This document shows positions 1-64,000 of a stretch of DNA of 64,000 bases, in pieces. The notes under the pieces are model-generated. The model was not told the origin of the DNA. It worked only from the letters and a program-made list of their open reading frames with translations, and did not search any database. How positions within the stretch are numbered: position 1 is the stretch's first letter; each line of letters starts with the position of its first letter. This DNA comes from Saprospiraceae bacterium (GTDB lineage: Bacteria > Bacteroidota > Bacteroidia > Chitinophagales > Saprospiraceae): contig JAHBTU010000003.1 in NCBI GenBank assembly GCA_019638455.1, positions 372,001-436,000 of the forward strand. Direction: 5' to 3'. A program made the translations under genes and the position numbers.

Positions 1-54
1 ACAAATCGCGCAGCCGATGCAGATGAGCGGTAAGGTCAAAATGGCATTTTTCAT
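1..54 (-). CDS. N-terminus of a secreted or lipoprotein gene (cut by window edge)
   Basis: On the minus strand an ATG at 54 opens a frame that runs off the left edge. The 18 visible residues, MKNAILTLPLICIGCAIC, look like a signal peptide: one lysine, then a hydrophobic stretch, with Cys residues that could serve as a lipobox. Nothing more can be said about its function. It is included because the frame is open to the edge and the composition is that of an export signal. Confidence 0.4.
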   Translation of the reverse strand, partial: MKNAILTLPLICIGCAIC

Positions 55-67
55 TTTTTATACCTTA

Positions 68-227
68 GACTTGTTGCGGTGGAGGGCTTTGAGTGAAGGG
101 GATTGCCATTTTTTCGGCTGGCAAGGCAAATTTTGCGGTCGAAATCGGGCATATTCGGCAAAAAATTTAACGGAGCCAGTCGGAAAAAGGGCTTTCCCTT
201 CGCCAAAGGCCTCCATCGCAACAAGTC
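68..227. repeat. Inverted-repeat element (MITE-like), about 160 bp
   Basis: Arms at 68-100 and 195-227 are near-perfect inverted repeats of about 32 nt, starting GACTTGTTGCGGTGGAGG on one side and the same with a few changes on the other. They enclose about 95 bp with no credible gene. A similar short stretch (GTTGCGGTGGAGGACC) occurs at 33322, just after yidC. The size and structure fit a miniature inverted-repeat element or a large intergenic hairpin. No target duplication was identified. Confidence 0.6.
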
Positions 228-293
228 TCTTGATTCACCAAGATTTGTCAGTTCAACGTGATTGCGCTCCTTGATTTTGAGCGGATTGTGCTT

Positions 294-1622
294 TTAGCCG
301 CTCGCAGTCAATCTTTTTTCCAAATCTTCTAGCGAAACGCCCTTCGTTTCTGGCATCATTCGCCACACGAACAGGAGTTGAAGCCCCATCATAAAGGCAA
401 AAAAGGCGAAGACAGGTGCCGCGCCTATGCGGGTGAACAACACAGGTATCAGCGAGGGAATGGCAGCCGCCAACACCCAATGCACCGAGCTGCCCAAAGA
501 CTGACCGCTTGCTCGCAGGTGTGTGGGGAAAATTTCAGAGATAAAAACCCATATCACCGCGCCCTGCCCCACAGCGTGAGCTGCTATGAACAAAAACAAA
601 AAAATAGGCACCGCAAAGCCTTTGATGCCCATAGCAAAGGCGATGGCCACGCACGAGAGCGACAAGATGTACCCAATTGAGCCGATATACATGAGCTGTC
701 GCCGGCCAAAACGGTCAATCAATGACAGGCCGAGCAAGGTGAAAATCAGATTGGTCACGCCGATACCCACACTGCTAAGCAAGGCAGCGCTTTTCTCCAA
801 GCCTGCTATTTCAAAAATGCGCGGGGCATAGTAGAGGAATGCGTTGATGCCCGAAAACTGGTTGAAAAATGCCACCAAAAAAGCCAAGACCAAGGGGAAC
901 CGGTATTTCAGCGTAAAAATTGTCTCGCTCTTGTCGGACTCATCGTGGTCAGCCATGATGCGGCGCATTTCCGCCTCCGTGTCGGCATGCGGGGCAATGA
1001 GGCGCAGCGTTTGCGCCGCGGCCGCTCGGTCTTGGCGCTTCACCAAAAGCCAGCGCGGGCTTTCGGGCACGGTGAACACCATCACGGCATACAGGAAAGC
1101 GGGGATGGCCTCCACGCCCACCATCCAACGCCAAGCGTTGTCGCCAAGGCCACTCAGCAAATAGTTGGAAAGAAATGCGACGAGGATGCCCAACACGATA
1201 TTGAACTGGTACAGGGCCACCAATTTGCCCCGCTCGTTGGCCGGAGCGATTTCCGAAATGTAGGCAGGGGCAGCGATGGTGGAGGCACCCACGCCCAGCC
1301 CCCCCAAAAAGCGGAAGAAGGCGAACACCCACGGGTCGTTGGCAAGCGCCGAACCCAATGCCGAAGCGAGGTAGAAAACGCCTATCCAGAGCAAGGTGTT
1401 TTTGCGGCCCAACCTATCCGTCGGGATGCCGCCCAGCATGGCACCCACCACCGTGCCCCAAAGGGCGGAAGCCATGACAACAAAGCCGTGAAAAACTTCG
1501 CCCCTCGGCCAAAGGGTTTGCAGCGAAAGGTCGGCACCAGAAATAACCACTGTGTCGAACCCAAACAAGAAGCCCGCCAATGCGACGGTGATAGACCAAA
1601 AGAAGATTTTGCGATGACTCAT
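294..1622 (-). CDS. MFS sugar porter family transporter
   Basis: A 442-residue membrane protein with the pattern of twelve transmembrane helices of the sugar porter branch of the major facilitator superfamily (sugar:H+ symport or facilitation in the inner membrane). Family signatures are visible: DRLGRK at about 69-74, PESPR at 186-190 after helix 6, a second DRFGRR in the C-terminal half, and PETKG near the C-terminus. The length is normal and the ATG start gives a short cytoplasmic N-terminus. No neighbouring gene indicates the substrate. Family assignment is strong; the substrate is unknown. Confidence 0.93.
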   Translation of the reverse strand: MSHRKIFFWSITVALAGFLFGFDTVVISGADLSLQTLWPRGEVFHGFVVMASALWGTVVGAMLGGIPTDRLGRKNTLLWIGVFYLASALGSALANDPWVFAFFRFLGGLGVGASTIAAPAYISEIAPANERGKLVALYQFNIVLGILVAFLSNYLLSGLGDNAWRWMVGVEAIPAFLYAVMVFTVPESPRWLLVKRQDRAAAAQTLRLIAPHADTEAEMRRIMADHDESDKSETIFTLKYRFPLVLAFLVAFFNQFSGINAFLYYAPRIFEIAGLEKSAALLSSVGIGVTNLIFTLLGLSLIDRFGRRQLMYIGSIGYILSLSCVAIAFAMGIKGFAVPIFLFLFIAAHAVGQGAVIWVFISEIFPTHLRASGQSLGSSVHWVLAAAIPSLIPVLFTRIGAAPVFAFFAFMMGLQLLFVWRMMPETKGVSLEDLEKRLTASG

Positions 1623-1814
1623 TCAACCCGTTTTTTTCTGCGGCAAAACTACGTTTGTTGGCGAATGATTTGCGCAAGTACAAGGTCGTCCCCTGAATTA
1701 CACCTCTATTCGTCAGGATTTGTCAGATTGCAATGATTGCTCTCCGTAAAAAACTTGGCGGTGCGAGTTATATTCAAGGGGCGGAAAAAGCATACGGTAT
1801 CTGTGGGCAAAAAA

Positions 1815-1860
1815 AGAGGTGTCTCATACGTCATGCCATGATGACTTGTGAGACACCTCT
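1815..1860 (-). terminator. Rho-independent terminator downstream of secG
   Basis: The inverted repeat AGAGGTGTCTCA / TGAGACACCTCT, with further inner pairing, forms a long hairpin. Read on the minus strand it is followed by seven T residues, directly after the end of secG. It is well placed to end the lptE-TPR-secG transcript. Confidence 0.8.
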
Positions 1861-1883
1861 CATTCAATTTGTCAGCGCAAAAA

Positions 1884-2156
1884 TTATTGCGACTGCAACG
1901 GCGGAAGGTCGGTGGGGGATGCCGGGCCACCCGTGCCAACGGTCAGCACGGCGATGATGCACAACACCGCCAAAGCACCAGCCAACACCCAGGTTGCTTT
2001 TTCGATAAAATCAGTGGAACGCGCCGCGCCAAACAGCTGCTGCGCTTGTCCGCCAAAAGTCGCGTCAATGCCGCCTCCTTTGGGATTTTGAATCAATATT
2101 GCCAACATCAACAGCACACTTATCAGGGCAATCAGAACCGAGAGAGTAGATAACAT
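1884..2156 (-). CDS. secG: Preprotein translocase subunit SecG
   Basis: A 90-residue protein with two hydrophobic segments (about 3-22 and 55-75) separated by the conserved SecG loop, here ILIQNPKGGGIDATFGG. SecG is the small auxiliary subunit of the SecYEG channel in the inner membrane and improves protein export. It lies six bases downstream of the TPR-protein gene on the same strand and is followed by a strong terminator, so it is probably the last gene of the lptE operon. The size and loop motif make the call secure. Confidence 0.95.
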   Translation of the reverse strand: MLSTLSVLIALISVLLMLAILIQNPKGGGIDATFGGQAQQLFGAARSTDFIEKATWVLAGALAVLCIIAVLTVGTGGPASPTDLPPLQSQ

Positions 2157-2162
2157 CTTCGT

Positions 2163-2969
2163 CTATTTTTTAAGTTTTTCAATTTCGGCGGCAAAGTACG
2201 CGCTTTTTTCAGGAAACGCCAAACGCAACCGCTCATACATATTTATTGCCTTGTCGCGATAGCCCTGCTTGGCCAGCAGGCGAGCCAGCGTTTCGGAAAT
2301 GACATCCTTGTTTTCCGCCACGCTGCGCTCGGCGAGTTCCTGAGCCGAGAGGCCAGTGTGTGGCTTTTCTTCGGGCGGCGGCGTGGGCGCTCCATTAGGG
2401 GCGGGGGGCGCTTCTGCCACTGCTGGGTTGATGTCGCCTTGACTTGGCACTACCGACAGCGACGGAGGATTGAACCGCGCTATCCATGCGGCAAAAGGCT
2501 CGCGGGCGACAGACGGGGGAAACAGTGGTTTCTTGGGCGCTTCTGGAATGGCTGGCTTTTCGGGCGACTTCGTTTCGGTGGGTGGGGATGGAGGCGGAGG
2601 AGCAAAAGTGGCCGTTTCCACTTTTTCGGGGCGTGCTTGAGGAGCCAGTGCCTCGAGTTCGCGCTGCACCTCCTCGATGGGTTTGAGTTCCAGCACCGCT
2701 TCTTCCATCATGATGGTCATGGGCTGGAATGAGGGTATTTTTATCGCGGTCAGGTGGAAAAGTTGGGTGCGGTCGAGGCTATAGACGGCTGCGGTGTTCA
2801 ATATTCGCTCCGCGTCAGGGTGTTCGTCCTGATGGGCTTTGAGTGCCAGCAGGTAGCGCAGGTTGTGGGCGTAGGGGTAAGTCAATACCAACGTCTTCAT
2901 CTCCTCGTAAGGGATGGTCGTCAAGAGCTCCGGGTTGTCGAGCAAACGATGAAAACGTTCTTGCGTCAA
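2163..2969 (-). CDS. Conserved hypothetical protein with C-terminal TPR-like helices
   Basis: A 268-residue protein, probably cytoplasmic (no signal peptide). The N-terminal 100 residues are helical. A proline-rich low-complexity linker runs from about 110 to 190. The last 55 residues (AKQGYRDKAINMYERLRLAF region) look like a tetratricopeptide repeat. Genes of this architecture typically sit between lptE and secG in Bacteroidota, as here. No precise function is known; a scaffold role is possible. A 180-bp dispersed repeat lies directly upstream of its start and separates it from lptE, which may have changed its expression. Confidence 0.75.
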   Translation of the reverse strand: MTQERFHRLLDNPELLTTIPYEEMKTLVLTYPYAHNLRYLLALKAHQDEHPDAERILNTAAVYSLDRTQLFHLTAIKIPSFQPMTIMMEEAVLELKPIEEVQRELEALAPQARPEKVETATFAPPPPSPPTETKSPEKPAIPEAPKKPLFPPSVAREPFAAWIARFNPPSLSVVPSQGDINPAVAEAPPAPNGAPTPPPEEKPHTGLSAQELAERSVAENKDVISETLARLLAKQGYRDKAINMYERLRLAFPEKSAYFAAEIEKLKK

Positions 2970-2989
2970 GGTGTTGAAATTGTTGGTGG

Positions 2990-3169
2990 TATACCCAGAT
3001 TAAAGAGGATTTGAACCTGCCCGTTGGCAAGGCAGGGATGCCCCTGATTGATTTGCATGATTTCCAAAGGATTGCGAGCACCGTTCGTTCAAAACCACCT
3101 TGTCAGAACCTGTACTCAGGGGTTTGCCCGGCCAAGTGAAGCGGACGGGGCTGATTTGCGTTGACTATA
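2990..3169 (+). repeat. 180-bp TATA-ended dispersed repeat, copy 1
   Basis: First of nine copies of a repeat that begins TATACCCAGATTAAAGAGG and ends TTTGCGTTGACTATA. It contains a hairpin (CCTGCC ... GGCAGG) and, on its reverse strand, a tRNA T-arm-like string (GGTTCAAATCC). This full-length copy separates lptE from the downstream TPR gene. It matches none of the ISs in the window. Confidence 0.9.
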
Positions 3170-3193
3170 ATCCTGTAATTCCCAATTCCAAAT

Positions 3194-3697
3194 TTACCAG
3201 TTGTTGAAATAATAGTTAAAAATGTCTTCGAGCAATTGGTCGCCGATTTGACGAACAAGTTGGTCTTGCACGGCGAGCAAGTCAGTTTGGCTCGAAAACT
3301 CCGCAAAGTGGCTGAATGTTTTCTCGCGTGGCCATTCGACCTTTTCCTCCATCATGTTCTCCGCGTTAATCTGCACCACGATGACCAATTGGTTCAAAGC
3401 TACCGTTTCGCCGGGCCTCGGTGCCACAGGCACCACCCTGAAATCCTGAATTTTTCCGCTGAATTGCACGTCGGCATCTTCGGTCTTGAGTATCAGTCGC
3501 GTTTCTGTGCGTATTTTGTCTTTGAGGCGCTCCGTGAACTCCACATTCAAAGTGGGGGGCGCGTTGAGGGCGATATTTTCAAAAGTGACGACAAAAAAGG
3601 TGTTGACCCGAGCATCAATGGTGATGCCCCTGAGGCGGTAGCAGCCCTGAGTGGTGGCCATCAGCAACAATAAAAATGATAGTATGCGGAGGCTCAT
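3194..3697 (-). CDS. lptE: LptE-like LPS assembly lipoprotein
   Basis: A 167-residue outer-membrane lipoprotein. The signal peptide MSLRILSFLLLLMATTQGC ends in a lipobox with Cys19. The rest fits the LptE family, whose member plugs the LptD barrel and helps place lipopolysaccharide in the outer leaflet. The frame stays open upstream to 3811, but the start at 3697 is preferred because it alone gives a lipoprotein signal and because the upstream extension reads into a 114-bp mobile element. A TAnnTTTG-type minus-7 box lies about 50 bases upstream. Its place before the TPR gene and secG is typical of the phylum. Confidence 0.85.
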   Translation of the reverse strand: MSLRILSFLLLLMATTQGCYRLRGITIDARVNTFFVVTFENIALNAPPTLNVEFTERLKDKIRTETRLILKTEDADVQFSGKIQDFRVVPVAPRPGETVALNQLVIVVQINAENMMEEKVEWPREKTFSHFAEFSSQTDLLAVQDQLVRQIGDQLLEDIFNYYFNNW

Positions 3698-3748
3698 CTT
3701 CTGTTTTTTGAAATAAACGTCTTTGCAGGATTCTTCGATGTCATGGGG

Positions 3749-3756
3749 CAAAAGTA
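3749..3756 (-). promoter_or_regulatory. Minus-7 box for the lptE operon
   Basis: On the minus strand these bases read TACTTTTG, matching the Bacteroidota minus-7 consensus TAnnTTTG, about 50 bases before the chosen lptE start. No clear minus-33 TTG is seen at the usual distance. Confidence 0.5.
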
Positions 3757-3796
3757 ATAGAGCGAGGTTGTAGTTTTGAGCGAATGTTAATTTTAG

Positions 3797-3910
3797 CATA
3801 TCACTAGACATTTTTCACACAACGCCACAACAATGTGAGGTGCAAAGCGGGTAGTGTCAATTCGTTGTGTCGTCGTGGCGTTGTGTGAAATAAAAATGTC
3901 CAGCAGTATG
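3797..3910. mobile_element. 114-bp MITE with 9-bp target duplication, copy 1
   Basis: Terminal inverted repeats CATATCACTAGACATTTTT and (reverse complement of the right end) CATACTGCTGGACATTTTT enclose an internal palindrome built on CACACAACGCCAC. The element is flanked by identical 9-bp direct repeats TAATTTTAG at 3788-3796 and 3911-3919. It encodes nothing. Copy 2 is at 33414 with the same length. The ends match none of the complete ISs in this window, so the mobilising transposase must lie elsewhere. Confidence 0.9.
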
Positions 3911-3993
3911 TAATTTTAGGCACAAAACCTCCTTCCCGGTTTGGTTCTGCGCCCCCCTTTGTCCTCTTCCCCTAAGCCGCAACCGCTCTAAAG

Positions 3994-4117
3994 TATAGTC
4001 AACGCAAGGTGGTCTTGAACGAACGGTGCTCGCAATCCTCTGAAAATCATACAAATCAATCAAGGGCATCCCTGCCTTGCCAACGGGCAGGTTCAAATCC
4101 TCTTTAATCTGGGTATA
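3994..4117 (-). repeat. TATA-ended dispersed repeat, copy 2 (124-bp short form)
   Basis: Reverse-oriented copy lacking the internal segment of about 56 bp between the short TTG repeats. The 35 bases before it (TGTCCTCTTCCCCTAAGCC...) recur before copy 5 at about 46610, so these two copies share an extra flank. Its right end abuts an IS4 transposase remnant exactly at the Tyr codon of the YREK motif. Confidence 0.88.
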
Positions 4118-4296
4118 TCACCGGCGCTGGGGCGTGGAAACCTGCTTTTTCTCGCTCAAAAGCCTCTTGCAACTCGCCCGTTTTTCTGCCGTCACCGTCA
4201 ACAATGCCTGGCAAGACACCTACGCCACCCTCATCGTGTACAATTTCCTGTCGGCGCTCCACCACAGCATGCAAGATGACATTGACCGGATCAATG
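4116..4296 (+). pseudogene. IS4-type transposase, C-terminal remnant
   Basis: About 60 codons reading YHRRWGVETCFFSLKS and onward. This contains the IS4-family YREK signature with exact spacing (Y-2-R-3-E-6-K). The 5' part is missing and replaced by the 124-bp repeat; the 3' end is cut by the left end of an IS3 element. It is a dead fragment and is not similar to the intact IS4-type element at 11278. Confidence 0.8.
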
Positions 4297-5506
4297 TGTC
4301 GGCTCCCCGAAAATAGTACGGTTCAAAAGTAGAGAAAACTACTAATTTTGAACCATTATGCGAAGAAGTACCTTCACCGAGTCCCAGATTATTCAGATAT
4401 TAAAGTCTCACGAGCAAGGCCGCAGTGCGTCGGACTTGTGCCGCGAGCACGGTATTAGCCAGCCTACCTTTTACAAGTGGCGCAAGCAGTACGGCGGGAT
4501 GGAAGCCAGTCAGGTCAAGCGCTTGCGAGATCTGGAGGAGGAAAACCGGCGCTTGAAGCAGATGTACGCTGACTTAAGCTTGGATCATCGCATCCTCAAA
4601 GATGTGTTGGAAAAAAAGTTTTAAAGCCCTGCGAGCGAAGAGGTCTGGCAGACTGGGTGGTCGAAGAGCATAAGGTTAGCAAAGAACGTGGATGTCGTAT
4701 CGCAGGGCTAAGTCGCAGTGTTTATGCCTATAAAGCAAGGCGCGACAGCACTGATCAGATTGTTGAACACTTGGGAGAGTTGAGCCGCCGCTACCCCATG
4801 GAAGGTTTTTGGAAGTTGTACGGCCGATGTCGCTTGGATGGTCACAAGTGGAACCACAAGCGAGTTTGGCCCATTTATCGCGCTATGGGGCTGAATGTGA
4901 AGCGAAAAGCGAAGCGTCGGCTACCCAAAAGGGAGAAAGCAGCGCTTGCACAACCTGAGGGGGCAAATCAAACATGGTCTTTGGATTTTATGAGTGACAG
5001 CCTCAGCACAGGGCGAAAATTTCGGACGCTGAATGTGTTGGATGACTTCAACCGAGAAGCATTGGCCATTGAAGTGAGTATGTCCATTCCTGCGGAATAT
5101 GTTGTGCGGGTGTTAGAGCGCATCGTTTATTTTCGCTGCAAGCCCAAACGAATAAGGGTTGACAATGGGCCTGAATTCTTAGCGCAAACCTTTGTAAACT
5201 GGTGCAAAAAAGAGGACATAGAAATCTTGTACATACAACCGGGCAAGCCAATGCAAAACGCTTACATCGAACGGTTCAACGGATCCTTCAGGCGCGATGT
5301 GCTGGATGCTAATTGGTTCAACTCACTCGACGAGGTGCGCCATTGCGCAGAAGACTGGCGTTTGGACTATAACACGAAAAGGCCACATGAAACACTGAAA
5401 AATATGAGCCCTACTGCCTTTGCTGCTCAGTTTTTCAGCCAAACTCAAGCAAAGGCTTAATGAGAATTTTCTACTTTACGGCTGTACTAAATTGGGGGAG
5501 CCGACA
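4297..5506 (+). mobile_element. IS3-family insertion sequence
   Basis: A 1210-bp element bounded by inverted repeats TGTCGGCTCCCC / GGGGAGCCGACA, with two overlapping transposase frames. The flanks carry no matching 3-5 bp duplication (CAATG left, CACGA right). The left flank is an IS4 remnant and the right flank is the cut end of a membrane-protein gene. A deletion starting from the element probably joined these sequences. Confidence 0.92.
4358..5460 (+). CDS. IS3-family transposase OrfAB (minus-1 frameshift)
   Basis: OrfA (4358-4624, 88 residues) is a helix-turn-helix protein (FTESQIIQILKSHEQGRSAS) followed by a leucine-zipper-like helix. OrfB continues in the minus-1 frame to 5460 and holds the rve-type DDE core: LDF with the first Asp, VDNGPEF with the second, and YIERFN with the Glu. 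The switch probably occurs at the A7G heptamer at 4611-4618, just before the OrfA stop, as in other IS3 elements. Both frames are intact, so the element may be active. Confidence 0.92.
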
Positions 5507-5732
5507 CACGAAATCGCATATGTTTAATTAATAAATTATTTATAGCCAAAAGTTCTTTATTTGTTTCGTCGATTTTTTCTTCAATTTTTTCGCTCCGGTT
5601 ATTTTTCTGCTCTGTTTTATAGTTTGAATACCAATTATATGCAACTGATGTCAGCAACAGAAAGCCGAGAATAAAAACTCCAAGAGGAGAATTTTCAAAC
5701 TTTCTTTTTATTCGCTCCCATAATGTTTTTTC

Positions 5733-6503
5733 GGTAGTGTCATTTTGGGGGTGATTTGGTATTTTTGCGTCAAACTTTATGAAATGGTATTAGATGTAAA
5801 ATGCTGCCATAAATGTGGCTCTGAACACATTGTGAAAAACGGGTCGAACGCATCAGGCAATCCGAAGTACAAATGCAAGGCTTGCGGCTTCGGCGGGGTG
5901 TTTCAAACGCTTCGGAAAAGCGAGGAATTTAAAGAAATGGTCGTCAGGGCGGCCCAAGAACGCAGTTCGTCACGGGGTCTTGCCAGAACCTTTGGCATCA
6001 GTCACCAAACGGCTCTGAGGTGGATAAAAAAAAAGCGCAGTCCCTTCCCGACATCGTGACCACGTTGCTTCCGGCCAAGAAAAAAGACGTTCTCGAACTG
6101 GATGAATTATGGTCTTTTGTCTATTGCAAAGACTTTAAACGCTGGGTTTGGATAGCACTTTGCCGCAGAACACGTCAAATTGTCTCTTTTTTCATCGGCG
6201 ACCGAAGCGAACAATCTTGTCGGCGGTTTTGGGAACTGATTCCGCCTGAATATCGAAAATGCCGAACGTTCAGCGATTTTTGGGAGGCATACGCCGCGGT
6301 TATTGATACAGGCAAACACAAGATGGTGGGAAAAGAATCCGGGGAAACTTCTCATGTGGAACGCTGGAACAACACCCTTCGCCAGAGAATTTGTCGATTC
6401 GTCAGAAAAACGCTATCCTTTTCAAAATCCGATGAAATGCACGAACTGTACCTCCATTTGTTCGTCTACAACTACAACATATCACTCATAAAATGACACT
6501 ACC
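5733..6503 (+). mobile_element. IS1-family insertion sequence, copy 1
   Basis: A 771-bp element with ends GGTAGTGTCATTTT / AAAATGACACTACC, flanked by the 8-bp direct repeat GTTTTTTC (5725-5732 and 6504-6511). It appears identical to copy 2 at 10215, so transposition was recent. Confidence 0.95.
5784..6496 (+). CDS. IS1-family transposase InsAB' (minus-1 frameshift)
   Basis: InsA (5784-6059) starts with a CxxC...CxxC zinc finger (CCHKCGSEH, CKACGFGG) and a helix-turn-helix. InsB continues in the minus-1 frame from a run of nine A residues at 6026-6034 to 6496. It carries the catalytic acidic residues in LELDELW, IGDRS and the SHVERWNN region. A TATTTTTG minus-7 box lies just before the gene. 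The A9 run is the expected site of ribosomal or transcriptional slippage. Confidence 0.92.
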
Positions 6504-6788
6504 GTTTTTTCTTCCATATTTATTCATTCTTTTTTTAATTGGCACTAACGGTGGCATCTGCGCTGTTTGCGGCTGCGTTGGGCTTGCGGGTTGGGTTTGT
6601 CGCAAATAGGCGTAGATGCGTTGTTCTCCATATTTATATTATCCGAGAGTTTTCAATAGGGATACTATTCATAAACTCCTTGATTTCGTCATCTTGTTTA
6701 TAGTTCAATGAGCCTTCTTGGGAAACGAAAAACAACAACCTTCCGCTTCTCAAAATCCATGAAATCACAAGGAACAACAAAAGTTTTA

Positions 6789-7869
6789 TAGCCCCGTGCA
6801 TTTTTAAAGGAACAAAGGGCGTATCTTTGCTTCATTTTGAGCATGAAAAAACGTTTGAGTTCAGTTTCGTATGAAGGGATGCGCCTGCGAGCGGTAGAGA
6901 TGTTCCGTTCAGGTAAGAACCGCCAAGACATCATGTCCAGTTTGGGGATACCCAAATCAACGTTGTCACGATGGCTTGCGCGATACGATGCAGACAATCC
7001 TGCTTGGTACAAGAGCCTTCCGCCGGGCGGAACCCAGAGCAAATTAGGAACCGAAGACCTGCGGCGCCTGGTGGAAGAATTGAACAAGGGTTGTACAGCG
7101 CAGGGATTTGAAGGGGAAATATGGACGCGGGGTCGCGTTGGTGTTGTGATTGAGCGACTTTTTGGGGTAAAGTATGACCCATCCCATGTGGGGCGGTTGC
7201 TGAAAAAGGTCGGATGGTCGCTGCAACGGCCTTCCAAACAGGCTCGCCAGCGTTCGGAAGAGCGGGTGCAGAAGTGGTATGCAGAGGACATAGGTCGCAT
7301 TAAAAAAAAGTGAAGCGGAAAACCGCGTATTGTTTCATGCCGATGAGTGTGGGGTTTGCTTGCTGCCCTTTTGCGCCAAAACTTGGGCCCCCAAGGGCCA
7401 GACTCCGGTGCTTCAAGAATTCAAAAGCCGCGAGCATCTGAATCTGTTCGGCATGATTTCAACCCGGGGTGATTTGTGCTGGCAAATCCAACGCCTCCCT
7501 TTCAAGGCTGAAGATTTTGAGGAGTTTTTCACTTGGTTGAGCACCGAAGAACTGACGAACACCAAAATGCTGGTCGTATGGGATGGTGCTTCAATTCATA
7601 AGGGTCAGCCGGTAAAAGATTTTTTGCAACACAACCCCGGTATAATACACCTCGAAGCACTACCACCTTATTGCCCACAACTAAATGCCATAGAATTACT
7701 TTGGGATTACCTCAAGTGCCACAAACTCAAAAACCGGATTTTTCTCAATTTGGACGATTTGCAAAATGCCGTAGAATATGCACTTCACGAAATCGCTGAT
7801 GACCCCGAACTCATCCGCTCTTTTTTCACTAAATCATCCGTCTCGTTCCTTTAAATATGCACGGGGCTA
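6789..7869 (+). mobile_element. IS630-family insertion sequence, copy 1
   Basis: A 1081-bp element with inverted repeats TAGCCCCGTGCATTT / ...ATGCACGGGGCTA, flanked by a TA duplication as expected for the IS630/Tc1 group. It differs from copy 2 by only about two bases. It sits in the 3' part of the broken EAD-like gene. Confidence 0.94.
6843..7854 (+). CDS. IS630-family transposase in two frames (A8 slippery run)
   Basis: The first frame (6843-7313, about 156 residues) holds paired helix-turn-helix segments (SLGIPKSTLSRWLARY). The second (open from about 7300 to 7854) holds the DDE catalytic part: LFHADECG, VVWDGASIHKG and LPPYCPQLNAIELLWDYLK, the last with the IS630 glutamate. The switch must occur at eight A residues (7302-7309) and needs a shift of +1 or -2, for example slippage to A7. 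Both copies carry the same A8, so this looks programmed rather than an accident. Confidence 0.88.
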
Positions 7870-8446
7870 TAGGTAAAATGCAAAAGTCAATGCAAAAAAC
7901 ATAAGAGTTGGCTCAATGTCTATCAATGCTCTATCTTTCTCTACCAAATTACAATTGTCGTTTTCCTTTTGGATTAACGCCATTTCTGTGAAATCCCAAA
8001 AGGCATAAAGAGGCTGAATTGCAGCATATGCGTACAAGCAAATTGAAATCACAATTGGAGTATTTACAAATTTGCTATCCAATAGTCGCCCAAACACAGT
8101 TGAAAAAATGGAGCAAGCAATAATTCCCACCACGAGCCTAAACCAAAACTGGGCTTCCAGTGCATCACTTCCGAGCCGGGGAGTAAGATAAAATTGCAAT
8201 GCTGTAACAAGTGAAATAATCAATAAAATTTTTATTAAAAGGGAAAAAATAATTCTTCCAGTTGTTGTTATTGTAAGGGTCAAATACATGAATAAAAACG
8301 TTGCCGTTCCAAGATAATTTATAAAGTCCTTAATCCATTCTTCTTTTAGACCACATAAAATAACTGAGTAAAAAATAGCCCACAATGCCCACATGAAAAA
8401 CCAACCAGTCGAAAACTGCTCTAAAGTATCGTTTACTCCTTTCTTA

Positions 8447-9527
8447 TAGCCCCGTGCATTTTTAAAGGAACAAAGGGCGTATCTTTGCTTCATTTTGAGC
8501 ATGAAAAAACGTTTGAGTTCAGTTTCGTATGAAGGGATGCGCCTGCGAGCGGTAGAGATGTTCCGTTCAGGTAAGAACCGCCAAGACATCATGTCCAGTT
8601 TGGGGATACCCAAATCAACGTTGTCACGATGGCTTGCGCGATACGATGCAGACAATCCTGCTTGGTACAAGAGCCTTCCGCCGGGCGGAACCCAGAGCAA
8701 ATTAGGAACCGAAGACCTGCGGCGCCTGGTGGAAGAGTTGAACAAGGGTTGTACAGCGCAGGGATTTGAAGGGGAAATATGGACGCGGGGTCGCGTTGGT
8801 GTTGTGATTGAGCGACTTTTTGGGGTAAAGTATGACCCATCCCATGTGGGGCGGTTGCTGAAAAAGGTCGGATGGTCGCTGCAACGGCCTTCCAAACAGG
8901 CTCGCCAGCGTTCGGAAGAGCGGGTGCAGAAGTGGTATGCAGAGGACATAGGTCGCATTAAAAAAAAGTGAAGCGGAAAACCGCGTATTGTTTCATGCCG
9001 ATGAGTGTGGGGTTTGCTTGCTGCCCTTTTGCGCCAAAACTTGGGCCCCCAAGGGCCAGACTCCGGTGCTTCAAGAATTCAAAAGCCGCGAGCATCTGAA
9101 TCTGTTCGGCATGATTTCAACCCGGGGTGATTTGTGCTGGCAAATCCAACGCCTCCCTTTCAAGGCTGAAGATTTTGAGGAGTTTTTCACTTGGTTGAGC
9201 ACCGAAGAACTGACGAACACCAAAATGCTGGTCGTATGGGATGGTGCTTCAATTCATAAGGGTCAGCCGGTAAAAGATTTTTTGCAACACAACCCCGGTA
9301 TAATACACCTCGAAGCACTACCACCTTATTGCCCACAACTAAATGCCATAGAATTACTTTGGGATTACCTCAAGTGCCACAAACTCAAAAACCGGATTTT
9401 TCTCAATTTGGACGATTTGCAAACTGCCGTAGAATATGCACTTCACGAAATCGCTGATGACCCCGAACTCATCCGCTCTTTTTTCACTAAATCATCCGTC
9501 TCGTTCCTTTAAATATGCACGGGGCTA
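8447..9527 (+). mobile_element. IS630-family insertion sequence, copy 2
   Basis: A 1081-bp near-identical copy of the element at 6789, in the same orientation, with a TA target duplication (8445-8446 and 9528-9529). Removing it rejoins ...LWASY and KKGVNDT... in frame in the broken EAD-like gene. The two copies bracket 575 bp of that gene and could in principle move it as a composite unit. Confidence 0.94.
8501..9512 (+). CDS. IS630-family transposase in two frames, copy 2
   Basis: Same organisation as the copy at 6843: an HTH frame (8501-8971) and a DDE frame ending at 9512, separated by the same eight-A run. One amino-acid change is visible near the C-terminus (LQTAVEY here, LQNAVEY in copy 1), and one silent change in the first frame. 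Probably functional. Confidence 0.88.
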
Positions 9528-10214
9528 TATAACTTGCCCAAAGTTTGTTTTTCTCGTCTTCGCTCCAATCTTCATAACTTGCTAATTTAGTTAGTCGAAG
9601 ACTGTCTCTTATTTTTTTCTCAATGACGCTATCGGGTTGCAGATTGTTGACCATTTCTTCACCAGTTATTTTATTTTCACTGATTGAAAATCTTCTGAAT
9701 TTAAATAACCAAAAAGAAACGGTAACAATGAAAAGCCAATGAACAATGATTGGCAAATTCCAAGTATAATCACATGATTGGTTTGATAGTAAACTTGAAT
9801 ATTTAAGATAAATAAATAGGCTAAGAGCATACAATACTCCAAAAAAAACGACCAAATATTTTATTTTCTTATTTCCTCGAAACCATTCCCAAAATCCAGG
9901 AGAAGACGCTTCCTTTTGATTAAATGCGTTTATTTCCTTCTCTATAATTTCTTTGAATTTTTCATTATCTTTTGCTTCTTGCTCAACAATCTCTATCAAT
10001 GAGAGAAGGGCAGATGATATTTTATTTCTTTCAATACTTTGAGTTTGATAATCAAGCGTACCAAGACGAATTTCTTTTTGTAATGCTTCGTATCGCCCCG
10101 AATTGTGGACAATTTCAAGTTGACGAGGGTGTCCTTTCAACAAAAATTCAATGCGCCTGAAAATCTGCCGAAGGTCAACACCTTTGGCTATATCATTTTT
10201 TATATCTCCTAAAA

Positions 10215-10985
10215 GGTAGTGTCATTTTGGGGGTGATTTGGTATTTTTGCGTCAAACTTTATGAAATGGTATTAGATGTAAAATGCTGCCATAAATGTGG
10301 CTCTGAACACATTGTGAAAAACGGGTCGAACGCATCAGGCAATCCGAAGTACAAATGCAAGGCTTGCGGCTTCGGCGGGGTGTTTCAAACGCTTCGGAAA
10401 AGCGAGGAATTTAAAGAAATGGTCGTCAGGGCGGCCCAAGAACGCAGTTCGTCACGGGGTCTTGCCAGAACCTTTGGCATCAGTCACCAAACGGCTCTGA
10501 GGTGGATAAAAAAAAAGCGCAGTCCCTTCCCGACATCGTGACCACGTTGCTTCCGGCCAAGAAAAAAGACGTTCTCGAACTGGATGAATTATGGTCTTTT
10601 GTCTATTGCAAAGACTTTAAACGCTGGGTTTGGATAGCACTTTGCCGCAGAACACGTCAAATTGTCTCTTTTTTCATCGGCGACCGAAGCGAACAATCTT
10701 GTCGGCGGTTTTGGGAACTGATTCCGCCTGAATATCGAAAATGCCGAACGTTCAGCGATTTTTGGGAGGCATACGCCGCGGTTATTGATACAGGCAAACA
10801 CAAGATGGTGGGAAAAGAATCCGGGGAAACTTCTCATGTGGAACGCTGGAACAACACCCTTCGCCAGAGAATTTGTCGATTCGTCAGAAAAACGCTATCC
10901 TTTTCAAAATCCGATGAAATGCACGAACTGTACCTCCATTTGTTCGTCTACAACTACAACATATCACTCATAAAATGACACTACC
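10215..10985 (+). mobile_element. IS1-family insertion sequence, copy 2
   Basis: A 771-bp element with ends GGTAGTGTCATTTT / AAAATGACACTACC and an 8-bp target duplication TCCTAAAA (10207-10214 and 10986-10993). It is inserted after the eighth codon of the EAD-like gene. Confidence 0.95.
10266..10978 (+). CDS. IS1-family transposase InsAB', copy 2
   Basis: Translation appears identical to the copy at 5784: a zinc-finger/HTH InsA frame (10266-10541) and an InsB catalytic frame reached by a minus-1 shift on nine A residues (10508-10516), ending at 10978. Confidence 0.92.
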
Positions 10986-11157
10986 TCCTAAAAAGTCGGT
11001 TATTCTCATATTTATTTTCTATTTTTCATCTTTTTTTATTGTGGAGAACTCTTGTTTCCCGTCACCCCCAATTAACGGTTAAATTCGCTTTGTCGCCCCG
11101 CCGGTTGCGGCAAGCCAACCCATTTTGCTGGATACGCGCAACCGCCAAGCCACAAAA

Positions 11158-11207
11158 AAAGCGCAGCTCGCCAGACTGAACAGGGGAAGTGCTGGCGAAC
11201 TGCGCTC
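11158..11207 (-). terminator. Strong hairpin plus T7 on the minus strand
   Basis: The minus strand reads GCGCAGTTCGCCAGC, a loop of about 18 nt, then GGCGAGCTGCGC followed by seven T residues: a standard intrinsic terminator. No protein gene ends here. It lies only about 60-100 bases downstream of a minus-strand minus-7 box (11261-11268), so the pair may delimit a short RNA. Confidence 0.7.
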
Positions 11208-11260
11208 GGGCAGTATTAGCGGGATAGGGCAGATTGTCCATGAAAGGTTTTTTTGACGGT

Positions 11261-11268
11261 CAAAGATA
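11261..11268 (-). promoter_or_regulatory. Minus-7 box cut off from its minus-33 region by an IS
   Basis: The minus strand reads TATCTTTG (TAnnTTTG consensus). The IS4-type element inserted at 11278 lies about nine bases upstream, so the original minus-33 element has been displaced. The promoter would have driven the short unit ending at the hairpin at 11158. Confidence 0.45.
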
Positions 11269-11277
11269 GGCATGTAT

Positions 11278-12507
11278 TTTCAGGGGGTACACATTTTAGT
11301 CCAAAGAAAACAGGAGTAGTTCTTTGACAAACGGAAAAGAAAACAGAAGGGGAGTTTTGTGGCTTCTGACACAACAATCCCCCCCTTCCTTATGCGCAAA
11401 AGCGCCTACAAAGATATTGTGGATTTTCTGGCAAAGACCAGTGAAGTTGCACCCCGAGGCAACCACCTGCGCCGCCTTCAGACGATGGCGAGCCTCGTCC
11501 ACGGCTGCATGAAGAGCAAGTCGTGCGCGGTGGAGGGCATGAGCCAGCCCCGGCACGGCGAGGGTACGGGCAACAAGAACAGCCTGCTGCAAGAGGCGAA
11601 GCGCTGGCTTGGGAACAAATGGGTGGACTGGCAGTTGTTCTTCCTGCCGTTGGCGAAACGCTTTTTGGGCATGGCGGCCAAGGGGGGCGAGTTGGTTTTC
11701 GTCATCGATGGCAGCCAAACGGGCACCAAGCACAGCAGCCTGATGCTCTCGGTTTTGTGCGGGGGCTTTGCCCTGCCGCTCGTTTGGCTGGTCAAGGAGG
11801 GGGAAAAGGGGCACTTTCCCGAACAAATGCACTTGGACCTGCTGCACACGCTGCTGCCCATAGTACCCGAGGGTTGCCGCAAGGTACTCTTGGGCGACGG
11901 CGAGTTCGACGGGCAGCAATTGCGCCGATGGTGCGCCGACCAGCACTGGGAGTTTGTCCTGCGCACTTCCTGCGACCGGGTGGTGGACTGTGGCGGCGAA
12001 ACGGCGCGCATGGATGCCCTGTCGCCCGCCAAGGGCGAGCGGGCGGTGTTTGTGCCCGATGCCGTGGACGGCATCAACGCCGTGTGCTGGCACGAAAAAG
12101 GCTTCGACAAACCTATTTTCCTGCTCACCAACATGGATGTGGGAGACATGGCCTGCTCTTACTACCGAAAGCGGTTCAAGATAGAGACCATGTTCAAAAA
12201 CCTCAAATCAAAGGGGTTTCAACTCCACAAGACCCAAATCAAGGATGCCGACAGAATCGCCAAACTGATCTTGATCGTCGCCACGGCGTTTGTCCTGACC
12301 TTTTGCCTGGGCTGTTTCGTCAAACACTATTGCCCCGTCGGCAAACTCAAAACATTCCTCCGAAAGGATAAAATCGAAAAAATGGGGCCTATCCATCTGG
12401 CCCAAAAGTGTTGGGACGAAGCCTTTCACATCGCCTTAGATTTCTTTTCTGATTTGTCAAAGAACTTTGACTGGGTTTTTACTTGAAAAAATGTGTACCC
12501 CCTGAAA
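11278..12507 (+). mobile_element. IS4-type insertion sequence, copy A
   Basis: A 1230-bp element with ends TTTCAGGGGGTACACATTTT / (reverse complement) TTTCAGGGGGTACACATTTT, flanked by the 8-bp direct repeat GCATGTAT (11270-11277 and 12508-12515). Copy B, in the opposite orientation, is at 56920-58149 with its own 8-bp duplication. A diverged third member begins at 63735. Confidence 0.95.
11359..12486 (+). CDS. IS4-family transposase, copy A
   Basis: A 375-residue DDE transposase starting at GTG 11359 (an ATG twelve codons later is also possible). Catalytic motifs are VFVIDGSQTG (first Asp), LLGDGEFDG (second Asp) and YRKRFKIETMFKNLK, which has the YREK spacing of the IS4 family around the catalytic Glu. 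The frame is complete and appears identical to copy B. The 8-bp duplications point to a subgroup with 7-8 bp targets, such as ISPepr1; this is inferred from duplication length only. Confidence 0.92.
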   Translation: MASDTTIPPFLMRKSAYKDIVDFLAKTSEVAPRGNHLRRLQTMASLVHGCMKSKSCAVEGMSQPRHGEGTGNKNSLLQEAKRWLGNKWVDWQLFFLPLAKRFLGMAAKGGELVFVIDGSQTGTKHSSLMLSVLCGGFALPLVWLVKEGEKGHFPEQMHLDLLHTLLPIVPEGCRKVLLGDGEFDGQQLRRWCADQHWEFVLRTSCDRVVDCGGETARMDALSPAKGERAVFVPDAVDGINAVCWHEKGFDKPIFLLTNMDVGDMACSYYRKRFKIETMFKNLKSKGFQLHKTQIKDADRIAKLILIVATAFVLTFCLGCFVKHYCPVGKLKTFLRKDKIEKMGPIHLAQKCWDEAFHIALDFFSDLSKNFDWVFT

Positions 12508-12664
12508 GCATGTATTTCATATCTCCAAATCATCCAACGGACTTTTTAATTTTTCCCAACTTTTTTTGGTGGTCTTGCTAAATACCGACGAGTTGTGCAA
12601 GCACGGCGAACAAGCCTGCAACCTTCCGTGTCAAAATTCAGTCAAACTTAATCTGGACAAAATC

Positions 12665-12693
12665 TTGATAAGCCCAAATGCTCACTACATTTG
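12665..12693 (+). promoter_or_regulatory. Promoter of the imelysin/TonB-receptor operon
   Basis: TTG at 12665-12667 and TACATTTG at 12686-12693, with 18 bases between, match the Bacteroidota minus-33 (TTG) and minus-7 (TAnnTTTG) elements. They lie about 35 bases before the ATG of the first operon gene. Confidence 0.65.
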
Positions 12694-12727
12694 CCCCAAC
12701 ATTGTTCATTAAAATTCAAATACACAC

Positions 12728-13849
12728 ATGAAAAATACACTTCCCATCCTAATCGCCTGCCTTGTGGCCTTTGCTTTCACGTCTTGCAAAAAAGACGAAA
12801 AAGCGCCTCTCGACATCCCCACGACCTACGACGCTGCTTCTTTCGCCGCCAACACTGCCACCGAAGATGCCGTGCGCAATCAACTGGATGCTTTGGTCAA
12901 TGAAGCCAAAAAAGGCCGCACACCCGGCACGGTACTCAACTATGCCACCCTCTCGCAACTCTACAATGCGGGCAGCCCCAGCCTGAAAAGCATCACCACC
13001 ACCTATTACGCCAGTCGCCTCGACGGGGCGGGCAACTGGCTCGACGAAATGGCCAAGGCAAGCGGGTTGAGTTACACGCCCGGCGCACCAGTAGGTCAGG
13101 GCGGCACGTTCGGCGGTTATCTGTTCGACGAGAACGGCCTCGAAATCGAGCAATTGGTCGAGAAAGGGCTTTTCGGCGCGGCGCTCTACCACCACGCCGT
13201 CAACCTGATGCAAGGCACCCTGACACCCGCCTCTGCTGACCAATTGGTGCGGATTTTTGGCGCGCATCCCGATTTCCCCAATACCCCGACGGCATCCAAG
13301 GCCGCCAACCCCGACAAGTTCATGGCCAACTATGCCGCCCGCCGCGACAAAAACGACGGCTCAGGGCTGTACTTCCAAATGAAGAATGCCTTCCTCAAAC
13401 TCCAAGCCGCGCTGAAAGCAGGCGACGAGTACAACCAAGAGCGCGACGAGGCACTCGCGGCCATCCGCGAAACGTGGGAAAAAGTGAATGCTGCCACCGT
13501 CATCAACTACTGCCACAGCGTCATCTCCACCATGAGCGCCACCAATCCCACCGATGCACAAAAAGCAAGCGCCCTCCACGCTTACGGTGAATGTGTGGGT
13601 TTCACGCACGGCTGGCGCACCATCCCGCAGTCGCACAAAAAACTCACGGACGCGGAGATTGACGAAATTTTGGTGTTGCTCAACGCGCCTTACAACGGCA
13701 CACCGACCTCCTATAAATTTGCGACCGACCCCTTGACCGAACTGCCCAAACTGACGCAGGTCATCGGCAAATTGAAAGCAAAATTTGGCTTCTCGGACCA
13801 GGAAATTGAAGACTTCAAAAAGAACTGGGTCGCGGAGCAAGGTCGCTGA
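12728..13849 (+). CDS. DUF4856-type lipoprotein
   Basis: A 373-residue exported lipoprotein: signal MKNTLPILIACLVAFAFTSC with lipobox FTSC, then a mainly helical domain resembling DUF4856, a family commonly encoded beside imelysins. It is the first gene of an operon with imelysin, an HTTM protein and a TonB-dependent receptor, the layout of iron or metal acquisition loci. A role as a surface-exposed or periplasmic metal-binding partner is inferred from context only. No catalytic motif was recognised. Confidence 0.78.
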   Translation: MKNTLPILIACLVAFAFTSCKKDEKAPLDIPTTYDAASFAANTATEDAVRNQLDALVNEAKKGRTPGTVLNYATLSQLYNAGSPSLKSITTTYYASRLDGAGNWLDEMAKASGLSYTPGAPVGQGGTFGGYLFDENGLEIEQLVEKGLFGAALYHHAVNLMQGTLTPASADQLVRIFGAHPDFPNTPTASKAANPDKFMANYAARRDKNDGSGLYFQMKNAFLKLQAALKAGDEYNQERDEALAAIRETWEKVNAATVINYCHSVISTMSATNPTDAQKASALHAYGECVGFTHGWRTIPQSHKKLTDAEIDEILVLLNAPYNGTPTSYKFATDPLTELPKLTQVIGKLKAKFGFSDQEIEDFKKNWVAEQGR

Positions 13850-13982
13850 TAGTTGGCAATAGTCACTTGGGCGGGGATTAGTGCGGCGTCAAATACAATC
13901 ATAGCGGATGCTGATTTTTATCATGCGGCGGCACAAATCCTCGCTTGAACTTCGTCTTCAAAAACTTTTAATTCAAACTGTT

Positions 13983-15098
13983 ATGCCAAATAGAACCACT
14001 CTGTCCTTCATTTTGCTCGGTCTCTCGACGCTTTTCGTCGCACCTGCCTGCGATTCAAAATCAAAAGAACCCGGCGATTCTTTTGACCGCAAGGCGATGC
14101 TGCGCAATTACGCGGACAATCTCATCGTACCCGCTTATACCGATGTAAAAGGCCAAGCCAACGTGCTGCTTACTATCACCATGGCATTCAAATTGGCGCC
14201 TTCCGCCGGGATGCTCGACGCCTTGCGCGACGCATGGGCAAAAGCCTACACGCAATGGCAATACGCCAATGCCTACAATTTTGGCCCCGCCGGAGAAGAA
14301 GGTCTGAAAAAAGGGCTGATAGAGGAAATCGGCACATTCCCGGTTAGTGAGGCAAAAATCGAAAACGCCATCGTCGGTGGCAACTGGAACTTGGAGGACT
14401 TCAACCGCGACGCGCGTGGATTTTTAGCCATAGAATACCTGATTTTTGGAAAAAATCAAAGCGATGACGAGATATTGACCACGTTTGCCAACAATACCAA
14501 CCGTCACGACTATCTCATCAGCCTTGCGGACAACTTGCACGACCGGGCTGGCAAAGCCCTGGATGCTTGGAACGGCGCCTACCGCAACCAATTTGTGGAA
14601 AATGCCGGCACGGACGTGGGCAGCAGCACCTCACAACTCTACAACGAGTTCGTGCGCAGCTACGAGTCCATCAAGAATTTCAAACTCGGCCTACCCCTCG
14701 GCAAGCGCCCCGGTCAGGTGCAGGTGGAGCCGCAGTTGGTGGAGGCATATTATAGTGGTCAGTCGTTGGCAATGCTCAAAGCCCATTTCACCGCTATCGA
14801 AGAAATCTGGCATGGCCGTGCGAAGAACGGACCAGACGGCATCGGCTTTCGCGAATATCTGGAAAACGTGGAAGGTGGCCAAGCTTTGATTGCCAGCACC
14901 GAAACACAGTTGGCCGCCGTGAAAGCCGCCCTCGATGCCGTGCCGACCACTCCTTCGCTTTCGGAGCAAATCGCCGGCGACAACTCGAAAGTGGAGGCGC
15001 TCTATGTCGAACTTTCAAAAATGACCCGCTTTTTCAAAAGCGATATGTCGTCGTTGTTGGGCATCGCCATCACGTTCAGCAGCGGTGATGGGGATTGA
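13983..15098 (+). CDS. Imelysin family lipoprotein (M75 superfamily)
   Basis: About 371 residues. The start at 13983 (MPNRTTLSFILLGL) gives a lipoprotein signal ending PACDSK; the open frame upstream adds residues with no signal character. Imelysin features include an N-terminal repeat (VPAYTDVKGQANVLL), the W-x-x-A-Y segment around LRDAWAKAYTQWQYAN, and ARGFLAIEYLIFG, corresponding to the GxHxxE-like region, here with FLAIEYL. Imelysins are periplasmic or outer-membrane proteins in iron uptake; peptidase activity is doubtful. It lies between the DUF4856 lipoprotein and the HTTM gene. Confidence 0.87.
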   Translation: MPNRTTLSFILLGLSTLFVAPACDSKSKEPGDSFDRKAMLRNYADNLIVPAYTDVKGQANVLLTITMAFKLAPSAGMLDALRDAWAKAYTQWQYANAYNFGPAGEEGLKKGLIEEIGTFPVSEAKIENAIVGGNWNLEDFNRDARGFLAIEYLIFGKNQSDDEILTTFANNTNRHDYLISLADNLHDRAGKALDAWNGAYRNQFVENAGTDVGSSTSQLYNEFVRSYESIKNFKLGLPLGKRPGQVQVEPQLVEAYYSGQSLAMLKAHFTAIEEIWHGRAKNGPDGIGFREYLENVEGGQALIASTETQLAAVKAALDAVPTTPSLSEQIAGDNSKVEALYVELSKMTRFFKSDMSSLLGIAITFSSGDGD

Positions 15099-15137
15099 TT
15101 GAATGACCCCAATGACCCCAATGACGGCAATAACGAA

Positions 15138-16559
15138 ATGACGACAACGAGGAACATCAAAAACTGGCTCTCCCAGCCCATCAGCATCGCTCCTTTGATT
15201 ACGCTGCGCGTGGTCATAGGAGCGCTCCTCGTGTTCAGCACGGCGCGTTTTTGGGCGCTGGGTTGGATTGACGACCACTACATCCGCCCGATGTTTCATT
15301 TCAAATACTTCGGATTCGAGTGGGTGGAGCCGCTGTCGGCGATGGGGATGTATGTTGTTCACGCGCTTTTGCTCATCAGTTCCCTGTGCGTCATGTTGGG
15401 GTTGTTTTATCGGTTGGCGGCAGTAGTGCAATTTCTGCTTTTTACCTACACGGAACTGATTGATTTGACTTACTACCTCAACCATTATTACTTCGTTAGC
15501 ATCGTTTGCGGTTTGCTCATTTTTGTCCCCGCCAATCGCGCCTATTCGCTCGACGTGCTGCGCAAACCCGCTATTTTTCAAAAACAAATCCCGCGCTGGA
15601 CAATTTTTATTTTTCAACTCCAACTCGGCATTGTCTATTTCTACGCAGGTTTGTGGAAAATAAATCACGACTGGCTCGTGAATGCCCTTCCCCTAAAAAT
15701 TTGGGTGCCCGCAAACGACCAACTCCCGCTCATCGGCTGGCTCTTTCAGCAAAAAATCACGCCTTATTTGTTCAGTTGGGCGGGAATGCTCTACGATGTG
15801 ACGATTGTGTTCTGGCTCTCTTGGTCGCGCACTCGCCCTTGGGCTTACCTCACGGTCATCGCGTTTCATACCCTGACGGGTTTGATGTTCCAAATCGGCG
15901 TTTTCCCGCTCGTGATGCTCGGCGCGACGCTGATTTTTTTCTCGGAAAAATGGCATACTAGGTTGTGGGACGGGTTGTCGCGTTTTTTTGTCACCCGCTC
16001 CACGAGAGAGAAGTCAAGCGCGACTTCCCATGTAGAGCGGATGACAAACGTAGCGTATGCTAAAGGCCCTCAACCCCTCAGCCCCTCCACCTCTCCACCC
16101 AAACTCATCACCTATCGCTCATCGCTCCTCATTCTCTTTTTCGCTTTCCAAATCCTCTTCCCCTGGCGCTACTTGCTCTACCCCGGCAATGTCTTTTGGA
16201 CGGAGGAAGGCTATCGTTTTTCGTGGCGCGTGATGCTGATGGAAAAGGCTGGCACCGTCACATTTTTTGTGAAAGATGCCAAAACGGGACGCGAAGGCGA
16301 AGTGGTGAACAGCGAATTTTTGAACCCGCACCAAGAAAAACAAATGGCGATGCAGCCCGACATGATTCTGCAATTCGCCCATTTTTTAAAAAAACACTAC
16401 GAACGGCGCGGCGTTAGTGACCCCGCCGTGCGAGCGGAAGTCTATGTGACGCTGAATGCCCGCCCCAGCCGACTCCTCATTGCTCCAAACATTGACTTGA
16501 CAAAACTCCGCGACGGTTGGTCGCATAAAACATGGCTCACTCAAAGTATGCCGGAATGA
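15138..16559 (+). CDS. HTTM domain membrane protein (gamma-carboxylase-like)
   Basis: About 473 residues with at least seven hydrophobic helices in the first 280 and a soluble C-terminal domain. It resembles the HTTM domain of vitamin K-dependent gamma-carboxylases (segments LSQPISIAPLITLRVVIGAL and HYYFVSIVCGLLIF). Bacterial HTTM proteins are inner-membrane proteins of mostly unknown function that recur next to imelysins and TonB receptors. Two earlier ATGs at 15099 sit in a short tandem (AATGACCCC repeated); 15138 fits the start of the domain better. Its last codons (SMPE) and stop come from an inverted-repeat element that overlaps the next gene. Confidence 0.82.
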   Translation: MTTTRNIKNWLSQPISIAPLITLRVVIGALLVFSTARFWALGWIDDHYIRPMFHFKYFGFEWVEPLSAMGMYVVHALLLISSLCVMLGLFYRLAAVVQFLLFTYTELIDLTYYLNHYYFVSIVCGLLIFVPANRAYSLDVLRKPAIFQKQIPRWTIFIFQLQLGIVYFYAGLWKINHDWLVNALPLKIWVPANDQLPLIGWLFQQKITPYLFSWAGMLYDVTIVFWLSWSRTRPWAYLTVIAFHTLTGLMFQIGVFPLVMLGATLIFFSEKWHTRLWDGLSRFFVTRSTREKSSATSHVERMTNVAYAKGPQPLSPSTSPPKLITYRSSLLILFFAFQILFPWRYLLYPGNVFWTEEGYRFSWRVMLMEKAGTVTFFVKDAKTGREGEVVNSEFLNPHQEKQMAMQPDMILQFAHFLKKHYERRGVSDPAVRAEVYVTLNARPSRLLIAPNIDLTKLRDGWSHKTWLTQSMPE

Positions 16560-16649
16560 TATTCCGGCCAATCTCACGAACACGTTTACGAAACCTCGAA
16601 GGTTTCGTAAACGTCACGCTTATACTGGCCGGATTATCATTCCGGCTTA
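16551..16649. repeat. Nested inverted-repeat element at the HTTM/TonB-receptor junction
   Basis: Outer arms GCCGGAATGATATTCCGGCC and (reverse complement) GCCGGAATGATAATCCGGCC enclose a central hairpin GTTTACGAAACC / GGTTTCGTAAAC. About 99 bp in total. It supplies the HTTM stop codon, the overlapping ATGA start and most of the signal region of the receptor. Typical of a small mobile palindrome. Confidence 0.8.
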
Positions 16650-18805
16650 CAGTTGCGTCACAAACCGACACCACCCAGTCTGCCCAACTCCGCGAAATCA
16701 CCGTCACCGCTGGGCAAGCACAGGGCTTGGCGGCGACACACATGCTTGGCGTGGAAAATTTCGGCATTTACAAAGGCAAAAAAACGGAGGTCGTATCGCT
16801 GGCTCAAATCACGGCCAACACGGCCACCAACAACCCGCGCCAGATATATGGCCGCGTGACGGGGCTGAACATCTGGGAAAGCGACGGCGCGGGGCTGCAA
16901 CTCGGCATCGGGGGGCGCGGCCTCAGCCCCAACCGAACGGCCAATTTCAACACTCGCCAGAATGGATACGACATCAGCGCCGATGCCTTGGGCTACCCGG
17001 AGAGCTACTACACCCCACCCGCAGAGGCGCTCGACCGAATCGAAATCGTGCGCGGCGCGGCATCGCTGCAATACGGCACACAGTTCGGCGGCCTCCTGAA
17101 CTTTCGCTTCAAACGCGGCCCCGAAGACAGAAAAATCGCCCTCACTACCCGCCAAACGGTCGGCGCATGGGGCTTTTTCGGCTCCTTCAACAGCATCGGC
17201 GGCACCGTGCTGAACGACAAACTCAACTACTACGCCTATTTTCAATACAAACGCGGCGACGGCTGGCGACCCAATAGCGGCTTCGACTACCGCTGCGGCT
17301 ACGCATCTGCCGATTACCGCGCTTCGGACAAATTGTCGCTCCGCCTCGACCTGACGCGCATGGACTATCTGGCGCAGCAGCCGGGTGGCCTTACCGACAA
17401 GATGTTCCAAGACGATGCACGCCAATCGGTGCGCGAACGCAACTGGTTTTCGGTGGAGTGGAACATGGCTGCACTCTCCTTGAATTACAATTTTTCCGAA
17501 AAAACACGCCTCAACGTGCGCAATTTCGGCCTGCTGGCGCAACGGCAGTCGCTCGGCAACTTGGAGCGCATCAACGTCGCCGACTTTGGCCAAAACCGTA
17601 CGCTGATTGACGGCCAGTTCAAAAACATGGGGCAGGAGACCCGACTGCTGCACCAATATAAAATAGATGGCTTGCCCCAAACGCTGCTTTTTGGATACCG
17701 GCTCTATTCGGGTTTTTCGACCGCCAGACAGGGCGACGGCAGCGCGGGTAGCGACGCGGATTTCAGATTTATCAATCCTGAAAATTTGGAAAACTCCGCC
17801 TACGATTTCCCCAATCAGAACCAAGCGGTCTTCCTCGAAAACGTCTTCAACCTGTCCTCCCAATGGAGCCTCACGCCGGGGCTGCGCTACGAGCGCATCG
17901 TCACCCGCGCCGAGGGCTACTTCACGCAACGGGTGTTGGACGCGGCAGGCAACGTGATTGTGCAAAACAAGATTGACGACAACCGCGAGCGCTTGCGCGA
18001 TTTTCTAATCGGCGGGTTGGGCGCTACCTTCAAGCCACGCGAGACCGTCGAGATGTATGCCAACATCTCGCAGAACTACCGCGCCATCAATTTCACCGAT
18101 TTGCGCATCGTGAACCCCAACTTCGTGGTGGACAGCAACCTGCGCGACGAGCGCGGATTCACGGCGGATTTGGGCATTCGCGGCAGCAAATCGAATATCT
18201 TCACCTACGAGGTAACGGCTTTTTACATCGCTTACAATGGCAAAATCGGTCAAGTGCTTAGGGCCGACCAGCCGCCGCTCTACAACGACTATCGTTTCCG
18301 CAGCAACATTTCCGACGCTCGCAACATTGGCCTCGAAGCCTTCGGCGAGGTGGATTTGTTGCGTTTCTTTTCTTTGAAAAAAAACCAAACACGGCTCACG
18401 ATTTTTGTCAACGCCGCGGTGGTGGATGCCCGTTATGTGAACACCGACGACAGCGCCGTGCGGGGCAAAAAAGTGGAGATGGCGCCCCCCCTGATGTTGC
18501 GCACCGGGATTTCGTTCCAAAGCGGCGCTTGGCGCGGCGCGTTTCAATTCGCCCATATTGGCGAGCATTTTTCCGACGCGACCAACGCCGCGCGCACGGC
18601 TACGGCGGTGGAAGGGCTGATTCCGGCGTACAGTGTGGCCGACCTTTCCGTTTCCTACGCTTGGCGCTGGCTGACGCTGGAAGCGAGTTGCAACAACTTG
18701 CTGGATGCCCGTTATTTCACTCGCCGGGCGGAGAGCTATCCCGGCCCGGGCATCATCCCGTCGGACGGGCGAGGAGTGTATGTGACGGTGGGGGGGCGGT
18801 TTTGA
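16556..18805 (+). CDS. TonB-dependent outer-membrane receptor (FecA-like)
   Basis: About 749 residues (757 if started at 16532). The plug domain is around residues 40-170 (REITVTAGQ, GVENFGIY, RIEIVRGAASLQYGTQFGG), then a 22-strand type barrel ending in an aromatic residue (YVTVGGRF), as expected for an outer-membrane protein. It imports a TonB-energised substrate, probably an iron chelate given the imelysin neighbour; the substrate is not proven. The start overlaps the HTTM stop (ATGA). The N-terminal ~25 codons are derived from the inverted-repeat element, so the present signal peptide (FVNVTLILAGLSFRLTVASQ) appears rebuilt. Confidence 0.9.
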   Translation: MIFRPISRTRLRNLEGFVNVTLILAGLSFRLTVASQTDTTQSAQLREITVTAGQAQGLAATHMLGVENFGIYKGKKTEVVSLAQITANTATNNPRQIYGRVTGLNIWESDGAGLQLGIGGRGLSPNRTANFNTRQNGYDISADALGYPESYYTPPAEALDRIEIVRGAASLQYGTQFGGLLNFRFKRGPEDRKIALTTRQTVGAWGFFGSFNSIGGTVLNDKLNYYAYFQYKRGDGWRPNSGFDYRCGYASADYRASDKLSLRLDLTRMDYLAQQPGGLTDKMFQDDARQSVRERNWFSVEWNMAALSLNYNFSEKTRLNVRNFGLLAQRQSLGNLERINVADFGQNRTLIDGQFKNMGQETRLLHQYKIDGLPQTLLFGYRLYSGFSTARQGDGSAGSDADFRFINPENLENSAYDFPNQNQAVFLENVFNLSSQWSLTPGLRYERIVTRAEGYFTQRVLDAAGNVIVQNKIDDNRERLRDFLIGGLGATFKPRETVEMYANISQNYRAINFTDLRIVNPNFVVDSNLRDERGFTADLGIRGSKSNIFTYEVTAFYIAYNGKIGQVLRADQPPLYNDYRFRSNISDARNIGLEAFGEVDLLRFFSLKKNQTRLTIFVNAAVVDARYVNTDDSAVRGKKVEMAPPLMLRTGISFQSGAWRGAFQFAHIGEHFSDATNAARTATAVEGLIPAYSVADLSVSYAWRWLTLEASCNNLLDARYFTRRAESYPGPGIIPSDGRGVYVTVGGRF

Positions 18806-18952
18806 GAGTGAGATGATTTGGCCGATTGATTCGATTGTGCTAATTAAGGTTAATCGGATCAATCAAAATTCGCGTGGCCGACCGCATCGTTTTACCTGAA
18901 ACCTCTGCCACATCGCCGTTTTTCGCGGAGACAACCCTATTTTTGCCTCTCT

Positions 18953-19132
18953 TATACCCAGATTAAAGAGGATTTGAACCTGCCGGTTGGCAAGGCAGGG
19001 ATTTCCTTGATTGATTTGCATGATTTCCAAAGGATTGCGAGCACCGTTCGTTCAAAACCACCTTGTCAGACCCTGTACTCAGGGGTTTGCCCAGCCAAGT
19101 GAAGCGGACGGGGCTGATTTGCGTTGACTATA
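18953..19132 (+). repeat. 180-bp TATA-ended dispersed repeat, copy 3
   Basis: Full-length copy in the gap after the TonB receptor. It differs from copy 1 mainly by ATTTCCTTG in place of ATGCCCCTG, CCG for CCC and CCA for CCG. The 3' end directly abuts a truncated gene end at 19133. The stretch 18806-18952 holds no gene. Confidence 0.9.
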
Positions 19133-19286
19133 TCTTCCCGCCGAAAGCGGGCTGCCACAGTTCAATCGTCCCTACCATAAATACTATTCCCCTGAAGAAA
19201 TCAAGGAGATTTCCAATCAAACGGGCACTTATCTGACTGATTTGATGGAGAAAAAAATTAGGGAACAGCAAAACCCGTCCGCTTAG
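19130..19286 (+). pseudogene. C-terminal fragment of an unidentified protein
   Basis: Starting exactly at the edge of repeat copy 3, an open frame of about 51 codons reads YLPAESGLPQFNRPYHKYYS and continues to a stop at 19284-19286. The composition is that of a real C-terminus (ending EKKIREQQNPSA), but there is no start codon. The 5' part of the gene is missing. The family was not recognised with confidence. Confidence 0.5.
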
Positions 19287-19324
19287 TTTTGTTTCCAAAA
19301 TTCTACAAAATACTGACTTGCCTC

Positions 19325-20467
19325 ATGGACATCAACAAAATTCCTTCCCCCTGTTTTGTGCTCGAAGAGCGCCTTTTGCGCAACAATCTGGCAACCATCG
19401 CTCGTGTGCAACGCGAGGCGGGTGTGCAAATAATCTTGGCGTTCAAAGGCTTTGCCATGTGGAGCGCCTTCCCCATCGTGCGCGAATATGTGCAAGGCGC
19501 CACAGCCTCCTCCCTGCACGAGGCACGGCTGTGTTTTGAGGAAATGAAAACCAAGGCACATACCTACGCTGTCGCCTATTTGCCCCGCGAATTCGGCAAA
19601 ATCATGGGATATTCCAGCCACATCACCTTCAACTCGCAGGCGCAGTATCGGCGTTTCCGAAAAAAACTGGAGCGATACCCCGAACACATCAGCCCTGGCA
19701 TTCGAGTCAATCCCGGATGGTCGCCCGTCGGGACGGCGCTCTACAACCCCGCGTCGCCGGGGTCGCGCCTCGGAGAGCCTGTCGAGAATTTTAAGGGAAA
19801 ATTGCCAGATGGCATAGAGGGGCTGCATTTCCACACCCTTTGCGAAAGCACGAGTTACGATTTGGAAAAAACGCTGGAGCATTTTGAACGCCAGTTTGGG
19901 AAATTCTTGCCCGCCCTCCAATGGGTCAATTTTGGCGGCGGCCACCTGATGACGCGGAAAGGCTATGACGTGGAACACTTGATACGGGTGCTCACGTCGT
20001 TCAGAAAACGTTGGCCGCATTTGCAAGTCATTCTGGAGCCCGGTAGCGCCTTTGCGTGGGAGACTGGGGTGCTCGTCAGCACCGTGCTCGATATTGTGCA
20101 AAACAAAGGCGTGAAAACGGCCATTCTCGATATGTCATTCACCGCTCACGCGCCCGACACGCTCGAAATGCCATACCGACCCGCTGTTCGCGGCGCCACT
20201 GCCGACCCCGCGCCCGGCGACAAACATCTTTACCGACTTGGAGGGGTGAGTTGTCTCAGCGGCGATTTCATGGAGGCATACTCATTTGAAAAACCTCTGA
20301 AAGTCGGCCAGAAAATCGTGTTCGAGGACATGATTCACTACACGATGGTAAAAACGACCACATTCAACGGGGTGACGCACCCCAGCATCGCTATTTGGCG
20401 AAAGGAAGGGGGATTGGATGTGGTGCGGAAATTCAACTACAATGATTACAAGCGCCGCTTGTCGTAG
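19325..20467 (+). CDS. nspC: Carboxynorspermidine decarboxylase
   Basis: A 380-residue fold-type III PLP enzyme of the alanine racemase/ornithine decarboxylase class. Lys41 in ILAFKGFAMW is the expected PLP lysine. GLHFHTLCES and VNFGGGHLMTR are phosphate- and substrate-binding segments, and GGVSCLSGDFMEAY near the C-terminus contains the family Cys/Asp region. NspC decarboxylates carboxy(nor)spermidine in the alternative polyamine pathway common in Bacteroidota. The ATG at 19325 is chosen because the upstream codons (MFPKFYKILTCL) are not conserved-looking. It stands alone on this strand. Confidence 0.9.
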   Translation: MDINKIPSPCFVLEERLLRNNLATIARVQREAGVQIILAFKGFAMWSAFPIVREYVQGATASSLHEARLCFEEMKTKAHTYAVAYLPREFGKIMGYSSHITFNSQAQYRRFRKKLERYPEHISPGIRVNPGWSPVGTALYNPASPGSRLGEPVENFKGKLPDGIEGLHFHTLCESTSYDLEKTLEHFERQFGKFLPALQWVNFGGGHLMTRKGYDVEHLIRVLTSFRKRWPHLQVILEPGSAFAWETGVLVSTVLDIVQNKGVKTAILDMSFTAHAPDTLEMPYRPAVRGATADPAPGDKHLYRLGGVSCLSGDFMEAYSFEKPLKVGQKIVFEDMIHYTMVKTTTFNGVTHPSIAIWRKEGGLDVVRKFNYNDYKRRLS

Positions 20468-20554
20468 TGCGGCAAGGTTGAATTTTACTGGCCATAACGG
20501 ATGCAGTAAGCACCTGCCTCGGCGGGGCAAAATTCGGTAGCGCTCGAACGGTAG

Positions 20555-20740
20555 GCCCCATCGGGGCGAAATGTTGCCATGCGAGGGTCTTGCCCCCCGC
20601 GCATTTTTTACCCGCCACGTTTGTCATCCTACAGTAGAAAATGCCCCCCCCACCCCTTCTTCCAAGCCCCAGCGGAGCGGGATATGAAGGAGGTTTTTGC
20701 CCATATTCAGCCCCCCGGGGCAAAAATTCGGGATGATTCA
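20555..20740. repeat. Cluster of REP-like palindromes
   Basis: Short GC hairpins with the core GCCCC-nnn-GGGGC recur at 20555-20567 (GCCCCATCGGGGCGAAAT), 20666-20678 (GCCCCAGCGGAGC, one mismatch) and 20710-20721 (GCCCCCCGGGGCAAAAAT). They lie in the 360-base gap after nspC, which otherwise holds no gene. The pattern resembles extragenic palindromes scattered in many Bacteroidota by RAYT-type transposases. Confidence 0.6.
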
Positions 20741-20829
20741 TGATTCGCGGGGCTATCACCCAATAATTATTGAACAATTGCTGCGAAATGAGCGAGTGAC
20801 GCGCCAACTCAAGCATTGGTTGGCTTCGT

Positions 20830-21008
20830 TACACCCAGATTAAAGAGGATTTGAACCTGCGGTTGGCAAGGCAGGGATTTCCTTGATTGATTTGCATGAT
20901 TTTCAGAGGGTTGCGAGCACCGTTCGTTCAAAACCACCTTGTCAGAACCTGTACTCAGGGGTTTGCCCGGCCAAGTGAAGCGGACGGGGCTGATTTGCGT
21001 TGACTATA
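20830..21008 (+). repeat. TATA-ended dispersed repeat, copy 4 (179 bp)
   Basis: Full-length type with a one-base deletion after GAACCTGC and a mutated left end (TACACCCAG). It carries the ATTTCCTTG variant together with the TTTTCAGAGG variant. Confidence 0.9.
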
Positions 21009-21024
21009 TAACCCCGAACTCATG

Positions 21025-21093
21025 TTAAATCAATAAGTTTTTTGCTTTGCGTCTTCGTGACTTAGTGGCAAATTAGAAAATGTCCAATAGTGT
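21025..21093. repeat. Half copy of the 131-bp MITE found at 60607
   Basis: The bases GCTTTGCGTCTTCGTGACTT through AAAATGTCCAATAGTGTG match the right half of the element at 60607-60737. The left half is missing. Confidence 0.6.
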
Positions 21094-21123
21094 GAAAAAG
21101 GACTTGCTCCATACACGCGACCG

Positions 21124-23664
21124 TCAGCGCACGATTTGAAACTTCTTCGTCAACACGCCGACACTTGTTTGAGCGGAGACTACATAGAAACCCGGCGACA
21201 AGTGGCTGACATTGATTTCGGTGTAGGATTGCTGCACTTTTTGAGCATTATGGACCTGTCGGCCCGCCACATCAAAAATAGCAAGCGCCTCTATGAAATC
21301 ATGGCCATCCAGTCGGATACGGAGCCTGTCGTTGGCGGGAGAAGGATACACAAGGAAGCCTTCGCCTCCGTCGGATGCTTTTTCATCCTGCGCTCTTCCC
21401 TTCATTGTCGTCCATATCGGTATTTCCACGACCTGATTTTCGCCCGACAACATTCCTCCGCTGCCTGAAAAGAGCATGGGGTTTTCAATAGTGATGGTAA
21501 AAGATGGTTGCTCGTTTTGCTTGCCCGGTCTGGCGCCATCAATAATGTCAATGATGATGAAGTCAAATTGGCCGATGATGCCCTTGCCGCTTGTGGGGGT
21601 GCCGCCCGTGCGCGTGAAAGCGGTTTCAAGCCGTCCTTGACGTGGGTTGTTATCCAACCAAAGCGAAGGCGTGTTCAGGTTGAGCCACGAATTTTCAAAG
21701 TAAGTCATTTTGAAAGCCGAATCCACGATATTCGGGCTAAGCGAAATGTCGAACGTGAACCCATACAGGTCTGTCAAAGGTGACGAGTCGCTGCCAAGCG
21801 ACACTTCCACCTGCACCAAATCGCCAATTTGTGGGTTGGGAGTCAAAAGTTTGAGTGAGAACGGCAGGCTCTTGGAAGTAGGCGGTATATGTGGGAACAG
21901 ATTGCTAAGGCTGCCATAGAACAGGTTGAGCGCGGCGGTATCAAGGTGATTGACCACCCCATTCCCATCCGTATCGGCGTGTTTCATGTCCACCGCATTT
22001 CCACTGAAAGGGTTGTTCCAATTGGGGGCAAATTGGCCGTACCATTCAAAGGCGGCATTGGGGCGTTGAGCTCCGTCCCAACCCATATAGTGGCCCAAGG
22101 GCAAGACATCTTTGTTGTTGACGATTCCGTCGTTGTTCACATCGCCGAGCCAGACGCATTCATTGATGCAATAGGGGGCATCCGCGCTCAGGATGTCTGC
22201 CACATTCATCCTCACGATGAAGGACTGACATTCGCCGTTGGCGCTTACGCAATAATTGACCTCAAATTCATCTGTCCCAACAAAACCTGGATCGGGCGTG
22301 TAAATCAGCAGGTTGTGGCCCGACACCGTTTGCCCGTTGAGGGTATGCGTGGAATAGCCAGGATAAAAATCACAAACGCCGTGTGCGGGCGCGTTCAAAA
22401 CAGAAAACTCAAAATCGTTGAAAGGGATGCGATAGTTGAACACAAAAGGTGTTTCTGCCGGGGTGGTCAATTCAAACTCGGAGTATGCCGGATTCATATT
22501 GCCCACCACGACGCTCACGGTAGCCGTCTCTAAGTTGGCAATTTGCTGATTGCCGATGCGATATTGGAAAGTGGCCGTGCCGACGAAATCCGGGTTGGGC
22601 GTGAAAGTCACGTTGCCGTTGCCCAGCGTGTTGGAAAGGGTGCCGGGAAACCCCTGAGGCACCACCCAACTTTTCACCAGCAAATTGCCGATGTCGTTTT
22701 GGCGGACATTAAAAGTAATAGGTCGCCCCTTGGGAGTAAACACCCTGTCGTCCATAGCCATTTTGTTTTGGTGAGGCGTGTTCAACACGTTCACCGTCAC
22801 CGTTTTATATACTACGGTGCCGAAGTTGTTGTTGGCCAGCACAAACTGGTCGGTACCAACGAAATTGGCGTTCGGGATGTAGCGAAACGACAAGCCGCCG
22901 TCCACGCTCACTGTGCCGTTGGCGGGTGCCTGGAACAGCTCATAGCCATCATGAAGCAGCGGAATGGTCAGCCGGGTATTCTTTGTTGTGGCCAGTTGTA
23001 GGGTGTCGCTGTTCGGGGGGGCATTGCCATGCACCCCGATGCTGGCATGAGTGGTTTTGCAATGATTCAAGGAGTCGCAAACCACATAATTGAGATGCGC
23101 CACTCCCGTGAAACCAGCGGCGGGGGTGAACACCAAATTATTGTTGTTGCCGACGCTGACCGTGCCATTATTGATCAAAGGTATAGCCGTCACGGTCAAT
23201 GGGCCATTGCCCACATCATTAGCCAACACATTGATGGTGACAGGTGTGCCGATAGCGGTCACTGCATAGTCGGGCTGCGGGAACAAATCCGAAGGATAGA
23301 CCACAACCCGATAGGCTTGATACACTAAAAAAGGCCAAGAGTTGAGATAGGAAAGTTGAACAACAAAAGTATCCACACCAATAAAACCGGGGCCGGGCTG
23401 ATAGCCAATTCGATAGATGTGGGGGTTGCCCGCACCTCCACTTTGAAGGAGGTGGATTTGCATTTTGCCGTGTTTTGCGGTAGGGCTGGCTTTGTAAACA
23501 AATAGGCTGGTGCCTGAAATGGTGTCGGAGACCTCTTTATTGACCGAAGTGGTCAAGTTTTTGAAGGCTCCTGATTGTGCTGAGACGAAACGGGGGGTTC
23601 CGAAAGCGATGAGCAGGGGGAACAACAACACCCGAAAACGAGGTTGAAGTAGAAGTACATTCAT
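21124..23664 (-). CDS. Large T9SS-secreted surface protein with Ig-like/VCBS domains and dockerin
   Basis: An 846-residue protein with a signal peptide (MNVLLLQPRFRVLLFPLLIA, cleavage after FVSA). Tandem Ig-like/cadherin-type domains cover about 90-500; each is built on phrases such as PVTINVLANDVGNG and LVFTPAAGFTGVA. A dockerin-like pair of Ca-binding loops follows (GDVNNDGIVNNKD and ADTDGNGVVNHLD), then a beta domain. The C-terminal type IX sorting domain begins VYPSPANDRLRIRL. It probably binds polysaccharide or other surface partners; no enzyme domain is seen. It has its own promoter. Confidence 0.85.
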   Translation of the reverse strand: MNVLLLQPRFRVLLFPLLIAFGTPRFVSAQSGAFKNLTTSVNKEVSDTISGTSLFVYKASPTAKHGKMQIHLLQSGGAGNPHIYRIGYQPGPGFIGVDTFVVQLSYLNSWPFLVYQAYRVVVYPSDLFPQPDYAVTAIGTPVTINVLANDVGNGPLTVTAIPLINNGTVSVGNNNNLVFTPAAGFTGVAHLNYVVCDSLNHCKTTHASIGVHGNAPPNSDTLQLATTKNTRLTIPLLHDGYELFQAPANGTVSVDGGLSFRYIPNANFVGTDQFVLANNNFGTVVYKTVTVNVLNTPHQNKMAMDDRVFTPKGRPITFNVRQNDIGNLLVKSWVVPQGFPGTLSNTLGNGNVTFTPNPDFVGTATFQYRIGNQQIANLETATVSVVVGNMNPAYSEFELTTPAETPFVFNYRIPFNDFEFSVLNAPAHGVCDFYPGYSTHTLNGQTVSGHNLLIYTPDPGFVGTDEFEVNYCVSANGECQSFIVRMNVADILSADAPYCINECVWLGDVNNDGIVNNKDVLPLGHYMGWDGAQRPNAAFEWYGQFAPNWNNPFSGNAVDMKHADTDGNGVVNHLDTAALNLFYGSLSNLFPHIPPTSKSLPFSLKLLTPNPQIGDLVQVEVSLGSDSSPLTDLYGFTFDISLSPNIVDSAFKMTYFENSWLNLNTPSLWLDNNPRQGRLETAFTRTGGTPTSGKGIIGQFDFIIIDIIDGARPGKQNEQPSFTITIENPMLFSGSGGMLSGENQVVEIPIWTTMKGRAQDEKASDGGEGFLVYPSPANDRLRIRLDGHDFIEALAIFDVAGRQVHNAQKVQQSYTEINVSHLSPGFYVVSAQTSVGVLTKKFQIVR

Positions 23665-23692
23665 GGCTGCGGTATTAAATTAAAAAAACGAC

Positions 23693-23720
23693 CAAAATTA
23701 GACCTTTTCCGAAGTTCCAA
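23693..23720 (-). promoter_or_regulatory. Promoter of the dockerin/T9SS surface-protein gene
   Basis: The minus strand reads TTG (23720-23718), 17 bases, then TAATTTTG (23700-23693), matching the Bacteroidota minus-33/minus-7 pattern. It lies about 29 bases before the ATG at 23664. Confidence 0.65.
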
Positions 23721-23741
23721 CCCCCACATGAACAAAAAAAA

Positions 23742-23749
23742 TATCTTTG
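23742..23749 (+). promoter_or_regulatory. Minus-7 box upstream of the 483-residue hypothetical gene
   Basis: TATCTTTG matches TAnnTTTG and lies about 85 bases before the ATG at 23835. The minus-33 position carries TTC rather than TTG. It is divergent from the promoter of the neighbouring surface-protein gene. Confidence 0.5.
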
Positions 23750-23834
23750 CCAAAACCTTTGCTCAAACGCTTGACGAACACGCTCGGCTAAGTCCATCGA
23801 AGTCAATCGTTTAGAGAAACGCACTCAACAACCG

Positions 23835-25286
23835 ATGTCGAAAAAAAATAACACACGCCTCAGGGCTGAACATACGAACAAGGTGTTTCTGACGCTCCGC
23901 TACCTACACCCATCCGAGCGAAAACGTCTGATGAAATACCTCCACTCGCCCTATTTCAACCAGAGCAAGACACTCGCCAAATTAGGCGAAATCATGCTCG
24001 AGCACATTGAGAGAGGCAAGGAGGGATTCGACCGGCAGGCCGTGTGGAAAAAGATTTTCCCCGGCGAGCCCTACGACGATGTCAGCTTCCGTAAGTACTG
24101 TTCCGATTTACTCAAGCATGTGGAAGGCTTCATGGCACAAGAAACCATCACGCATGACGAGACCCAGCAAGCAATTGACACGCTTGATTTCATCGTTCGT
24201 AGAAAGATAGAGCCTTTGTATAGTGGCTCCATCAAACAAATTCGAAGTGATTTAGATAAGGTGAACTATCGCACTTTGGACTACTTCAAGAAGGTGTATT
24301 TTACCGAAAGGCTCTACTATACAATGATGGATTTTGATGTAAAAGTGAATGTGCGAGCCAACATAGAAGAAATCTCGAATAGCCTTGACCTGTTTTATTG
24401 GATAGAGAAATTGAAACTTTATTGTTCCATGTTGAGCCAGCAGCGAACAAGGAATTTCAACTATCAGGTAAAATTCATGGATGAAATTCGGAACTATCTT
24501 ATCAATTTCCCCATTGAAGATGTCCCAGAATTGGCGGTGTATTACTATTCGTTGTTAATGTTGCTCGAAGCCGAAACCGTTGAGCATTACTATAATTTAA
24601 GACGACTACTCGACAAATATGGAGCGGCAATGCCCCAAAGAGAGGCCATTGAGCTATTTGATTCTGCTCTGCACTATTGCACTGGTAAAATAAACAAAGG
24701 CAACAAAGAATTTTTACAAGAGTATTTTGATTTGTTTGAAGATGCTATCCACAAAAAAATATTTCTATTGGAGGGTGAGCTCGCGCCCTGGAGGTTCAAT
24801 AATTTAATTGCTGCGGCATTGAGATTAGGGAAACTGGAATGGGCTGAAAACTTTGTGGACAACTATCGTGAATACTTGCCTCCTGAAAGCAGAGAAAACA
24901 CATACTCTTTCAATCTGGCCCGCGTCTATCTTTATCAAAAAAAATATGAAAAAGTATTGGGCTTATTGAGCAATGTGGAATATGAAGACATAGGATACAA
25001 CCTAATCGGGAAGGCAATGCTGACCATCACATACTATGAAATGGATGAATATACCGCCTTGGACTCCTTCCTTGAGTCTTTTCGCGTTTTTCTCAACCGA
25101 TATAAGAACTTCACGCCAGCCAGAAAACGTGGATACCTCAACCTCATCAAATACACTCGTCGCCTCACCCGCCTCATGCCCGGTGACAAAACCACTATCG
25201 AAAAACTTCGCGAGGAAATCATCCGGGAAAAAGCCACGACCGTCAACCACGAATGGCTGCTCGAAAAACTGGCGGAGTTTGATTGA
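23835..25286 (+). CDS. Hypothetical helical protein (483 residues)
   Basis: No signal peptide or membrane segment. The protein is almost entirely alpha-helical and rich in Leu, Glu, Lys and Tyr, with a basic N-terminus (MSKKNNTRLRAEHTNKVFLT). Helix pairs in the C-terminal half resemble solenoid repeats (LARVYLYQKKYEKVLGLLSN). The middle of the gene (about 24200-25050) is clearly AT-richer than its surroundings. It has its own promoter and no functional partner. Function not recognised; a cytoplasmic scaffold or regulator is only a guess. Confidence 0.7.
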   Translation: MSKKNNTRLRAEHTNKVFLTLRYLHPSERKRLMKYLHSPYFNQSKTLAKLGEIMLEHIERGKEGFDRQAVWKKIFPGEPYDDVSFRKYCSDLLKHVEGFMAQETITHDETQQAIDTLDFIVRRKIEPLYSGSIKQIRSDLDKVNYRTLDYFKKVYFTERLYYTMMDFDVKVNVRANIEEISNSLDLFYWIEKLKLYCSMLSQQRTRNFNYQVKFMDEIRNYLINFPIEDVPELAVYYYSLLMLLEAETVEHYYNLRRLLDKYGAAMPQREAIELFDSALHYCTGKINKGNKEFLQEYFDLFEDAIHKKIFLLEGELAPWRFNNLIAAALRLGKLEWAENFVDNYREYLPPESRENTYSFNLARVYLYQKKYEKVLGLLSNVEYEDIGYNLIGKAMLTITYYEMDEYTALDSFLESFRVFLNRYKNFTPARKRGYLNLIKYTRRLTRLMPGDKTTIEKLREEIIREKATTVNHEWLLEKLAEFD

Positions 25287-25413
25287 AAAAATCTCGGGCG
25301 TACGGGCGGGGTTGGGGAACTCGCGGATTGGGGTGAAAGCACCATGCGGCGCACGGCAATTTTTTATGACCCTGAGGCGTTTTTAGCCCGAAATTTTTAG
25401 CCGTTCCAGATTC

Positions 25414-26364
25414 ATGTCATTGAAAATCAGATTATTCACGCTCGCGCTCTGCCTGTTTGCTGTGTGTGGCGCACAAGCTCAGCCCAAAAACAAAAAAGCG
25501 GATAAACTCTCGCCAGCGGCCATAGAGCAACTGCGCATGGCAGAAGATACCTTAGCCTTGCTTGCTTACGCGGTGGTCAATGACTCCATCGAAATCGAAC
25601 GTTTCGCGGCTTGCAGGGCGCTCATACAAGTGCTGACACGCGCCCTAAAAACCGACAATTCCTTCCAATATCGCTTCGACCGGCTCAAGAGCATATCCAT
25701 CCTTGCGCCACCCGACAGTAGCTTTCGCATATTCACTTGGCAGCTGTTTGTCAATGACTCGACTTATCGGCACTACGGCGCGATTCAGATGAACAGCGCC
25801 GACCTCAAGCTGTTCCCGCTTATTGACCGCCGACACGATATGGACGACCGCCCTGTGTATGAGCAAATGTCGCCCGAACGCTGGTATGGCGCGCTGTACT
25901 ACAACCTGATTCAGTTCGATGCGAAAGAGGGACGCAAGTACCTGTTGTTCGGATACGATGCTTTTGCGTTTTTTGAAAAACGAAAAATTATCGAGGTGCT
26001 GAGTTTTGATGACACCGGAAAGCCCGTGTTTGGCGCGCCCGTGTTTGACAAACCCAATACAAAAGTGCCCGAAATGCGCCTTATTTTTGAATATGCCGCC
26101 GACGCGCCCATCAAAGTCAACTGGGACGAGCAATATCAAATGATATTGTTCGACCACCTTATTGCCTGGCCCAGTCCTTACGGAAGAGGTGTCATGTTCG
26201 TCACCGACGGGAGCTACGATGGCCTTCGATTGGAGAAAGGGCGGTGGAAATTCGTGGAAAAAGTATTCAACGACTCTATGAAAGAGGCGCCGCGACCCGA
26301 ACCCGTGCTCGACCGCCGCTCCAAAGATATTTTGGGCAAAGACAAAAAACGACCCAAAGGCTGA
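25414..26364 (+). CDS. Conserved secreted hypothetical protein
   Basis: A 316-residue protein with a signal peptide (MSLKIRLFTLALCLFAVCGA, cleavage after AQA). The mature part alternates helical and beta segments, ending in a basic, proline-containing tail (LDRRSKDILGKDKKRPKG). It seems typical of periplasmic Bacteroidota proteins of unknown role. It starts about 130 bases after the preceding gene and converges with fmt. Confidence 0.7.
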   Translation: MSLKIRLFTLALCLFAVCGAQAQPKNKKADKLSPAAIEQLRMAEDTLALLAYAVVNDSIEIERFAACRALIQVLTRALKTDNSFQYRFDRLKSISILAPPDSSFRIFTWQLFVNDSTYRHYGAIQMNSADLKLFPLIDRRHDMDDRPVYEQMSPERWYGALYYNLIQFDAKEGRKYLLFGYDAFAFFEKRKIIEVLSFDDTGKPVFGAPVFDKPNTKVPEMRLIFEYAADAPIKVNWDEQYQMILFDHLIAWPSPYGRGVMFVTDGSYDGLRLEKGRWKFVEKVFNDSMKEAPRPEPVLDRRSKDILGKDKKRPKG

Positions 26365-26378
26365 TTACCGCCCCGGCG

Positions 26379-27287
26379 CTATGCAAGACGGTAGCCGTTC
26401 AGGAAATCGCGGACGTTCATATGCCGTTTGCCCTCTATTTTCAGCTCCAGCACATTCAAATAACCGTCTGTCGCGCTGATTTTCAGGTAACTTTTGCCAT
26501 CCGAAAAAAACGAGCCGGGTGGCAATTGGCCCACATCCGAAAGTTCTTTTTCCGCGCGCAGTATCTTGAGCTTTTTCCCGTCAAGGCTGGTCCACGCACC
26601 GGGGTGAGGGCTAAGCCCGCGTATGAAATTGTGCACCCGTGCGGCGGGTTGCGAAAAATCAATCTGGCAATCCTCTGTGAAAATCTTGGGCGCGTGGGAG
26701 GCTTCCGCATCGCTTTGCGGCAAGGGGCGTGCCTCGCCGCGCTCAAGCGCCTGCACAGATTTCAACACCAATTGCGCACCCAACACCATCATGCGAGCGT
26801 GGAGCTCGCCCGCTGTTTCGTTGTCGCCGATGGGCAGCCGCTCCTGAAAAAGCAAGTCGCCCGTGTCAATTTCGTGTTTCAGCAGGAAAGTCGTCAGCCC
26901 CGTTTCCGGCTCGCCGTTGATAATCGCCCAATTGATGGGCGCCGCGCCGCGATACTTGGGCAACAGCGATGCGTGCAGGTTCATGGTGCCAAGTGGCGGC
27001 ATATTCCACACGACTTCGGGCAGCATACGAAAGGCAACCACGACTTGCAAATCAGCCTTCAACTCGCGCAACGCTTCCAAAAACGCAGGGTTTTTTAGTT
27101 TTTCCGGTTGCAACACCCGCAGGCCGCGTGTCTGGGCGAATTGCTTCACGGCGGATACTTGCAGCCCATGCCGGCCACCCGGCTTATCGGGCGCAGTGAC
27201 GACGGCCGGAACGTCGTAGCCATTGTCCAAAAGGATTTCGAGCGAAGGCACCGCAAATTCGGGTGTGCCCATGAAAACGATTTTCAT
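26379..27287 (-). CDS. fmt: Methionyl-tRNA formyltransferase
   Basis: A 302-residue cytoplasmic enzyme that formylates initiator Met-tRNA using 10-formyl-tetrahydrofolate. The N-terminal formyltransferase domain shows the FMGTPEFAVPSL opening and the catalytic segment MNLHASLLPKYRGAAP with its Asn/His pair, followed by the TGDLL aspartate. The C-terminal OB-like domain starts at about 205. Length is normal. The start ATG at 27287 gives the family's standard N-terminus. Confidence 0.96.
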   Translation of the reverse strand: MKIVFMGTPEFAVPSLEILLDNGYDVPAVVTAPDKPGGRHGLQVSAVKQFAQTRGLRVLQPEKLKNPAFLEALRELKADLQVVVAFRMLPEVVWNMPPLGTMNLHASLLPKYRGAAPINWAIINGEPETGLTTFLLKHEIDTGDLLFQERLPIGDNETAGELHARMMVLGAQLVLKSVQALERGEARPLPQSDAEASHAPKIFTEDCQIDFSQPAARVHNFIRGLSPHPGAWTSLDGKKLKILRAEKELSDVGQLPPGSFFSDGKSYLKISATDGYLNVLELKIEGKRHMNVRDFLNGYRLA

Positions 27288-27331
27288 TACTTTTGTTCAA
27301 TCAAAATGATGCGAAAAAAACCTGATTTGCA

Positions 27332-28978
27332 ATGAGAAAAACGCCATTTCCTGCCCTGCTCCTTCTTCCACTTTGCTTTTTGTTGTTCATTCAAAAAAAC
27401 ATGGCACAGACACCCGTCGAGGGCTATGTTTTTGAGGAAAACAACCGTGGTTATTTAAGACAAGCAAAAATTCTGATACTGGAAATGCCCGGCAACGTCG
27501 TCCGAGCCGACACTTTCACGGACGAAGAAGGGCGTTTTGCCACCCTGCTGCCGCCCGGCGAATATCGCATGGTGGCAAAAAAAGACATTTTTTTCGACGC
27601 AGAACAAACTTTCAAAGTGGGGAAAGAGAAAGTCTTTCTCAAAACGGAAATGCAGCGAAGGCCGGGATACCTTTTCGACGTGACCATCGCCGAAGCGCGG
27701 GAGAACCCCGAAGTGGTGGTGGATGCCGTGCAAGGGGCGTGGATTGAAATTTTCAACCGCACCCAAAACCGCCCCGAACTCGTCCTCCAAAACCATCCCA
27801 ACGCCTTTTTTCAACACACTTTTGAGCGCGGCAACCACTACACGATTTTGATTCGCAAACCCGGCTTCATCGCCAAACGCATCGAAGTCTATGTGAACAT
27901 AGAAGGCTGCATCCTCTGCGTGGACGGGGTGTCAACGCTCTCGCCCGGCGTCACCGAAAACCTGACCAAAGGCAACGAACTCGGCACCTTGCTCGCCAAC
28001 ATCGAGCTCGAGCCTGCCAAAATTGACAAGCGCATCCAAATCCAAAACATCTACTACGACTTCGACAAGTGGGACATCCGCCCCGATGCCGCCGAGCGCC
28101 TCGACAGGGTGGTGACGTTGATGAACGACAACCCCGGCCTCACCGTGGAACTCGGCTCGCACACCGACAGCCGCGGCAACGACGACTACAACATGGTGCT
28201 TTCCGGCAAACGCGCCGCCGCCGCCGTAGCCTACATCGTCAGCCAAGGCGTTGACAGCCTTCGCATCACCTCCAAAGGCTACGGCGAAAGCCAACTCGTC
28301 AACCGATGCCGCAACGGAGTAGCCTGCACGGAGGAAGAACACCAGCAAAATCGCCGCACCGAATTGCGCATCACAGGCATTTCGAGAGACTCACTGGAGT
28401 ATAAGCGTTGGCCAAGCCTAGAACAAATCATTCAAGAAGAAGAAAGCAAAGGCAAAAAACCACCCAAAAGCAGCAGCAGCCAAACCCAACCGCAGCGAGC
28501 CAAACCCACGCCGACCCTTGAAGCCCCCCCCGACAAGTCCGCAATGGCCGAAACACCACTGGAAAAAGACCTGCCCGCCGCCGACATTTTGGAAGAAGAA
28601 GAAACGCCTGACATGTCGCACGAAGAAGAGCCAGCCATGATGCTTGCCGAAATGGCGGCACCGCCATCCGTCACCACGCCGACAACACCTCCTCAACCTG
28701 AACTATCCCAATCGTTGAAAGAATTGGCCAAAAACCACAGCGGCTTTTGCGTGGAAATCGCCCAGTCAGACACATTGCTGCTCGCCTCCGATGCAGCATT
28801 CGGCGATTTTGAGGAAATTTTTTGGCACAAAAACAATGACGGCAAATTCTGTTACTTCGCGGGTAGTTTCGACACCCCCGCCAAGGCGCGCAGCTTTTTT
28901 CATCAAACAGTGAAACCCCGCAACGAAACGGCGCGGCTGGTGCGATTTAGCAAAGGGAAAAAGACTTATTTTGATTAA
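27332..28978 (+). CDS. OmpA-family envelope protein with regulatory-like and SPOR-like domains
   Basis: A 548-residue exported protein: signal peptide (FPALLLLPLCFLLFIQKNMA), a carboxypeptidase-regulatory-like beta domain at about 28-110, an OmpA C-terminal peptidoglycan-binding domain at about 230-350 (IYYDFDKWDIRPDA, HTDSRGND, NRRTEL), an acidic proline-rich linker, and a C-terminal SPOR-like module (FDTPAKARSFF). It probably anchors the outer membrane to peptidoglycan. A TACTTTTG box at 27288-27295 may drive it. The hydrolase gene follows after 12 bases and may be co-transcribed. Confidence 0.85.
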   Translation: MRKTPFPALLLLPLCFLLFIQKNMAQTPVEGYVFEENNRGYLRQAKILILEMPGNVVRADTFTDEEGRFATLLPPGEYRMVAKKDIFFDAEQTFKVGKEKVFLKTEMQRRPGYLFDVTIAEARENPEVVVDAVQGAWIEIFNRTQNRPELVLQNHPNAFFQHTFERGNHYTILIRKPGFIAKRIEVYVNIEGCILCVDGVSTLSPGVTENLTKGNELGTLLANIELEPAKIDKRIQIQNIYYDFDKWDIRPDAAERLDRVVTLMNDNPGLTVELGSHTDSRGNDDYNMVLSGKRAAAAVAYIVSQGVDSLRITSKGYGESQLVNRCRNGVACTEEEHQQNRRTELRITGISRDSLEYKRWPSLEQIIQEEESKGKKPPKSSSSQTQPQRAKPTPTLEAPPDKSAMAETPLEKDLPAADILEEEETPDMSHEEEPAMMLAEMAAPPSVTTPTTPPQPELSQSLKELAKNHSGFCVEIAQSDTLLLASDAAFGDFEEIFWHKNNDGKFCYFAGSFDTPAKARSFFHQTVKPRNETARLVRFSKGKKTYFD

Positions 28979-28990
28979 AACACTCGCTTG

Positions 28991-29815
28991 ATGAACGAAC
29001 TATCGTGGAAAAACAACGAAGGGCTTCGGCTCTTCGCCGCCGAATGGCCCGTGAAACATCCCAAAGCAATCATCGCATTCGTGCACGGACAGAGCGAACA
29101 TATCGGGCGCTACGAACACATGGCGCGTTGGTTCAACCAGAACGGCGTGGCGTTCGTCGGCTACGACCAGCAAGGCTACGGACGCAGCGAAGGCAAGCGT
29201 GGCCACGCCAAAAGCCTGCAAGCGCTGCTCGACGACATCGGCCTGTTGCTCAAAGAAACCCGCCAGCGTTATCCCCACACGCCGCTTTTCCTCTACGGCC
29301 ATTCAATGGGGGGCAACCTCGCGCTCAACTATGTCATCCGTCACGACCCCGTGTTGACAGGACTCATCGTCACCGGCCCATGGATTCGACTGGCTTTTGA
29401 GGCACCGCCCCTCAAAGTCATCGCCGGGAAAATCCTGCACAAGCTCATACCCACCCTCACCCTGCCAACAGGCTTGGTGGCCCGCTATCTCTCGCACGAC
29501 GATGCCGTGGTGAAAGCCTACCTCAGCGACCCGCTTGTGCACGACCAACTAAGCACCGCCGCAGGCATTGCCCTGCTCAATGGGGCCGATATGCTCAACA
29601 AATACTCCGGCGTGTTTTCCATCCCCGTGCTGCTGATGCACGGCGGCAGCGACAAAATCACCTCCCCAAAAGCCACACGCGAATTTGCAGGCCGTGTGGC
29701 GGGAGAAGTGACTTTTCACGAATGGCCGGGACTTTATCATGAAATTCACAATGAACCCCAGCAAAAACAGGTGTTTGAATACACCCTTGCCTGGATGAGG
29801 CGGTTCATTGGCTGA
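28991..29815 (+). CDS. Alpha/beta hydrolase (monoacylglycerol lipase-like, S33)
   Basis: A 274-residue cytoplasmic hydrolase. The nucleophile elbow is GHSMGG (Ser at about 108), the acid is probably the Asp of HGGSDKI and the base the His of GLYHEIHNE. The oxyanion region AFVHGQSEHIGRYEH is typical of the monoacylglycerol lipase/lysophospholipase group. The ATG at 28991 directly follows an in-frame TTG. Probably hydrolyses lysolipids or monoglycerides; the exact substrate is unknown. Confidence 0.88.
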   Translation: MNELSWKNNEGLRLFAAEWPVKHPKAIIAFVHGQSEHIGRYEHMARWFNQNGVAFVGYDQQGYGRSEGKRGHAKSLQALLDDIGLLLKETRQRYPHTPLFLYGHSMGGNLALNYVIRHDPVLTGLIVTGPWIRLAFEAPPLKVIAGKILHKLIPTLTLPTGLVARYLSHDDAVVKAYLSDPLVHDQLSTAAGIALLNGADMLNKYSGVFSIPVLLMHGGSDKITSPKATREFAGRVAGEVTFHEWPGLYHEIHNEPQQKQVFEYTLAWMRRFIG

Positions 29816-29859
29816 TGCAGTCTCTTATTCATCAAATCGTGAACCTTTCAGTCGCCCGT

Positions 29860-29998
29860 GTCGCCGAGGCCGTCTCACAAGTGGTATTTGTTGACAGGAT
29901 TGACAAAATTTACAGGATTAGCGCCTTTATTCTTCGAAGAAACCTGCAAATCGTGTCAATCGTGTCGAAATTTGAACTTGTGAGACGGCCTCGGCGAC
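29860..29998. repeat. 139-bp inverted-repeat element
   Basis: Arms GTCGCCGAGGCCGTCTCACA (29860) and its exact reverse complement ending at 29998 extend over about 24 bp. A truncated relative (GAGGCTGTCTCGCAAGTTTAAATTTCGACAGGATT) lies at about 46893, cut by IS1 copy 3. It is noncoding and MITE-like, between the hydrolase and the DUF1080 gene. Confidence 0.75.
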
Positions 29999-30037
29999 GT
30001 GAACAGAAAAAGTTTTCACTTCAAATCAATTCTGACA

Positions 30038-30778
30038 ATGAAGCACTTGACAGCATTTTTCCTCACCTTTTTTGCCTCTTTCACCCTGTGCTGCGGCCAA
30101 ATCACCGACCCCAAAGCCACCGAAGTATGGCAACCAGAGCCGCGGGTCGTCACGCCCGGCCAAGGCACCAAGCCCCCCTCCGATGCCATTGTATTGTTCA
30201 ACGGGACAGGCTTTTCGGAGTGGGTCAGCCTAAAAGACTCGGCAGCAGCGGTGTCGTGGAACCTTGCACGAGACAGCAGCATGACGGTGCAGCCCGGCAC
30301 TGGCGACATCATGACCAAACGTGTTTTTGGCGACTGCCAATTGCACCTCGAATTCAGAACCCCCTTGGTCGTGAAAGGCGAGGGGCAGGGGCGGGGCAAC
30401 AGCGGCGTTTTTCTGCAAGACCGCTATGAGGTGCAAGTGCTCGATTCTTACCAAAACCGCACCTACTCCAACGGCCAATGCGCCTCCATTTACAAGCAAA
30501 CCATCCCCTTGGTGAACGCCTGCCGCCCACCCGGAGAATGGCAGACCTACGACATTCTTTTCACCGCACCGCGTTTCAACGCCGACGGTATTCTCCTCAT
30601 GCCGGGGCGCGTCACAGTCATCCAAAATGGCGTGGTGGTGCAAATGAACACCGAAATAAAAGGCACGACCGAATATATCGGGCTGCCGCGCACGGAAGCA
30701 CATGGCAAAGCGCCCATCCGACTGCAAGACCATGGGGATTTGGTCAGCTATCGCAATATCTGGTTGCGAGAGCTGTGA
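30038..30778 (+). CDS. DUF1080 (3-keto-disaccharide hydrolase-like) protein
   Basis: A 246-residue secreted protein: signal [20 protein letters not shown], then a concanavalin-like beta sandwich of the DUF1080 family ([28 protein letters not shown] and [18 protein letters not shown] segments). Family members act on 3-keto-glycosides or other sugars in the periplasm or at the cell surface. ATG 30038 is chosen because it starts the signal peptide; upstream codons belong to the 139-bp repeat flank. A monocistronic gene, convergent with the DUF3293 gene. Confidence 0.86.
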
Positions 30779-30881
30779 GCGTGTGTCGCTGCCGCAAATC
30801 AAAGTCGGGCGGTACTTCGAGTCTCCGCAGACACCGTTTTTGCGCGTCCTTGCCAACGACCTTCCACCACAAATCCCACGC

Positions 30882-31340
30882 TCATTGCAGCCACCACAGT
30901 TCCGCTTCGCCGCCATCCTCCCACCAGACGAGGGCATTTTGGGAGAAATGCCGGCCTGCGCGAACGGCGTGCTCGGGCGAGATGCCCAAGACCCAAAAGC
31001 TTTCTTCTGGTGGCCAGTCGCCGCGAGTACCGATGCCAATGCCGGGTAGCACCTCCGTTGAGACGGCGGTCAGCATGGACTCCAACGCTGCGTTTTGTTG
31101 GCGGTTTGTTTCCAAAGGCGCTGCATGAGCGCGCGGGTTCCATGCAGTGATAAAGGCAAACGTCTTGATGTGGCGCTCGTTGAGCCAATGGGAGAGTGCA
31201 GCATCGAGGGGGCCAATGGCGATATCGAATCGCGGGGCAATACTCCTGTAAACCGTGCTTAGATACGCCTCGACGAGTTCCCGGTCGAGCCAATCGGGAT
31301 AATCTTCGAGGTTTCTTATTACGGCAACGGGCTTTGACAT
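30882..31340 (-). CDS. DUF3293 domain protein
   Basis: A 152-residue cytoplasmic protein. The core FAFITAWNPRAHA and the C-terminal VLGISPEHAVRAGRHFSQNA match the DUF3293 family, whose function is unknown. The start is placed at 31340 (MSKPVAVIRN) rather than at far-upstream in-frame ATGs, which lie antisense inside yidC. It is divergently oriented to yidC. Confidence 0.8.
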   Translation of the reverse strand: MSKPVAVIRNLEDYPDWLDRELVEAYLSTVYRSIAPRFDIAIGPLDAALSHWLNERHIKTFAFITAWNPRAHAAPLETNRQQNAALESMLTAVSTEVLPGIGIGTRGDWPPEESFWVLGISPEHAVRAGRHFSQNALVWWEDGGEAELWWLQ

Positions 31341-31347
31341 ACTTTTG
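31340..31347 (+). promoter_or_regulatory. Possible minus-7 box for yidC
   Basis: TACTTTTG (TAnnTTTG) about 70 bases before the yidC start. It overlaps the first codon of the divergent DUF3293 gene. No minus-33 TTG lies at standard spacing, so the call is tentative. Confidence 0.35.
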
Positions 31348-31415
31348 CGGCGCTTTTTGGCCCCACCCCCTACTCTTCGCATAAATGGAGGGAAAAAGTG
31401 GAGGAAGAATTTTTT

Positions 31416-33317
31416 ATGGAAGATAAACAGAGTCAACTTAACACGATTATTGGCATGGGGCTGATTTTTTTGCTCCTTTACTTGTGGATGCAATACTCCG
31501 CGCCGCCCCCGCCAACACCTGACCAAACAGACACGCAAACCTCGCAAAATGCCGAACCATCGCAAAATCAGCAGCTGGCTTCGCTGACTCCCACACCCCC
31601 TTCCGAGCATCCTTCCTCGCCTGCGAGCGACTCGCTGCGCCAAGCGGCTTTGGCGGGGCAGTTTGGCGCCTTCGCCGCTGCTGGCGCTGGCCAGGAGCAG
31701 CTCGTTGTTTTGGAAAATGACCTGACGCGCATCACCTTCACCAGCAAAGGCGGGCGCATCAAAGAGGTGTTTCTCAAAAACTATGAAAAAATCAGCACCG
31801 ACTCGGCAGGCAACGAGTTCAAAAACCCCGTACGCCTGCTTGAAGACAGCAAAAATCGCTTTGGCTACGACCTGACACTCAGCGGCGGTCAGAAGCTCAA
31901 CACTGAGGAACTTTACTTCACGGCAAACAAAAACGGCACTTCCGTGACCTTTCGCGCCGATGCCGGCGAAGGCCGCTATCTCGAACAAAAATACACGCTC
32001 AGCCCCGACGATTATCGCTTGGATTACTCGGTGGGCGGCAACGGCCTTCAAAACGTGCTGGCACAAAATGCGCTCCGCCTTCAGTGGGTCAATTACCTCG
32101 ACAAGTTGGAGAAAAACCAACAGTACGAGCGCAGCATGTCAACCGTCTATTTCAAGCCAACAGAGGAGTCGGCGGATTACTGCGACTGCCGCTCCAACGA
32201 CACGGAAAGCCTCGGCGAAAAACCCATCAAGTGGCTCGCCCATTCCAATCAGTTTTTCAACACATCGCTCGTCGCCAACAATTTCTCGTTCCGCGAATTC
32301 GTCGGCGAGACCATCATGTTCACCGATGCCGACCCGGATTTGAAGCTGCTGAAAACCACTGCCCTCGTCCCGCTCGACAACGGCACGGCGAGCATGGCCA
32401 TCTACACAGGCCCCAACGAATTCGAGCGCCTGCGAGCTTTTGGTGTCAACTTGGAAGACATCATTCCGTTCGGTTCCAGCATTTTTGGCTCCATCAATCG
32501 CTGGGTCATTCACCCCATGCTGGACTTCCTCGCACGATTCATCAGCAATCAGGGCATCGTGATTCTGATGCTGACGCTGTTGGTGAAACTCCTGCTCTAT
32601 CCGCTCACCTACCGCATGGTGCTGAGCCAGTCAAAGATGGCCGCCCTCAAACCTCGTTTGGAGGCTTTGAAGAAAAAACACGGCGACGACCAACAGGCCA
32701 TGTCCATGGAGACCATGAAGATGTACAGCGAGTATCGCGTCAACCCGCTCGGCGGTTGCTTGCCTATCTTGTTGCAGATGCCGATATGGTTTGCGCTCTA
32801 CCGCTTTTTCCCGGCGGCCATCGAGTTTCGTCAGGAAAGTTTCCTGTGGGCCACCGACCTTTCCAGCTACGATAGCATCGTCAATCTTCCTTTCCACCTG
32901 CCCTTTGGGGCAGGCGCGCATATCAGCGCCTTCACGATGATTTGGGTTGTCACCACGCTCTGGTACACTTGGTATTCGATGAAGCAGATGGATACCTCCA
33001 CCATGCAGACTGACCAAATGAAGGTGATGAAGTACATGCAGTATTTCATGCCAGTGATGTTCATGTTCTTCTTCAACTCGTTTGCCTCCGGCCTCACCCT
33101 CTATCTGTGTTTCAGCAATATCCTGAACATCGGCCAGACGGTGGTCACCAAGCAATTCCTGATTGACAACGAAAAAATCAAGGCCGAGCTGGAAGCCAAC
33201 AAGAACAAGCCCAAGAAGGGCGGTGGCTGGCGCGAACGCTTGGAGCAGGCGATGAAAGAACAACAGCGGGTGCAGGCCGAGCGGGAAAAGCAGCAGCAAC
33301 AGAAGAAAAAGAAATAG
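31416..33317 (+). CDS. yidC: Membrane protein insertase YidC
   Basis: A 634-residue inner-membrane insertase. An N-terminal anchor (IIGMGLIFLLLYLWMQY) is followed by a Pro/Thr/Gln-rich linker, a large periplasmic beta domain (about 90-360) and the conserved five-helix YidC/Oxa1 core from about 365 (WVIHPMLDFLARFISNQGIV, LPILLQMPIWFALYRFF). A basic Lys/Gln-rich tail may contact the ribosome. ATG 31416 is preferred over the in-frame GTG at 31398 because the anchor then starts normally. Confidence 0.95.
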   Translation: MEDKQSQLNTIIGMGLIFLLLYLWMQYSAPPPPTPDQTDTQTSQNAEPSQNQQLASLTPTPPSEHPSSPASDSLRQAALAGQFGAFAAAGAGQEQLVVLENDLTRITFTSKGGRIKEVFLKNYEKISTDSAGNEFKNPVRLLEDSKNRFGYDLTLSGGQKLNTEELYFTANKNGTSVTFRADAGEGRYLEQKYTLSPDDYRLDYSVGGNGLQNVLAQNALRLQWVNYLDKLEKNQQYERSMSTVYFKPTEESADYCDCRSNDTESLGEKPIKWLAHSNQFFNTSLVANNFSFREFVGETIMFTDADPDLKLLKTTALVPLDNGTASMAIYTGPNEFERLRAFGVNLEDIIPFGSSIFGSINRWVIHPMLDFLARFISNQGIVILMLTLLVKLLLYPLTYRMVLSQSKMAALKPRLEALKKKHGDDQQAMSMETMKMYSEYRVNPLGGCLPILLQMPIWFALYRFFPAAIEFRQESFLWATDLSSYDSIVNLPFHLPFGAGAHISAFTMIWVVTTLWYTWYSMKQMDTSTMQTDQMKVMKYMQYFMPVMFMFFFNSFASGLTLYLCFSNILNIGQTVVTKQFLIDNEKIKAELEANKNKPKKGGGWRERLEQAMKEQQRVQAEREKQQQQKKKK

Positions 33318-33337
33318 GCTCGTTGCGGTGGAGGACC

Positions 33338-33625
33338 AACGTCGAAAGGGTTTCAGCCATTCTCGGTTTGTAGGAGGTGTTATCTTTTGAGGAACGAAAA
33401 AGGTGACATCTCGCATACTACTAGACATTTTTCACACAACGCCACAACGATGTGAAGTGCAAAGCGGGTAGAGTCAGTTCGTTGTGTCGTCGTGGTGTTG
33501 TGTGAAATAAAAATGTCCAGCAATATGGACATCTCGGCCTGTTTTTGACACGTCATCCCTCCATTCTTCCGGGACGACACCTCAGAACCCGACAATACGA
33601 GAATTGCTGAAACCCTTTCGACGTT
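33338..33625. repeat. Palindromic repeat after yidC, carrying a nested MITE
   Basis: An outer 19-bp perfect inverted repeat (AACGTCGAAAGGGTTTCAG at 33338; its complement at 33607-33625) brackets a copy of the ATTCTCG palindrome family (33355-33608; other copies at 41423, 48935 and 54958). Inside that copy sits the 114-bp MITE at 33414. The stretch 33318-33629 has no gene. It may also serve as the yidC terminator. Confidence 0.7.
33414..33527. mobile_element. 114-bp MITE with 9-bp target duplication, copy 2
   Basis: Same length and structure as the element at 3797. Ends CATACTACTAGACATTTTT and, in reverse complement, CATATTGCTGGACATTTTT. Flanked by the exact 9-bp repeat GACATCTCG (33405-33413 and 33528-33536); removing it and one duplication restores the host palindrome. 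Confidence 0.92.
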
Positions 33626-33629
33626 ACCG

Positions 33630-34835
33630 TTACCTGGAAAAAATGAACCCCTCCAACTCGCGCACCGCATCCACCGTATCGAAATCGGCCACTTGATAGA
33701 AGTGCTGTTGGGTTTCCTTGAACAGCGCCTGCAACGCTTCGTGGGCATCGTCGAAGGAGGCAAGAGTGGTCTGGAGGCGGCGGCGGGCAAAATCTTGGGC
33801 AGCACCGCCCAACTGGTGAATTTTCGACACCAAGCCCAGCCAAAAATAAAACGTGCGTTGGTCTTCCTCTTTGGCTGCTTGGTCGGGCGCGATACTGCTC
33901 CGCACTTTCCCGCCCAATTTTTTGATGACGGCGACGGCGGGTTGCACATGCCCCTGCTGCAAGGCATCGTTGCCGAGCACGAACATTTCCTTGGAAGTCG
34001 CCTCCATGGCGGATAGCTTTTCCACGGCATCCATCACCGCGAGCAAATCATCCTTGTGCATGGCTTTGATGCCGATTTCTTTCATGCAATTGCCGATGGT
34101 CGTGTTGAGGTAAGAGCTGCTGGAGTCGCCAGTGGTGTGGTGCAGGATGTAGTTGTAGGTGAAGCTCAGGATGTCAAGCGCCTTGCGCATGTTTTCGTTG
34201 TTGAACTGCGCGCCGTCGTAGGTGACGCTAAGGCTGACGGCATCGTTCAGGATTTTGCCGATGAGTTTGGTGTCGCGGTGTTCCTGCGGGATATTGAGCA
34301 GGTATTCCACCAGTTTTTCGCATTGTTCCAAAAAGATGTTTTTGGCTCGTCCGCTCCGCAGTTCTCGCGCCAATATGCCGAGGTCTTCCAAATCCTTTTG
34401 CGGCACCGTTTTGTGAGTCTCAAAATGGCGGATGGCATCGTTGGCTATTTTTTCGGAGAGTTGTTGTTCGATGTTACGGGAGGAGCGAAAATTTTTTATC
34501 AAAGAGCGAAGTCCCAGAATCAACACCAGTATGAGCGCGGCCAAGACGAAGAGCGGCACGAGCCAACCGGAATGTTCTTCGCTCACGGAGCGGTCGAACC
34601 CCACGTTGCTCAACAGGAAAATCACCACAATCAATACTACCTGTATCACAAAAAGGCGTGCCCACCCGCTTCCGAGGCGCTCGTTATAGACATCGCGCAG
34701 GCCTCCCGCGATGAAGGTCTGGAAAATAAGCGAGGGCACACCCATGATGAACACGACGAAGGTGATGGCAATGCCCGCTGCGGTGGCCAGCCATTCGGGG
34801 TCGAGCCATTCTTTTGTGTTGAAAAGAAGCATCAT
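33630..34835 (-). CDS. Membrane protein of unknown function, partner of kinase/receiver pair
   Basis: A 401-residue inner-membrane protein. Three hydrophobic helices (about 17-38, 60-78, 90-111) are followed by a long soluble helical region of about 290 residues with no recognised catalytic motif. It follows the receiver-like gene on the same strand with essentially no gap, so it is probably the third gene of the unit kinase - receiver - membrane protein. It is a candidate output or cofactor of that signalling pair (inference from context). Confidence 0.75.
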   Translation of the reverse strand: MMLLFNTKEWLDPEWLATAAGIAITFVVFIMGVPSLIFQTFIAGGLRDVYNERLGSGWARLFVIQVVLIVVIFLLSNVGFDRSVSEEHSGWLVPLFVLAALILVLILGLRSLIKNFRSSRNIEQQLSEKIANDAIRHFETHKTVPQKDLEDLGILARELRSGRAKNIFLEQCEKLVEYLLNIPQEHRDTKLIGKILNDAVSLSVTYDGAQFNNENMRKALDILSFTYNYILHHTTGDSSSSYLNTTIGNCMKEIGIKAMHKDDLLAVMDAVEKLSAMEATSKEMFVLGNDALQQGHVQPAVAVIKKLGGKVRSSIAPDQAAKEEDQRTFYFWLGLVSKIHQLGGAAQDFARRRLQTTLASFDDAHEALQALFKETQQHFYQVADFDTVDAVRELEGFIFSR

Positions 34836-35291
34836 TTAGTGCAATGACTTATAGACGTGACGTATGAATTCGATAAAAGCGTTTTCGTGGTAGGCGTGGG
34901 TTTTCACTTTGAAATTATCTTCGGCAAGGAGAATCGGGTCGTCGAACAGCTCGGGGTTTTCCTCTTGGGCTTCGATGGTGAACACGCCAAACCGCGTTTC
35001 CCGCAGGTGCTCGAATTGGTCTTTTTGCGGCCCCATGATGGCATTGAGCAGGGCGTAGCCAAATTTTTGAAAGTTGTTTTCGCGATAAGTGTTCCACATA
35101 TCGTCGGGCCCGGGTGGCAAGCGGAGGTCAACGATGACGACATCGAACGGCTCGTTGCGCAGCCGATAGAATGCCTCGGTGGCATCCAGCGCGAAGTGCG
35201 GCTCTATATCGTCCTGCATATAAAGCGCCATGCGTTTTTCCGTCAGGTCATGGAACAGGTTGTCGTCAATCCAAAGGAGTTTAATGGTCAT
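34836..35291 (-). CDS. Receiver-domain-like response protein (stand-alone)
   Basis: A 151-residue protein, MTIKLLWIDDNLFHDLTEKR onward. Asp9/Asp10 fit the acidic pair of a CheY-like receiver and Asp55 (VVIVDLRLPP) fits the phosphorylation site. The region after the site is longer than usual, and the Thr/Ser and Lys signature positions are poorly conserved. No DNA-binding output domain is attached. The start overlaps the kinase stop (ATGA), so translation is probably coupled. Atypical receiver; phosphotransfer from the adjacent kinase is inferred. Confidence 0.8.
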   Translation of the reverse strand: MTIKLLWIDDNLFHDLTEKRMALYMQDDIEPHFALDATEAFYRLRNEPFDVVIVDLRLPPGPDDMWNTYRENNFQKFGYALLNAIMGPQKDQFEHLRETRFGVFTIEAQEENPELFDDPILLAEDNFKVKTHAYHENAFIEFIRHVYKSLH

Positions 35292-37438
35292 TTTGCAATG
35301 GGTAAAGTGATGTGAACACGGGTGATGAAAGGGTTGGAATACATATCGGGCAGATTGCCAAATGTAGGCTCGGAAGTGATGCGAAGGGTGCCGCCGTGTT
35401 TGCTGATGATGTCTTGCGCGTCGTAAAGGCCGATGCCGGTGCCGGAGCGCCCCCTGTCCTCCGATTCGCGCCCGCGCCTGCCAAATTGGAAAACAGAGCC
35501 AGACTCCAGCTCCTCGCGGCGGATGGGTACGCCCCAGTTTTCGATGGTGATTTCCACCGTGTCGCCTTTTTGTTCGATGCGGAGGTTGACCCAGGGCTGG
35601 CGGTCTTGGCCTTTTGTCCAGCTGTATTTGATGGCGTTGTGGAGGAGGTTGTGAAAGGCGCGGTTGAGCGAGTTTTTGTGGCACGACACGGGGATATGGT
35701 CGCGTTGGCTGAATTGCAGCACCATGCTGACCCGGTTGATGGCCGCGAACTCGTCCAGAAAACGCACGGCATCCATGACGATGGGGATGAGGTTGTGCGG
35801 TTTGAGCTCTTGCTGCACGATTTCGCCCCGGCGCAGATAATCGCGGAAATAATAAAAGTCCGGGATGCGCTCGTTCAGCTCGTCCAACGAGATGGAAAGC
35901 GAAACCATGCTGGTCAGCCGAAGCATCTCGTCCACTTCGGTGCGCAGGTTGCGGAGCATCTCGCGGGGCAGGTTGAGCCGGCGCAACCCATCGAGATGCT
36001 TCCTGATTTCGAGGAGGATGCGTCGGCTGAGCGCGGCATTGTCCTTTTCGCGCTCGGAGCCAGTTTCGCCCAACGGGAGTTTTTGGGTCAGTTTTGACAG
36101 ACGCGCCAAGTGTTCCACGCCTTCGTTGCGTTCTTCCGCGATGGCGTTTAGCTCCTTGAGCGCCTCTTCCAATCGTTTTTTGCAGCGCACCGCGTCAGCA
36201 GCGGCTTTCATGCGGTCAATGTGTGTCTCGTCTTTTAGCAAATCCTCTCCGTGCGCTTTCATCAGCATGGAAAGAGTGTCGCGCAGCCCGTTGATGGTGG
36301 CGATGTAAGTGTGCAGGATCGAGCTAAAATCGGCTTCCAGCGTGCGGGTGTGGCCGCGCACATGGTCGGTCACGTCGTACACGGCCCCGACGCGGAGATG
36401 TTGGTTTTCTTCCGCGACATAGCGCACGTTGGCCACCACGTTGCGCCGCCGCCCCTGTTTGTCCTGAATCTCCATGTAGTAGTCGAGCAACGACTGCTGG
36501 TTGGCGGCAGCCTTGTTCAGCTCGGTTTTGAAGGCTTCGTAGGCGGCGCGGTTTGGGTGAAATTGGCTAATCGGCTTGGAAAGTATCTCGTTGGGCGACT
36601 CGTAGCCATGAATGTGGGCAAAGGTGAGATTGGCGCTTGAGATGATTTCCTCGCCTTGTCGGTTAGTGTTCACCAAAAACAAACCCACGGGCAGGTCATT
36701 TTGAATAATCTCGAACGTGACGTCATGAATGCTGCCTTTCACGCGGGCAATGCCTTCCGTCTCTCCGGCAATGCCGATGCAGCTCATCTTTACCACTACC
36801 ATGGCCCCGTCTTTGCGGCGCAGTTTGAGCTGTCGGTCTGTGAGGTGTGGGTTTTTTCTGATTTCCTTTGCCAGTGCGGCTATCTTGTCTGTTTCCCAAA
36901 ACAGGTCTTCGAGCGGTTTGCCTTTTATTTCCGCCGGGCTGCCATATTTCAATACGTCGGCAAACGTGTGGTTGCAATCCACGATGACCAAGTTGTGGTC
37001 CACCTCGAAAAAACCCGTGTGCACCATCTCCTCAAATTCCGCGAACCATTCGATGTCACTCATGCTCAGGGCAATGCACAGCAGGCCACACAACGTGCCG
37101 CTCTCATCGCGGAAAGGCTGCGACACAAAGCGGATTTTGCGGTATTCGTCGTGAATCTTGAGACGCACCGTGAGATTGTTGTGCCAAGTGCCGAGCGACG
37201 CATTTTGCAATTGCCGCAGGATGTAGTCGCGTTCCTTGGCATCCTCGTAATAGTTCGTGATGTTGTACGACGATAAGTCGCGCGTGCGGTCGAGTATGAA
37301 AAAATCAACCGCTTGCTCGTTGGCAAACAAGAAGTTCCCCGATTTGTCGCTGGCGTAAATCGGGAACGGCAGGTCCTGAATCCGGCTGTACGCCGTTTCG
37401 ATTTCCTGCCGCAGGGCGGGGGAGAGGGTTGGTTCCAT
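35288..37438 (-). CDS. Multi-PAS sensor histidine kinase
   Basis: A 716-residue soluble kinase with no transmembrane segment. Three PAS domains cover about 15-125, 135-245 and 250-365 (PFPIYASDKSGNFLFANEQ, GFFEVDHNLVIVDCNHTF, VGLFLVNTNRQGEEII). Next comes a helical dimerisation region in which no canonical H-box is visible (the closest is FSSILHTYIATINGL). The HATPase domain has the N-box HNLLHNAIKYS (about 597-607) and G-box GRSGTGIGLYDA. It probably senses a cytoplasmic ligand or redox state through PAS. A TACTTTTG box (37467-37474) lies upstream. Confidence 0.87.
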   Translation of the reverse strand: MEPTLSPALRQEIETAYSRIQDLPFPIYASDKSGNFLFANEQAVDFFILDRTRDLSSYNITNYYEDAKERDYILRQLQNASLGTWHNNLTVRLKIHDEYRKIRFVSQPFRDESGTLCGLLCIALSMSDIEWFAEFEEMVHTGFFEVDHNLVIVDCNHTFADVLKYGSPAEIKGKPLEDLFWETDKIAALAKEIRKNPHLTDRQLKLRRKDGAMVVVKMSCIGIAGETEGIARVKGSIHDVTFEIIQNDLPVGLFLVNTNRQGEEIISSANLTFAHIHGYESPNEILSKPISQFHPNRAAYEAFKTELNKAAANQQSLLDYYMEIQDKQGRRRNVVANVRYVAEENQHLRVGAVYDVTDHVRGHTRTLEADFSSILHTYIATINGLRDTLSMLMKAHGEDLLKDETHIDRMKAAADAVRCKKRLEEALKELNAIAEERNEGVEHLARLSKLTQKLPLGETGSEREKDNAALSRRILLEIRKHLDGLRRLNLPREMLRNLRTEVDEMLRLTSMVSLSISLDELNERIPDFYYFRDYLRRGEIVQQELKPHNLIPIVMDAVRFLDEFAAINRVSMVLQFSQRDHIPVSCHKNSLNRAFHNLLHNAIKYSWTKGQDRQPWVNLRIEQKGDTVEITIENWGVPIRREELESGSVFQFGRRGRESEDRGRSGTGIGLYDAQDIISKHGGTLRITSEPTFGNLPDMYSNPFITRVHITLPIAK

Positions 37439-37466
37439 GGCTGCTGTTAGGATTGCTTCAGGCTGC

Positions 37467-37474
37467 CAAAAGTA
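37467..37474 (-). promoter_or_regulatory. Minus-7 box of the kinase operon
   Basis: The minus strand reads TACTTTTG, about 30 bases before the kinase ATG at 37438. No clear minus-33 TTG is visible. Confidence 0.5.
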
Positions 37475-37584
37475 TAAAATTTTTGCTTCGCGCTGATTTT
37501 GAAGGATAAATTTTGGAAGAATCGCAACTTCGCCCGCCTAAACAGGTGTCGCAGCCAGCGACCCTTTCAAAAGTTCAGGATACC

Positions 37585-38610
37585 ATGACTTCAAAGACGA
37601 TAAACCTGCTTTCAGACACCGTGACCAAGCCCACGCCGGGAATGTTGGAAGCCATGTTCGCTGCCGAGGTGGGCGACGATGTGTTCCGCGAAGACCCCAC
37701 CGTGAACGCATTGGAGGCGAAATGCGCCGCCCTCTTTGGTCACGAGTCCGCGTTGTTTTGCCCCTCTGGCACAATGGCCAACCAGATTGCGCTCAAGGTG
37801 CATACCCGCCCGCTCGATGAGGTGATTTGCGACGAAATGAGTCACATCTACCAGTATGAGGTGGGGGGCTATGCTTTTCATTCTGGCATCGCCATCCAAC
37901 TCCTGAAAGGCGACAACGGTATTCTTAGCCCGGCGCTCGTGGAGGCCGCTGTGAGGCCCCGATTCGATTGGCTGCCCGTGAGTCGCCTCGTCGTCGTCGA
38001 AAACACTTGTAACAGAGGGGGCGGGAGCATCTATGCTTTGGCGCAATTGCGGGCGATTCGAGCGGTCTGCCGCAGGCACGGTCTTGCGCTGCACTTGGAT
38101 GGCGCCCGCATTTTCAATGCGTTGGTGGAGACGGGCGACACGCCTGCTCAAATCGGCGCCGAAGTGGACAGCCTCTCGGTATGCCTTTCCAAAGGACTGG
38201 GCGCGCCTGTCGGTTCGGTGCTCATCGGAAGCGAAGCGTTCGTGGCGGAGGCGCGGCGCGTGCGCAAAGCGATGGGTGGTGGTATGCGGCAGGCGGGCTA
38301 TCTCGCAGCAGCGGGCATTTATGCCCTCGACCACCATATAGAACGGCTCAAAGACGACCACGCACATGCTCGGTTGTTGGCCGACACGTTGGCTGCCTTG
38401 CCTTATGTCGCCAACATCCGCCCGGTGCAGACCAATATCCTCATTTTTGACTTGGTGGCCGGAGCTACCCCCGCGCGTTTTCTCGCTCATCTGAAACAAC
38501 ACGACATCGTCGCCACCTCCTTTGGGCCGCAGACGATTCGTTTCGTGACCCATCTGGATGTGACGAGGAAAATGGTGGAAAGGGTAGGGGAGGTGCTGAG
38601 AGCGTTTTGA
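37585..38610 (+). CDS. ltaE: Low-specificity L-threonine aldolase
   Basis: A 341-residue PLP enzyme (fold type I) that splits L-threonine/allo-threonine to glycine and acetaldehyde. Family segments include [51 protein letters not shown] (Asp contacting PLP) and [12 protein letters not shown] with the PLP lysine. The ATG at 37585 starts the family N-terminus; 24 codons of open frame upstream lack conservation. Isolated gene. Confidence 0.93.
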
Positions 38611-38682
38611 AGTGGGGGGGCAAAGATTTGTTTTTCAAAAATTCAGTAGCGCAAAACATCAACAAATTATGACTTGGAACAC

Positions 38683-40065
38683 TCAAAACCCCACCACTCG
38701 CGCCCCCTTCTTCCCGTCCAAATAGCCCCGAATGATTTTGGCCGCGTCGGGGTCTTCAAAAGACGTGGCTAAGCATTCGAGCAAGTCCTCTGCGGTGTAT
38801 TGCATGGAAGCATCCACATACCCGAAGCCGAGGTAGCGGCCCTCCTGCACCCCCACCACGGCCATTTCGTCGGCGTTGCGACCTTTGTCCAAAATGAAAA
38901 AACTGCCGGAGAGCCGGCGGTTCAGTTGTTCGAGCGCCGCAATTACCCGCTCATTGTAGGCTGTCGGTGCCTCTTCGCCCACACAAGCGCCTCGGCACTT
39001 TTTGATGGAATAGTGGAAACAGGCTCGCTCGGAGGCATCGAGGTGGCTGAGCCGGTAACACAGCTCATATTGGCGCACAATGCTTTGCAGGTGGCTGCGG
39101 GCGCTGTCCACCTTCGGGTAGTCTGCCACGAGCTCGAGGTTTTTGGTGTTGCGGGCGGTGCGCTTGCCCACCGCAAGGCATTGGTAGCCATTTTGGTCGG
39201 TGTAAGTGAAAATACACCCCGAATGGCTGCGGATGCGCAAGGCGCGGTTGATGCGGGGTAGGAGGCGCTTGATTTCGGCGCTTTCGAGCAGCAGGGCCAC
39301 CAGTTCGCTGCCAGTGGTTTCCCAACTGAGGTCGGCCACCCCCGTGCGGAGTTTTTCGCCTTTGGGAGTCAGGTCAGCAAAGTGCTCAAAGAGCCGTTTT
39401 CTGATGTTCAGGCTTTTGCCGACATAGATTACCTCGCCGCGTTCGTCGTGCAGGTAATAGACGCCACAACTTTCCGGCACAGATTCGAGGCGTTCAAGCG
39501 TGATGTTGGCTGGCAATTTCGCCTCGCGGATGCCGCTGCGCAGGAGCGATTTGACCGAGTTGTCGCCTTGCGTTGCCAATATCATTTCAAAAATGCGCAC
39601 GGTGGCGAGGGTGTCGTCCAAGGCGCGGTGGCTGCGTTCCGCCTGTATGCCAAAATGCTTTTTCAAATTGCTAAGGCTGTAGCTGGGCAGGCCGGGGAAC
39701 GTTTTGCGGGCCATGCGCACCGTGCAAAGTTGTTGTCGGGAATAAGCAAAGCCCAGCCGGGCGAACTCCTCGCGGACAAATGAATAGTCGAACGAAACAT
39801 TGTGCGCCACAAACACGGCTCCTTCGGTGAGTTCCACGATGCGTTTGGCCACTTCGTAGAATTTTGGCGCGTTGGCCACCATCTCATCCGTGATGCCCGT
39901 AATCATCGTGATGTTCCACGGGATGCTTCGCTCCGGGTTGATGAGCGTGGAGTAGGTGTCAAGCACCGATTCGCCGTCGTGCAACACGATAGCGATTTCG
40001 GTGATGCGCTCCCGGCGGGCGATGCCGCCAGTGGTCTCCACGTCTATGATGGCGTATTTTGGCAT
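38683..40065 (-). CDS. DnaQ-like exonuclease fused to GIY-YIG (UvrC/Cho-like) nuclease
   Basis: A 460-residue nuclease fusion. An N-terminal 3'-5' exonuclease (DEDDh type) covers 1-170: IDVETTGG with Asp8/Glu10, HNVSFDYSF, and SHRALDDT with the His/Asp pair. The GIY-YIG domain lies at about 205-285 (CGVYYLHDERGEVIYVGKS). A UvrC-like C-terminal region has CFHYSIKKCRGACVG, including the Cys residues expected in Cho/UvrC relatives. Known in bacteria as DNA polymerase III epsilon-like/Cho fusions thought to act in DNA repair. ATG 40065 is chosen over 40128 to fit the exonuclease start. Confidence 0.88.
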   Translation of the reverse strand: MPKYAIIDVETTGGIARRERITEIAIVLHDGESVLDTYSTLINPERSIPWNITMITGITDEMVANAPKFYEVAKRIVELTEGAVFVAHNVSFDYSFVREEFARLGFAYSRQQLCTVRMARKTFPGLPSYSLSNLKKHFGIQAERSHRALDDTLATVRIFEMILATQGDNSVKSLLRSGIREAKLPANITLERLESVPESCGVYYLHDERGEVIYVGKSLNIRKRLFEHFADLTPKGEKLRTGVADLSWETTGSELVALLLESAEIKRLLPRINRALRIRSHSGCIFTYTDQNGYQCLAVGKRTARNTKNLELVADYPKVDSARSHLQSIVRQYELCYRLSHLDASERACFHYSIKKCRGACVGEEAPTAYNERVIAALEQLNRRLSGSFFILDKGRNADEMAVVGVQEGRYLGFGYVDASMQYTAEDLLECLATSFEDPDAAKIIRGYLDGKKGARVVGF

Positions 40066-40166
40066 TCGTTGTTTGGATGGTTTTAGCGTCAATCCCCCAT
40101 TTTTCGTGCCTTTTTTGGGTAGTCGCATTTTTTCGCAGACATTTGCAAACGTAAAACACTATTTGT

Positions 40167-41405
40167 TTGGAAAATAAAAAGTGGACGGATTTTTTTCTCA
40201 AAACCTTGCTGCTGATAGGCTTGCTCTATCGGAGTCCCACGCTGTTTACCCAAACAAATATTGTCGAAAGCGACGCATCGCTGTTGGTGTCGCCTTCTGC
40301 CGTCGTCGTGGGGGCTGAAAGAATGCCCTTGCTGTTGCCTCAGATTCAAGGCAAAAATGTCGGCTTGGTGGTCAATCATTCCTCCCTGGTGGGTTCCGTT
40401 CATTTGGTGGACACGCTTTGTGCCCTGGGCGAATGCGTGAGCCGCATTTTTGTGCCAGAGCACGGCTTCAGGGGCACTGCCGATGCGGGCGAAATGGTGA
40501 AGGACGGTCAGGATGCCCGCACGGGCACGCCCATTGTTTCTTTGTATGGAAAAAAGAAAAAGCCCTCTCCCGCCGACCTGCGCGAGGTGGATGTGGTGGT
40601 GTTCGACATTCAGGATGTGGGCGCTCGTTTTTACACCTACATCAGCACGCTCTATTATGTGCTGGAAGCTTGCGCGGAGCAGGGTAAGCCCGTCATCGTG
40701 CTCGACCGTCCGAACCCCAACGGCCACTATGTGGATGGCCCCGTGTTGGATATGCGGCTCGCATCGTTTGTGGGGGTTGCGCCATTGCCCATCGTGCATG
40801 GTTGCACCATGGGCGAGTTGGCGCGTTTGTTTGCTGGCGAGTATTGGTTCCATCAAGCCGAGCGGCTTGATTTGCGCGTCATTCCCTGCGAACGCTACTC
40901 CCATCAAACGCCCTACGACCTGCCTGTGAAGCCATCACCCAATTTGCCCAACACACGCGCCGTGTTGCTTTACCCATCGCTTTGCTTGTTTGAAGGCACC
41001 GTTGTCAGTGTGGGTCGTGGCACCGATTGGCCTTTCCAGATAGTGGGTGCGCCGGAATTTGCCCACGATTCGTTTTGGTTTGTGCCCCGACCCGGTCCGG
41101 GAGCGCGTCACCCACTGCACCAAGGGTGGGTTTGCAAAGGTTTCGACCTTCGGCGGGTACCAGTGGATAGCTTGCGGGCGCAAAAGCAATTGAATCTCGG
41201 CTACTTGCTCGACTTTTATCGGCAATACCCCAACAAGCCGTCGTTTTTTTTGAAAAACAAATTTTTTGACCAATTGGCAGGCACCTATTCGCTCCGAAAG
41301 CAAATAGAGGAAGGAAAAAGCGAGGCTGAAATCCGAGCCACTTGGCAAGCGGATTTGGAGGCGTTTCGGGAAATTCGAAAAAAGTATCTGCTGTACGCGG
41401 ATTGA
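40167..41405 (+). CDS. namZ: DUF1343 exo-beta-N-acetylmuramidase, NamZ-like
   Basis: A 412-residue exported protein. The TTG start at 40167 is needed to include the signal peptide (FFLKTLLLIGLLYRSPTLFTQ region). The DUF1343 domain fills the rest: VGLVVNHSSLVG, FVPEHGFRGTADAGE, VVVFDIQDVGARFYTYISTL, VIVLDRPNPNGHYVDGP and SPNLPNTRAVLLYPSL. NamZ releases terminal N-acetylmuramic acid from peptidoglycan fragments for recycling. The symbol is given by family similarity. Confidence 0.85.
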   Translation: MENKKWTDFFLKTLLLIGLLYRSPTLFTQTNIVESDASLLVSPSAVVVGAERMPLLLPQIQGKNVGLVVNHSSLVGSVHLVDTLCALGECVSRIFVPEHGFRGTADAGEMVKDGQDARTGTPIVSLYGKKKKPSPADLREVDVVVFDIQDVGARFYTYISTLYYVLEACAEQGKPVIVLDRPNPNGHYVDGPVLDMRLASFVGVAPLPIVHGCTMGELARLFAGEYWFHQAERLDLRVIPCERYSHQTPYDLPVKPSPNLPNTRAVLLYPSLCLFEGTVVSVGRGTDWPFQIVGAPEFAHDSFWFVPRPGPGARHPLHQGWVCKGFDLRRVPVDSLRAQKQLNLGYLLDFYRQYPNKPSFFLKNKFFDQLAGTYSLRKQIEEGKSEAEIRATWQADLEAFREIRKKYLLYAD

Positions 41406-41422
41406 GGCTGGCAAGTCTTTTC

Positions 41423-41487
41423 CTGTTTTTGAGATGCCGCGCCTCCATTCTTCCGGGATGACACCTCTCACAAAGCGAGAATGACTG
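41423..41487. repeat. ATTCTCG palindrome family, half copy
   Basis: TGAGATGCCGCGCCTCCATT through ACAAAGCGAGAATGACTG matches one half of the palindrome seen complete at 48935-49065. It lies in the gap between namZ and yraN, which holds nothing else. Confidence 0.6.
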
Positions 41488-41549
41488 CCTTGATTTTAAA
41501 TAAATTGCGCTTTTGGCCATGCTGAAAACTTGGCGGCGCGAAGTACAAC

Positions 41550-41915
41550 ATGTCTGACCATCTTGAAATTGGCAGAAAAGGCGAGCAAATCGCCACTGAA
41601 TATCTGGAGCGCAAAGGCTGGCGCATCGCGGCACGCAACTGGCGTGCCGGGCGCGGCGAGATAGACATCGTGGCCTGGGCCGATGAGCGGCTTTTGGTGT
41701 TCGTCGAGGTGAAAACCCGCGCGGGGGATGGCTATGGCGGGCCAGAAGAAGCCGTGGGCGCACGCAAGCAGGACCTCATGGCCCGCACAGCAGGGGCTTA
41801 TATGGAGCACATTGACTATGACTGGGAGATTCGATTCGACATCGTGGCCGTACTGCTCAAAGGCGACAAAGTGTTGGAAATCCGCCACATTGAGGATGCT
41901 TTTTTCCCGATGTAA
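41550..41915 (+). CDS. YraN/UPF0102 family endonuclease-like protein
   Basis: A 121-residue protein with the UPF0102 (YraN) pattern: GRKGEQIATEYLERKGW, RAGRGEIDIVAWADERLLVF (core Glu and Asp) and FVEVKTRAGDGYGGPEEAV. These match the Glu, Asp, ExK positions of restriction-endonuclease-like folds. Its role in cells is poorly known. It is followed by the choice-of-anchor B gene. Confidence 0.92.
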   Translation: MSDHLEIGRKGEQIATEYLERKGWRIAARNWRAGRGEIDIVAWADERLLVFVEVKTRAGDGYGGPEEAVGARKQDLMARTAGAYMEHIDYDWEIRFDIVAVLLKGDKVLEIRHIEDAFFPM

Positions 41916-41990
41916 ATGTATTTATGGAAAAACGTTAGACCTTTCCGAGCGCAAATTTTACTCGACCTTGCAACATCCTTCACTTTGGTT

Positions 41991-43865
41991 ATGAAGCAAA
42001 TACTACTGCCTCTCCTCGTCCTTTGGGCGACGTTCGCTGCCCAATCCCAAAACCTGAACACCACTTTCCGTTCCAAGCTGGTTTTTCCGGGACAAACCCT
42101 CGCCAACGTGTGGGGATACGACATGGATGGAAAAGAGTATGCGCTCGTCGGGGGGCGCAATGGCCTCATCATCGTGGATGTCACGAATCCCGACGCGCCG
42201 CAACAAATCGTGCAAATACCGGGGCCAAGCAATCTTTGGAAAGAAATCAAAACGTACAAGCACTTCGCCTACGTCGTGTCCGAAGGGGGGCAGGGTATCC
42301 AAATCGTGGATTTGAGCGGGCTGCCTTCACCCAATCTGAATCACCGCTTCTACACGGGCGACGGAGCCATTGCCAACCAACTCAACCGCATTCATGCGCT
42401 GCATATTGACACCACCAAAGGATTTTTATACGCTTATGGCGGCGACTTGTTCGGAGGTCGCGCCAAAATTTTCAATCTCAACCCCGACCCCTACAACCCT
42501 ACCTACGCTGGCACTTTCAACACCAACTTTGCGGGCAATCAGAACTATATCCACGACGGATATGTGGACAATGACACCCTCTACGGCGGGCACATCTACG
42601 GCGGCTTTTTTTCCATCGTGAACATGGCTGACAAAAGCAACCCGCAACTCATCAGCACACAAATCACACCCAACGCCTTCACGCACAACACTTGGATTTC
42701 GCAAGACCGCCGCGTTATTTTTACCACCGACGAGGTGAACAACTCCTATCTCGCGGCCTACGATGTGTCAGACCCCACAGATGTGAGGGAACTGGACAGA
42801 ATACAGAGCAACCCCGGCAGCAACTCGATGGTGCACAACACGCACATTCTTGACAATTGGGCGGTCACTTCATGGTACAAGGATGGCTTCACTATCGTGG
42901 ACGTGACCCGACCCGACAACCTGATTCAGGTGGGCAATCACGACACATACACGGGTAGCGGCGGCGGCTCCGAAGGTTGTTGGGGCGTATATCCCTATTT
43001 CCCTTCCGGCACCATAGTGGCTACCAATATCACCGCACAAGGCACCAGCAATGGCGAATTGTGGGTCGTGACCCCCACTTACGTCCGCGCTTGTTATTTG
43101 GAAGGAAAAATCACCGATGGTGTCACGGGGTTCCCGCTCGGCAATGCCAAAGTGGAACTGCTCGGCACAGCCACGCAGGAATTCAGCAACTTGACTGGGC
43201 AATACAAAACCGGGCAAACACAAACGGGGCTTTTTACTGCCCGCGTGACCCGAGCAGGTTATCAAACGGTGGAGACGGAAGTGCTCATGGAAAGCGGCAA
43301 AGTGCGCGTGTTGGATGTCGAGATGTTCCCGCCCGGCACCTTCACCGTGAGCGGTCAGGTGCTTCGCTCGCCCGACCTCGAACCCGTGCCAGACGCTGCG
43401 GTTTATCTGTTTGGCCGCGACACGGAATACGCCGCCGTGACCGACGGGGAAGGGATGTTCAGCATTGGCAACGTGCTGCCCGGAAGTTACGACATAACAG
43501 CCAGCGCCACAGATGTGGGCCAAGTGATGCACCACGAACAAAAATTGGTGAGAGACACGGCGCTGACGCTCTATCTTTTTAAAGAATATCGCCGGGGCGA
43601 CGACAAATGGAAAGGCCGCGACTTGCTGGCCCTTCGGGAAAACCCTTTCCGCGACCACACGACGCTGATTTACCAACTGCCCGAACCGTGCGATTGCTCG
43701 CTCATGGTGGTCAACGCCTCGGGGCAATTGGTGGAAAACGTCGGGTTGACACAGCCAAACGGCTCCCTTGAATTGGGCCGGGCCTACGAACCGGGCGCTC
43801 ATTTCATCTATCTCAAACAGGCTGGTACGGTCGTCCAGACCCTTAAATTGCTGAAAGTGCGGTGA
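41991..43865 (+). CDS. Choice-of-anchor B family secreted protein with T9SS-type C-terminus
   Basis: About 624 residues. The ATG at 41991 starts a clear signal peptide (MKQILLPLLVLWATFAAQSQ). A long LVIVD/choice-of-anchor B beta-propeller region follows (about 25-390; NGLIIVDVTNPDAPQQI, GIQIVDLSGL). Two carboxypeptidase regulatory-like domains come next (LEGKITDGVTGFPLGNAKVE and VSGQVLRSPDLEPVPDAAVY). The C-terminus resembles a type IX sorting domain (ENPFRDHTTLIYQLPEPCDC). Secreted and likely surface-attached; function unknown. Confidence 0.83.
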   Translation: MKQILLPLLVLWATFAAQSQNLNTTFRSKLVFPGQTLANVWGYDMDGKEYALVGGRNGLIIVDVTNPDAPQQIVQIPGPSNLWKEIKTYKHFAYVVSEGGQGIQIVDLSGLPSPNLNHRFYTGDGAIANQLNRIHALHIDTTKGFLYAYGGDLFGGRAKIFNLNPDPYNPTYAGTFNTNFAGNQNYIHDGYVDNDTLYGGHIYGGFFSIVNMADKSNPQLISTQITPNAFTHNTWISQDRRVIFTTDEVNNSYLAAYDVSDPTDVRELDRIQSNPGSNSMVHNTHILDNWAVTSWYKDGFTIVDVTRPDNLIQVGNHDTYTGSGGGSEGCWGVYPYFPSGTIVATNITAQGTSNGELWVVTPTYVRACYLEGKITDGVTGFPLGNAKVELLGTATQEFSNLTGQYKTGQTQTGLFTARVTRAGYQTVETEVLMESGKVRVLDVEMFPPGTFTVSGQVLRSPDLEPVPDAAVYLFGRDTEYAAVTDGEGMFSIGNVLPGSYDITASATDVGQVMHHEQKLVRDTALTLYLFKEYRRGDDKWKGRDLLALRENPFRDHTTLIYQLPEPCDCSLMVVNASGQLVENVGLTQPNGSLELGRAYEPGAHFIYLKQAGTVVQTLKLLKVR

Positions 43866-43915
43866 AATGAAGTGCCCACACTGCCACACACTCAAATTGC
43901 CACACTACACTTACC

Positions 43916-44644
43916 ATGCTCAAAATCGGCCTTTTCGGATACGGAAAAATGGGACGAGCGATTGAATCGCTTGCTGCTGAACACGGTGCGACCGTCGTGT
44001 GGCGCGTCACGCGGGAAAACCGCGCGGAAGTCACCCCGGCGTTGCTACGGCAAGCTGATGTTATCATCGAGTTCACGCGCCCCGAATCAGCCTTCGACAA
44101 TGTGATGCAGTGCCTTCGAGCGGGTGTGCCAGTGGTGAGCGGCACCACGGGTTGGCTGGAGCGGCTCCCGGAAGCACAGGAATTTTGTGAGAAAAATGAA
44201 GGAGCGTTGCTTTGGGCTTCCAATTTCAGCATCGGGGTCAACCTCTTTTTCGCGCTCAATACCTGCCTGTCAAAAATGATGAACGAACGCCCCGAATACA
44301 CCCCTGCCGTCACCGAAATCCACCACATCCACAAACTCGACGCGCCGAGCGGCACCGCCCTCACCTTGGTGCAAGGCATGGTGGAGCAAGTGCGCCGGTT
44401 GTCGGGCTGGGCCTTGTCGCCTCCGATGCCAGCACCGGGCGAAATACCGGTGAGCGCCATCCGGGAGGGAGAGGTGCCCGGCACCCACATCGTCGCATGG
44501 GCAGGCCCTGCTGACGAAATCAAAATAGAGCATCGTGCCCATTCGCGCTTGGGTTTTGCAAGTGGCGCACTATTGGCCGCCCAATGGCTGGCAGACAAAC
44601 AAGGCTTCTTTTCAATGCGGGATGTGCTGGGAATTGAGGAATGA
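43916..44644 (+). CDS. dapB: 4-hydroxy-tetrahydrodipicolinate reductase
   Basis: A 242-residue lysine/diaminopimelate pathway enzyme that reduces hydroxy-tetrahydrodipicolinate with NAD(P)H. The nucleotide-binding loop is GLFGYGKMGRAIE. VVSGTTGW and ASNFSIGVNLFF are family segments, and TEIHHIHKLDAPSGTALTL contains the catalytic His and Lys. The length is at the short end for bacteria but normal for Bacteroidota. It starts 50 bases after the choice-of-anchor gene and may share its transcript. Confidence 0.95.
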   Translation: MLKIGLFGYGKMGRAIESLAAEHGATVVWRVTRENRAEVTPALLRQADVIIEFTRPESAFDNVMQCLRAGVPVVSGTTGWLERLPEAQEFCEKNEGALLWASNFSIGVNLFFALNTCLSKMMNERPEYTPAVTEIHHIHKLDAPSGTALTLVQGMVEQVRRLSGWALSPPMPAPGEIPVSAIREGEVPGTHIVAWAGPADEIKIEHRAHSRLGFASGALLAAQWLADKQGFFSMRDVLGIEE

Positions 44645-44751
44645 CGAATGGGAAATGACGATTTGTGTGTGTCCAAAATAAATTGACCAAACCAGTCAAT
44701 CACATATTACGCGAAATAGGGGTTGAGGTAAAATGCTTAAAACGTGCGCTA

Positions 44752-44784
44752 TTCAAGGGGTGATTTCAAACCACCCCTTGAATA
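44752..44784. terminator. Stem-loop after dapB
   Basis: CAAGGGGTG / CACCCCTTG with an ATTTCAAAC loop, about 110 bases past the dapB stop. It lacks a T tract, so it may be a processing or Rho-related structure rather than an intrinsic terminator. Confidence 0.4.
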
Positions 44785-44925
44785 AATACTTGAACATCAG
44801 ATAATAAAGAAGTTCAACCCCTAACTTGCAAGTATTTCAAAAAGCAGCAGGCCAGGATAGTACGGCGGGCTGCCAACAGTACCGCATCCCCGCCGCCGCC
44901 TTAATATTTTCCGCTCGCCTTTCCC

Positions 44926-44933
44926 TACCTTTG
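44926..44933 (+). promoter_or_regulatory. Minus-7 box of guaA
   Basis: TACCTTTG (TAnnTTTG) about 40 bases before the guaA start. The minus-33 position carries TTAA rather than TTG. Confidence 0.5.
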
Positions 44934-44973
44934 CTCCTTCTTTCCGGCGAACTAAAAGTTCGCGTTACATTTT

Positions 44974-46512
44974 ATGCAAAAAATCCTGATTCTCGATTTT
45001 GGCTCGCAATACACCCAACTCATCGCCCGGCGGGTGCGCGAGATGAACGTATTTTGCGAAATCGTTCCCTATAACAAAATGTCAGAATTAACACCCGACA
45101 TTAAAGGTGTTATTCTCTCTGGCAGTCCCTTTTCTGTGCGCTGGCCCAACGCGCTGCGGCTCGACCTCAATCAAATCGCGGGCAGAAAACCCATGCTCGG
45201 CATCTGCTACGGGGCGCAACTCACGGCGGATTTTTACGGCGGCGAGGTGGTGCAGTCCGAAAAGCGCGAGTACGGCAAGGTGATGCTCCAACACAACGCA
45301 CCGAACGACCCCTTTTTCGCAGGCATCTCCAAACGCTCGCAGGTGTGGATGAGCCATTCGGATACCATCTTGCGCTTGCCGGAAGGCTTCGAAGTGTTGG
45401 GACATTCAGACACGATCCCCTACGCGGCCTTCCGCTCGAAAAACGGCCAATTTGCCGCGCCAGTGTACGGCATCCAATTCCACCCGGAGGTGTATCACAG
45501 CCTCGAAGGGTTCGAGATTTTGAAAAATTTTGTCCGCGACATCTGTGGCTGCACGGGCGACTGGACGGCGGCGCATTTTGTGGAAGAAACGGTAGGAACC
45601 TTGCGCCAACAAATTGGCAACGAGAAAGTGATTATGGCGCTTTCTGGCGGCGTGGACTCCACAGTGGCCGCCACCTTGCTCCACCGCGCCATCGGCGCTC
45701 GGCTGTTTTGTTTTTTTGTGGACAATGGCCTGTTGCGCAAAAACGAGTTTGAACAGGTGCTTCACTCTTATGAGGACATGGGACTTAACATCGAGGGCGT
45801 GGACGCGAAACAACGGTTCTACGCGGCGCTCGCGGGCGTGAGCAACCCAGAGGAAAAACGCAAAATCATCGGAAGGCTTTTCATCGAGATTTTTGAGGAG
45901 GAATCGGAGGCGCACCCCGATTTTCAATGGCTTGGACAAGGAACGATTTACCCCGATGTGATTGAATCGGTGAGTGTTCACGGCCCCTCTGTCACAATCA
46001 AGAGCCACCACAACGTGGGTGGTTTGCCGGAAAAATTGAAACTGAAAATCGTGGAGCCACTGCGGATGCTCTTCAAAGACGAGGTGAGGCGTGTAGGCAA
46101 AGAACTCGGTGTGCCGCCCAATATCCTGAACCGCCACCCCTTCCCCGGCCCCGGCCTTGGAATCCGCATTTTGGGCGACATCACCCCTGACAAAGTGAAA
46201 ATGCTACAAGAAGCCGATGCCATTTACATCGGAAAACTCCGCGAACACGGCCTCTACGACGAGGTGTGGCAAGCCGGGACGATTCTCTTGCCCATTCATT
46301 CTGTGGGCGTTATGGGCGACGAACGCACCTACGAGCAAACCATTGCCCTCCGTGCCGTCAACTCGACCGACGGCATGACAGCAGAGTGGAGCCGCCTGCC
46401 TTACGATTTCCTCGCCGAGGTGAGCAATGAAATTGTCAACAACGTGAAAGGCATCAACCGCGTGGTGTTTGATATTTCTACGAAACCGCCAGCGACAATT
46501 GAATGGGAGTAA
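44974..46512 (+). CDS. guaA: GMP synthase (glutamine-hydrolysing)
   Basis: A 512-residue enzyme converting XMP to GMP. The N-terminal class I glutamine amidotransferase (about 1-190) has GICYGAQL with the nucleophile Cys and [10 protein letters not shown] with the His-x-Glu pair. The ATP pyrophosphatase domain has the P-loop SGGVDSTV. The C-terminal dimerisation domain includes [13 protein letters not shown] and ends KPPATIEWE, the normal C-terminus of the family. Complete and free of anomalies. Confidence 0.97.
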
Positions 46513-46639
46513 AAGGGGGCATTAGGGGTCATTAAGAAGGGGCATTGGGGGGCATTGATGAAGTTTGCCTAAATCAAAAATGACCCTCAATGACCCTTAA
46601 TGACCTGTCCTCTTCCCCTAAGCCACAACCGCTCTAAAG

Positions 46640-46763
46640 TATAGTCAACGCAAGGTGGTTTTGAACGAACGGTGCTCGCAATCCTCTGAAAATCATACAA
46701 ATCAATCAAGGGCATCCCTGCCTTGCCAACCGGCAGGTTCAAATCCTCTTTAATCTGGGTAAA
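46640..46763 (-). repeat. TATA-ended dispersed repeat, copy 5 (124-bp short form)
   Basis: Reverse-oriented short copy after guaA. It shares with copy 2 the internal deletion, the TTGTATGATTTTCAGAGG variant and about 35 bases of extra left flank (GTCCTCTTCCCCTAAGCC). The right end is mutated to GGTAAAA. Confidence 0.86.
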
Positions 46764-46936
46764 ACGTGTGCCATTCAGACTTTGATATGAAATCACTGCC
46801 TGAATAAATGTTTGAACGTCAGACATTAAAGAACGTGAATTCGGAGATTAATTCGCTGAAAATCAATTTTATAGAGGACAAGTACCCTAAACGAGGCTGT
46901 CTCGCAAGTTTAAATTTCGACAGGATTAACAAGATT

Positions 46937-47707
46937 GGTAGTGTAATTAATTGGGTGGTTCAATATCTTTGTGTCAAATTTTTTTGTCATGGTAACAGAA
47001 CATAAATGCTGTCACAAATGCGGCTCCGAGCACATCGTCAAAAATGGTTCGAATAGTTCGGGAAACCCCAAGTACAAATGCAAGGCATGTGGTTTTGGCG
47101 GGGTCTTCCAAACGGTTCGTAAAAGCGAGGAGTTCAAAGAATTGGTCGTCAAGGCGGCTCAAGAACGCAGTTCGTCACGGGGGCTTGCCAGAACCTTTGG
47201 CATCAGCCACCAAACTGCCCTTAGGTGGATTAAAAAAAGCCCAATCCCTGCCTGACATCGTGACCACCTTGCTCCCAGCCAAGAAGAATGATGCGCTTGA
47301 ACTGGACGAACTGTGGTCTTTTGTGTATGAAAAAGCACAAAAACGATGGGTTTGGATAGCGCTTTGTAGACGGACGAGGCAAATCGTTTCTTTTTTTATC
47401 GGAGACAGAAGCGAGAAAACCTGCCGTAGTTTTTGGAACTTGATCCCCAAAAAATATCGAAAATGCAGGTCGTTCAGCGACTTTTGGGAGACCTACTCCA
47501 AGGTCATTGATACGGGCAAGCATCAATTAGTCGGCAAGGAGTCGGGCGAAACATCCCATGTCGAACGATGGAACAATACCCTGCGCCAGCGGATATGTCG
47601 CTTTGTCAGAAAAACCCTCTCTTTCTCAAAGAGCGATGAAATGCATGAACTCTATTTGCACTTGTTCATTTTCAACTACAACGTATCACTCATAAAATGA
47701 CACTACC
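46937..47707 (+). mobile_element. IS1-family insertion sequence, copy 3 (diverged)
   Basis: A 771-bp element with ends GGTAGTGTAATTAATTGG / ...AAAATGACACTACC. It is clearly related to copies 1 and 2 but diverged over its whole length. No 8-bp duplication is present (ACAAGATT left, CAAAAACG right). The left flank is a truncated 139-bp-type repeat and the right flank is an internal fragment of an AraC gene, so a deletion or recombination has occurred at its ends. Confidence 0.9.
46989..47700 (+). CDS. IS1-family transposase InsAB', copy 3 with altered slippery run
   Basis: InsA starts at ATG 46989 (MVTEHKCCHKCGSEH) and ends at 47255. The InsB frame continues to 47700 with the same catalytic segments as copies 1 and 2 (LELDELW, IGDRS, SHVERWNN). 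The A run at the frame junction is seven bases (47232-47238) instead of nine. A minus-1 shift there would not enter the InsB frame; +1 or -2 would be needed. The element may therefore be inactive unless slippage is permissive. Confidence 0.85.
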
Positions 47708-47710
47708 CAA

Positions 47711-47885
47711 AAACGCGTACTGTTCGAGTTTGAGGTTGTAGGGAAAATTGTCCTCCATGATTTTCCGCAAGGAGACGGCGGCGGGCTCATTCAACAAAGA
47801 ACGGAAGTAGGAGATTGCCTCGCGGTTGTGCGCGACATTGAGCAACAGCTCGCGGAATTTGAGTTCGAGCAGCGTCGTGCTGGTG
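47711..47885 (-). pseudogene. Internal fragment of an AraC-family regulator gene
   Basis: About 175 bases match 49471-49645 inside the AraC gene at 49224 with roughly 90 percent or higher identity (shared stretch GGGAAAATTGTCCTCCATGA and onward). Both ends are cut, one by IS1 copy 3. It is a relic of a paralogous regulator, not a tandem gene copy. Confidence 0.8.
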
Positions 47886-47890
47886 GTGCA

Positions 47891-48427
47891 TCAATTGGGG
47901 AAAGTGATGCTAGTATTACACCCCCCACTTCCGCTGTGGCAAGTACACCTCATCCTTTTACATGTTTCAAAAACGACTGTATCGCATCCTGTACATGGCA
48001 AGCCAGCAATACATTCCATTGTACATCCCGAACCATCACCTGTTGCGACAAAAACTATGTCTTCGCCGTTTTGAGAAAGTATAATGTACATTTGGCTCGG
48101 ATTATACTGATTGGGACGAGTAGCTGTTGCTAAAATGTAGTAATAGCTGCCAAGCGTGTCGGTGCCAACTGACATTGCGGCATTCGATAACGTTGCATTA
48201 TTTAACACGAAAGCAAGAGAAGATGTCAGCTCGGCATCCGTCTTGGTAAGCGTGGGTATTCCATTCACAAAAGACCCCACAATGATAGAGGATGGTGTTT
48301 GAGCGTTTAACTGGAATGCGACAATGAGAGCGAGCAAAAGCTGGGTCGCTTTAAATAAGTTTGTCACGACCGGATGGTAAGCACACCACGCGGGGCAGGG
48401 AGGGAACAAAAGAATTGCTTTTTTCAT
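47891..48427 (-). CDS. Small secreted Cys-rich hypothetical protein
   Basis: A 178-residue protein with a late hydrophobic signal (LFKATQLLLALIVAFQLNA, residues about 24-42), so the true start may be a later codon. The mature part has a Ser/Thr-rich beta-like region, then a C-terminal tail with nine Cys in about 36 residues (CTMECIAGLPCTGCDTVV, CKRMRCTCHSGSGGC). The tail could bind metal or form disulfides. No family recognised. A TATCTTTG box on the minus strand at 48491-48498 probably drives it. Confidence 0.6.
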   Translation of the reverse strand: MKKAILLFPPCPAWCAYHPVVTNLFKATQLLLALIVAFQLNAQTPSSIIVGSFVNGIPTLTKTDAELTSSLAFVLNNATLSNAAMSVGTDTLGSYYYILATATRPNQYNPSQMYIILSQNGEDIVFVATGDGSGCTMECIAGLPCTGCDTVVFETCKRMRCTCHSGSGGCNTSITFPN

Positions 48428-48490
48428 GACTTAAATATTTGTTTGATGCCTACTCTTGGAGGGATTTTCGGCTTGCTCCCGTTGACAAGA

Positions 48491-48498
48491 CAAAGATA
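48491..48498 (-). promoter_or_regulatory. Minus-7 box of the Cys-rich protein gene
   Basis: The minus strand reads TATCTTTG. A TTG lies 21 bases upstream (48522-48520 on the minus strand). It is divergent from the XRE regulator region. Confidence 0.5.
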
Positions 48499-48531
48499 GC
48501 CGCCCTCAATTGTTAAATCCAACGACAAAAT

Positions 48532-48601
48532 TGGCATGGTATGCCATGATTGGCGCGTTTTGCCATATATTTGAGGCATAGTTTGCTATTTTGCCAAATC
48601 A
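48532..48601. promoter_or_regulatory. Candidate operator sites in front of the XRE regulator
   Basis: Palindromes built on TGCC/GGCA cluster here: TGGCATGGTATGCCA (48532-48546), TGCCATATATTTGAGGCA (48561-48578) and a half site TTTTGCCAAA (about 48590). They lie between the Cys-rich gene promoter and the XRE regulator start, as expected for autoregulatory operators. Confidence 0.5.
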
Positions 48602-48611
48602 ACTTAATCCC

Positions 48612-48961
48612 ATGCCAAGTATTCACAAAAAATCCGTGCGGCACGTTTGCGGCGCGGCGTGTCGCAACTCGAAGCCGCCCAACTTGCCTTCATTTCGCAT
48701 CGAACTTACGAGAGAATAGAGGCTGGCGCGACGTCGCCCACCGCCGACCAGTTGGAACGCATCGCCGCCGCCTTCGGCTGCTCGGTATCTGACTTGTTTG
48801 GGCCTGACGTGGAAGGCAAGGACTCGCCGCTACTCAAAGAGAAAGAGTTGGCGCTCCGGAATGAAAACGCTCATCTGCGCGAAGAGCTTGGGCATCTCCA
48901 ACGAATGCTCGAAGCGCTTTCACATTTTCTACCCAGCGATTCTCGCTTTGTCGGGCTCTGA
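48612..48961 (+). pseudogene. XRE-family HTH regulator with a frameshift in a poly-A run
   Basis: ATG 48612 opens MPSIHKK, then a run of six A residues puts the frame out. With one extra A the product reads MPSIHKKIRAARLRRGVSQL and continues through a full XRE HTH (QLAFISHRTYERIEAGATSP) and a coiled-coil tail (LKEKELALRNENAHLREELG). In the sequence as given, the HTH frame has no ATG and could start only at TTG 48647, losing the first helix. It is a frameshift mutation, an assembly error in the homopolymer, or slippage-controlled expression. The last ~12 residues read into the ATTCTCG palindrome. Confidence 0.75.
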
Positions 48962-49065
48962 GGTGTCATCCCGTAAGAATGGAGGGGTGACATCTCAAAA
49001 ACAGGCCGAGATGTCACCTTTTTCGTTCCTCAAAAGATGACACCTCTTACAAACCGAGAATAGCT
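48935..49065. repeat. ATTCTCG palindrome family, full copy
   Basis: A 131-bp imperfect palindrome from AGCGATTCTCGCTTTGTCGG to AACCGAGAATAGCT, with internal inverted segments GAGGTGTCATC / GATGACACCTC. Related copies are at 33355 (with nested MITE), 41423 and 54958. It overlaps the 3' end of the XRE gene. The stretch 49066-49223 shows nothing else. Confidence 0.7.
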
Positions 49066-49223
49066 GTCTTCTACCCGATTTTCTCAAACGGGGCGGCGAT
49101 GACAAGGTTTAATCGTCCCACCTTGTCTCTTTGGTTCGGAATGAATGTGCGTCGAGCGGTAGTTTGTCGCAAATGATTCCGCGTGACGTCCAAGCGCAAA
49201 CGCTCTGATTTTGTCCAACGTCC

Positions 49224-50132
49224 CTAACCCATTTTTTGCCTAAAAGCGACAGGCGGCGCTCCAAAATGCTCCCGAAACGCTCGGCTGAAATGAGAAAGGT
49301 TCTCAAAACCGCTGTCGTAGGCGATTTCGCTAACGGACAAGTCGGCCTTCATCAGCAACATTTTGGCATGGGCGAGGCGGCGCTCCAAGAGCCACTTGCC
49401 GGGTGTTTGGCCGTATATTTTTTGGAAATCGCGCTTGAAGGCGGAAAGGCTGCGGTTGCAGAGTTGGGCATACTGTTCGAGTTTGAGGTTGTAGGGAAAA
49501 TTGTCCTCCATGATTTTCCGCAAGGAGACAGCAGCAGGCTCATTCAACAAAGAACGGAAGTATGAGATTGCCTCGCGGTTGTGCGGGTTGTGCGCTACAT
49601 TGAGCAACAGCTCGCGGAATTTGAGCTCGAGCAGCGTCTTGTCGGGCTGTGGATTTTGGGTAAAATAGGGGAGCATGGCGTGCATGAACGCCGTGATGGT
49701 CGCGTCGGCTTGCACCGGGAACACGGGCTGGTGTTTTTCGATGGTTGGAGGTGCTTTGAATGTCAATGGGCGGAGCGTCTCGCAAATAAATTCGTCGGAG
49801 ACAAAAAAGAGCAAAATGCAAAACTCGGCATCGAAAAATTGCTCCACGATGTTTGCGCCTTTGCGAACAAACATGCAAGAGCCTTTGGTCAACTCGTGCG
49901 AACCAGTAGGGGTATGCCAAATTTTTTTGCCTTCCAGCACATACACGAAGTAGTTGTGGTGCGACCACATGGCTTGCATACGGCCTTCGAGCGGGCAAGT
50001 GAACCGCGTCATCAGCTCTTTCTCAAAAGCCAGTTGCTTGTATTTCAAATGGTTGTCGCGGATATAATCGTAGAAGTTGTAAAACGGGAACTGCCCAAGT
50101 TCTTTTACGGGAGGAGAAGGAGGATTCGTCAT
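49224..50132 (-). CDS. AraC-family transcriptional regulator
   Basis: A 302-residue DNA-binding protein. The N-terminal half is a cupin-like sensor domain without a clear catalytic motif (YVLEGKKIWHTPTGSHEL). The C-terminal ~100 residues are an AraC double helix-turn-helix: LEQYAQLCNRSLSAFKRDF, then IYGQTPGKWLLERRLAHAKM, and VSEIAYDSGFENLSHFSRAF. It lies about 80 bases downstream of the DHDPS-like gene on the same strand and could regulate it or the sugar-acid cluster; the target is not shown. An internal 175-bp segment is duplicated at 47711. Confidence 0.9.
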   Translation of the reverse strand: MTNPPSPPVKELGQFPFYNFYDYIRDNHLKYKQLAFEKELMTRFTCPLEGRMQAMWSHHNYFVYVLEGKKIWHTPTGSHELTKGSCMFVRKGANIVEQFFDAEFCILLFFVSDEFICETLRPLTFKAPPTIEKHQPVFPVQADATITAFMHAMLPYFTQNPQPDKTLLELKFRELLLNVAHNPHNREAISYFRSLLNEPAAVSLRKIMEDNFPYNLKLEQYAQLCNRSLSAFKRDFQKIYGQTPGKWLLERRLAHAKMLLMKADLSVSEIAYDSGFENLSHFSRAFREHFGAPPVAFRQKMG

Positions 50133-50209
50133 CGGTTGCTGGCAATTAGTTTGACTGGCGCAACCATAAGAGACGTGCTACTTTTCCAAAAGGTGTCACC
50201 ACAAAAGAG

Positions 50210-51121
50210 TTAAATTACCAACACTGGCAATTCGGGGCGCGTTCGGATACCTTCTTCAATGATGCGGAGTACTCGCTCGCGTTCCTCTCCCTCCAAAGGA
50301 AGTCGTGGTGCGCGCACATATTCGGTTCCGATGCCTGTCATTTGCTCTGCCAATTTGATGTATTGGACCAGTTTGGGATGGATGTCCAACTCCAGTAGGG
50401 GCAAAAACCAGCGATATATCGGCAGGGCTTCCTCCAGCCATTCCGCTTTGACGAGGTTGTAGATAGCGACCGTTTCGGCAGGAAAAGCGCACACGAGGCC
50501 TGCCACCCAGCCGTCGGCGCCCATGAGCAATTCTTCCATCGCCACTGTGTCCACGCCACAAAGGATTTTTAGGCGCTCGCCAAAGGCGTTGCGCAGGCGG
50601 GTTACGTTGGAGATGTCGCGCGTGGATTCTTTCACCGCTTGAATATGTGGATGTTGGAGCAATTCTTCGAACATCGGCAAGGTCACTTCGGTCTTATAGT
50701 CCACCGGGTTGTTGTAAACCATAATAGGCAAGGACGTTGTGTCAGCAATGGCGCGAAACCACTCGACCGTCTCGCGGTGGTCGGTGCGGTAGCGCATGGG
50801 AGGCAACACCATGAGGCCGTCGGCGCCAAGTTTTTCGGCGCGTCGAGCGGCGGCGACGGCATCGCGGGTGGAGCCTTCGGCGATGTTCATGATGATGGGG
50901 ACACGCCCGGCAGATTTTTCCAACGCGAATGTGAGCAAGCGGTCTTTCTCGTTATCGGTCAAGGTGCTGGACTCGCCGAGCGTGCCGCCGAGGATAATGC
51001 CGTGCACGCCTGCTGCGATTTGAGCGTCGAGGTTGAGGCCGAACATCGGGAGGTCGAGTTCGTCGTTGGGGGTGAATTTGGTCGTGACGGCGGGATATAC
51101 GCCATTCCAGTCAACTTGCAT
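50210..51121 (-). CDS. Dihydrodipicolinate synthase/N-acetylneuraminate lyase family aldolase
   Basis: A 303-residue TIM-barrel aldolase. Motifs are GGTLGESSTLTDNEKDRLL (pyruvate-binding GGT-GE), YNNPVDY with the catalytic Tyr, and IQAVKEST with the Schiff-base Lys. The CHGVDTV region typical of some members reads CGVDTVAMEEL. It is more like the aldolases acting on sugar-acid or hydroxyproline intermediates than housekeeping DapA, but the substrate is uncertain. ATG 51121 fits the family start (MQVDWNGVYPAVTTKF). AraC and malic enzyme genes flank it on the same strand. Confidence 0.85.
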   Translation of the reverse strand: MQVDWNGVYPAVTTKFTPNDELDLPMFGLNLDAQIAAGVHGIILGGTLGESSTLTDNEKDRLLTFALEKSAGRVPIIMNIAEGSTRDAVAAARRAEKLGADGLMVLPPMRYRTDHRETVEWFRAIADTTSLPIMVYNNPVDYKTEVTLPMFEELLQHPHIQAVKESTRDISNVTRLRNAFGERLKILCGVDTVAMEELLMGADGWVAGLVCAFPAETVAIYNLVKAEWLEEALPIYRWFLPLLELDIHPKLVQYIKLAEQMTGIGTEYVRAPRLPLEGEERERVLRIIEEGIRTRPELPVLVI

Positions 51122-51212
51122 GGTCAGGTATTTTTGAAATGAAAAATTTGGCGGGCAAAAGTACTCACCAAAGATGACTTGAGGATTTGTATGGCATGCC
51201 GCAATCTGCGCA

Positions 51213-52394
51213 TCACACCCCCTTTTTTGCAGCCCGAAATACAGCCTTCGCCACTCGCTTGGCCACTGTTTTATCAAAAGCGGAAGGGATGATGCACGCT
51301 CGTTGCGGGACCTTTACGCAGGCGGCGATGGCATAAGCGGCGGCGAGCTTCATTTCCATTGTGATGCGGGGGGCGCGGGCATCCAAAGCGCCACGAAAGA
51401 TGCCGGGAAAGCCGAGCACGTTGTTCACTTGGTTGGGCAAGTCGCTGCGCCCGGTGCCGACGATGGCTGCGCCGCCTTTGTAGGCTTCTTCGGGCATGAT
51501 TTCGGGGTCAGGGTTTGCCAATGCGAACACGATGGCATCGTTCGCCATCGTCTTGATGTCGGAGGGTTTTAGCAAGCCTGCTTTGCTCACACCGACAAAC
51601 GCATCCGCGCCGTGCAGGGCATCGAACACGGTGCCGCTAATATTGGCAGCGTTGGTGTATTCGAGCGCGGCACGTTTGTAATCGTTCAGGTCATCACGGT
51701 GGCCACCAATCACACCTTTTGTGTCGCAGAGGATGACATCGCGCACGCTGATTTTCGGGCGTTTTGCGCCATGGCCTTTCAACAATTTGGTGATAGCGAT
51801 ACCGGCGGCCCCAGCGCCATTGACGACGATTTTCATGTCGTTCAAGTTTTTGCCCACCACTTTGGCGGCATTGATGAGGGCGGCAAGCACCACCACAGCC
51901 GTGCCGTGCTGGTCGTCGTGAAACACCGGGATGCCCAAATCCTGAAGGCGCTCTTCGACAATGAAGCAATTGGGGGCGGCAATGTCCTCCAAATTGACCC
52001 CGCCGAAAACCGGCGCGATGTTGCGCACCGTGCGAATGATTTCATCCATGTCCTGTGAGGCCAGGCAAATAGGGAAGGCATCTATGCCCGCGAATTTTTT
52101 GAACAGCATGGCCTTGCCTTCCATGACAGGGATGGCTGCTGCCGCGCCGATGTTGCCCAGACCGAGCACCGCCGAGCCGTCGGTCACGATTGCGACCGTA
52201 TTGCCCTTGATGGTATAGTTGTACGCTTCGTCGGGGTTGGCCTCGATAGCCAAACAGGGCGCTGCCACACCGGGCGAATAAACAATGGAAAGGTCATCTG
52301 TGGTGTTGACGGCTACTTTTGGGCGGACGCTGATTTTGCCCTTGTACTTTTTGTGAAGTTCGAGCGAATCCTTCGAGTAATCTTTTACTGGCAT
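51213..52394 (-). CDS. Malic enzyme (malate dehydrogenase, decarboxylating)
   Basis: A 393-residue enzyme producing pyruvate from malate with NAD(P)+. The malic N-domain shows SIVYSPGVAAPCLAI and TDGSAVLGLGNIGAAAAIPV, and FHDDQHGTAVVVLAALINA. The NAD-binding domain begins IVVNGAGAAGIAI. It ends after the dehydrogenase part, so it lacks the C-terminal phosphotransacetylase-like domain of MaeB. It starts about 90 bases upstream of the aldolase gene, which feeds the same pyruvate pool if both are expressed together. Confidence 0.93.
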   Translation of the reverse strand: MPVKDYSKDSLELHKKYKGKISVRPKVAVNTTDDLSIVYSPGVAAPCLAIEANPDEAYNYTIKGNTVAIVTDGSAVLGLGNIGAAAAIPVMEGKAMLFKKFAGIDAFPICLASQDMDEIIRTVRNIAPVFGGVNLEDIAAPNCFIVEERLQDLGIPVFHDDQHGTAVVVLAALINAAKVVGKNLNDMKIVVNGAGAAGIAITKLLKGHGAKRPKISVRDVILCDTKGVIGGHRDDLNDYKRAALEYTNAANISGTVFDALHGADAFVGVSKAGLLKPSDIKTMANDAIVFALANPDPEIMPEEAYKGGAAIVGTGRSDLPNQVNNVLGFPGIFRGALDARAPRITMEMKLAAAYAIAACVKVPQRACIIPSAFDKTVAKRVAKAVFRAAKKGV

Positions 52395-52601
52395 GAGAAT
52401 TTGGGTTAGCCACTAATCTGGTTAGAAAATGAGCGGCTAATGTAGGCCGAAAATTAAAACCGCAGCTCGCGGCTCAATATCAAAACTGACCAGTTCGGCT
52501 GTCTCGACTTCCCGCTCGGGCAGATAAACTTGGCGGAGCTACGCCCTGCACTATCCTTTGCAGCACAATTTGACTGTTTTTTCAATCAAAATTTTACGGC
52601 G

Positions 52602-53028
52602 ATGAAAAATATAAGAAGCCTGCTCGCCATTCTCCCAACGTCATTGTTTTTTTCTTCGCTCGTACCAACAGCGACGACACCCCCTCTGGCGGCAAGATTT
52701 CACGCCATCCTCTGGGCAATGGAAAGTGAGTTGTTTTTTCGACAAAAAAGATGAAACGAGCAACTATGCTGGCTACGCTTTTGACTCCGATGCCAATGGC
52801 AGCTTGAGCGCCACCAACGGCAGCCAAACTTGGAACGGGACTTGGCTGACTGGCTTTGACGATAGTGCCAGCAAATTCCTGATTGATTTTACAGGCACCG
52901 TGCCGGGCGCACTGTCGGAATTGGAAGAAGATTGGCGCATCATTTCTTTTTGAGACAATGTCATGCACTTCGAGCACACGAGCGGCGGGAACGGCGACAT
53001 AAATGTGCTAAAGTTCACCAAGATTTAA
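52602..53028 (+). pseudogene. Decayed small lipoprotein-like gene
   Basis: A signal-like start (MKNIRSLLAILPTSLFFSS) and a long C-terminal part (CFFDKKDETSNYAGYAFDSD through WNGTWLTGFDDSASKF to HFEHTSGGNGDINVLKFTKI) lie in different frames. At least two frame changes occur between 52660 and 52735, and an in-frame TGA at about 52951 interrupts IISF-DNVMHF. Removing these gives one protein of about 140 residues resembling small Bacteroidota lipoproteins of unknown function. The gap 52395-52601 has no gene. Confidence 0.7.
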
Positions 53029-53055
53029 GATTGTTTTCATTTGGTTTTTTGGGGA

Positions 53056-53179
53056 TATACCCAGATTAAAGAGGATTTGAACCTGCCCATTGGCAAGGCA
53101 GGGATGCCCCTGATTGATTTGCATGATTTCCAAAGGATTGCGAGCACCGTTTGTTCAAAACCACCTTGCGTTGACTATA
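53056..53179 (+). repeat. TATA-ended dispersed repeat, copy 6 (124-bp short form)
   Basis: Short form with clean TATAC...GACTATA ends, without the extra flank seen at copies 2 and 5. Variants: CCCATTGGC and GTTTGTTCA. Copy 7 follows in the same orientation 144 bases later; nothing recognisable lies between them. Confidence 0.88.
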
Positions 53180-53323
53180 ACAGGTGGGCCGAGCGCAATG
53201 CCCTGCCTGCTTGTTTTCTATCTTCCTTATCCTGCAATAGAAACCCCACGGAGTTCCCCGACGCCAAAAGTGACGACTGCAACCATTAAACCAAAACAAC
53301 CTATCGTATCCCGGGAGACCAGA

Positions 53324-53503
53324 TATACCCAGATTAAAGAGGATTTGAATCTGCCCGTTGGCAAGGCAGGGATTTCCTTGATTGATTTGCATGATTTCCA
53401 AAGGATTGCGAGCACCGTTCGTTCAAAACCACCTTGTCAGACCCAATACTCAGGGGCTTGCCCGGCCAAGTGAAGCGGACGGGGCTGATTTGCGTTGACT
53501 ATA
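53324..53503 (+). repeat. 180-bp TATA-ended dispersed repeat, copy 7
   Basis: Full-length copy carrying the ATTTCCTTG variant and AAT for AAC. It directly abuts a gene-end fragment at 53504. Confidence 0.9.
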
Positions 53504-53629
53504 CCTTTTCCCGTCAATATCATCCTGCCCGCCGTTGTGATGCAGCTGCCGCTTGTCGAAATCAGCGGTGTATCAGGTGTAGTACTTTTGGATGGACTGA
53601 CTGAAAAGTATGTGAACGCTGTAGGACAT
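53504..53629 (+). pseudogene. C-terminal gene fragment next to repeat copy 7
   Basis: An open frame without a start codon reads PFPVNIILPAVVMQLPLVEI, then SGVSGVVLLDGLTEKYVNAV and stops at TAA just before the tRNA terminator. The last ~38 bases (CTGACTGAAAAGTATGTGAA...) have weak relatives at 46793 and 44782. Probably the 3' end of a lost gene; family not recognised. Confidence 0.4.
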
Positions 53630-53634
53630 TAAAG

Positions 53635-53660
53635 AAAAAAGGCCGCCTGTTTTGGCAGCC
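53635..53660 (-). terminator. Intrinsic terminator of the tRNA cluster
   Basis: The minus strand reads GGCTGCC AAAACA GGCGGCC followed by six T residues, immediately after tRNA-Pro. Confidence 0.8.
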
Positions 53661-53669
53661 TTCCGCAAG

Positions 53670-53743
53670 TCGGGATGACAGGATTCGAACCTGCGACCAC
53701 ACGCCCCCCAGACGTGTACTCTACCGGGCTGAGCTACATCCCG
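53670..53743 (-). tRNA. tRNA-Pro (anticodon GGG)
   Basis: A 74-nt cloverleaf on the minus strand: acceptor CGGGATG / CATCCCG, D-arm GCTCAGCCCGG, anticodon stem CACGT / GCGTG with loop CTGGGGG (GGG), and T-arm GCAGGTTCGAATCCTGT. No encoded CCA is visible. Confidence 0.93.
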
Positions 53744-53753
53744 CAACTCTAAG

Positions 53754-53828
53754 TGGGTAATACAGGATTCGAACCTGTGACCTCACGCGTGTGAAGCGTG
53801 CGCTCTAAACCAACTGAGCTAATCACCC
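53754..53828 (-). tRNA. tRNA-Val (anticodon CAC)
   Basis: A 75-nt cloverleaf on the minus strand: acceptor GGGTGAT / ATTACCC, anticodon stem CACGC / GCGTG with loop TTCACAC (CAC), T-arm ACAGGTTCGAATCCTGT. Confidence 0.93.
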
Positions 53829-53835
53829 TTTTTTG

Positions 53836-53909
53836 TCGGATCAACGGGATTCGAACCTGTGACCTCCACGATGTCAACGTGGCGCTCTAACCAACTGAGC
53901 TATGACCCG
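53836..53909 (-). tRNA. tRNA-Val (anticodon GAC)
   Basis: A 74-nt cloverleaf on the minus strand: acceptor CGGGTCA / TGATCCG, anticodon stem CCACG / CGTGG with loop TTGACAT (GAC), T-arm ACAGGTTCGAATCCCGT. It is the first gene of the three-tRNA transcript Val-Val-Pro. Confidence 0.93.
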
Positions 53910-54110
53910 ATTTTTTCAAAAAAACCGATGCTATCTTGCTTCGGGAGCGCAAAGGTACAACGCGCTTTCGCAAAAAAACAAGTTGCTTTGAAAAATTCCC
54001 CGCTTGGCTGAAAAAACTGTGTTTTGAGAAAAATTTAGTCGTTTCGCTAACTTTGGCGCTGCTTAGCAACACTTCTTTTCCAACAATTCTTCGACCACAC
54101 ATCAACCGGG

Positions 54111-54935
54111 ATGAAAGAGAAAATCCAACAACTTATCAGCTTGGGCCAAACCAAAGATGCCCTCCAACTCTTGGTTCAATTGAACTCAGATGCCATATTG
54201 CTCCAATCACAGTACAACAACGGCGAAAAACAGTTTAGTCTCGGGCTGATTGATTTTGGCGAATGGGGACGCATTCAGGCACGGGTCAATTTTTCGGCGC
54301 TGGAGATGGCATCGAAGTCCGTACATCCAGGCACCGCTCCGGCGAGTCAGCATTCAGTTTCGGATAGCGCGCAAGCAGACAATTCGTTTCGGGTGTTTGT
54401 TTCCTACAATCATCACGATAGTGAGATTGCTAATCGCATGGCTGCTTTTTTGAAAAATAGCGGGATTAGGGTTTCCATTGATTCAGAGGAGATGGCTCCC
54501 GGGCAGCCCATCGAAGAATTTATTGTCGAACAAATCCGCGGCAACGGGCACATCCTTTCATTAGTTTCCAAAAGCAGTCTGAAGTCAGGCTGGGTGGGCA
54601 TGGAGAGCAACCTTAGTTTGTTTGCAAGCTTATTGACCGAAACGAGGTTTATCCCAGTGATGATTGATGACGCATTGTTCGACGATGATTTCTTTTTTGA
54701 GGTCGCCGAGGAATTGGATGCCAAAACTGCCGAGTTGGATGCGAAAATAGAGAGGGCCAAAAAATCTGGATTGGGTTATGGACAGTTTGAAAAATCTCGA
54801 AAACGTACGGTAGAGCATCGTCAAAACTTATCTAAAGTGTTTGAGCATCTACGAGGGGTATTTGTGCCAGACATCAGCGGAGATAAATTTGATGCTGGCA
54901 TGGGAAAGGTTGTTGCAACTATAAAGAAACCCTAA
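54111..54935 (+). CDS. EAD-TIR effector protein (predicted immunity/conflict system)
   Basis: A 274-residue soluble protein. Residues 1-70 form a helical effector-associated domain of the EAD11 type (LISLGQTKDALQLLVQLNSD, then SLGLIDFGEWGRIQARVNFS). A linker follows, then a TIR domain at about 93-255: FRVFVSYNHHDSEIANRMAA, the BB-loop-like DSEEMAPGQPIEE, and SGWVGMESN, where Glu165 fits the catalytic Glu of NAD-consuming TIR domains. In known systems EADs pair such effectors with NTPase or sensor proteins carrying the matching EAD. None is adjacent; the broken gene at 6634-11009 has the same module. Confidence 0.87.
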   Translation: MKEKIQQLISLGQTKDALQLLVQLNSDAILLQSQYNNGEKQFSLGLIDFGEWGRIQARVNFSALEMASKSVHPGTAPASQHSVSDSAQADNSFRVFVSYNHHDSEIANRMAAFLKNSGIRVSIDSEEMAPGQPIEEFIVEQIRGNGHILSLVSKSSLKSGWVGMESNLSLFASLLTETRFIPVMIDDALFDDDFFFEVAEELDAKTAELDAKIERAKKSGLGYGQFEKSRKRTVEHRQNLSKVFEHLRGVFVPDISGDKFDAGMGKVVATIKKP

Positions 54936-54957
54936 CTGCCATTTTCTCTGGCTTTCC

Positions 54958-55029
54958 AGCTATTCTCGCTTTGTCGGGTTCTGAGGTGTCGCCCCTCCAT
55001 GCTTCCGGGATGACACCTATTACAAAACC
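54958..55029. repeat. ATTCTCG palindrome family, half copy
   Basis: AGCTATTCTCGCTTTGTCGG through GGGATGACACCTATTACAAA matches half of the palindrome at 48935. It lies just after the TIR gene and next to repeat copy 8. Confidence 0.6.
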
Positions 55030-55032
55030 TTT

Positions 55033-55212
55033 TATACCCAGATTAAAGAAGATTTGAACCTGCCCATTGGCAAGGCAGGGATGCCCCTGATTGATTTGCA
55101 TGATTTCCAAAGGATTGCGAGCGCCGTTCGTTCAAAACCACCTTGTCAGAACCTGTACTCAGGGGTTTGCCCGGCCAAGTGAAGCGGACGGGGCTGATTT
55201 GCGTTGACTATA
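55033..55212 (+). repeat. 180-bp TATA-ended dispersed repeat, copy 8
   Basis: Full-length copy with GAA for GAG, CCCATTGGC and GCGAGCGCC variants. The next 220 bases up to the MFS gene hold no recognisable gene. Confidence 0.9.
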
Positions 55213-55432
55213 CCAATTGCGAATGGCTGCCGACTTTCCGGTCACCTTTTTGCTGAGGTGATTCGAGGATATATGGTTCAGAGCATTTAGTACGGCACAA
55301 CATCGCCCGGCGAGACTTGATTTTGTTTCATCGATTATCGCTGTCCTATCAGGGAGAACTGCTATTGGGAGCGTCTTTTGCTCAATTCTCCCCGCATTGC
55401 CTCATCGCTCTCAACGAGCTGCATCAATATCG

Positions 55433-56722
55433 ATGACTCAATATCGCTGGAGTATTGTCGCCCTGTTGTTTTTTGCAACGACCATCAATTATCTTGACCG
55501 TCAGGTCATCAGTCTGCTCAAAGAAGATTATTTGGACAAGCAGTTTGGCTGGACGGAGCAGGACTACGCTAACATAGTGATTGCCTTCCAAATAGCATAC
55601 GCTATTGGCTTGCTCTTGGCAGGCGGCATCATTGACCGCGTTGGCACAAAGATTGGCTATGCGGCTTCCATTGTTTTGTGGAGCATTGCGGCCATTTTGC
55701 ATGGTTTTGTGGGTAATACGGCGGGTTTTATTGCCGTACGCGGGTTTCTCGGCGTGAGTGAGGCTGGCAACTTCCCGGCAGCCATCAAAACAGTAGCCGA
55801 ATGGTTCCCCAAAAAAGAACGCGCACTTGCGACGGGCATTTTCAATACCGGGAGCAATATCGGAGCTGTGTTCGCACCACTAATGGTGCCAGTCATTGCA
55901 GTCATGTTTTCGTGGGAAATGGCGTTTATATTGACTGGCGCAGTAGGTTTTGTTTGGTTGTTCTTTTGGTGGGCGATGTACAGAAAACCTGAAACGCACC
56001 CGAAAGTGAACGCCGCGGAACTGGCACATATCAACAGCGATGAGGCCGAGGTAGCTAATGCCCAGTCGGATGAAAAGCCGTTCAGGTGGTTCAGACTGCT
56101 GCGATTCCGGCAAACATGGGCGTTTGTCATTGGCAAATTGCTCACCGACCCGATTTGGTGGTTTTATCTGTTCTGGCTACCATCTTTCCTCAAAAACGAG
56201 TATGGGCTTACCAAGACTCAACTGTCGCTTCCGTTGGCGACGGTATATTTGCTTGCAGCGATAGGGAGCGTAATGGGCGGCTGGCTGTCAGGCTACTTCA
56301 TTGAGAGAAAAGGGATAGCGCCTTTTTATGCTCGGCGACGCACTTTGCTTATTTTTGCTTTTTTTGCGCTGCCTGTGCTATTTTCTCAGGCACTTGGCTC
56401 ACTAAATATGTGGTTAGCCATTTTCATCATCGGCATAGCGACGGCTGGGCACCAAGGCTTTAGCGCCAATATCTTCACTACTGTTTCGGATATGTTTCCC
56501 AAAAAGGCTGTCGCTTCTGTCACGGGTATCGGCGGTATGGCAGGTGCTATTGGCGGTATATTGATTGCGAGTTTGGCAGGGCTGTTGTTTGACCACTACA
56601 AGGCGCTCGGCAGTATCCAGACTGGCTACTACATCATGTTTGTTGTTTGTAGCCTGGCTTATTTGATGGCATGGCTCATCATGCGGGCACTCACGCCGAG
56701 ATTTGAACGAATAGAAATTTAG
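55433..56722 (+). CDS. MFS transporter, anion:cation symporter type (ExuT/DgoT-like)
   Basis: A 429-residue inner-membrane carrier with about twelve helices. The N-terminus MTQYRWSIVALLFFATTINY followed by LDRQVISLL is the signature of the ACS family of hexuronate/galactonate carriers. GFLGVSEAGNFPAAIKTVAEW and FPKKERALATGIFNTGSNIG are conserved loop segments. It opens a cluster with a KDPG-type aldolase, a GntP permease and a sugar-acid dehydratase, so a sugar acid is the likely substrate. ATG 55433 matches the family start. Confidence 0.9.
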   Translation: MTQYRWSIVALLFFATTINYLDRQVISLLKEDYLDKQFGWTEQDYANIVIAFQIAYAIGLLLAGGIIDRVGTKIGYAASIVLWSIAAILHGFVGNTAGFIAVRGFLGVSEAGNFPAAIKTVAEWFPKKERALATGIFNTGSNIGAVFAPLMVPVIAVMFSWEMAFILTGAVGFVWLFFWWAMYRKPETHPKVNAAELAHINSDEAEVANAQSDEKPFRWFRLLRFRQTWAFVIGKLLTDPIWWFYLFWLPSFLKNEYGLTKTQLSLPLATVYLLAAIGSVMGGWLSGYFIERKGIAPFYARRRTLLIFAFFALPVLFSQALGSLNMWLAIFIIGIATAGHQGFSANIFTTVSDMFPKKAVASVTGIGGMAGAIGGILIASLAGLLFDHYKALGSIQTGYYIMFVVCSLAYLMAWLIMRALTPRFERIEI

Positions 56723-56919
56723 AGACCTGTGCCAATGGTTCGTGAAGAATTTGAATTGCATGGTCAATTGATATTCGTAAATCACTTGTTTTTTGCAGGT
56801 TCCCCAACTGCGCAAAAAATATCATCGTTCGCTCCAACTACGTCACGAGTGCTTTCGAGATGTTGAAATTCAAAAAATTAAGTCATTTTTGCACACTACC
56901 GGACATTTTTATCTCACAC

Positions 56920-58149
56920 TTTCAGGGGGTACACATTTTTTCAAGTAAAAACCCAGTCAAAGTTCTTTGACAAATCAGAAAAGAAATCTAAGGCGATGTG
57001 AAAGGCTTCGTCCCAACACTTTTGGGCCAGATGGATAGGCCCCATTTTTTCGATTTTATCCTTTCGGAGGAATGTTTTGAGTTTGCCGACGGGGCAATAG
57101 TGTTTGACGAAACAGCCCAGGCAAAAGGTCAGGACAAACGCCGTGGCGACGATCAAGATCAGTTTGGCGATTCTGTCGGCATCCTTGATTTGGGTCTTGT
57201 GGAGTTGAAACCCCTTTGATTTGAGGTTTTTGAACATGGTCTCTATCTTGAACCGCTTTCGGTAGTAAGAGCAGGCCATGTCTCCCACATCCATGTTGGT
57301 GAGCAGGAAAATAGGTTTGTCGAAGCCTTTTTCGTGCCAGCACACGGCGTTGATGCCGTCCACGGCATCGGGCACAAACACCGCCCGCTCGCCCTTGGCG
57401 GGCGACAGGGCATCCATGCGCGCCGTTTCGCCGCCACAGTCCACCACCCGGTCGCAGGAAGTGCGCAGGACAAACTCCCAGTGCTGGTCGGCGCACCATC
57501 GGCGCAATTGCTGCCCGTCGAACTCGCCGTCGCCCAAGAGTACCTTGCGGCAACCCTCGGGTACTATGGGCAGCAGCGTGTGCAGCAGGTCCAAGTGCAT
57601 TTGTTCGGGAAAGTGCCCCTTTTCCCCCTCCTTGACCAGCCAAACGAGCGGCAGGGCAAAGCCCCCGCACAAAACCGAGAGCATCAGGCTGCTGTGCTTG
57701 GTGCCCGTTTGGCTGCCATCGATGACGAAAACCAACTCGCCCCCCTTGGCCGCCATGCCCAAAAAGCGTTTCGCCAACGGCAGGAAGAACAACTGCCAGT
57801 CCACCCATTTGTTCCCAAGCCAGCGCTTCGCCTCTTGCAGCAGGCTGTTCTTGTTGCCCGTACCCTCGCCGTGCCGGGGCTGGCTCATGCCCTCCACCGC
57901 GCACGACTTGCTCTTCATGCAGCCGTGGACGAGGCTCGCCATCGTCTGAAGGCGGCGCAGGTGGTTGCCTCGGGGTGCAACTTCACTGGTCTTTGCCAGA
58001 AAATCCACAATATCTTTGTAGGCGCTTTTGCGCATAAGGAAGGGGGGGATTGTTGTGTCAGAAGCCACAAAACTCCCCTTCTGTTTTCTTTTCCGTTTGT
58101 CAAAGAACTACTCCTGTTTTCTTTGGACTAAAATGTGTACCCCCTGAAA
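56920..58149 (-). mobile_element. IS4-type insertion sequence, copy B
   Basis: A 1230-bp copy of the element at 11278, inverted, with an exact 8-bp target duplication TCTCACAC (56912-56919 and 58150-58157) inside the MITE. Confidence 0.95.
56941..58068 (-). CDS. IS4-family transposase, copy B
   Basis: A 375-residue DDE transposase that appears identical to the product at 11359 (motifs VFVIDGSQTG, LLGDGEFDG, YREK-type YRKRFKIETMFKNLK). Identity of the copies indicates recent movement. Confidence 0.92.
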   Translation of the reverse strand: MASDTTIPPFLMRKSAYKDIVDFLAKTSEVAPRGNHLRRLQTMASLVHGCMKSKSCAVEGMSQPRHGEGTGNKNSLLQEAKRWLGNKWVDWQLFFLPLAKRFLGMAAKGGELVFVIDGSQTGTKHSSLMLSVLCGGFALPLVWLVKEGEKGHFPEQMHLDLLHTLLPIVPEGCRKVLLGDGEFDGQQLRRWCADQHWEFVLRTSCDRVVDCGGETARMDALSPAKGERAVFVPDAVDGINAVCWHEKGFDKPIFLLTNMDVGDMACSYYRKRFKIETMFKNLKSKGFQLHKTQIKDADRIAKLILIVATAFVLTFCLGCFVKHYCPVGKLKTFLRKDKIEKMGPIHLAQKCWDEAFHIALDFFSDLSKNFDWVFT

Positions 58150-58180
58150 TCTCACACAACGCCACGACGACACAACGAAT

Positions 58181-58360
58181 TATAGTCAACGCAAATCAGC
58201 CCCGTCCGCTTCACTTGGCCGGGCAAACCCCTGAGTACAGGTTCTGACAAGGTGGTTTTGAACGAACGGCGCTCGCAATCCTTTGGAAATCATGCAAATC
58301 AATCAAGGAAATCCCTGCCTTGCCAATGGGCAGATTCAAATCCTCTTTAATCTGGGTATA
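58181..58360 (-). repeat. 180-bp TATA-ended dispersed repeat, copy 9
   Basis: Reverse-oriented full copy inside MITE copy 3. Comparison with MITE copies 1 and 2 shows the insertion between CGAATT and ACACTACCC. This fits a TA target duplicated on insertion and defines the element boundaries empirically. Confidence 0.92.
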
Positions 58361-58488
58361 ACACTACCCGCTTTGCACTTCACATCGTTGTGGCGTTGTG
58401 TGAAAAATATCCAGTTGTAGGGTCATTTTGTCACTATTCAAATTCTTCACGAACCATTGAGGATGTTACTTAAAATACGAGACATAAA

Positions 58489-59148
58489 ATGGACCGTTTA
58501 GCCACTTATCAAACAATAGCAGGGTCCGGCCTTGTGCCATTGTTTTATCACCCCGCTCCCCAAATGGCATTTGAGGTTGCGGTTGCTTGTCATCGGGGCG
58601 GGGCGAAGGTGCTGGAGTTTACCAACCGAGGGCATTTCGCCCACGAGGTGTTTGCTGAACTGCGCAAACGCACGATGCGCGAACTACCCGGCTTGCTGCT
58701 TGGCGTCGGCTCTGTTCAAGATGCAGGCTCGGCAGCCTTGTATCTCCAAATGGGAGCCGATTTTGTTATCACGCCACTGCTGCGCGAGGATGTGATTTTG
58801 ACCTGCAACCGTCGTAAAGTCGCCATCATACCCGGGGTTTCGACCAGTTCGGAGATTGGCCGTGCGGAGGAACTTGGCTGCGAGCTGGTAAAAATTGCGC
58901 CCGGAGAAGTGCTGGGGCCACAGTTCCTCAAAGCTCACCGCGCTCCATGTCCTTGGACGCGAGCCATGATTTCTGGGGGCGTTTCGCCCGACGAGGCTAA
59001 CCTGCGCGAGTGGTTCGAGGCCGGGGCGGCTTGCGTGGGCATAGGCAGCAAATTGATTTCCAGTGAGATTTTGGAGAAAAAGGATTGGCTGAGGCTGGAA
59101 GAAAAAGTACAGGAAGTGTGTCGCTTCATTCAGACCATCCGTGCCTGA
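58489..59148 (+). CDS. KDPG/KHG-type aldolase
   Basis: A 219-residue class I aldolase resembling 2-dehydro-3-deoxy-phosphogluconate / 4-hydroxy-2-oxoglutarate aldolase. Active-site segments are KVLEFTNRGHFA (Glu), GADFVITPLL, and ELVKIAPGEVLGPQFLKA with the Schiff-base Lys. It splits a keto-deoxy sugar acid to pyruvate plus an aldehyde. The GntP permease gene begins four bases downstream, so they are co-translated. Together with the ACS-type carrier and the dehydratase it fits a sugar-acid degradation route. Confidence 0.9.
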   Translation: MDRLATYQTIAGSGLVPLFYHPAPQMAFEVAVACHRGGAKVLEFTNRGHFAHEVFAELRKRTMRELPGLLLGVGSVQDAGSAALYLQMGADFVITPLLREDVILTCNRRKVAIIPGVSTSSEIGRAEELGCELVKIAPGEVLGPQFLKAHRAPCPWTRAMISGGVSPDEANLREWFEAGAACVGIGSKLISSEILEKKDWLRLEEKVQEVCRFIQTIRA

Positions 59149-59151
59149 GCC

Positions 59152-60474
59152 ATGTTTTACACAGCCTTTCTACTTGTAGCGGCCATCGCCTCCATTATTT
59201 TGCTCTCCGCACGATTCAGATTCAACGTGTTTTTCGCGCTGCTCTTCGTTGCTGCCGCGACGGGGGTTGCAGCGGGACTGGATGCTGAAAATGTCGTTGG
59301 GGCACTCAAAACGGGTATTGGGAGCACCGTCGAAAAAATCGGGTTGCTCATTATTTTGGGCATCACACTCGGTGTTTTGCTCGAAAAAAGCGGTGCTATG
59401 GACAGCCTTGCCTGCGCCGTGCTGCGCCGCACGGGGCAGCGCAAAGCGCCGCTCGCGCTGAGCATTGTGGGCTACTTGGTGGGGCTTCCTATTTTTTGCG
59501 ATTCGGGTTTTGTGGTATTGTCGGGCTTGTTGCGCTCGCTCTCGGAGCGTTCGCCGGGGCAGCGCTTGTGGATGGTAATCGCGCTTTCCTCTTCCTTGTA
59601 TGCGGTGCATTGTTTGGTGCCACCTCACCCCGGTATCACTGCGGCGGCGGGCATTTTACGGGCCGACTTGGGGCTGGTCATGTTGCTAGGTGGGCTGGTC
59701 GCTCTGCCTGTCGCAGCGGCAGGCTATTTTTTGGGGAAATGGCTGAGCCGTTGGCCTACCGTGTCGTTTGAAGATATAGCCGTTGCTCCCCCCCCTCACG
59801 CCGCTCGCCTTCGCCCGGTGTTGGCTATGCCGCCTATTTTGGTTCCGATAATGCTCATTGGTCTCAAATCAATGCTAAGCCTTAGCCCCGATTATGGCGA
59901 AGCCATTGTTTGGTGGCCACTGCTTCAAATGGTGGGCGACCCAGTAGTAGCTCTTTTCATAGGCATTTTGTTCTGCATACCGCTACTGCGAAAAATGCCC
60001 CGTGCGGATTGGGCACCTTTGCTTGATACCGCGCTTGCCAAATCGGGCAACATCCTGCTCCTCACGGCAGCTGGCGGGGCTTTTGGTGAGGTCATCAAAG
60101 CCTTAAATATCGGCGAAGTGTTTGGCCAGGCCTTGGCGACCAGCGGGTTGGGGCTGCTCGTGCCGTTTTTGCTTGCGGCAGTGCTAAAAACCGCACAGGG
60201 CAGTTCTACCATTGCGGTTATTTCTGCGGCGGGCATCCTTGCGCCGTTCTTGCCCGCGTTGGGTTGTGAGAGCGATGCGGCTCGCTCGCTGGTATTGCTG
60301 GCTATGGGGGCTGGCTCGATGGTTGTGTCCCACACCAATGACTCGTATTTTTGGGTTGTATCCAAATTTGGCGAGCTAGACGAAATGCGGGCGCTCAAAA
60401 CGTACACCCTGACGACAGCGGTAATGGGGGCAACGGGCTTGCTAGGTGTTTGGGTTTTATGGCTGTTCGTCTGA
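59152..60474 (+). CDS. GntP-family gluconate/sugar-acid permease
   Basis: A 440-residue inner-membrane permease with about twelve helices and the GntP/GntT layout: EKIGLLIILGITLGVLLEKS, VGLPIFCDSGFVVL, LVPPHPGITAAAGIL and LLTAAGGAFGEVIKA. These H+ symporters take up gluconate or related aldonates. Stop-to-start spacing with the aldolase gene is four bases. Having two different carriers (this one and the MFS protein) in one cluster suggests two related substrates or an import/export pair. Confidence 0.93.
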   Translation: MFYTAFLLVAAIASIILLSARFRFNVFFALLFVAAATGVAAGLDAENVVGALKTGIGSTVEKIGLLIILGITLGVLLEKSGAMDSLACAVLRRTGQRKAPLALSIVGYLVGLPIFCDSGFVVLSGLLRSLSERSPGQRLWMVIALSSSLYAVHCLVPPHPGITAAAGILRADLGLVMLLGGLVALPVAAAGYFLGKWLSRWPTVSFEDIAVAPPPHAARLRPVLAMPPILVPIMLIGLKSMLSLSPDYGEAIVWWPLLQMVGDPVVALFIGILFCIPLLRKMPRADWAPLLDTALAKSGNILLLTAAGGAFGEVIKALNIGEVFGQALATSGLGLLVPFLLAAVLKTAQGSSTIAVISAAGILAPFLPALGCESDAARSLVLLAMGAGSMVVSHTNDSYFWVVSKFGELDEMRALKTYTLTTAVMGATGLLGVWVLWLFV

Positions 60475-60606
60475 TACGGGCGAGCATCGTGCGAACGGCG
60501 TGGGAAACGACGCGCATTTCAAACCTATAAAAAACTGGGAAAAAGTATGCTGTCGTCTCGTTTTTAGACTGGAAGTTGGTTGCAACCGGAATGGATAGGG
60601 CCGCCC

Positions 60607-60737
60607 CGCGCTACTGGACATTATTTTCGTGCTGCAAAGGCACAAAGACACAAAGGCACAAAATGCGGCCAATCAATGCGTATTTTGCTTTGCGCCTTTG
60701 TGACTTCGTGGCAAATTTGAAAATGTCCAATAGTGTG
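60607..60737. mobile_element. 131-bp MITE with 9-bp target duplication
   Basis: Ends CGCGCTACTGGACATT and (reverse complement of right) CACACTATTGGACATT enclose an internal palindrome (CACAAAGACACAAAGGCAC / CTTTGTGACTTCGTGGC). Flanked by GGGCCGCCC (60598-60606) and GGGCCGCAC (60738-60746), an 8-of-9 match. The terminal bases resemble those of the 114-bp MITE, so both may use the same transposase. The rest of 60475-60839 holds no gene. Confidence 0.82.
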
Positions 60738-60839
60738 GGGCCGCACCTCTCATGTTGAGGCGATATCTGCTCGGACAGCGCGCAGCAATCGCTACATATT
60801 TGGAGGCGATAAGGCATAAATGATTCGAGGCGCGGAGGC

Positions 60840-62066
60840 CTATTTTCGCACCGCCTTGGCCAACGCTTCCTCGTTCACCTCAATTCCGAGGCCGGGCCCC
60901 TGCGGAATGAGCAAGTGGCCGTTTTCGTAAGTCAGTTTGTTATGGAAAAAAGGCTCCAAGCCCATTTCGGGGCGGGGGCCGCTGCTTTCTTGCCAGCGTT
61001 CGATGTTGGGCAAGGAAGCCAGCAGGTGCAGGGTGGCAGCCGATGCCAGCGTGGGGCGGGTGTTGTGTGCCATGATCCGGCGGTCGAAAGCAGCGGCTAG
61101 GGCGGCTATGCGGCGGTTTTCGGTGATGCCTCCTGCTTTTATTATGTCGGTATTCACAATGTCCACTTTGCCTTGCGTGATGAGCTCGCGCATCTGCCAG
61201 CGATTAAACTCGTGCTCGCCAGCGGCTACCGGAATATCGAGCGCCTCCACCACCTGTGCCAAATCGTGATAGTTGTGGTAGGTGACGGGCTCTTCCACTA
61301 TAGCGATGTTGAAATGCTCATAAAGTTTTTTGCCCAAGGCGATGGCGCGAGCGGGTGTGTATCCGTTGTTGAAATCCACAAACACCTTGATGTCGTCGCC
61401 AACGGCCTTTCGCACCGCACGCACCACCTCGTAGGTCGGGTCGGGGTCAGGATCCACGTTTAGGAGGCGGATTTGCATACGGGGCTTCACGGCGCTGAAG
61501 CCCTGTTCCACGAATCGGGCGGCGGTGGCGGCCATTTCATCAGGCGATTTCCAGCCACCCGGTTTGCTGCGCCCAAAACTGCCGTATAGCCGGATTTTGG
61601 AGGTTTGGCATCCGCCCAGCATGGCCCACACAGGCAATCCCGCCAAGCGGCCCTTCAAATCCCAGAGAGCGTTGTCGATGCCAGCCAGGGCCCCGAGCAG
61701 CAACCCGGTGGAGCCTAAATCCTCTGCTTCGAACAGGATTTTCTGAAAGAGGTACTCGCTTAGCCACGGCGATTGCCCCACCAATGCAGGTGCGCACACT
61801 TCCTGCACGGCTTTTGCGATGATGGGTGTGTGGTCGTGGTCGCCCTCTCCCCAACCGCTAAAGCCAGCATCTGTCTCGATTTTGACAAAAAGGGCATTTT
61901 TAAGGGGAAATACTTTGACGGAGGTAATTTTCACGTCGGTTAAGGAAAACGGGGGGCAGAATGTGGTTTGGGAAACGAGGTGTTGAGGCTCGGCCTGTGT
62001 GTCGGGCGGCAAACAGGCTCCGAATATGGTGGCGGCGGCACCGCGAATAAATTGTTTGCGCTGCAT
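60840..62066 (-). CDS. Enolase-superfamily sugar-acid dehydratase (mandelate racemase subgroup)
   Basis: A 408-residue protein. An N-terminal export-like segment (MQRKQFIRGAAATIFGA, similar to a Tat signal with RKQFI) is followed by the capping domain (about 45-165) and TIM barrel. Metal-ligand segments are KVFVDFNNGYT, IAIVEEPV and VAAGEHEFNRW. The catalytic His/Asp area includes IMAHNTRP, and VKPRM holds the Lys position. Best fit: dehydration of an aldonate or uronate-derived acid (galactonate dehydratase-like). The export signal is unusual for this fold. It converges with the GntP gene. Confidence 0.87.
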   Translation of the reverse strand: MQRKQFIRGAAATIFGACLPPDTQAEPQHLVSQTTFCPPFSLTDVKITSVKVFPLKNALFVKIETDAGFSGWGEGDHDHTPIIAKAVQEVCAPALVGQSPWLSEYLFQKILFEAEDLGSTGLLLGALAGIDNALWDLKGRLAGLPVWAMLGGCQTSKIRLYGSFGRSKPGGWKSPDEMAATAARFVEQGFSAVKPRMQIRLLNVDPDPDPTYEVVRAVRKAVGDDIKVFVDFNNGYTPARAIALGKKLYEHFNIAIVEEPVTYHNYHDLAQVVEALDIPVAAGEHEFNRWQMRELITQGKVDIVNTDIIKAGGITENRRIAALAAAFDRRIMAHNTRPTLASAATLHLLASLPNIERWQESSGPRPEMGLEPFFHNKLTYENGHLLIPQGPGLGIEVNEEALAKAVRK

Positions 62067-62134
62067 AGGTGCTTATTTCCAACATAGACGAAAACGGTGT
62101 TGGCTGCCCCTGAACATTACAAAATACGGTATTG

Positions 62135-62239
62135 TCAGGCGGGTTTGCCTTTTTCAAACATACCAGCGCAAAACGTCCAAGTCAGGATGCCGAAAAAAAT
62201 CAGCAAGGTGTCGAGTGGAGCAGTAGCGATGATGCTCAT
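62135..62239 (-). CDS. Possible 34-residue membrane peptide
   Basis: The minus-strand ATG at 62239 opens MSIIATAPLDTLLIFFGILT, then WTFCAGMFEKGKPA and stop. One transmembrane helix and a basic tail. It lies upstream of the dehydratase on the same strand. There is no ribosome-site evidence; it may be a small membrane peptide or a gene remnant. Confidence 0.3.
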   Translation of the reverse strand: MSIIATAPLDTLLIFFGILTWTFCAGMFEKGKPA

Positions 62240-62256
62240 CTTTTGTGGTGTTACAC

Positions 62257-63430
62257 TTATTGCTGCACGACGAGTCGTTGGGCGGTGTAAAGATTCGGTG
62301 CGGTGAGCGTCACCATGTAAGTGCAGCTGCCCAGTATTTTCCAGTCAAACGTCAGCATGTTTAACCCTTTTATTACTTCGCGCCGCTCTGTTAGGATGGT
62401 TTTGCCTTGCGTTTCCAGCACGGAGATTTCCAGCGAGGCGTCTTGCTCGATTGAGAAAGGCAAACAAACATTGCGCCCGTCGCTGGGGTTGGGGTGAATG
62501 ACGGTGTAAGCGGTTTGTGTGACGGCCACCGCCACTATTTTTGAAAATTGTGTTTTTCCGTCAAAATCCACTTGTCGCAAGCGATAGTAGTTCATGCCGG
62601 GGCGAGGATTCATGTCTTTGAAGTTGTATGCCTGCAGGGCGGAGGAATGGCTGCTACCAGGCACGAAACCCAATGATTCGGGCAAGTTGTCATTAGCTTG
62701 CAGGCGCTCCACATAAAAGCCTCTATTGTCGTGTTCGGAGGCTGTCGTCCAATGGAGGTGTACTGAGCCATCCCAGTATTTTCCTTGAAAATCAACCAAT
62801 TCGACTGGCAGAGGGGCTCCAAAAGAGATCGTCACATCGCCTGTGTTGGGCTGATTGTAGTTGACAAACCAGCCGCTTGGCGCGTTAAACACGGCAAATG
62901 TCCCGGTGAGGCTGCTGGAGGCCAGCACGGTTATCTGGTCGCCGCTGCTTGGTGAATAGCCGACGATTATCTGCAAAGTGCCTGACGGGTGGCCGTGCCA
63001 GTCACTTGCAGGAGGTCGTGATTGCCGTTCAGGGTTCCGTTCACTTGTATCTGAAGCACTTTTGAGTTGTTGTTGTAGTTGCCATCCACCGAGAGCGTCC
63101 CGATATTGTTGCCTGTGCTGCCAGGCAGCACGGAGCTTCCGGGTGTCAAATTTCCGACGAATGTGCCATCTCATCGAAAGCTGCTGCTACTGGCGATGAA
63201 ATTGGCTCCGGGGGGGGGTGAGAGTGCCATTGACGGTGATGATTCCGCCCTGTGTGTATGTTGCTCCTGCGTTGTTGTTGAACACGCCCGAGCTATTGAC
63301 GGTCAGGGTCGTACTCACGGAGCCGTCGTTGTTGAACACGCCTGACAGTGAAACAAGCCCGCCGCTGTAAACCGCGTCAGGCGCGTTGTTGAACTCCCCG
63401 TTGATGACTACTGTGCCGCCGCTCTGAAGC
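62257..63430 (-). pseudogene. Frameshifted surface/adhesin gene with T9SS-type C-terminus
   Basis: The C-terminal part (62257-62985) reads LPVELVDFQGKYWDGSVHLH, a fibronectin-like module typical of T9SS cargo, and ends with a sorting domain (VIHPNPSDGRNVCLPF ... YTAQRLVVQQ). Upstream parts in other frames carry Asn/Gly-rich repeats (GTLSVDGNYNNNSKVLQIQV; GGLVSLSGVFNNDGSVSTT). Breaks: a frame change near 62990, an in-frame TGA near 63173, and a shift at a run of nine G at about 63211. The 5' end is joined in frame to an unrelated membrane segment at about 63430. Confidence 0.75.
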
Positions 63431-63734
63431 TCCTGGAAGTGGTCGAAAATAGCGGGATTGCGCAGGGCAAAATAAGCGATGATTGTCAACAACAAAATCA
63501 GCAGCAAACTGACGCCGATTAAATATGTGTGTTCCATGTCGGCCAGCAGGGAGGGGTCGCCCATGGCTGTGAGGCGAATTGCGATGAACACCAAGGTCAA
63601 AAAAGAGCGCAGCACCAAAAAGTACAGAAGCCAGCGCGTTGCCCCCAGCAAAAAGCGCAGGCGCGGTCCGCCGAAATCGGTGGTTGCGAGTGCCTCGCGA
63701 ATACGTCGCAGGCAATCCCAAGCGACAAAAACAG
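63430..63734 (-). pseudogene. Fragment of a multi-pass membrane protein (possible regulator N-terminus)
   Basis: About 100 codons on the minus strand: RFLLGATRWLLYFLVLRSFL, LTLVFIAIRLTAMGDPSLLA, LIGVSLLLILLLTIIAYFAL, then RNPAIFDHFQEL. The helices and the YFALRNPAIF-type ending resemble membrane-domain AraC/LytTR regulators of Bacteroidota. The 5' end is cut by an IS4-type element at 63735 and the 3' end is fused to the adhesin pseudogene. Confidence 0.5.
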
Positions 63735-64000
63735 TTTGAAAGGGTACACATTTTCCGGTTAAGAAACCGGGCTTAGTTCTTTGAAAAGTCGGAAAAGAAA
63801 AATGGAGGGGAAATTTGTGGTTCCTAATCAAAATCCCCCCTTCCATATGCGCCGAAGCGCCCACAAAGATATTCTCGATTTTTTACACAGGGTCATACCC
63901 GGGTCCAGCAGCGGCCAATTGTCCAGGCGTGTTTGCCTGATGGCGAGCCTGATCCAAGCCTGCGTGCGCAACGGGCACTGTCGTTTGGAGAGTTTGAGCG
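63735..64000 (+). mobile_element. Third IS4-type element, diverged, cut by window edge
   Basis: The left end TTTGAAAGGGTACACATTTT resembles the TTTCAGGGGGTACACATTTT end of copies A and B. The following bases are colinear with copy A at about 70 percent or more identity but diverged. It runs off the right edge. Confidence 0.82.
63817..64000 (+). CDS. IS4-family transposase, N-terminal part (partial)
   Basis: GTG at 63817 opens VVPNQNPPFHMRRSAHKDIL, matching in position the N-terminus of the copy A transposase (MASDTTIPPFLMRKSAYKDI). About 61 codons are open to the edge. The catalytic part lies outside the window. Confidence 0.8.
   Translation, partial: MVPNQNPPFHMRRSAHKDILDFLHRVIPGSSSGQLSRRVCLMASLIQACVRNGHCRLESLS

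What the first reader, a model, noticed from the sequence alone, without database searches (positions are those of the whole stretch)
16551..16649. Inverted-repeat element rebuilt the start and signal region of a TonB receptor
Seen: a nested palindrome (GCCGGAATGATATTCCGGCC arms, inner GTTTACGAAACC hairpin) contributes the stop of the HTTM gene, an ATGA overlap, and most of the first 30 codons of the receptor. The new N-terminus still has Arg residues then a hydrophobic stretch. This may be an exon-like capture of a signal sequence by a mobile palindrome, or a hairpin controlling translation of the receptor.
Basis: partly seen in the sequence, partly recalled or inferred. Interest (0 to 1): 0.55.

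Follow-up and report, generated by a model that had tools for sequence, protein, structure and literature searches.

The report
Nested palindromes form receptor signal peptide
Two kinds of small repeat-DNA hairpin, one nested inside the other, have ended up inside the beginning of an outer-membrane receptor gene, where they now appear to spell most of its export signal; a sister species carries the same piece in five tandem copies, which shows repeat DNA being turned into protein while the rest of the gene stays conserved.

Summary
The nested palindrome is real and consists of two unrelated repeat families of a Saprospiraceae genus. The outer arms (16546-16568, 16628-16650) are an inverted pair of REP-like hairpins (E1); the core (16582-16614) is a 33-bp palindrome (E2). 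E1-type hairpins cluster beside RAYT (Y1) transposase genes at 8 of 23 genus RAYT loci, though not beside this genome's own RAYT.

The receptor's start codon (ATG 16532) was not rebuilt: it lies upstream of the repeat, and 10 of 16 orthologues have it there. The repeat supplies the HTTM stop codon and encodes the n- and h-regions of the predicted signal peptide.

The sister species (97% identical receptor) has five in-frame 78-bp copies, while the mature receptor is under purifying selection (dN/dS 0.10). Most other orthologues lack E1/E2. E2 also sits in frame in CarB, MurE, a glycosyltransferase and two more signal peptides; E1 in an LhgO-like oxidase whose sister-species site is empty.

Best reading: selfish hairpin repeats tolerated in frame at permissive protein sites. 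The hairpin is absent from repeat-free orthologues, so a conserved regulatory role is unlikely. Coding palindromes, and a repeat-made signal peptide, are known elsewhere (Rickettsia, Yersinia).

The parts
15099..16559 (+). HTTM / vitamin-K-dependent gamma-carboxylase-like gene; longest ORF opens at TTG 15099, an in-frame ATG lies at 15138; last codons MPE* come from the repeat
   Evidence: ORF; Pfam HTTM 4.1e-78 and VKGC_lumenal_dom 2.3e-56 (searched from 15135)
16532..18805 (+). TonB-dependent receptor, 757 aa; ATG 16532 (alternative in-frame ATG 16556)
   Evidence: ORF; Pfam TonB_dep_Rec_b-barrel 3.9e-34, Plug 5.4e-9; start kept in 10 of 16 orthologues
16546..16568 (+). E1 REP-like hairpin, left copy: GTAT tag + GCCGGAATGATATTCCGGC
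16628..16650 (-). E1 REP-like hairpin, right copy, inverted (GTAA + GCCGGAATGATAATCCGGC on the minus strand), 78 bp from the left copy
16582..16614 (.). E2: perfect 33-bp palindrome (15-bp arms, 3-nt loop), encodes RLRNLEGFVNV in the receptor frame
   Evidence: in 17 of 42 genus genomes
16556..16559 (+). ATGA: HTTM stop (TGA 16557-16559) overlapping an in-frame Met codon of the receptor; both lie in the left E1 copy
16532..16660 (+). predicted signal peptide (43 aa; n-region net +4, h-region about FVNVTLILAGL at 16604-16636, VAS|Q)
   Evidence: rule-based computation; not SignalP
16005..16110 (+). variable linker of the HTTM protein, a second site in the same operon that carries E2 or an E2-like sequence in G007 and G021 but not here
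   Evidence: alignment; E2 in the G007 HTTM frame, (L056)

Best explanation
The feature is an inverted pair of REP-like hairpins (E1, of the kind that RAYT Y1 transposases are associated with) surrounding a separate 33-bp palindromic repeat (E2). The repeats lie in frame between the conserved start codon and the mature part of a TonB receptor. DNA hairpin repeats spread through this genus as selfish sequences. Where they land in frame at positions that tolerate almost any sequence (protein loops, linkers, signal peptides) they are kept and translated. Here two properties of the E2/E1 reading frame make it serviceable: it has no stop codon, and it reads RTRLRN...(basic) then FVNVTLILAGL (hydrophobic). 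It therefore took the place of the n- and h-region of the signal peptide while the native c-region was kept. Because REP-to-REP spacing is 78 bp = 26 codons, slippage or recombination between the hairpins adds whole in-frame units; this gives 1 unit here and 5 in the sister species. SHOWN: copies, nesting, open frames, the 78-bp array, an empty site for an E1 pair in the sister species, purifying selection on the mature receptor. INFERRED: that the product is exported with this signal, that insertion of E1 was by a RAYT, and that the array grew by recombination or slippage.
For: E1: 21 + 13 strand hits with at most 1 mismatch in G000, 12 of 42 genus genomes; 13 distinct inverted doublets in G000 counted by me. 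RAYT link: 8 of 23 genus RAYT loci carry at least 2 E1-type hairpins against 3 of 105 other genus loci (two of those 3 are receptor loci of this operon). In G009 one 23-mer REP is identical in the RAYT array and in the receptor signal region. E2: 11 strict copies in G000, 51 in G007, 17 of 42 genomes. In-frame insertion: LhgO-like E1 pair in G000 only, gap in all 6 orthologues aligned including sister G007; CarB E2 in G000 and G033, other inserts in 4, none in 7 of 13; MurE E2 clear in 3 of 14; glycosyltransferase E2 in 3 of 9. Signal peptides built on E2 in two further genes: a Por-secreted propeller (G000, G007) and a CusB/HlyD-like lipoprotein (G020, G064). Array: five 78-bp units in G007, all open. 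Mature receptor G000/G007 dN/dS 0.10. Computed signal features like those of orthologues.
Against: The RAYT of this genome (L207/L316) is flanked by a different hairpin family (CGCCAACT stems), not E1, and none of the 23 RAYT loci carries E2, so the mover of E2 is unknown and E1 here is an orphan. E2 in G021 at the same receptor position without E1 suggests the nest was not inserted as one unit. No target-site duplication was established; the LhgO-like alignment is ambiguous at its edges. Translation from 16532 or 16556 and cleavage are untested; a start downstream of the repeat is unlikely because the next in-frame ATG (Met71) lies in the mature part and would leave no signal, but GTG/TTG starts were not excluded. 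12 of 16 orthologues show no E1/E2 there (by eye; for E1), so the arrangement is not needed for function.
Confidence: 0.82

Rival explanations
1. The hairpin is a regulatory element: folded in the operon mRNA it controls translation of the receptor or stabilises or processes the transcript between HTTM and receptor.
For: Very stable predicted RNA hairpin, z = -9.35, at the gene junction with an ATGA overlap; published work proposes such roles for REPs at ORF 5' ends (PMC3733652, section 15).
Against: Of 12 orthologous starts only the 4 with repeats fold strongly (z -8.9, -7.2, -4.8, -4.2); the 8 others have z -0.9 to +1.3. The first ATG at 16532 lies before the 51-nt-arm inverted repeat (16546-16650). 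In G007 the first REP has lost part of its pairing, and its E2 units are imperfect in 3 of 5.
Confidence: 0.12
2. A mobile signal-sequence cassette: E2/E1 are selected as donors of secretion signals, so their spread to gene starts is adaptive.
For: Three different exported proteins have E2 as n-region (receptor, propeller, CusB-like lipoprotein), and both open E2 frames are rich in Arg/Lys.
Against: Of 149 distinct E2 copies only 5, from 3 gene families, are signal-like by the filter used (a sixth listed row, L232, was judged spurious and dropped). Others sit in cytoplasmic enzymes (CarB, MurE) or between genes. 34 of 50 G007 copies are cores of a larger palindrome that has spread in many near-identical copies.
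Confidence: 0.1
3. The N-terminal repeat ORF is not translated; the real receptor starts downstream and the repeat is just intergenic.
For: Published caution that many REPs at annotated N-termini are probably extragenic (PMC3733652).
Against: The receptor would lose its signal sequence: the mature part begins QTDT just after the repeat, and the next in-frame ATG is Met71, inside the mature part. The upstream ATG is kept in 10 of 16 orthologues, and all five G007 units stay open.
Confidence: 0.06

Closest known systems
RAYT-associated REPs / REPINs (Bertels and Rainey 2011, PMC3116915; Di Nocera 2013, PMC3733652)
   Same: E1 is a short palindrome in tens of copies, often an inverted doublet with a spacer, with arrays next to RAYT genes in the genus; REPs inside genes and REPs supplying stop codons are described there; insertion of REPINs into existing REPINs and tandem REP arrays are described.
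   Different: Tag is mostly GTAC (also GTAT, GTAA, few GTAG), not GTAG or CGTC; the host lacks an E1-linked RAYT; the spacer here holds an unrelated palindrome and the whole is coding.
Rickettsia palindromic elements (Ogata et al. 2000; read only as described in PMC2229807 and PMC3733652)
   Same: Palindromic repeats inserted in frame in conserved protein genes as well as between genes.
   Different: RPEs are given as 105-146 bp; E2 is 33 bp and, as far as searched, confined to one Saprospiraceae genus.
Yersinia RU-2/YPAL MITE in YPO1552 (Delihas, review PMC2229807)
   Same: A repeat element that partly forms a signal peptide: the direct precedent.
   Different: There it makes a new small exported protein; here it stands in for the signal of a conserved receptor whose orthologues have ordinary signals.
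PARCELs (PMC2996958, abstract)
   Same: Palindromic DNA encoding 25-residue tandem repeats in membrane-targeted proteins; the unit here is 26 residues.
   Different: No sequence relation tested; PARCELs are repeat domains, not a duplicated signal region.

Membership tests
RAYT-linked REP / REPIN (for E1) | short palindrome, many copies per genome | tested here: met
   21 + 13 strand hits in G000
RAYT-linked REP / REPIN (for E1) | inverted doublets with spacer | tested here: met
   13 distinct doublets in G000 counted, including the finding
RAYT-linked REP / REPIN (for E1) | cognate RAYT flanked by the same REPs | tested here: inconclusive
   met in the genus (8 of 23 RAYT loci); not met in G000, whose RAYT has other hairpins; sister G007 has no match to the queried RAYT
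GTAG-tagged REP superfamily (for E1) | GTAG at one end | tested here: not met
   mostly GTAC; at this locus GTAT and GTAA
Rickettsia palindromic elements (for E2) | in-frame insertion into conserved genes | tested here: met
   CarB, MurE, glycosyltransferase with insert-free orthologues
Rickettsia palindromic elements (for E2) | 105-146 bp element of Rickettsia | tested here: not met
   33-bp palindrome in a Saprospiraceae genus
MITE | terminal inverted repeats | tested here: met
   whole feature is an inverted repeat
MITE | target-site duplication | tested here: inconclusive
   LhgO-like filled/empty pair aligns ambiguously at its edges
MITE | related transposase with matching ends | not tested
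   no transposase sought for E2 or for the larger E2-cored palindromes

The most novel reading that the evidence does not exclude
The REP-E2-REP unit is a 26-codon in-frame minisatellite that duplicates a signal-peptide-like module (basic patch plus hydrophobic stretch). Copy-number change (1 in this species, 5 in the sister) would act as a heritable rheostat on export of a TonB receptor; the genus would use nested selfish palindromes as raw material for secretion signals.
Probability: 0.1. Interest if true: 0.75.

Novelty: new variant of a known kind. Interest (0 to 1): 0.45.

Why it matters
It gives a clear, staged case of repeat DNA becoming protein: a palindrome present at one site in three species, a second repeat family around it in two of them, then fivefold in-frame amplification in one, all while the mature receptor stays under purifying selection. 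It offers natural filled/empty pairs (CarB, MurE, glycosyltransferase, LhgO-like) for testing what palindromic inserts cost a protein, in a family for which my paper searches found no such report.

Tried and rejected
Rejected: one single mobile element. E2 occurs without E1 and in other palindromes. Rejected: distribution in Acidobacteriota. The contigs titled Thermoanaerobaculia MAG.385 (JAKLJF01) correspond to G062, which the genome search places in the window's own genus (L095 found in L154). Rejected: a general preference of E2 for hairpin loops as an established rule. 34 of 50 G007, 3 of 11 G000 and 16 of 86 other copies have complementary flanks (score at least 15; control 0.7%), but the G007 ones are near-identical copies of one composite and not independent. 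Rejected: the G000 RAYT as E1's partner. Led nowhere: E1/E2 beside the first Y1 genes fetched; literature on Saprospiraceae palindromic repeats (3 papers listed, none of whose titles or listed abstract beginnings concerns such repeats; not opened); RPE plus signal peptide (0). Not done: SignalP, target-site analysis of E2, genome-wide gene-based enrichment test, other strains of the species. The low-complexity repeats in the G034, G027, G005 and G022 signal regions were seen by eye only.

Full report
WHAT IS THERE. The window lies in contig C3 of a 5.77-Mb genome (G000). At 16546-16650 there is an inverted repeat with 51-nt arms, 80% complementary, around a 3-nt loop. It is far beyond chance: RNA fold z = -9.35, and about 0.01 expected matches for either core motif in the window. 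It sits at the junction of an HTTM/VKGC-lumenal-domain gene and a TonB-dependent receptor (Pfam), downstream of an imelysin (M75) and a DUF4856 gene. That neighbourhood suggests an iron-uptake operon; this is inference.

TWO REPEAT FAMILIES, NESTED. The outer arms are E1, GCCGGAA-nnn-TTCCGGC-type hairpins with a GTA(C) tag. In G000 there are 21 + 13 strand hits with at most one mismatch, and 13 distinct inverted doublets by my count. The core is E2, a 33-bp palindrome with 11 strict copies in G000, 19 places with up to 3 mismatches, 51 strict in sister G007, and presence in 17 of 42 genus genomes. In public contigs, 83 stretches match a stricter pattern. Their titles are Saprospiraceae, Chitinophagales and like MAGs plus one titled Thermoanaerobaculia, which matches G062 of the same genus. 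Unrelated outer palindromes also enclose E2: a family beginning TATACCTCGCGCCG (most G007 copies) and one beginning ATGCGAATCAAGGGTTG.

E1 AND RAYT. A search with the G020 RAYT found 23 loci in 17 of 42 genomes. Eight of the 23 carry two or more E1-type hairpins, against 3 of 105 other genus loci, in the best cases as an array just after the gene. The G009 array contains a 23-mer identical to one in the G009 receptor's signal region. The RAYTs of G009 and G030 that carry these arrays look damaged or truncated (one TAA inside; 176-aa frame). The RAYT of G000 instead has 13 hairpins with CGCCAACT stems, so E1 in G000 is an orphan at present. E2 is at 0 of 23 RAYT loci; its mover is unknown.

THE START WAS NOT REBUILT. 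Of 17 orthologues printed, one (L064) begins inside the gene. In 10 of the other 16 the receptor ATG lies in the HTTM codons for KTW, as here (16532). The repeat lies after it. What the repeat adds is the HTTM stop (TGA 16557-16559, giving MPE*), a second in-frame ATG, and the codons up to the native c-region (V-A-S|Q-T-D-T). The next in-frame ATG after the repeat is Met71, inside the mature part.

THE SIGNAL PEPTIDE. By simple rules the G000 N-terminus has net charge +4, a hydrophobic window of KD 2.21 (the other 11 sequences computed: 1.83-2.84), and VAS before Q. Basic residues and part of the hydrophobic window come from E2, the rest from the linker and right E1. No SignalP was available.

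ORTHOLOGUES. G007 (97% identity) has five 78-bp units, each 26 codons, all open; the same 78-bp spacing separates the two REPs in G000. G021 (82%) has E2 plus a different palindrome. G009 has three E1 copies. The remaining 12 of 16 show neither catalogued family (by eye; for E1); some have other low-complexity repeats (by eye). A strong start-region hairpin exists only in those four among 12 tested. The mature receptor of G000 and G007 differs by 68 of 2150 bases with 50 synonymous and 18 nonsynonymous changes, dN/dS 0.10, so the gene is maintained while its N-terminus changes.

SAME BEHAVIOUR ELSEWHERE. Alignments of proteins with repeats: CarB, one loop, E2 in G000 and G033, other inserts in G007, G019, G020 and G021, none in 7 of 13. 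MurE: E2 clear in G000, G007 and G021 of 14; the loop also varies in length in others, and G009 has a short stretch (SKPMRF) that might be a remnant. Glycosyltransferase: E2 in G000 and G007, two copies in G021, none in the 6 others. LhgO-like oxidase: an E1 pair (18 aa) in G000, gap in all 6 orthologues including the sister. Among 149 distinct E2 copies, 6 rows were signal-like, of which I dropped one (L232) as spurious. The 5 kept are a Por-secreted propeller (G000, G007), the G007 receptor, and a CusB/HlyD-like lipoprotein (G020, G064). The G000 receptor fell outside that filter and is counted with the G007 receptor as one gene family. The HTTM linker in this operon is another variable site, with E2 or an E2-like sequence in G007 and G021. 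The names CarB, MurE and LhgO-like rest on a PDB match (CarB), Pfam Mur ligase and DAO domains and recall for the finer name.

READING. The evidence fits selfish hairpin repeats that persist in coding sequence where the protein tolerates them. A signal peptide needs little more than charge and hydrophobicity, and one frame of E2/E1 supplies both. Array growth in whole 78-bp units keeps frame. Adaptive use is possible but not shown.

AGAINST WHAT IS KNOWN. In-gene REPs, REPs giving stop codons and N-terminal REPs are described (PMC3733652, passages and section 15). REPINs, insertion of REPINs into others and tandem REP arrays are in PMC3116915 (passages). Rickettsia palindromic elements and a Yersinia repeat that partly forms a signal peptide are reviewed in PMC2229807 (passages). 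PARCELs are in PMC2996958 (abstract). PMC3767692 was read in passages only. Searches showed no report of such elements in Saprospiraceae. Hence: new variant of a known kind.

Noticed in passing
L207:4250-5300 (G000 C2, about 1125750-1126800): The genome's RAYT-like gene is embedded in arrays of a different hairpin, GTAACGCCAACTTTCAGTTGGCG (13 stems).
   Followed up: partly
L206:3646-5800 (G000 C1): An IS200-like Y1 transposase lies between arrays of a repeat read as ...PTDIAPRWGWCVWGGFALP...
   Followed up: no
G007, e.g. L211-L239: Apparent recent burst of a near-identical composite palindrome (TATACCTCGCGCCGCCAAGTTTTCAGCAT ... E2 ... CGAGGTATA) in the sister species; only two related copies seen in G000 (L042, L046).
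   Followed up: partly
window 3813-3890 and 33430-33507: Two copies of another inverted repeat (TTTCACACAACGCCACAAC arms).
   Followed up: no
window 29860-29998: Perfect 23-nt inverted repeat with a GAGGCCGTCTCACAAGT core; a related sequence lies near an E1 copy in L023.
   Followed up: no
L044:1053-2534: Glycosyltransferase with E2 also carries an in-frame (NPQTLKPS)n tandem repeat.
   Followed up: no
JAKLJF01 contigs (L109 and others): Record titles say Thermoanaerobaculia but the genome (G062) is placed in this Saprospiraceae genus; probable mislabel.
   Followed up: partly

Follow-up and report, generated by a model that had tools for sequence, protein, structure and literature searches.

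The window (64,000 nucleotides; C3:372001-436000 of a 5.77-Mb genome, labelled G000) carries, between the genes of an ExuT-like transporter and of a KDPG/KHG aldolase, a nest of four elements on three levels: M24, MITE-A within M24, and an insertion sequence (IS) and a repeat, REP180, as siblings within MITE-A. The named-genome scan gave aldolase relatives of up to 72% identity, the best of them from Saprospiraceae and Flavobacteriaceae (closest, 72%, a Saprospiraceae bacterium); on this basis the genome is taken as Bacteroidota, probably Saprospiraceae. G303, a sister species of the same genus (aldolase 96% identical; flanking DNA 95–96% identical), was used for comparison. The features of the interval are as follows.

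55397–56722: MFS transporter gene (ExuT-like), on one side of the nest
56733–58459, unstranded: M24 element, level 1, split; a 24-bp terminal inverted repeat (TIR) at each end
56733–56756, plus strand: left TIR of M24, CAATGGTTCGTGAAGAATTTGAAT
56882–56891, unstranded: target duplication of MITE-A, left copy, GTCATTTTTG, with one additional T
56892–58421, plus strand: MITE-A, level 2, split by the IS and REP180; ca. 114 bp without guests
56912–56919, unstranded: target duplication of the IS, left copy, TCTCACAC
56920–58149, minus strand: IS4-like IS, level 3; 1230 bp, 20-bp perfect TIRs
56941–58068, minus strand: transposase ORF, 375 aa; Pfam DDE_Tnp_1 above cut-off
58150–58157, unstranded: target duplication of the IS, right copy, TCTCACAC
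58181–58360, plus strand: REP180 copy, level 3, TATAGTC...GGGTATA; 180 bp, counted with TA at each end
58422–58430, unstranded: target duplication of MITE-A, right copy, GTCATTTTG
58436–58459, minus strand: right TIR of M24, inverted
58489–59148: KDPG/KHG aldolase gene, on the other side of the nest

The original prediction had placed a MITE inside a 24-bp inverted repeat and had it cut by an IS with a target duplication and, separately, by a copy of a 180-bp repeat; all of this was recovered: the 24-bp repeat is perfect, the exact 8-bp duplication TCTCACAC stands on both sides of the IS, and REP180 lies inside MITE-A, starting 23 bp past the right TCTCACAC. Four levels had been counted; since the IS and REP180 both cut MITE-A and neither lies within the other, there are three, with two guests at the third.

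The enclosing repeat had been noted without being recognised as an element. Its 24-bp end gave 23 matches in the 5.77-Mb genome (up to 3 mismatches; reversed-pattern control, 0), mostly as inverted pairs at a spacing of ca. 200–500 bp, and 5-bp duplications were found outside three copies (GTTAT, TGACT and AAAAA; none clear at the remaining copies). Recurrence as inverted pairs, together with 5-bp direct repeats outside, identifies it as the TIR of a short element, M24. The nest copy measures ca. 188 bp once the guests are subtracted; copies without REP180 have 210–330 bp, 24-bp TIRs and no transposase. M24 thus showed every MITE character tested: small size, lack of a transposase, TIRs, a target duplication and several copies.

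The split pieces of MITE-A match both intact copies in the window (3783–3921 and 33400–33538). Among the copies collected 13 are nearly full, and the ends of MITE-A and MITE-B gave 187 matches (up to 2 mismatches); both families are short and multi-copy, with TIRs and a target duplication, as tested for MITEs. The duplication around the nest copy is decayed, GTCATTTTTG on the left against GTCATTTTG on the right, in accordance with what had been predicted. The ends pair mostly at ca. 100 bp, and no long end pair recognisable as a full-length MITE-A or MITE-B parent was seen among the matches listed. A MITE-B copy is located at 60606–60739 of the window, downstream of a GntP-like gene, and the orthologous G303 site is empty. 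At C5:114570, 114667 and 114764 of G000 three MITE ends of the same direction follow one another at a 97-bp spacing, as if in tandem units.

The best NCBIfam match of the IS transposase was the IS4 family (E 8.8e-36; 123.7 bits, under the 152-bit cut-off); an exact 8-bp duplication was found at 9 of the 12 genomic copies, and the TIRs and duplication agree with the IS4 family. Identity of the nest IS with copy A (11278–12507), predicted at the protein level, extends to all 1230 bases; ten of the twelve copies are identical and the remaining two differ by 0.24%. The nest IS is recent, as had been proposed. Elsewhere (L115; C4:446910-448139) the same IS lies in the 3' end of a different REP180 copy, which shows only that the IS insertion there is later than that REP180 copy.

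REP180 is very abundant: 245 genome matches to its 3' end (up to 3 mismatches) correspond to at least 245 copies. Two size classes were observed, full (ca. 180 bp) and shorter (ca. 115 bp, both ends kept), and TA stands at both ends in 112 of ca. 126 copies. For full copies with both flanks within 1.4 Mb of G303, 17 of 19 orthologous sites are empty, one is occupied and one is complex. The empty sites (n = 17) read TA (11), TG (3), AA (1), CTA (1) and an irregular CA-like junction (1), so 15 of them have exactly 2 bp; one empty site was also found within the genome (L036 vs. L050, GTCCAG-TA-GTGTGAG). The empirical boundary of the repeat, which the nest had been expected to supply, is confirmed by the G303 empty sites. 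A TA duplication at these sites is indistinguishable from a TA carried by REP180 itself. The five non-TA sites (TG, AA, CA) are somewhat above expectation (p = 0.02 against an assumed later-change rate of 10% per site), so that a simple TA duplication is likely for REP180, short of proven. TG also stands at the corresponding position of the other MITE-A copies aligned, and these cases, like the three TG empty sites, fit a pure TA duplication less well.

Mean divergence of REP180 from its consensus was 3.3% (111 copies), much of it variation common to several copies; substitutions limited to one or two copies averaged 0.69%. G303 has REP180 copies of its own (46 matches, best 93%), fewer and more decayed than those of G000, and so the bulk of the spread looks specific to the G000 species; the five other same-genus genomes of the family sample gave no REP180 match. 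In a census of small size REP180 was found within MITE-A, MITE-B and M24; the reverse case, an M24 or MITE within REP180, did not turn up in the same small sample, searched from the REP180 side.

The comparison of assemblies over the exuT-like/aldolase interval, proposed in the original prediction as the way to intermediate states, was run on G303, which has M24 only. Window positions 55455–56889 and 58422–60605 align to adjoining stretches of G303 that overlap by 8 bp at the target of MITE-A; the orthologous site contains M24 with both terminal repeats and a single MITE-A target, GTCATCTTG, and MITE-A, the IS and REP180 are all absent from it. The 9-bp MITE-A duplication faces a single G303 copy at window 33416 (GACATCTCG) as well as in the nest (GTCATTTTG). 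The oldest layer is M24, shared with the sister species; MITE-A, the IS and REP180 came after the species split, or else three losses without a scar would be required. Transposons are known to be capable of precise excision, and an older origin of the inner elements with precise loss from G303 can be formulated on that basis; it is nevertheless highly improbable, since one site would have to lose three unrelated elements scarlessly, nothing in the data set calls for such excision, and the same empty state recurs at 17 of 19 REP180 sites in a genome where REP180 is fewer and more decayed. Insertion of the three after the split is retained. With multi-copy families on one side and empty sites in the sister genome on the other, the features of the nest are far beyond chance.

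MITE-A occurs within M24 at two further loci, L031 (C1:453020-453330) and L047 (C4:293970-294279), at the same M24 position and in the same 9-bp target. Their outside flanks differ from those of the nest, they are bounded by 5-bp duplications of their own (GTTAT and TGACT), and the IS and REP180 are absent from both; no such composite was found in G303. Two loci with different flanks mean that M24 and MITE-A have travelled jointly on at least one occasion. Movement of the nest as one unit, the outcome named beforehand as speaking against stepwise insertion, therefore holds for M24 with MITE-A; the full nest was present at no other locus examined. Arrival of the complete nest as a single unit, for which the existence of these two composites might be quoted, is scarcely credible, given that all four parts come together nowhere else among those loci, that L031 and L047 are without the IS and REP180, and that the G303 ortholog is M24 alone.

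The M24 of the nest differs from that of L047 at 4 of 187 sites, from L031 at 7 of 187 and from the G303 ortholog at 15 of 187, with most of the nest-to-G303 differences on the G303 side, and all three composites share the MITE-A variants ACCGG and ATCTCAC against the consensus. These observations would agree with MITE-A having been brought into a resident empty M24 by homologous recombination (gene conversion) from a composite elsewhere, which is possible though doubtful: the same closeness is expected if the nest locus seeded the other composites, and no conversion breakpoint was identified. Insertion of MITE-A in place is tentatively preferred.

The proposed order of events is the following. 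M24, a short non-autonomous element, was inserted before the split from G303, where it is still found. After the split MITE-A, absent from this site in G303, was probably inserted in place into M24 with a 9-bp duplication. The composite of M24 and MITE-A, present at two further loci, would then have been copied there as one piece from the nest locus. Finally, at the nest locus only, the IS entered with its 8-bp duplication, and REP180 likewise at this locus only, at a 2-bp target, probably TA. Divergence gives no order of these two, as the nest REP180 copy has zero private substitutions in 180 bp; judged from its sequence, this copy could be just as recent as the IS. The prediction that the 180-bp repeat moved after the MITE had settled is thus borne out in the sequence of events (MITE first; the inner three missing from G303), and only the word settled is too strong for an element that also stands with M24 at L031 and L047. 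The relative clock it had seen in the nest runs from MITE-A to its two guests; between REP180 and the IS the three-level nest sets no order. That the interval was built by stacked independent transposon insertions, in the full order given, is considered very probable on comparison with one sister genome.

For M24 and MITE-A the transposases were probably supplied in trans by full-length relatives, which were not found. REP180 differs from both in the MITE character of TIRs: its two ends have nothing in common beyond TATA (p = 0.96 against shuffled ends). As a structured RNA it was rejected: no Rfam match near a family cut-off was obtained in the nest, and folding was no better than that of shuffled sequence on either strand. 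A full-length parent was likewise rejected: each of the two long inverted pairs of 3' ends that were read (C2:826611 and C2:1069758) consists of two ordinary copies with ordinary genes between them; the search over 0.86 Mb of G000 and over 1.4 Mb of G303 also listed more widely spaced pairs, and the rejection refers to the two pairs read. Further arrangements of the repeat were recorded: near-perfect hairpins of ca. 73 bp, each formed by a pair of REP180 3' ends in inverted orientation (L230:10530-10602, L234:7153-7224, L241:6798-6872); a second nest at window 54958–55233, where a larger insertion, flanked on both sides by CTTTCC and absent from G303, contains REP180; and, at L071:746-961 (C4, ca. 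574070-574290), a REP180 cut at position 171 and joined directly to half a MITE-A, the junction being near the MITE-A position that holds REP180 in the nest but in opposite orientation.

REP180 was most likely moved by an IS630/Tc1-mariner-type reaction with TA as its target. A resident IS630 with a TA target has 25 nearly identical copies; those at window 6787–7871 and 8445–9529 encode the transposase in two separate reading frames. Derivation of REP180 from this IS630 was rejected, as the ends align no better than shuffled ones (p 0.38–0.74) and have only TATA in common. Two RAYT (Y1 transposase) genes are also present in the genome. A REP180 that is a TA-bounded, non-MITE mobile repeat without TIRs, moved by an unrecognised system to at least 245 copies, mostly after the split from the ca. 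95%-identical sister, is regarded as rather unlikely.

Internally deleted variants occur in Correia/NEMIS of Neisseria, ERIC of enterobacteria and CIR of Caulobacter/Brucella. These families have ca. 100–200 bp, many copies and 5'-TA-3' termini (PMC2229807), and REP180 is like them in size range, high copy number, TA termini and internally deleted variants. The TIR is 24 bp in Correia and 7 bp in ERIC, whereas REP180 has none beyond TATA; in this respect it is nearest to CIR, listed as TA-ended without a TIR (PMC2229807). RUP of Streptococcus pneumoniae targets TA, and IS630-Spn1, with which it shares terminal repeats, is its presumed mobiliser (PMC2229807); the ends of REP180, in contrast, are not significantly similar to those of the resident IS630, so RUP/IS630-Spn1 serves as an analogy and not as a case demonstrated here. 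BrickBuilt of Porphyromonas gingivalis is a MITE that contains a minisatellite (PMC4596501); the likeness is that of a MITE in a Bacteroidota genome, the minisatellite being a feature of BrickBuilt.

Small repeat families inserted into each other are known from BOX, RUP and SPRITE of S. pneumoniae (PMC3049150), and several small repeat families of one genome are nested here in the same manner; the nest is therefore a good example and no new kind, and every part is a familiar kind of element, though the members are new. Nested insertions are used to date element activity in the TinT (transposition-in-transposition) approach, built for retroposons and thousands of nests (PMC3014933); here, unlike in TinT, there are few nests, of DNA elements, and an orthologous empty site fixes the order independently. 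The locus thus serves as a clean worked case in which stacked insertions, read against the empty site of a sister genome, put the activity of bacterial mobile elements in order. For REP180, a very abundant repeat, the exact ends are fixed and the spread is indicated as recent, by which its mover becomes a testable question.
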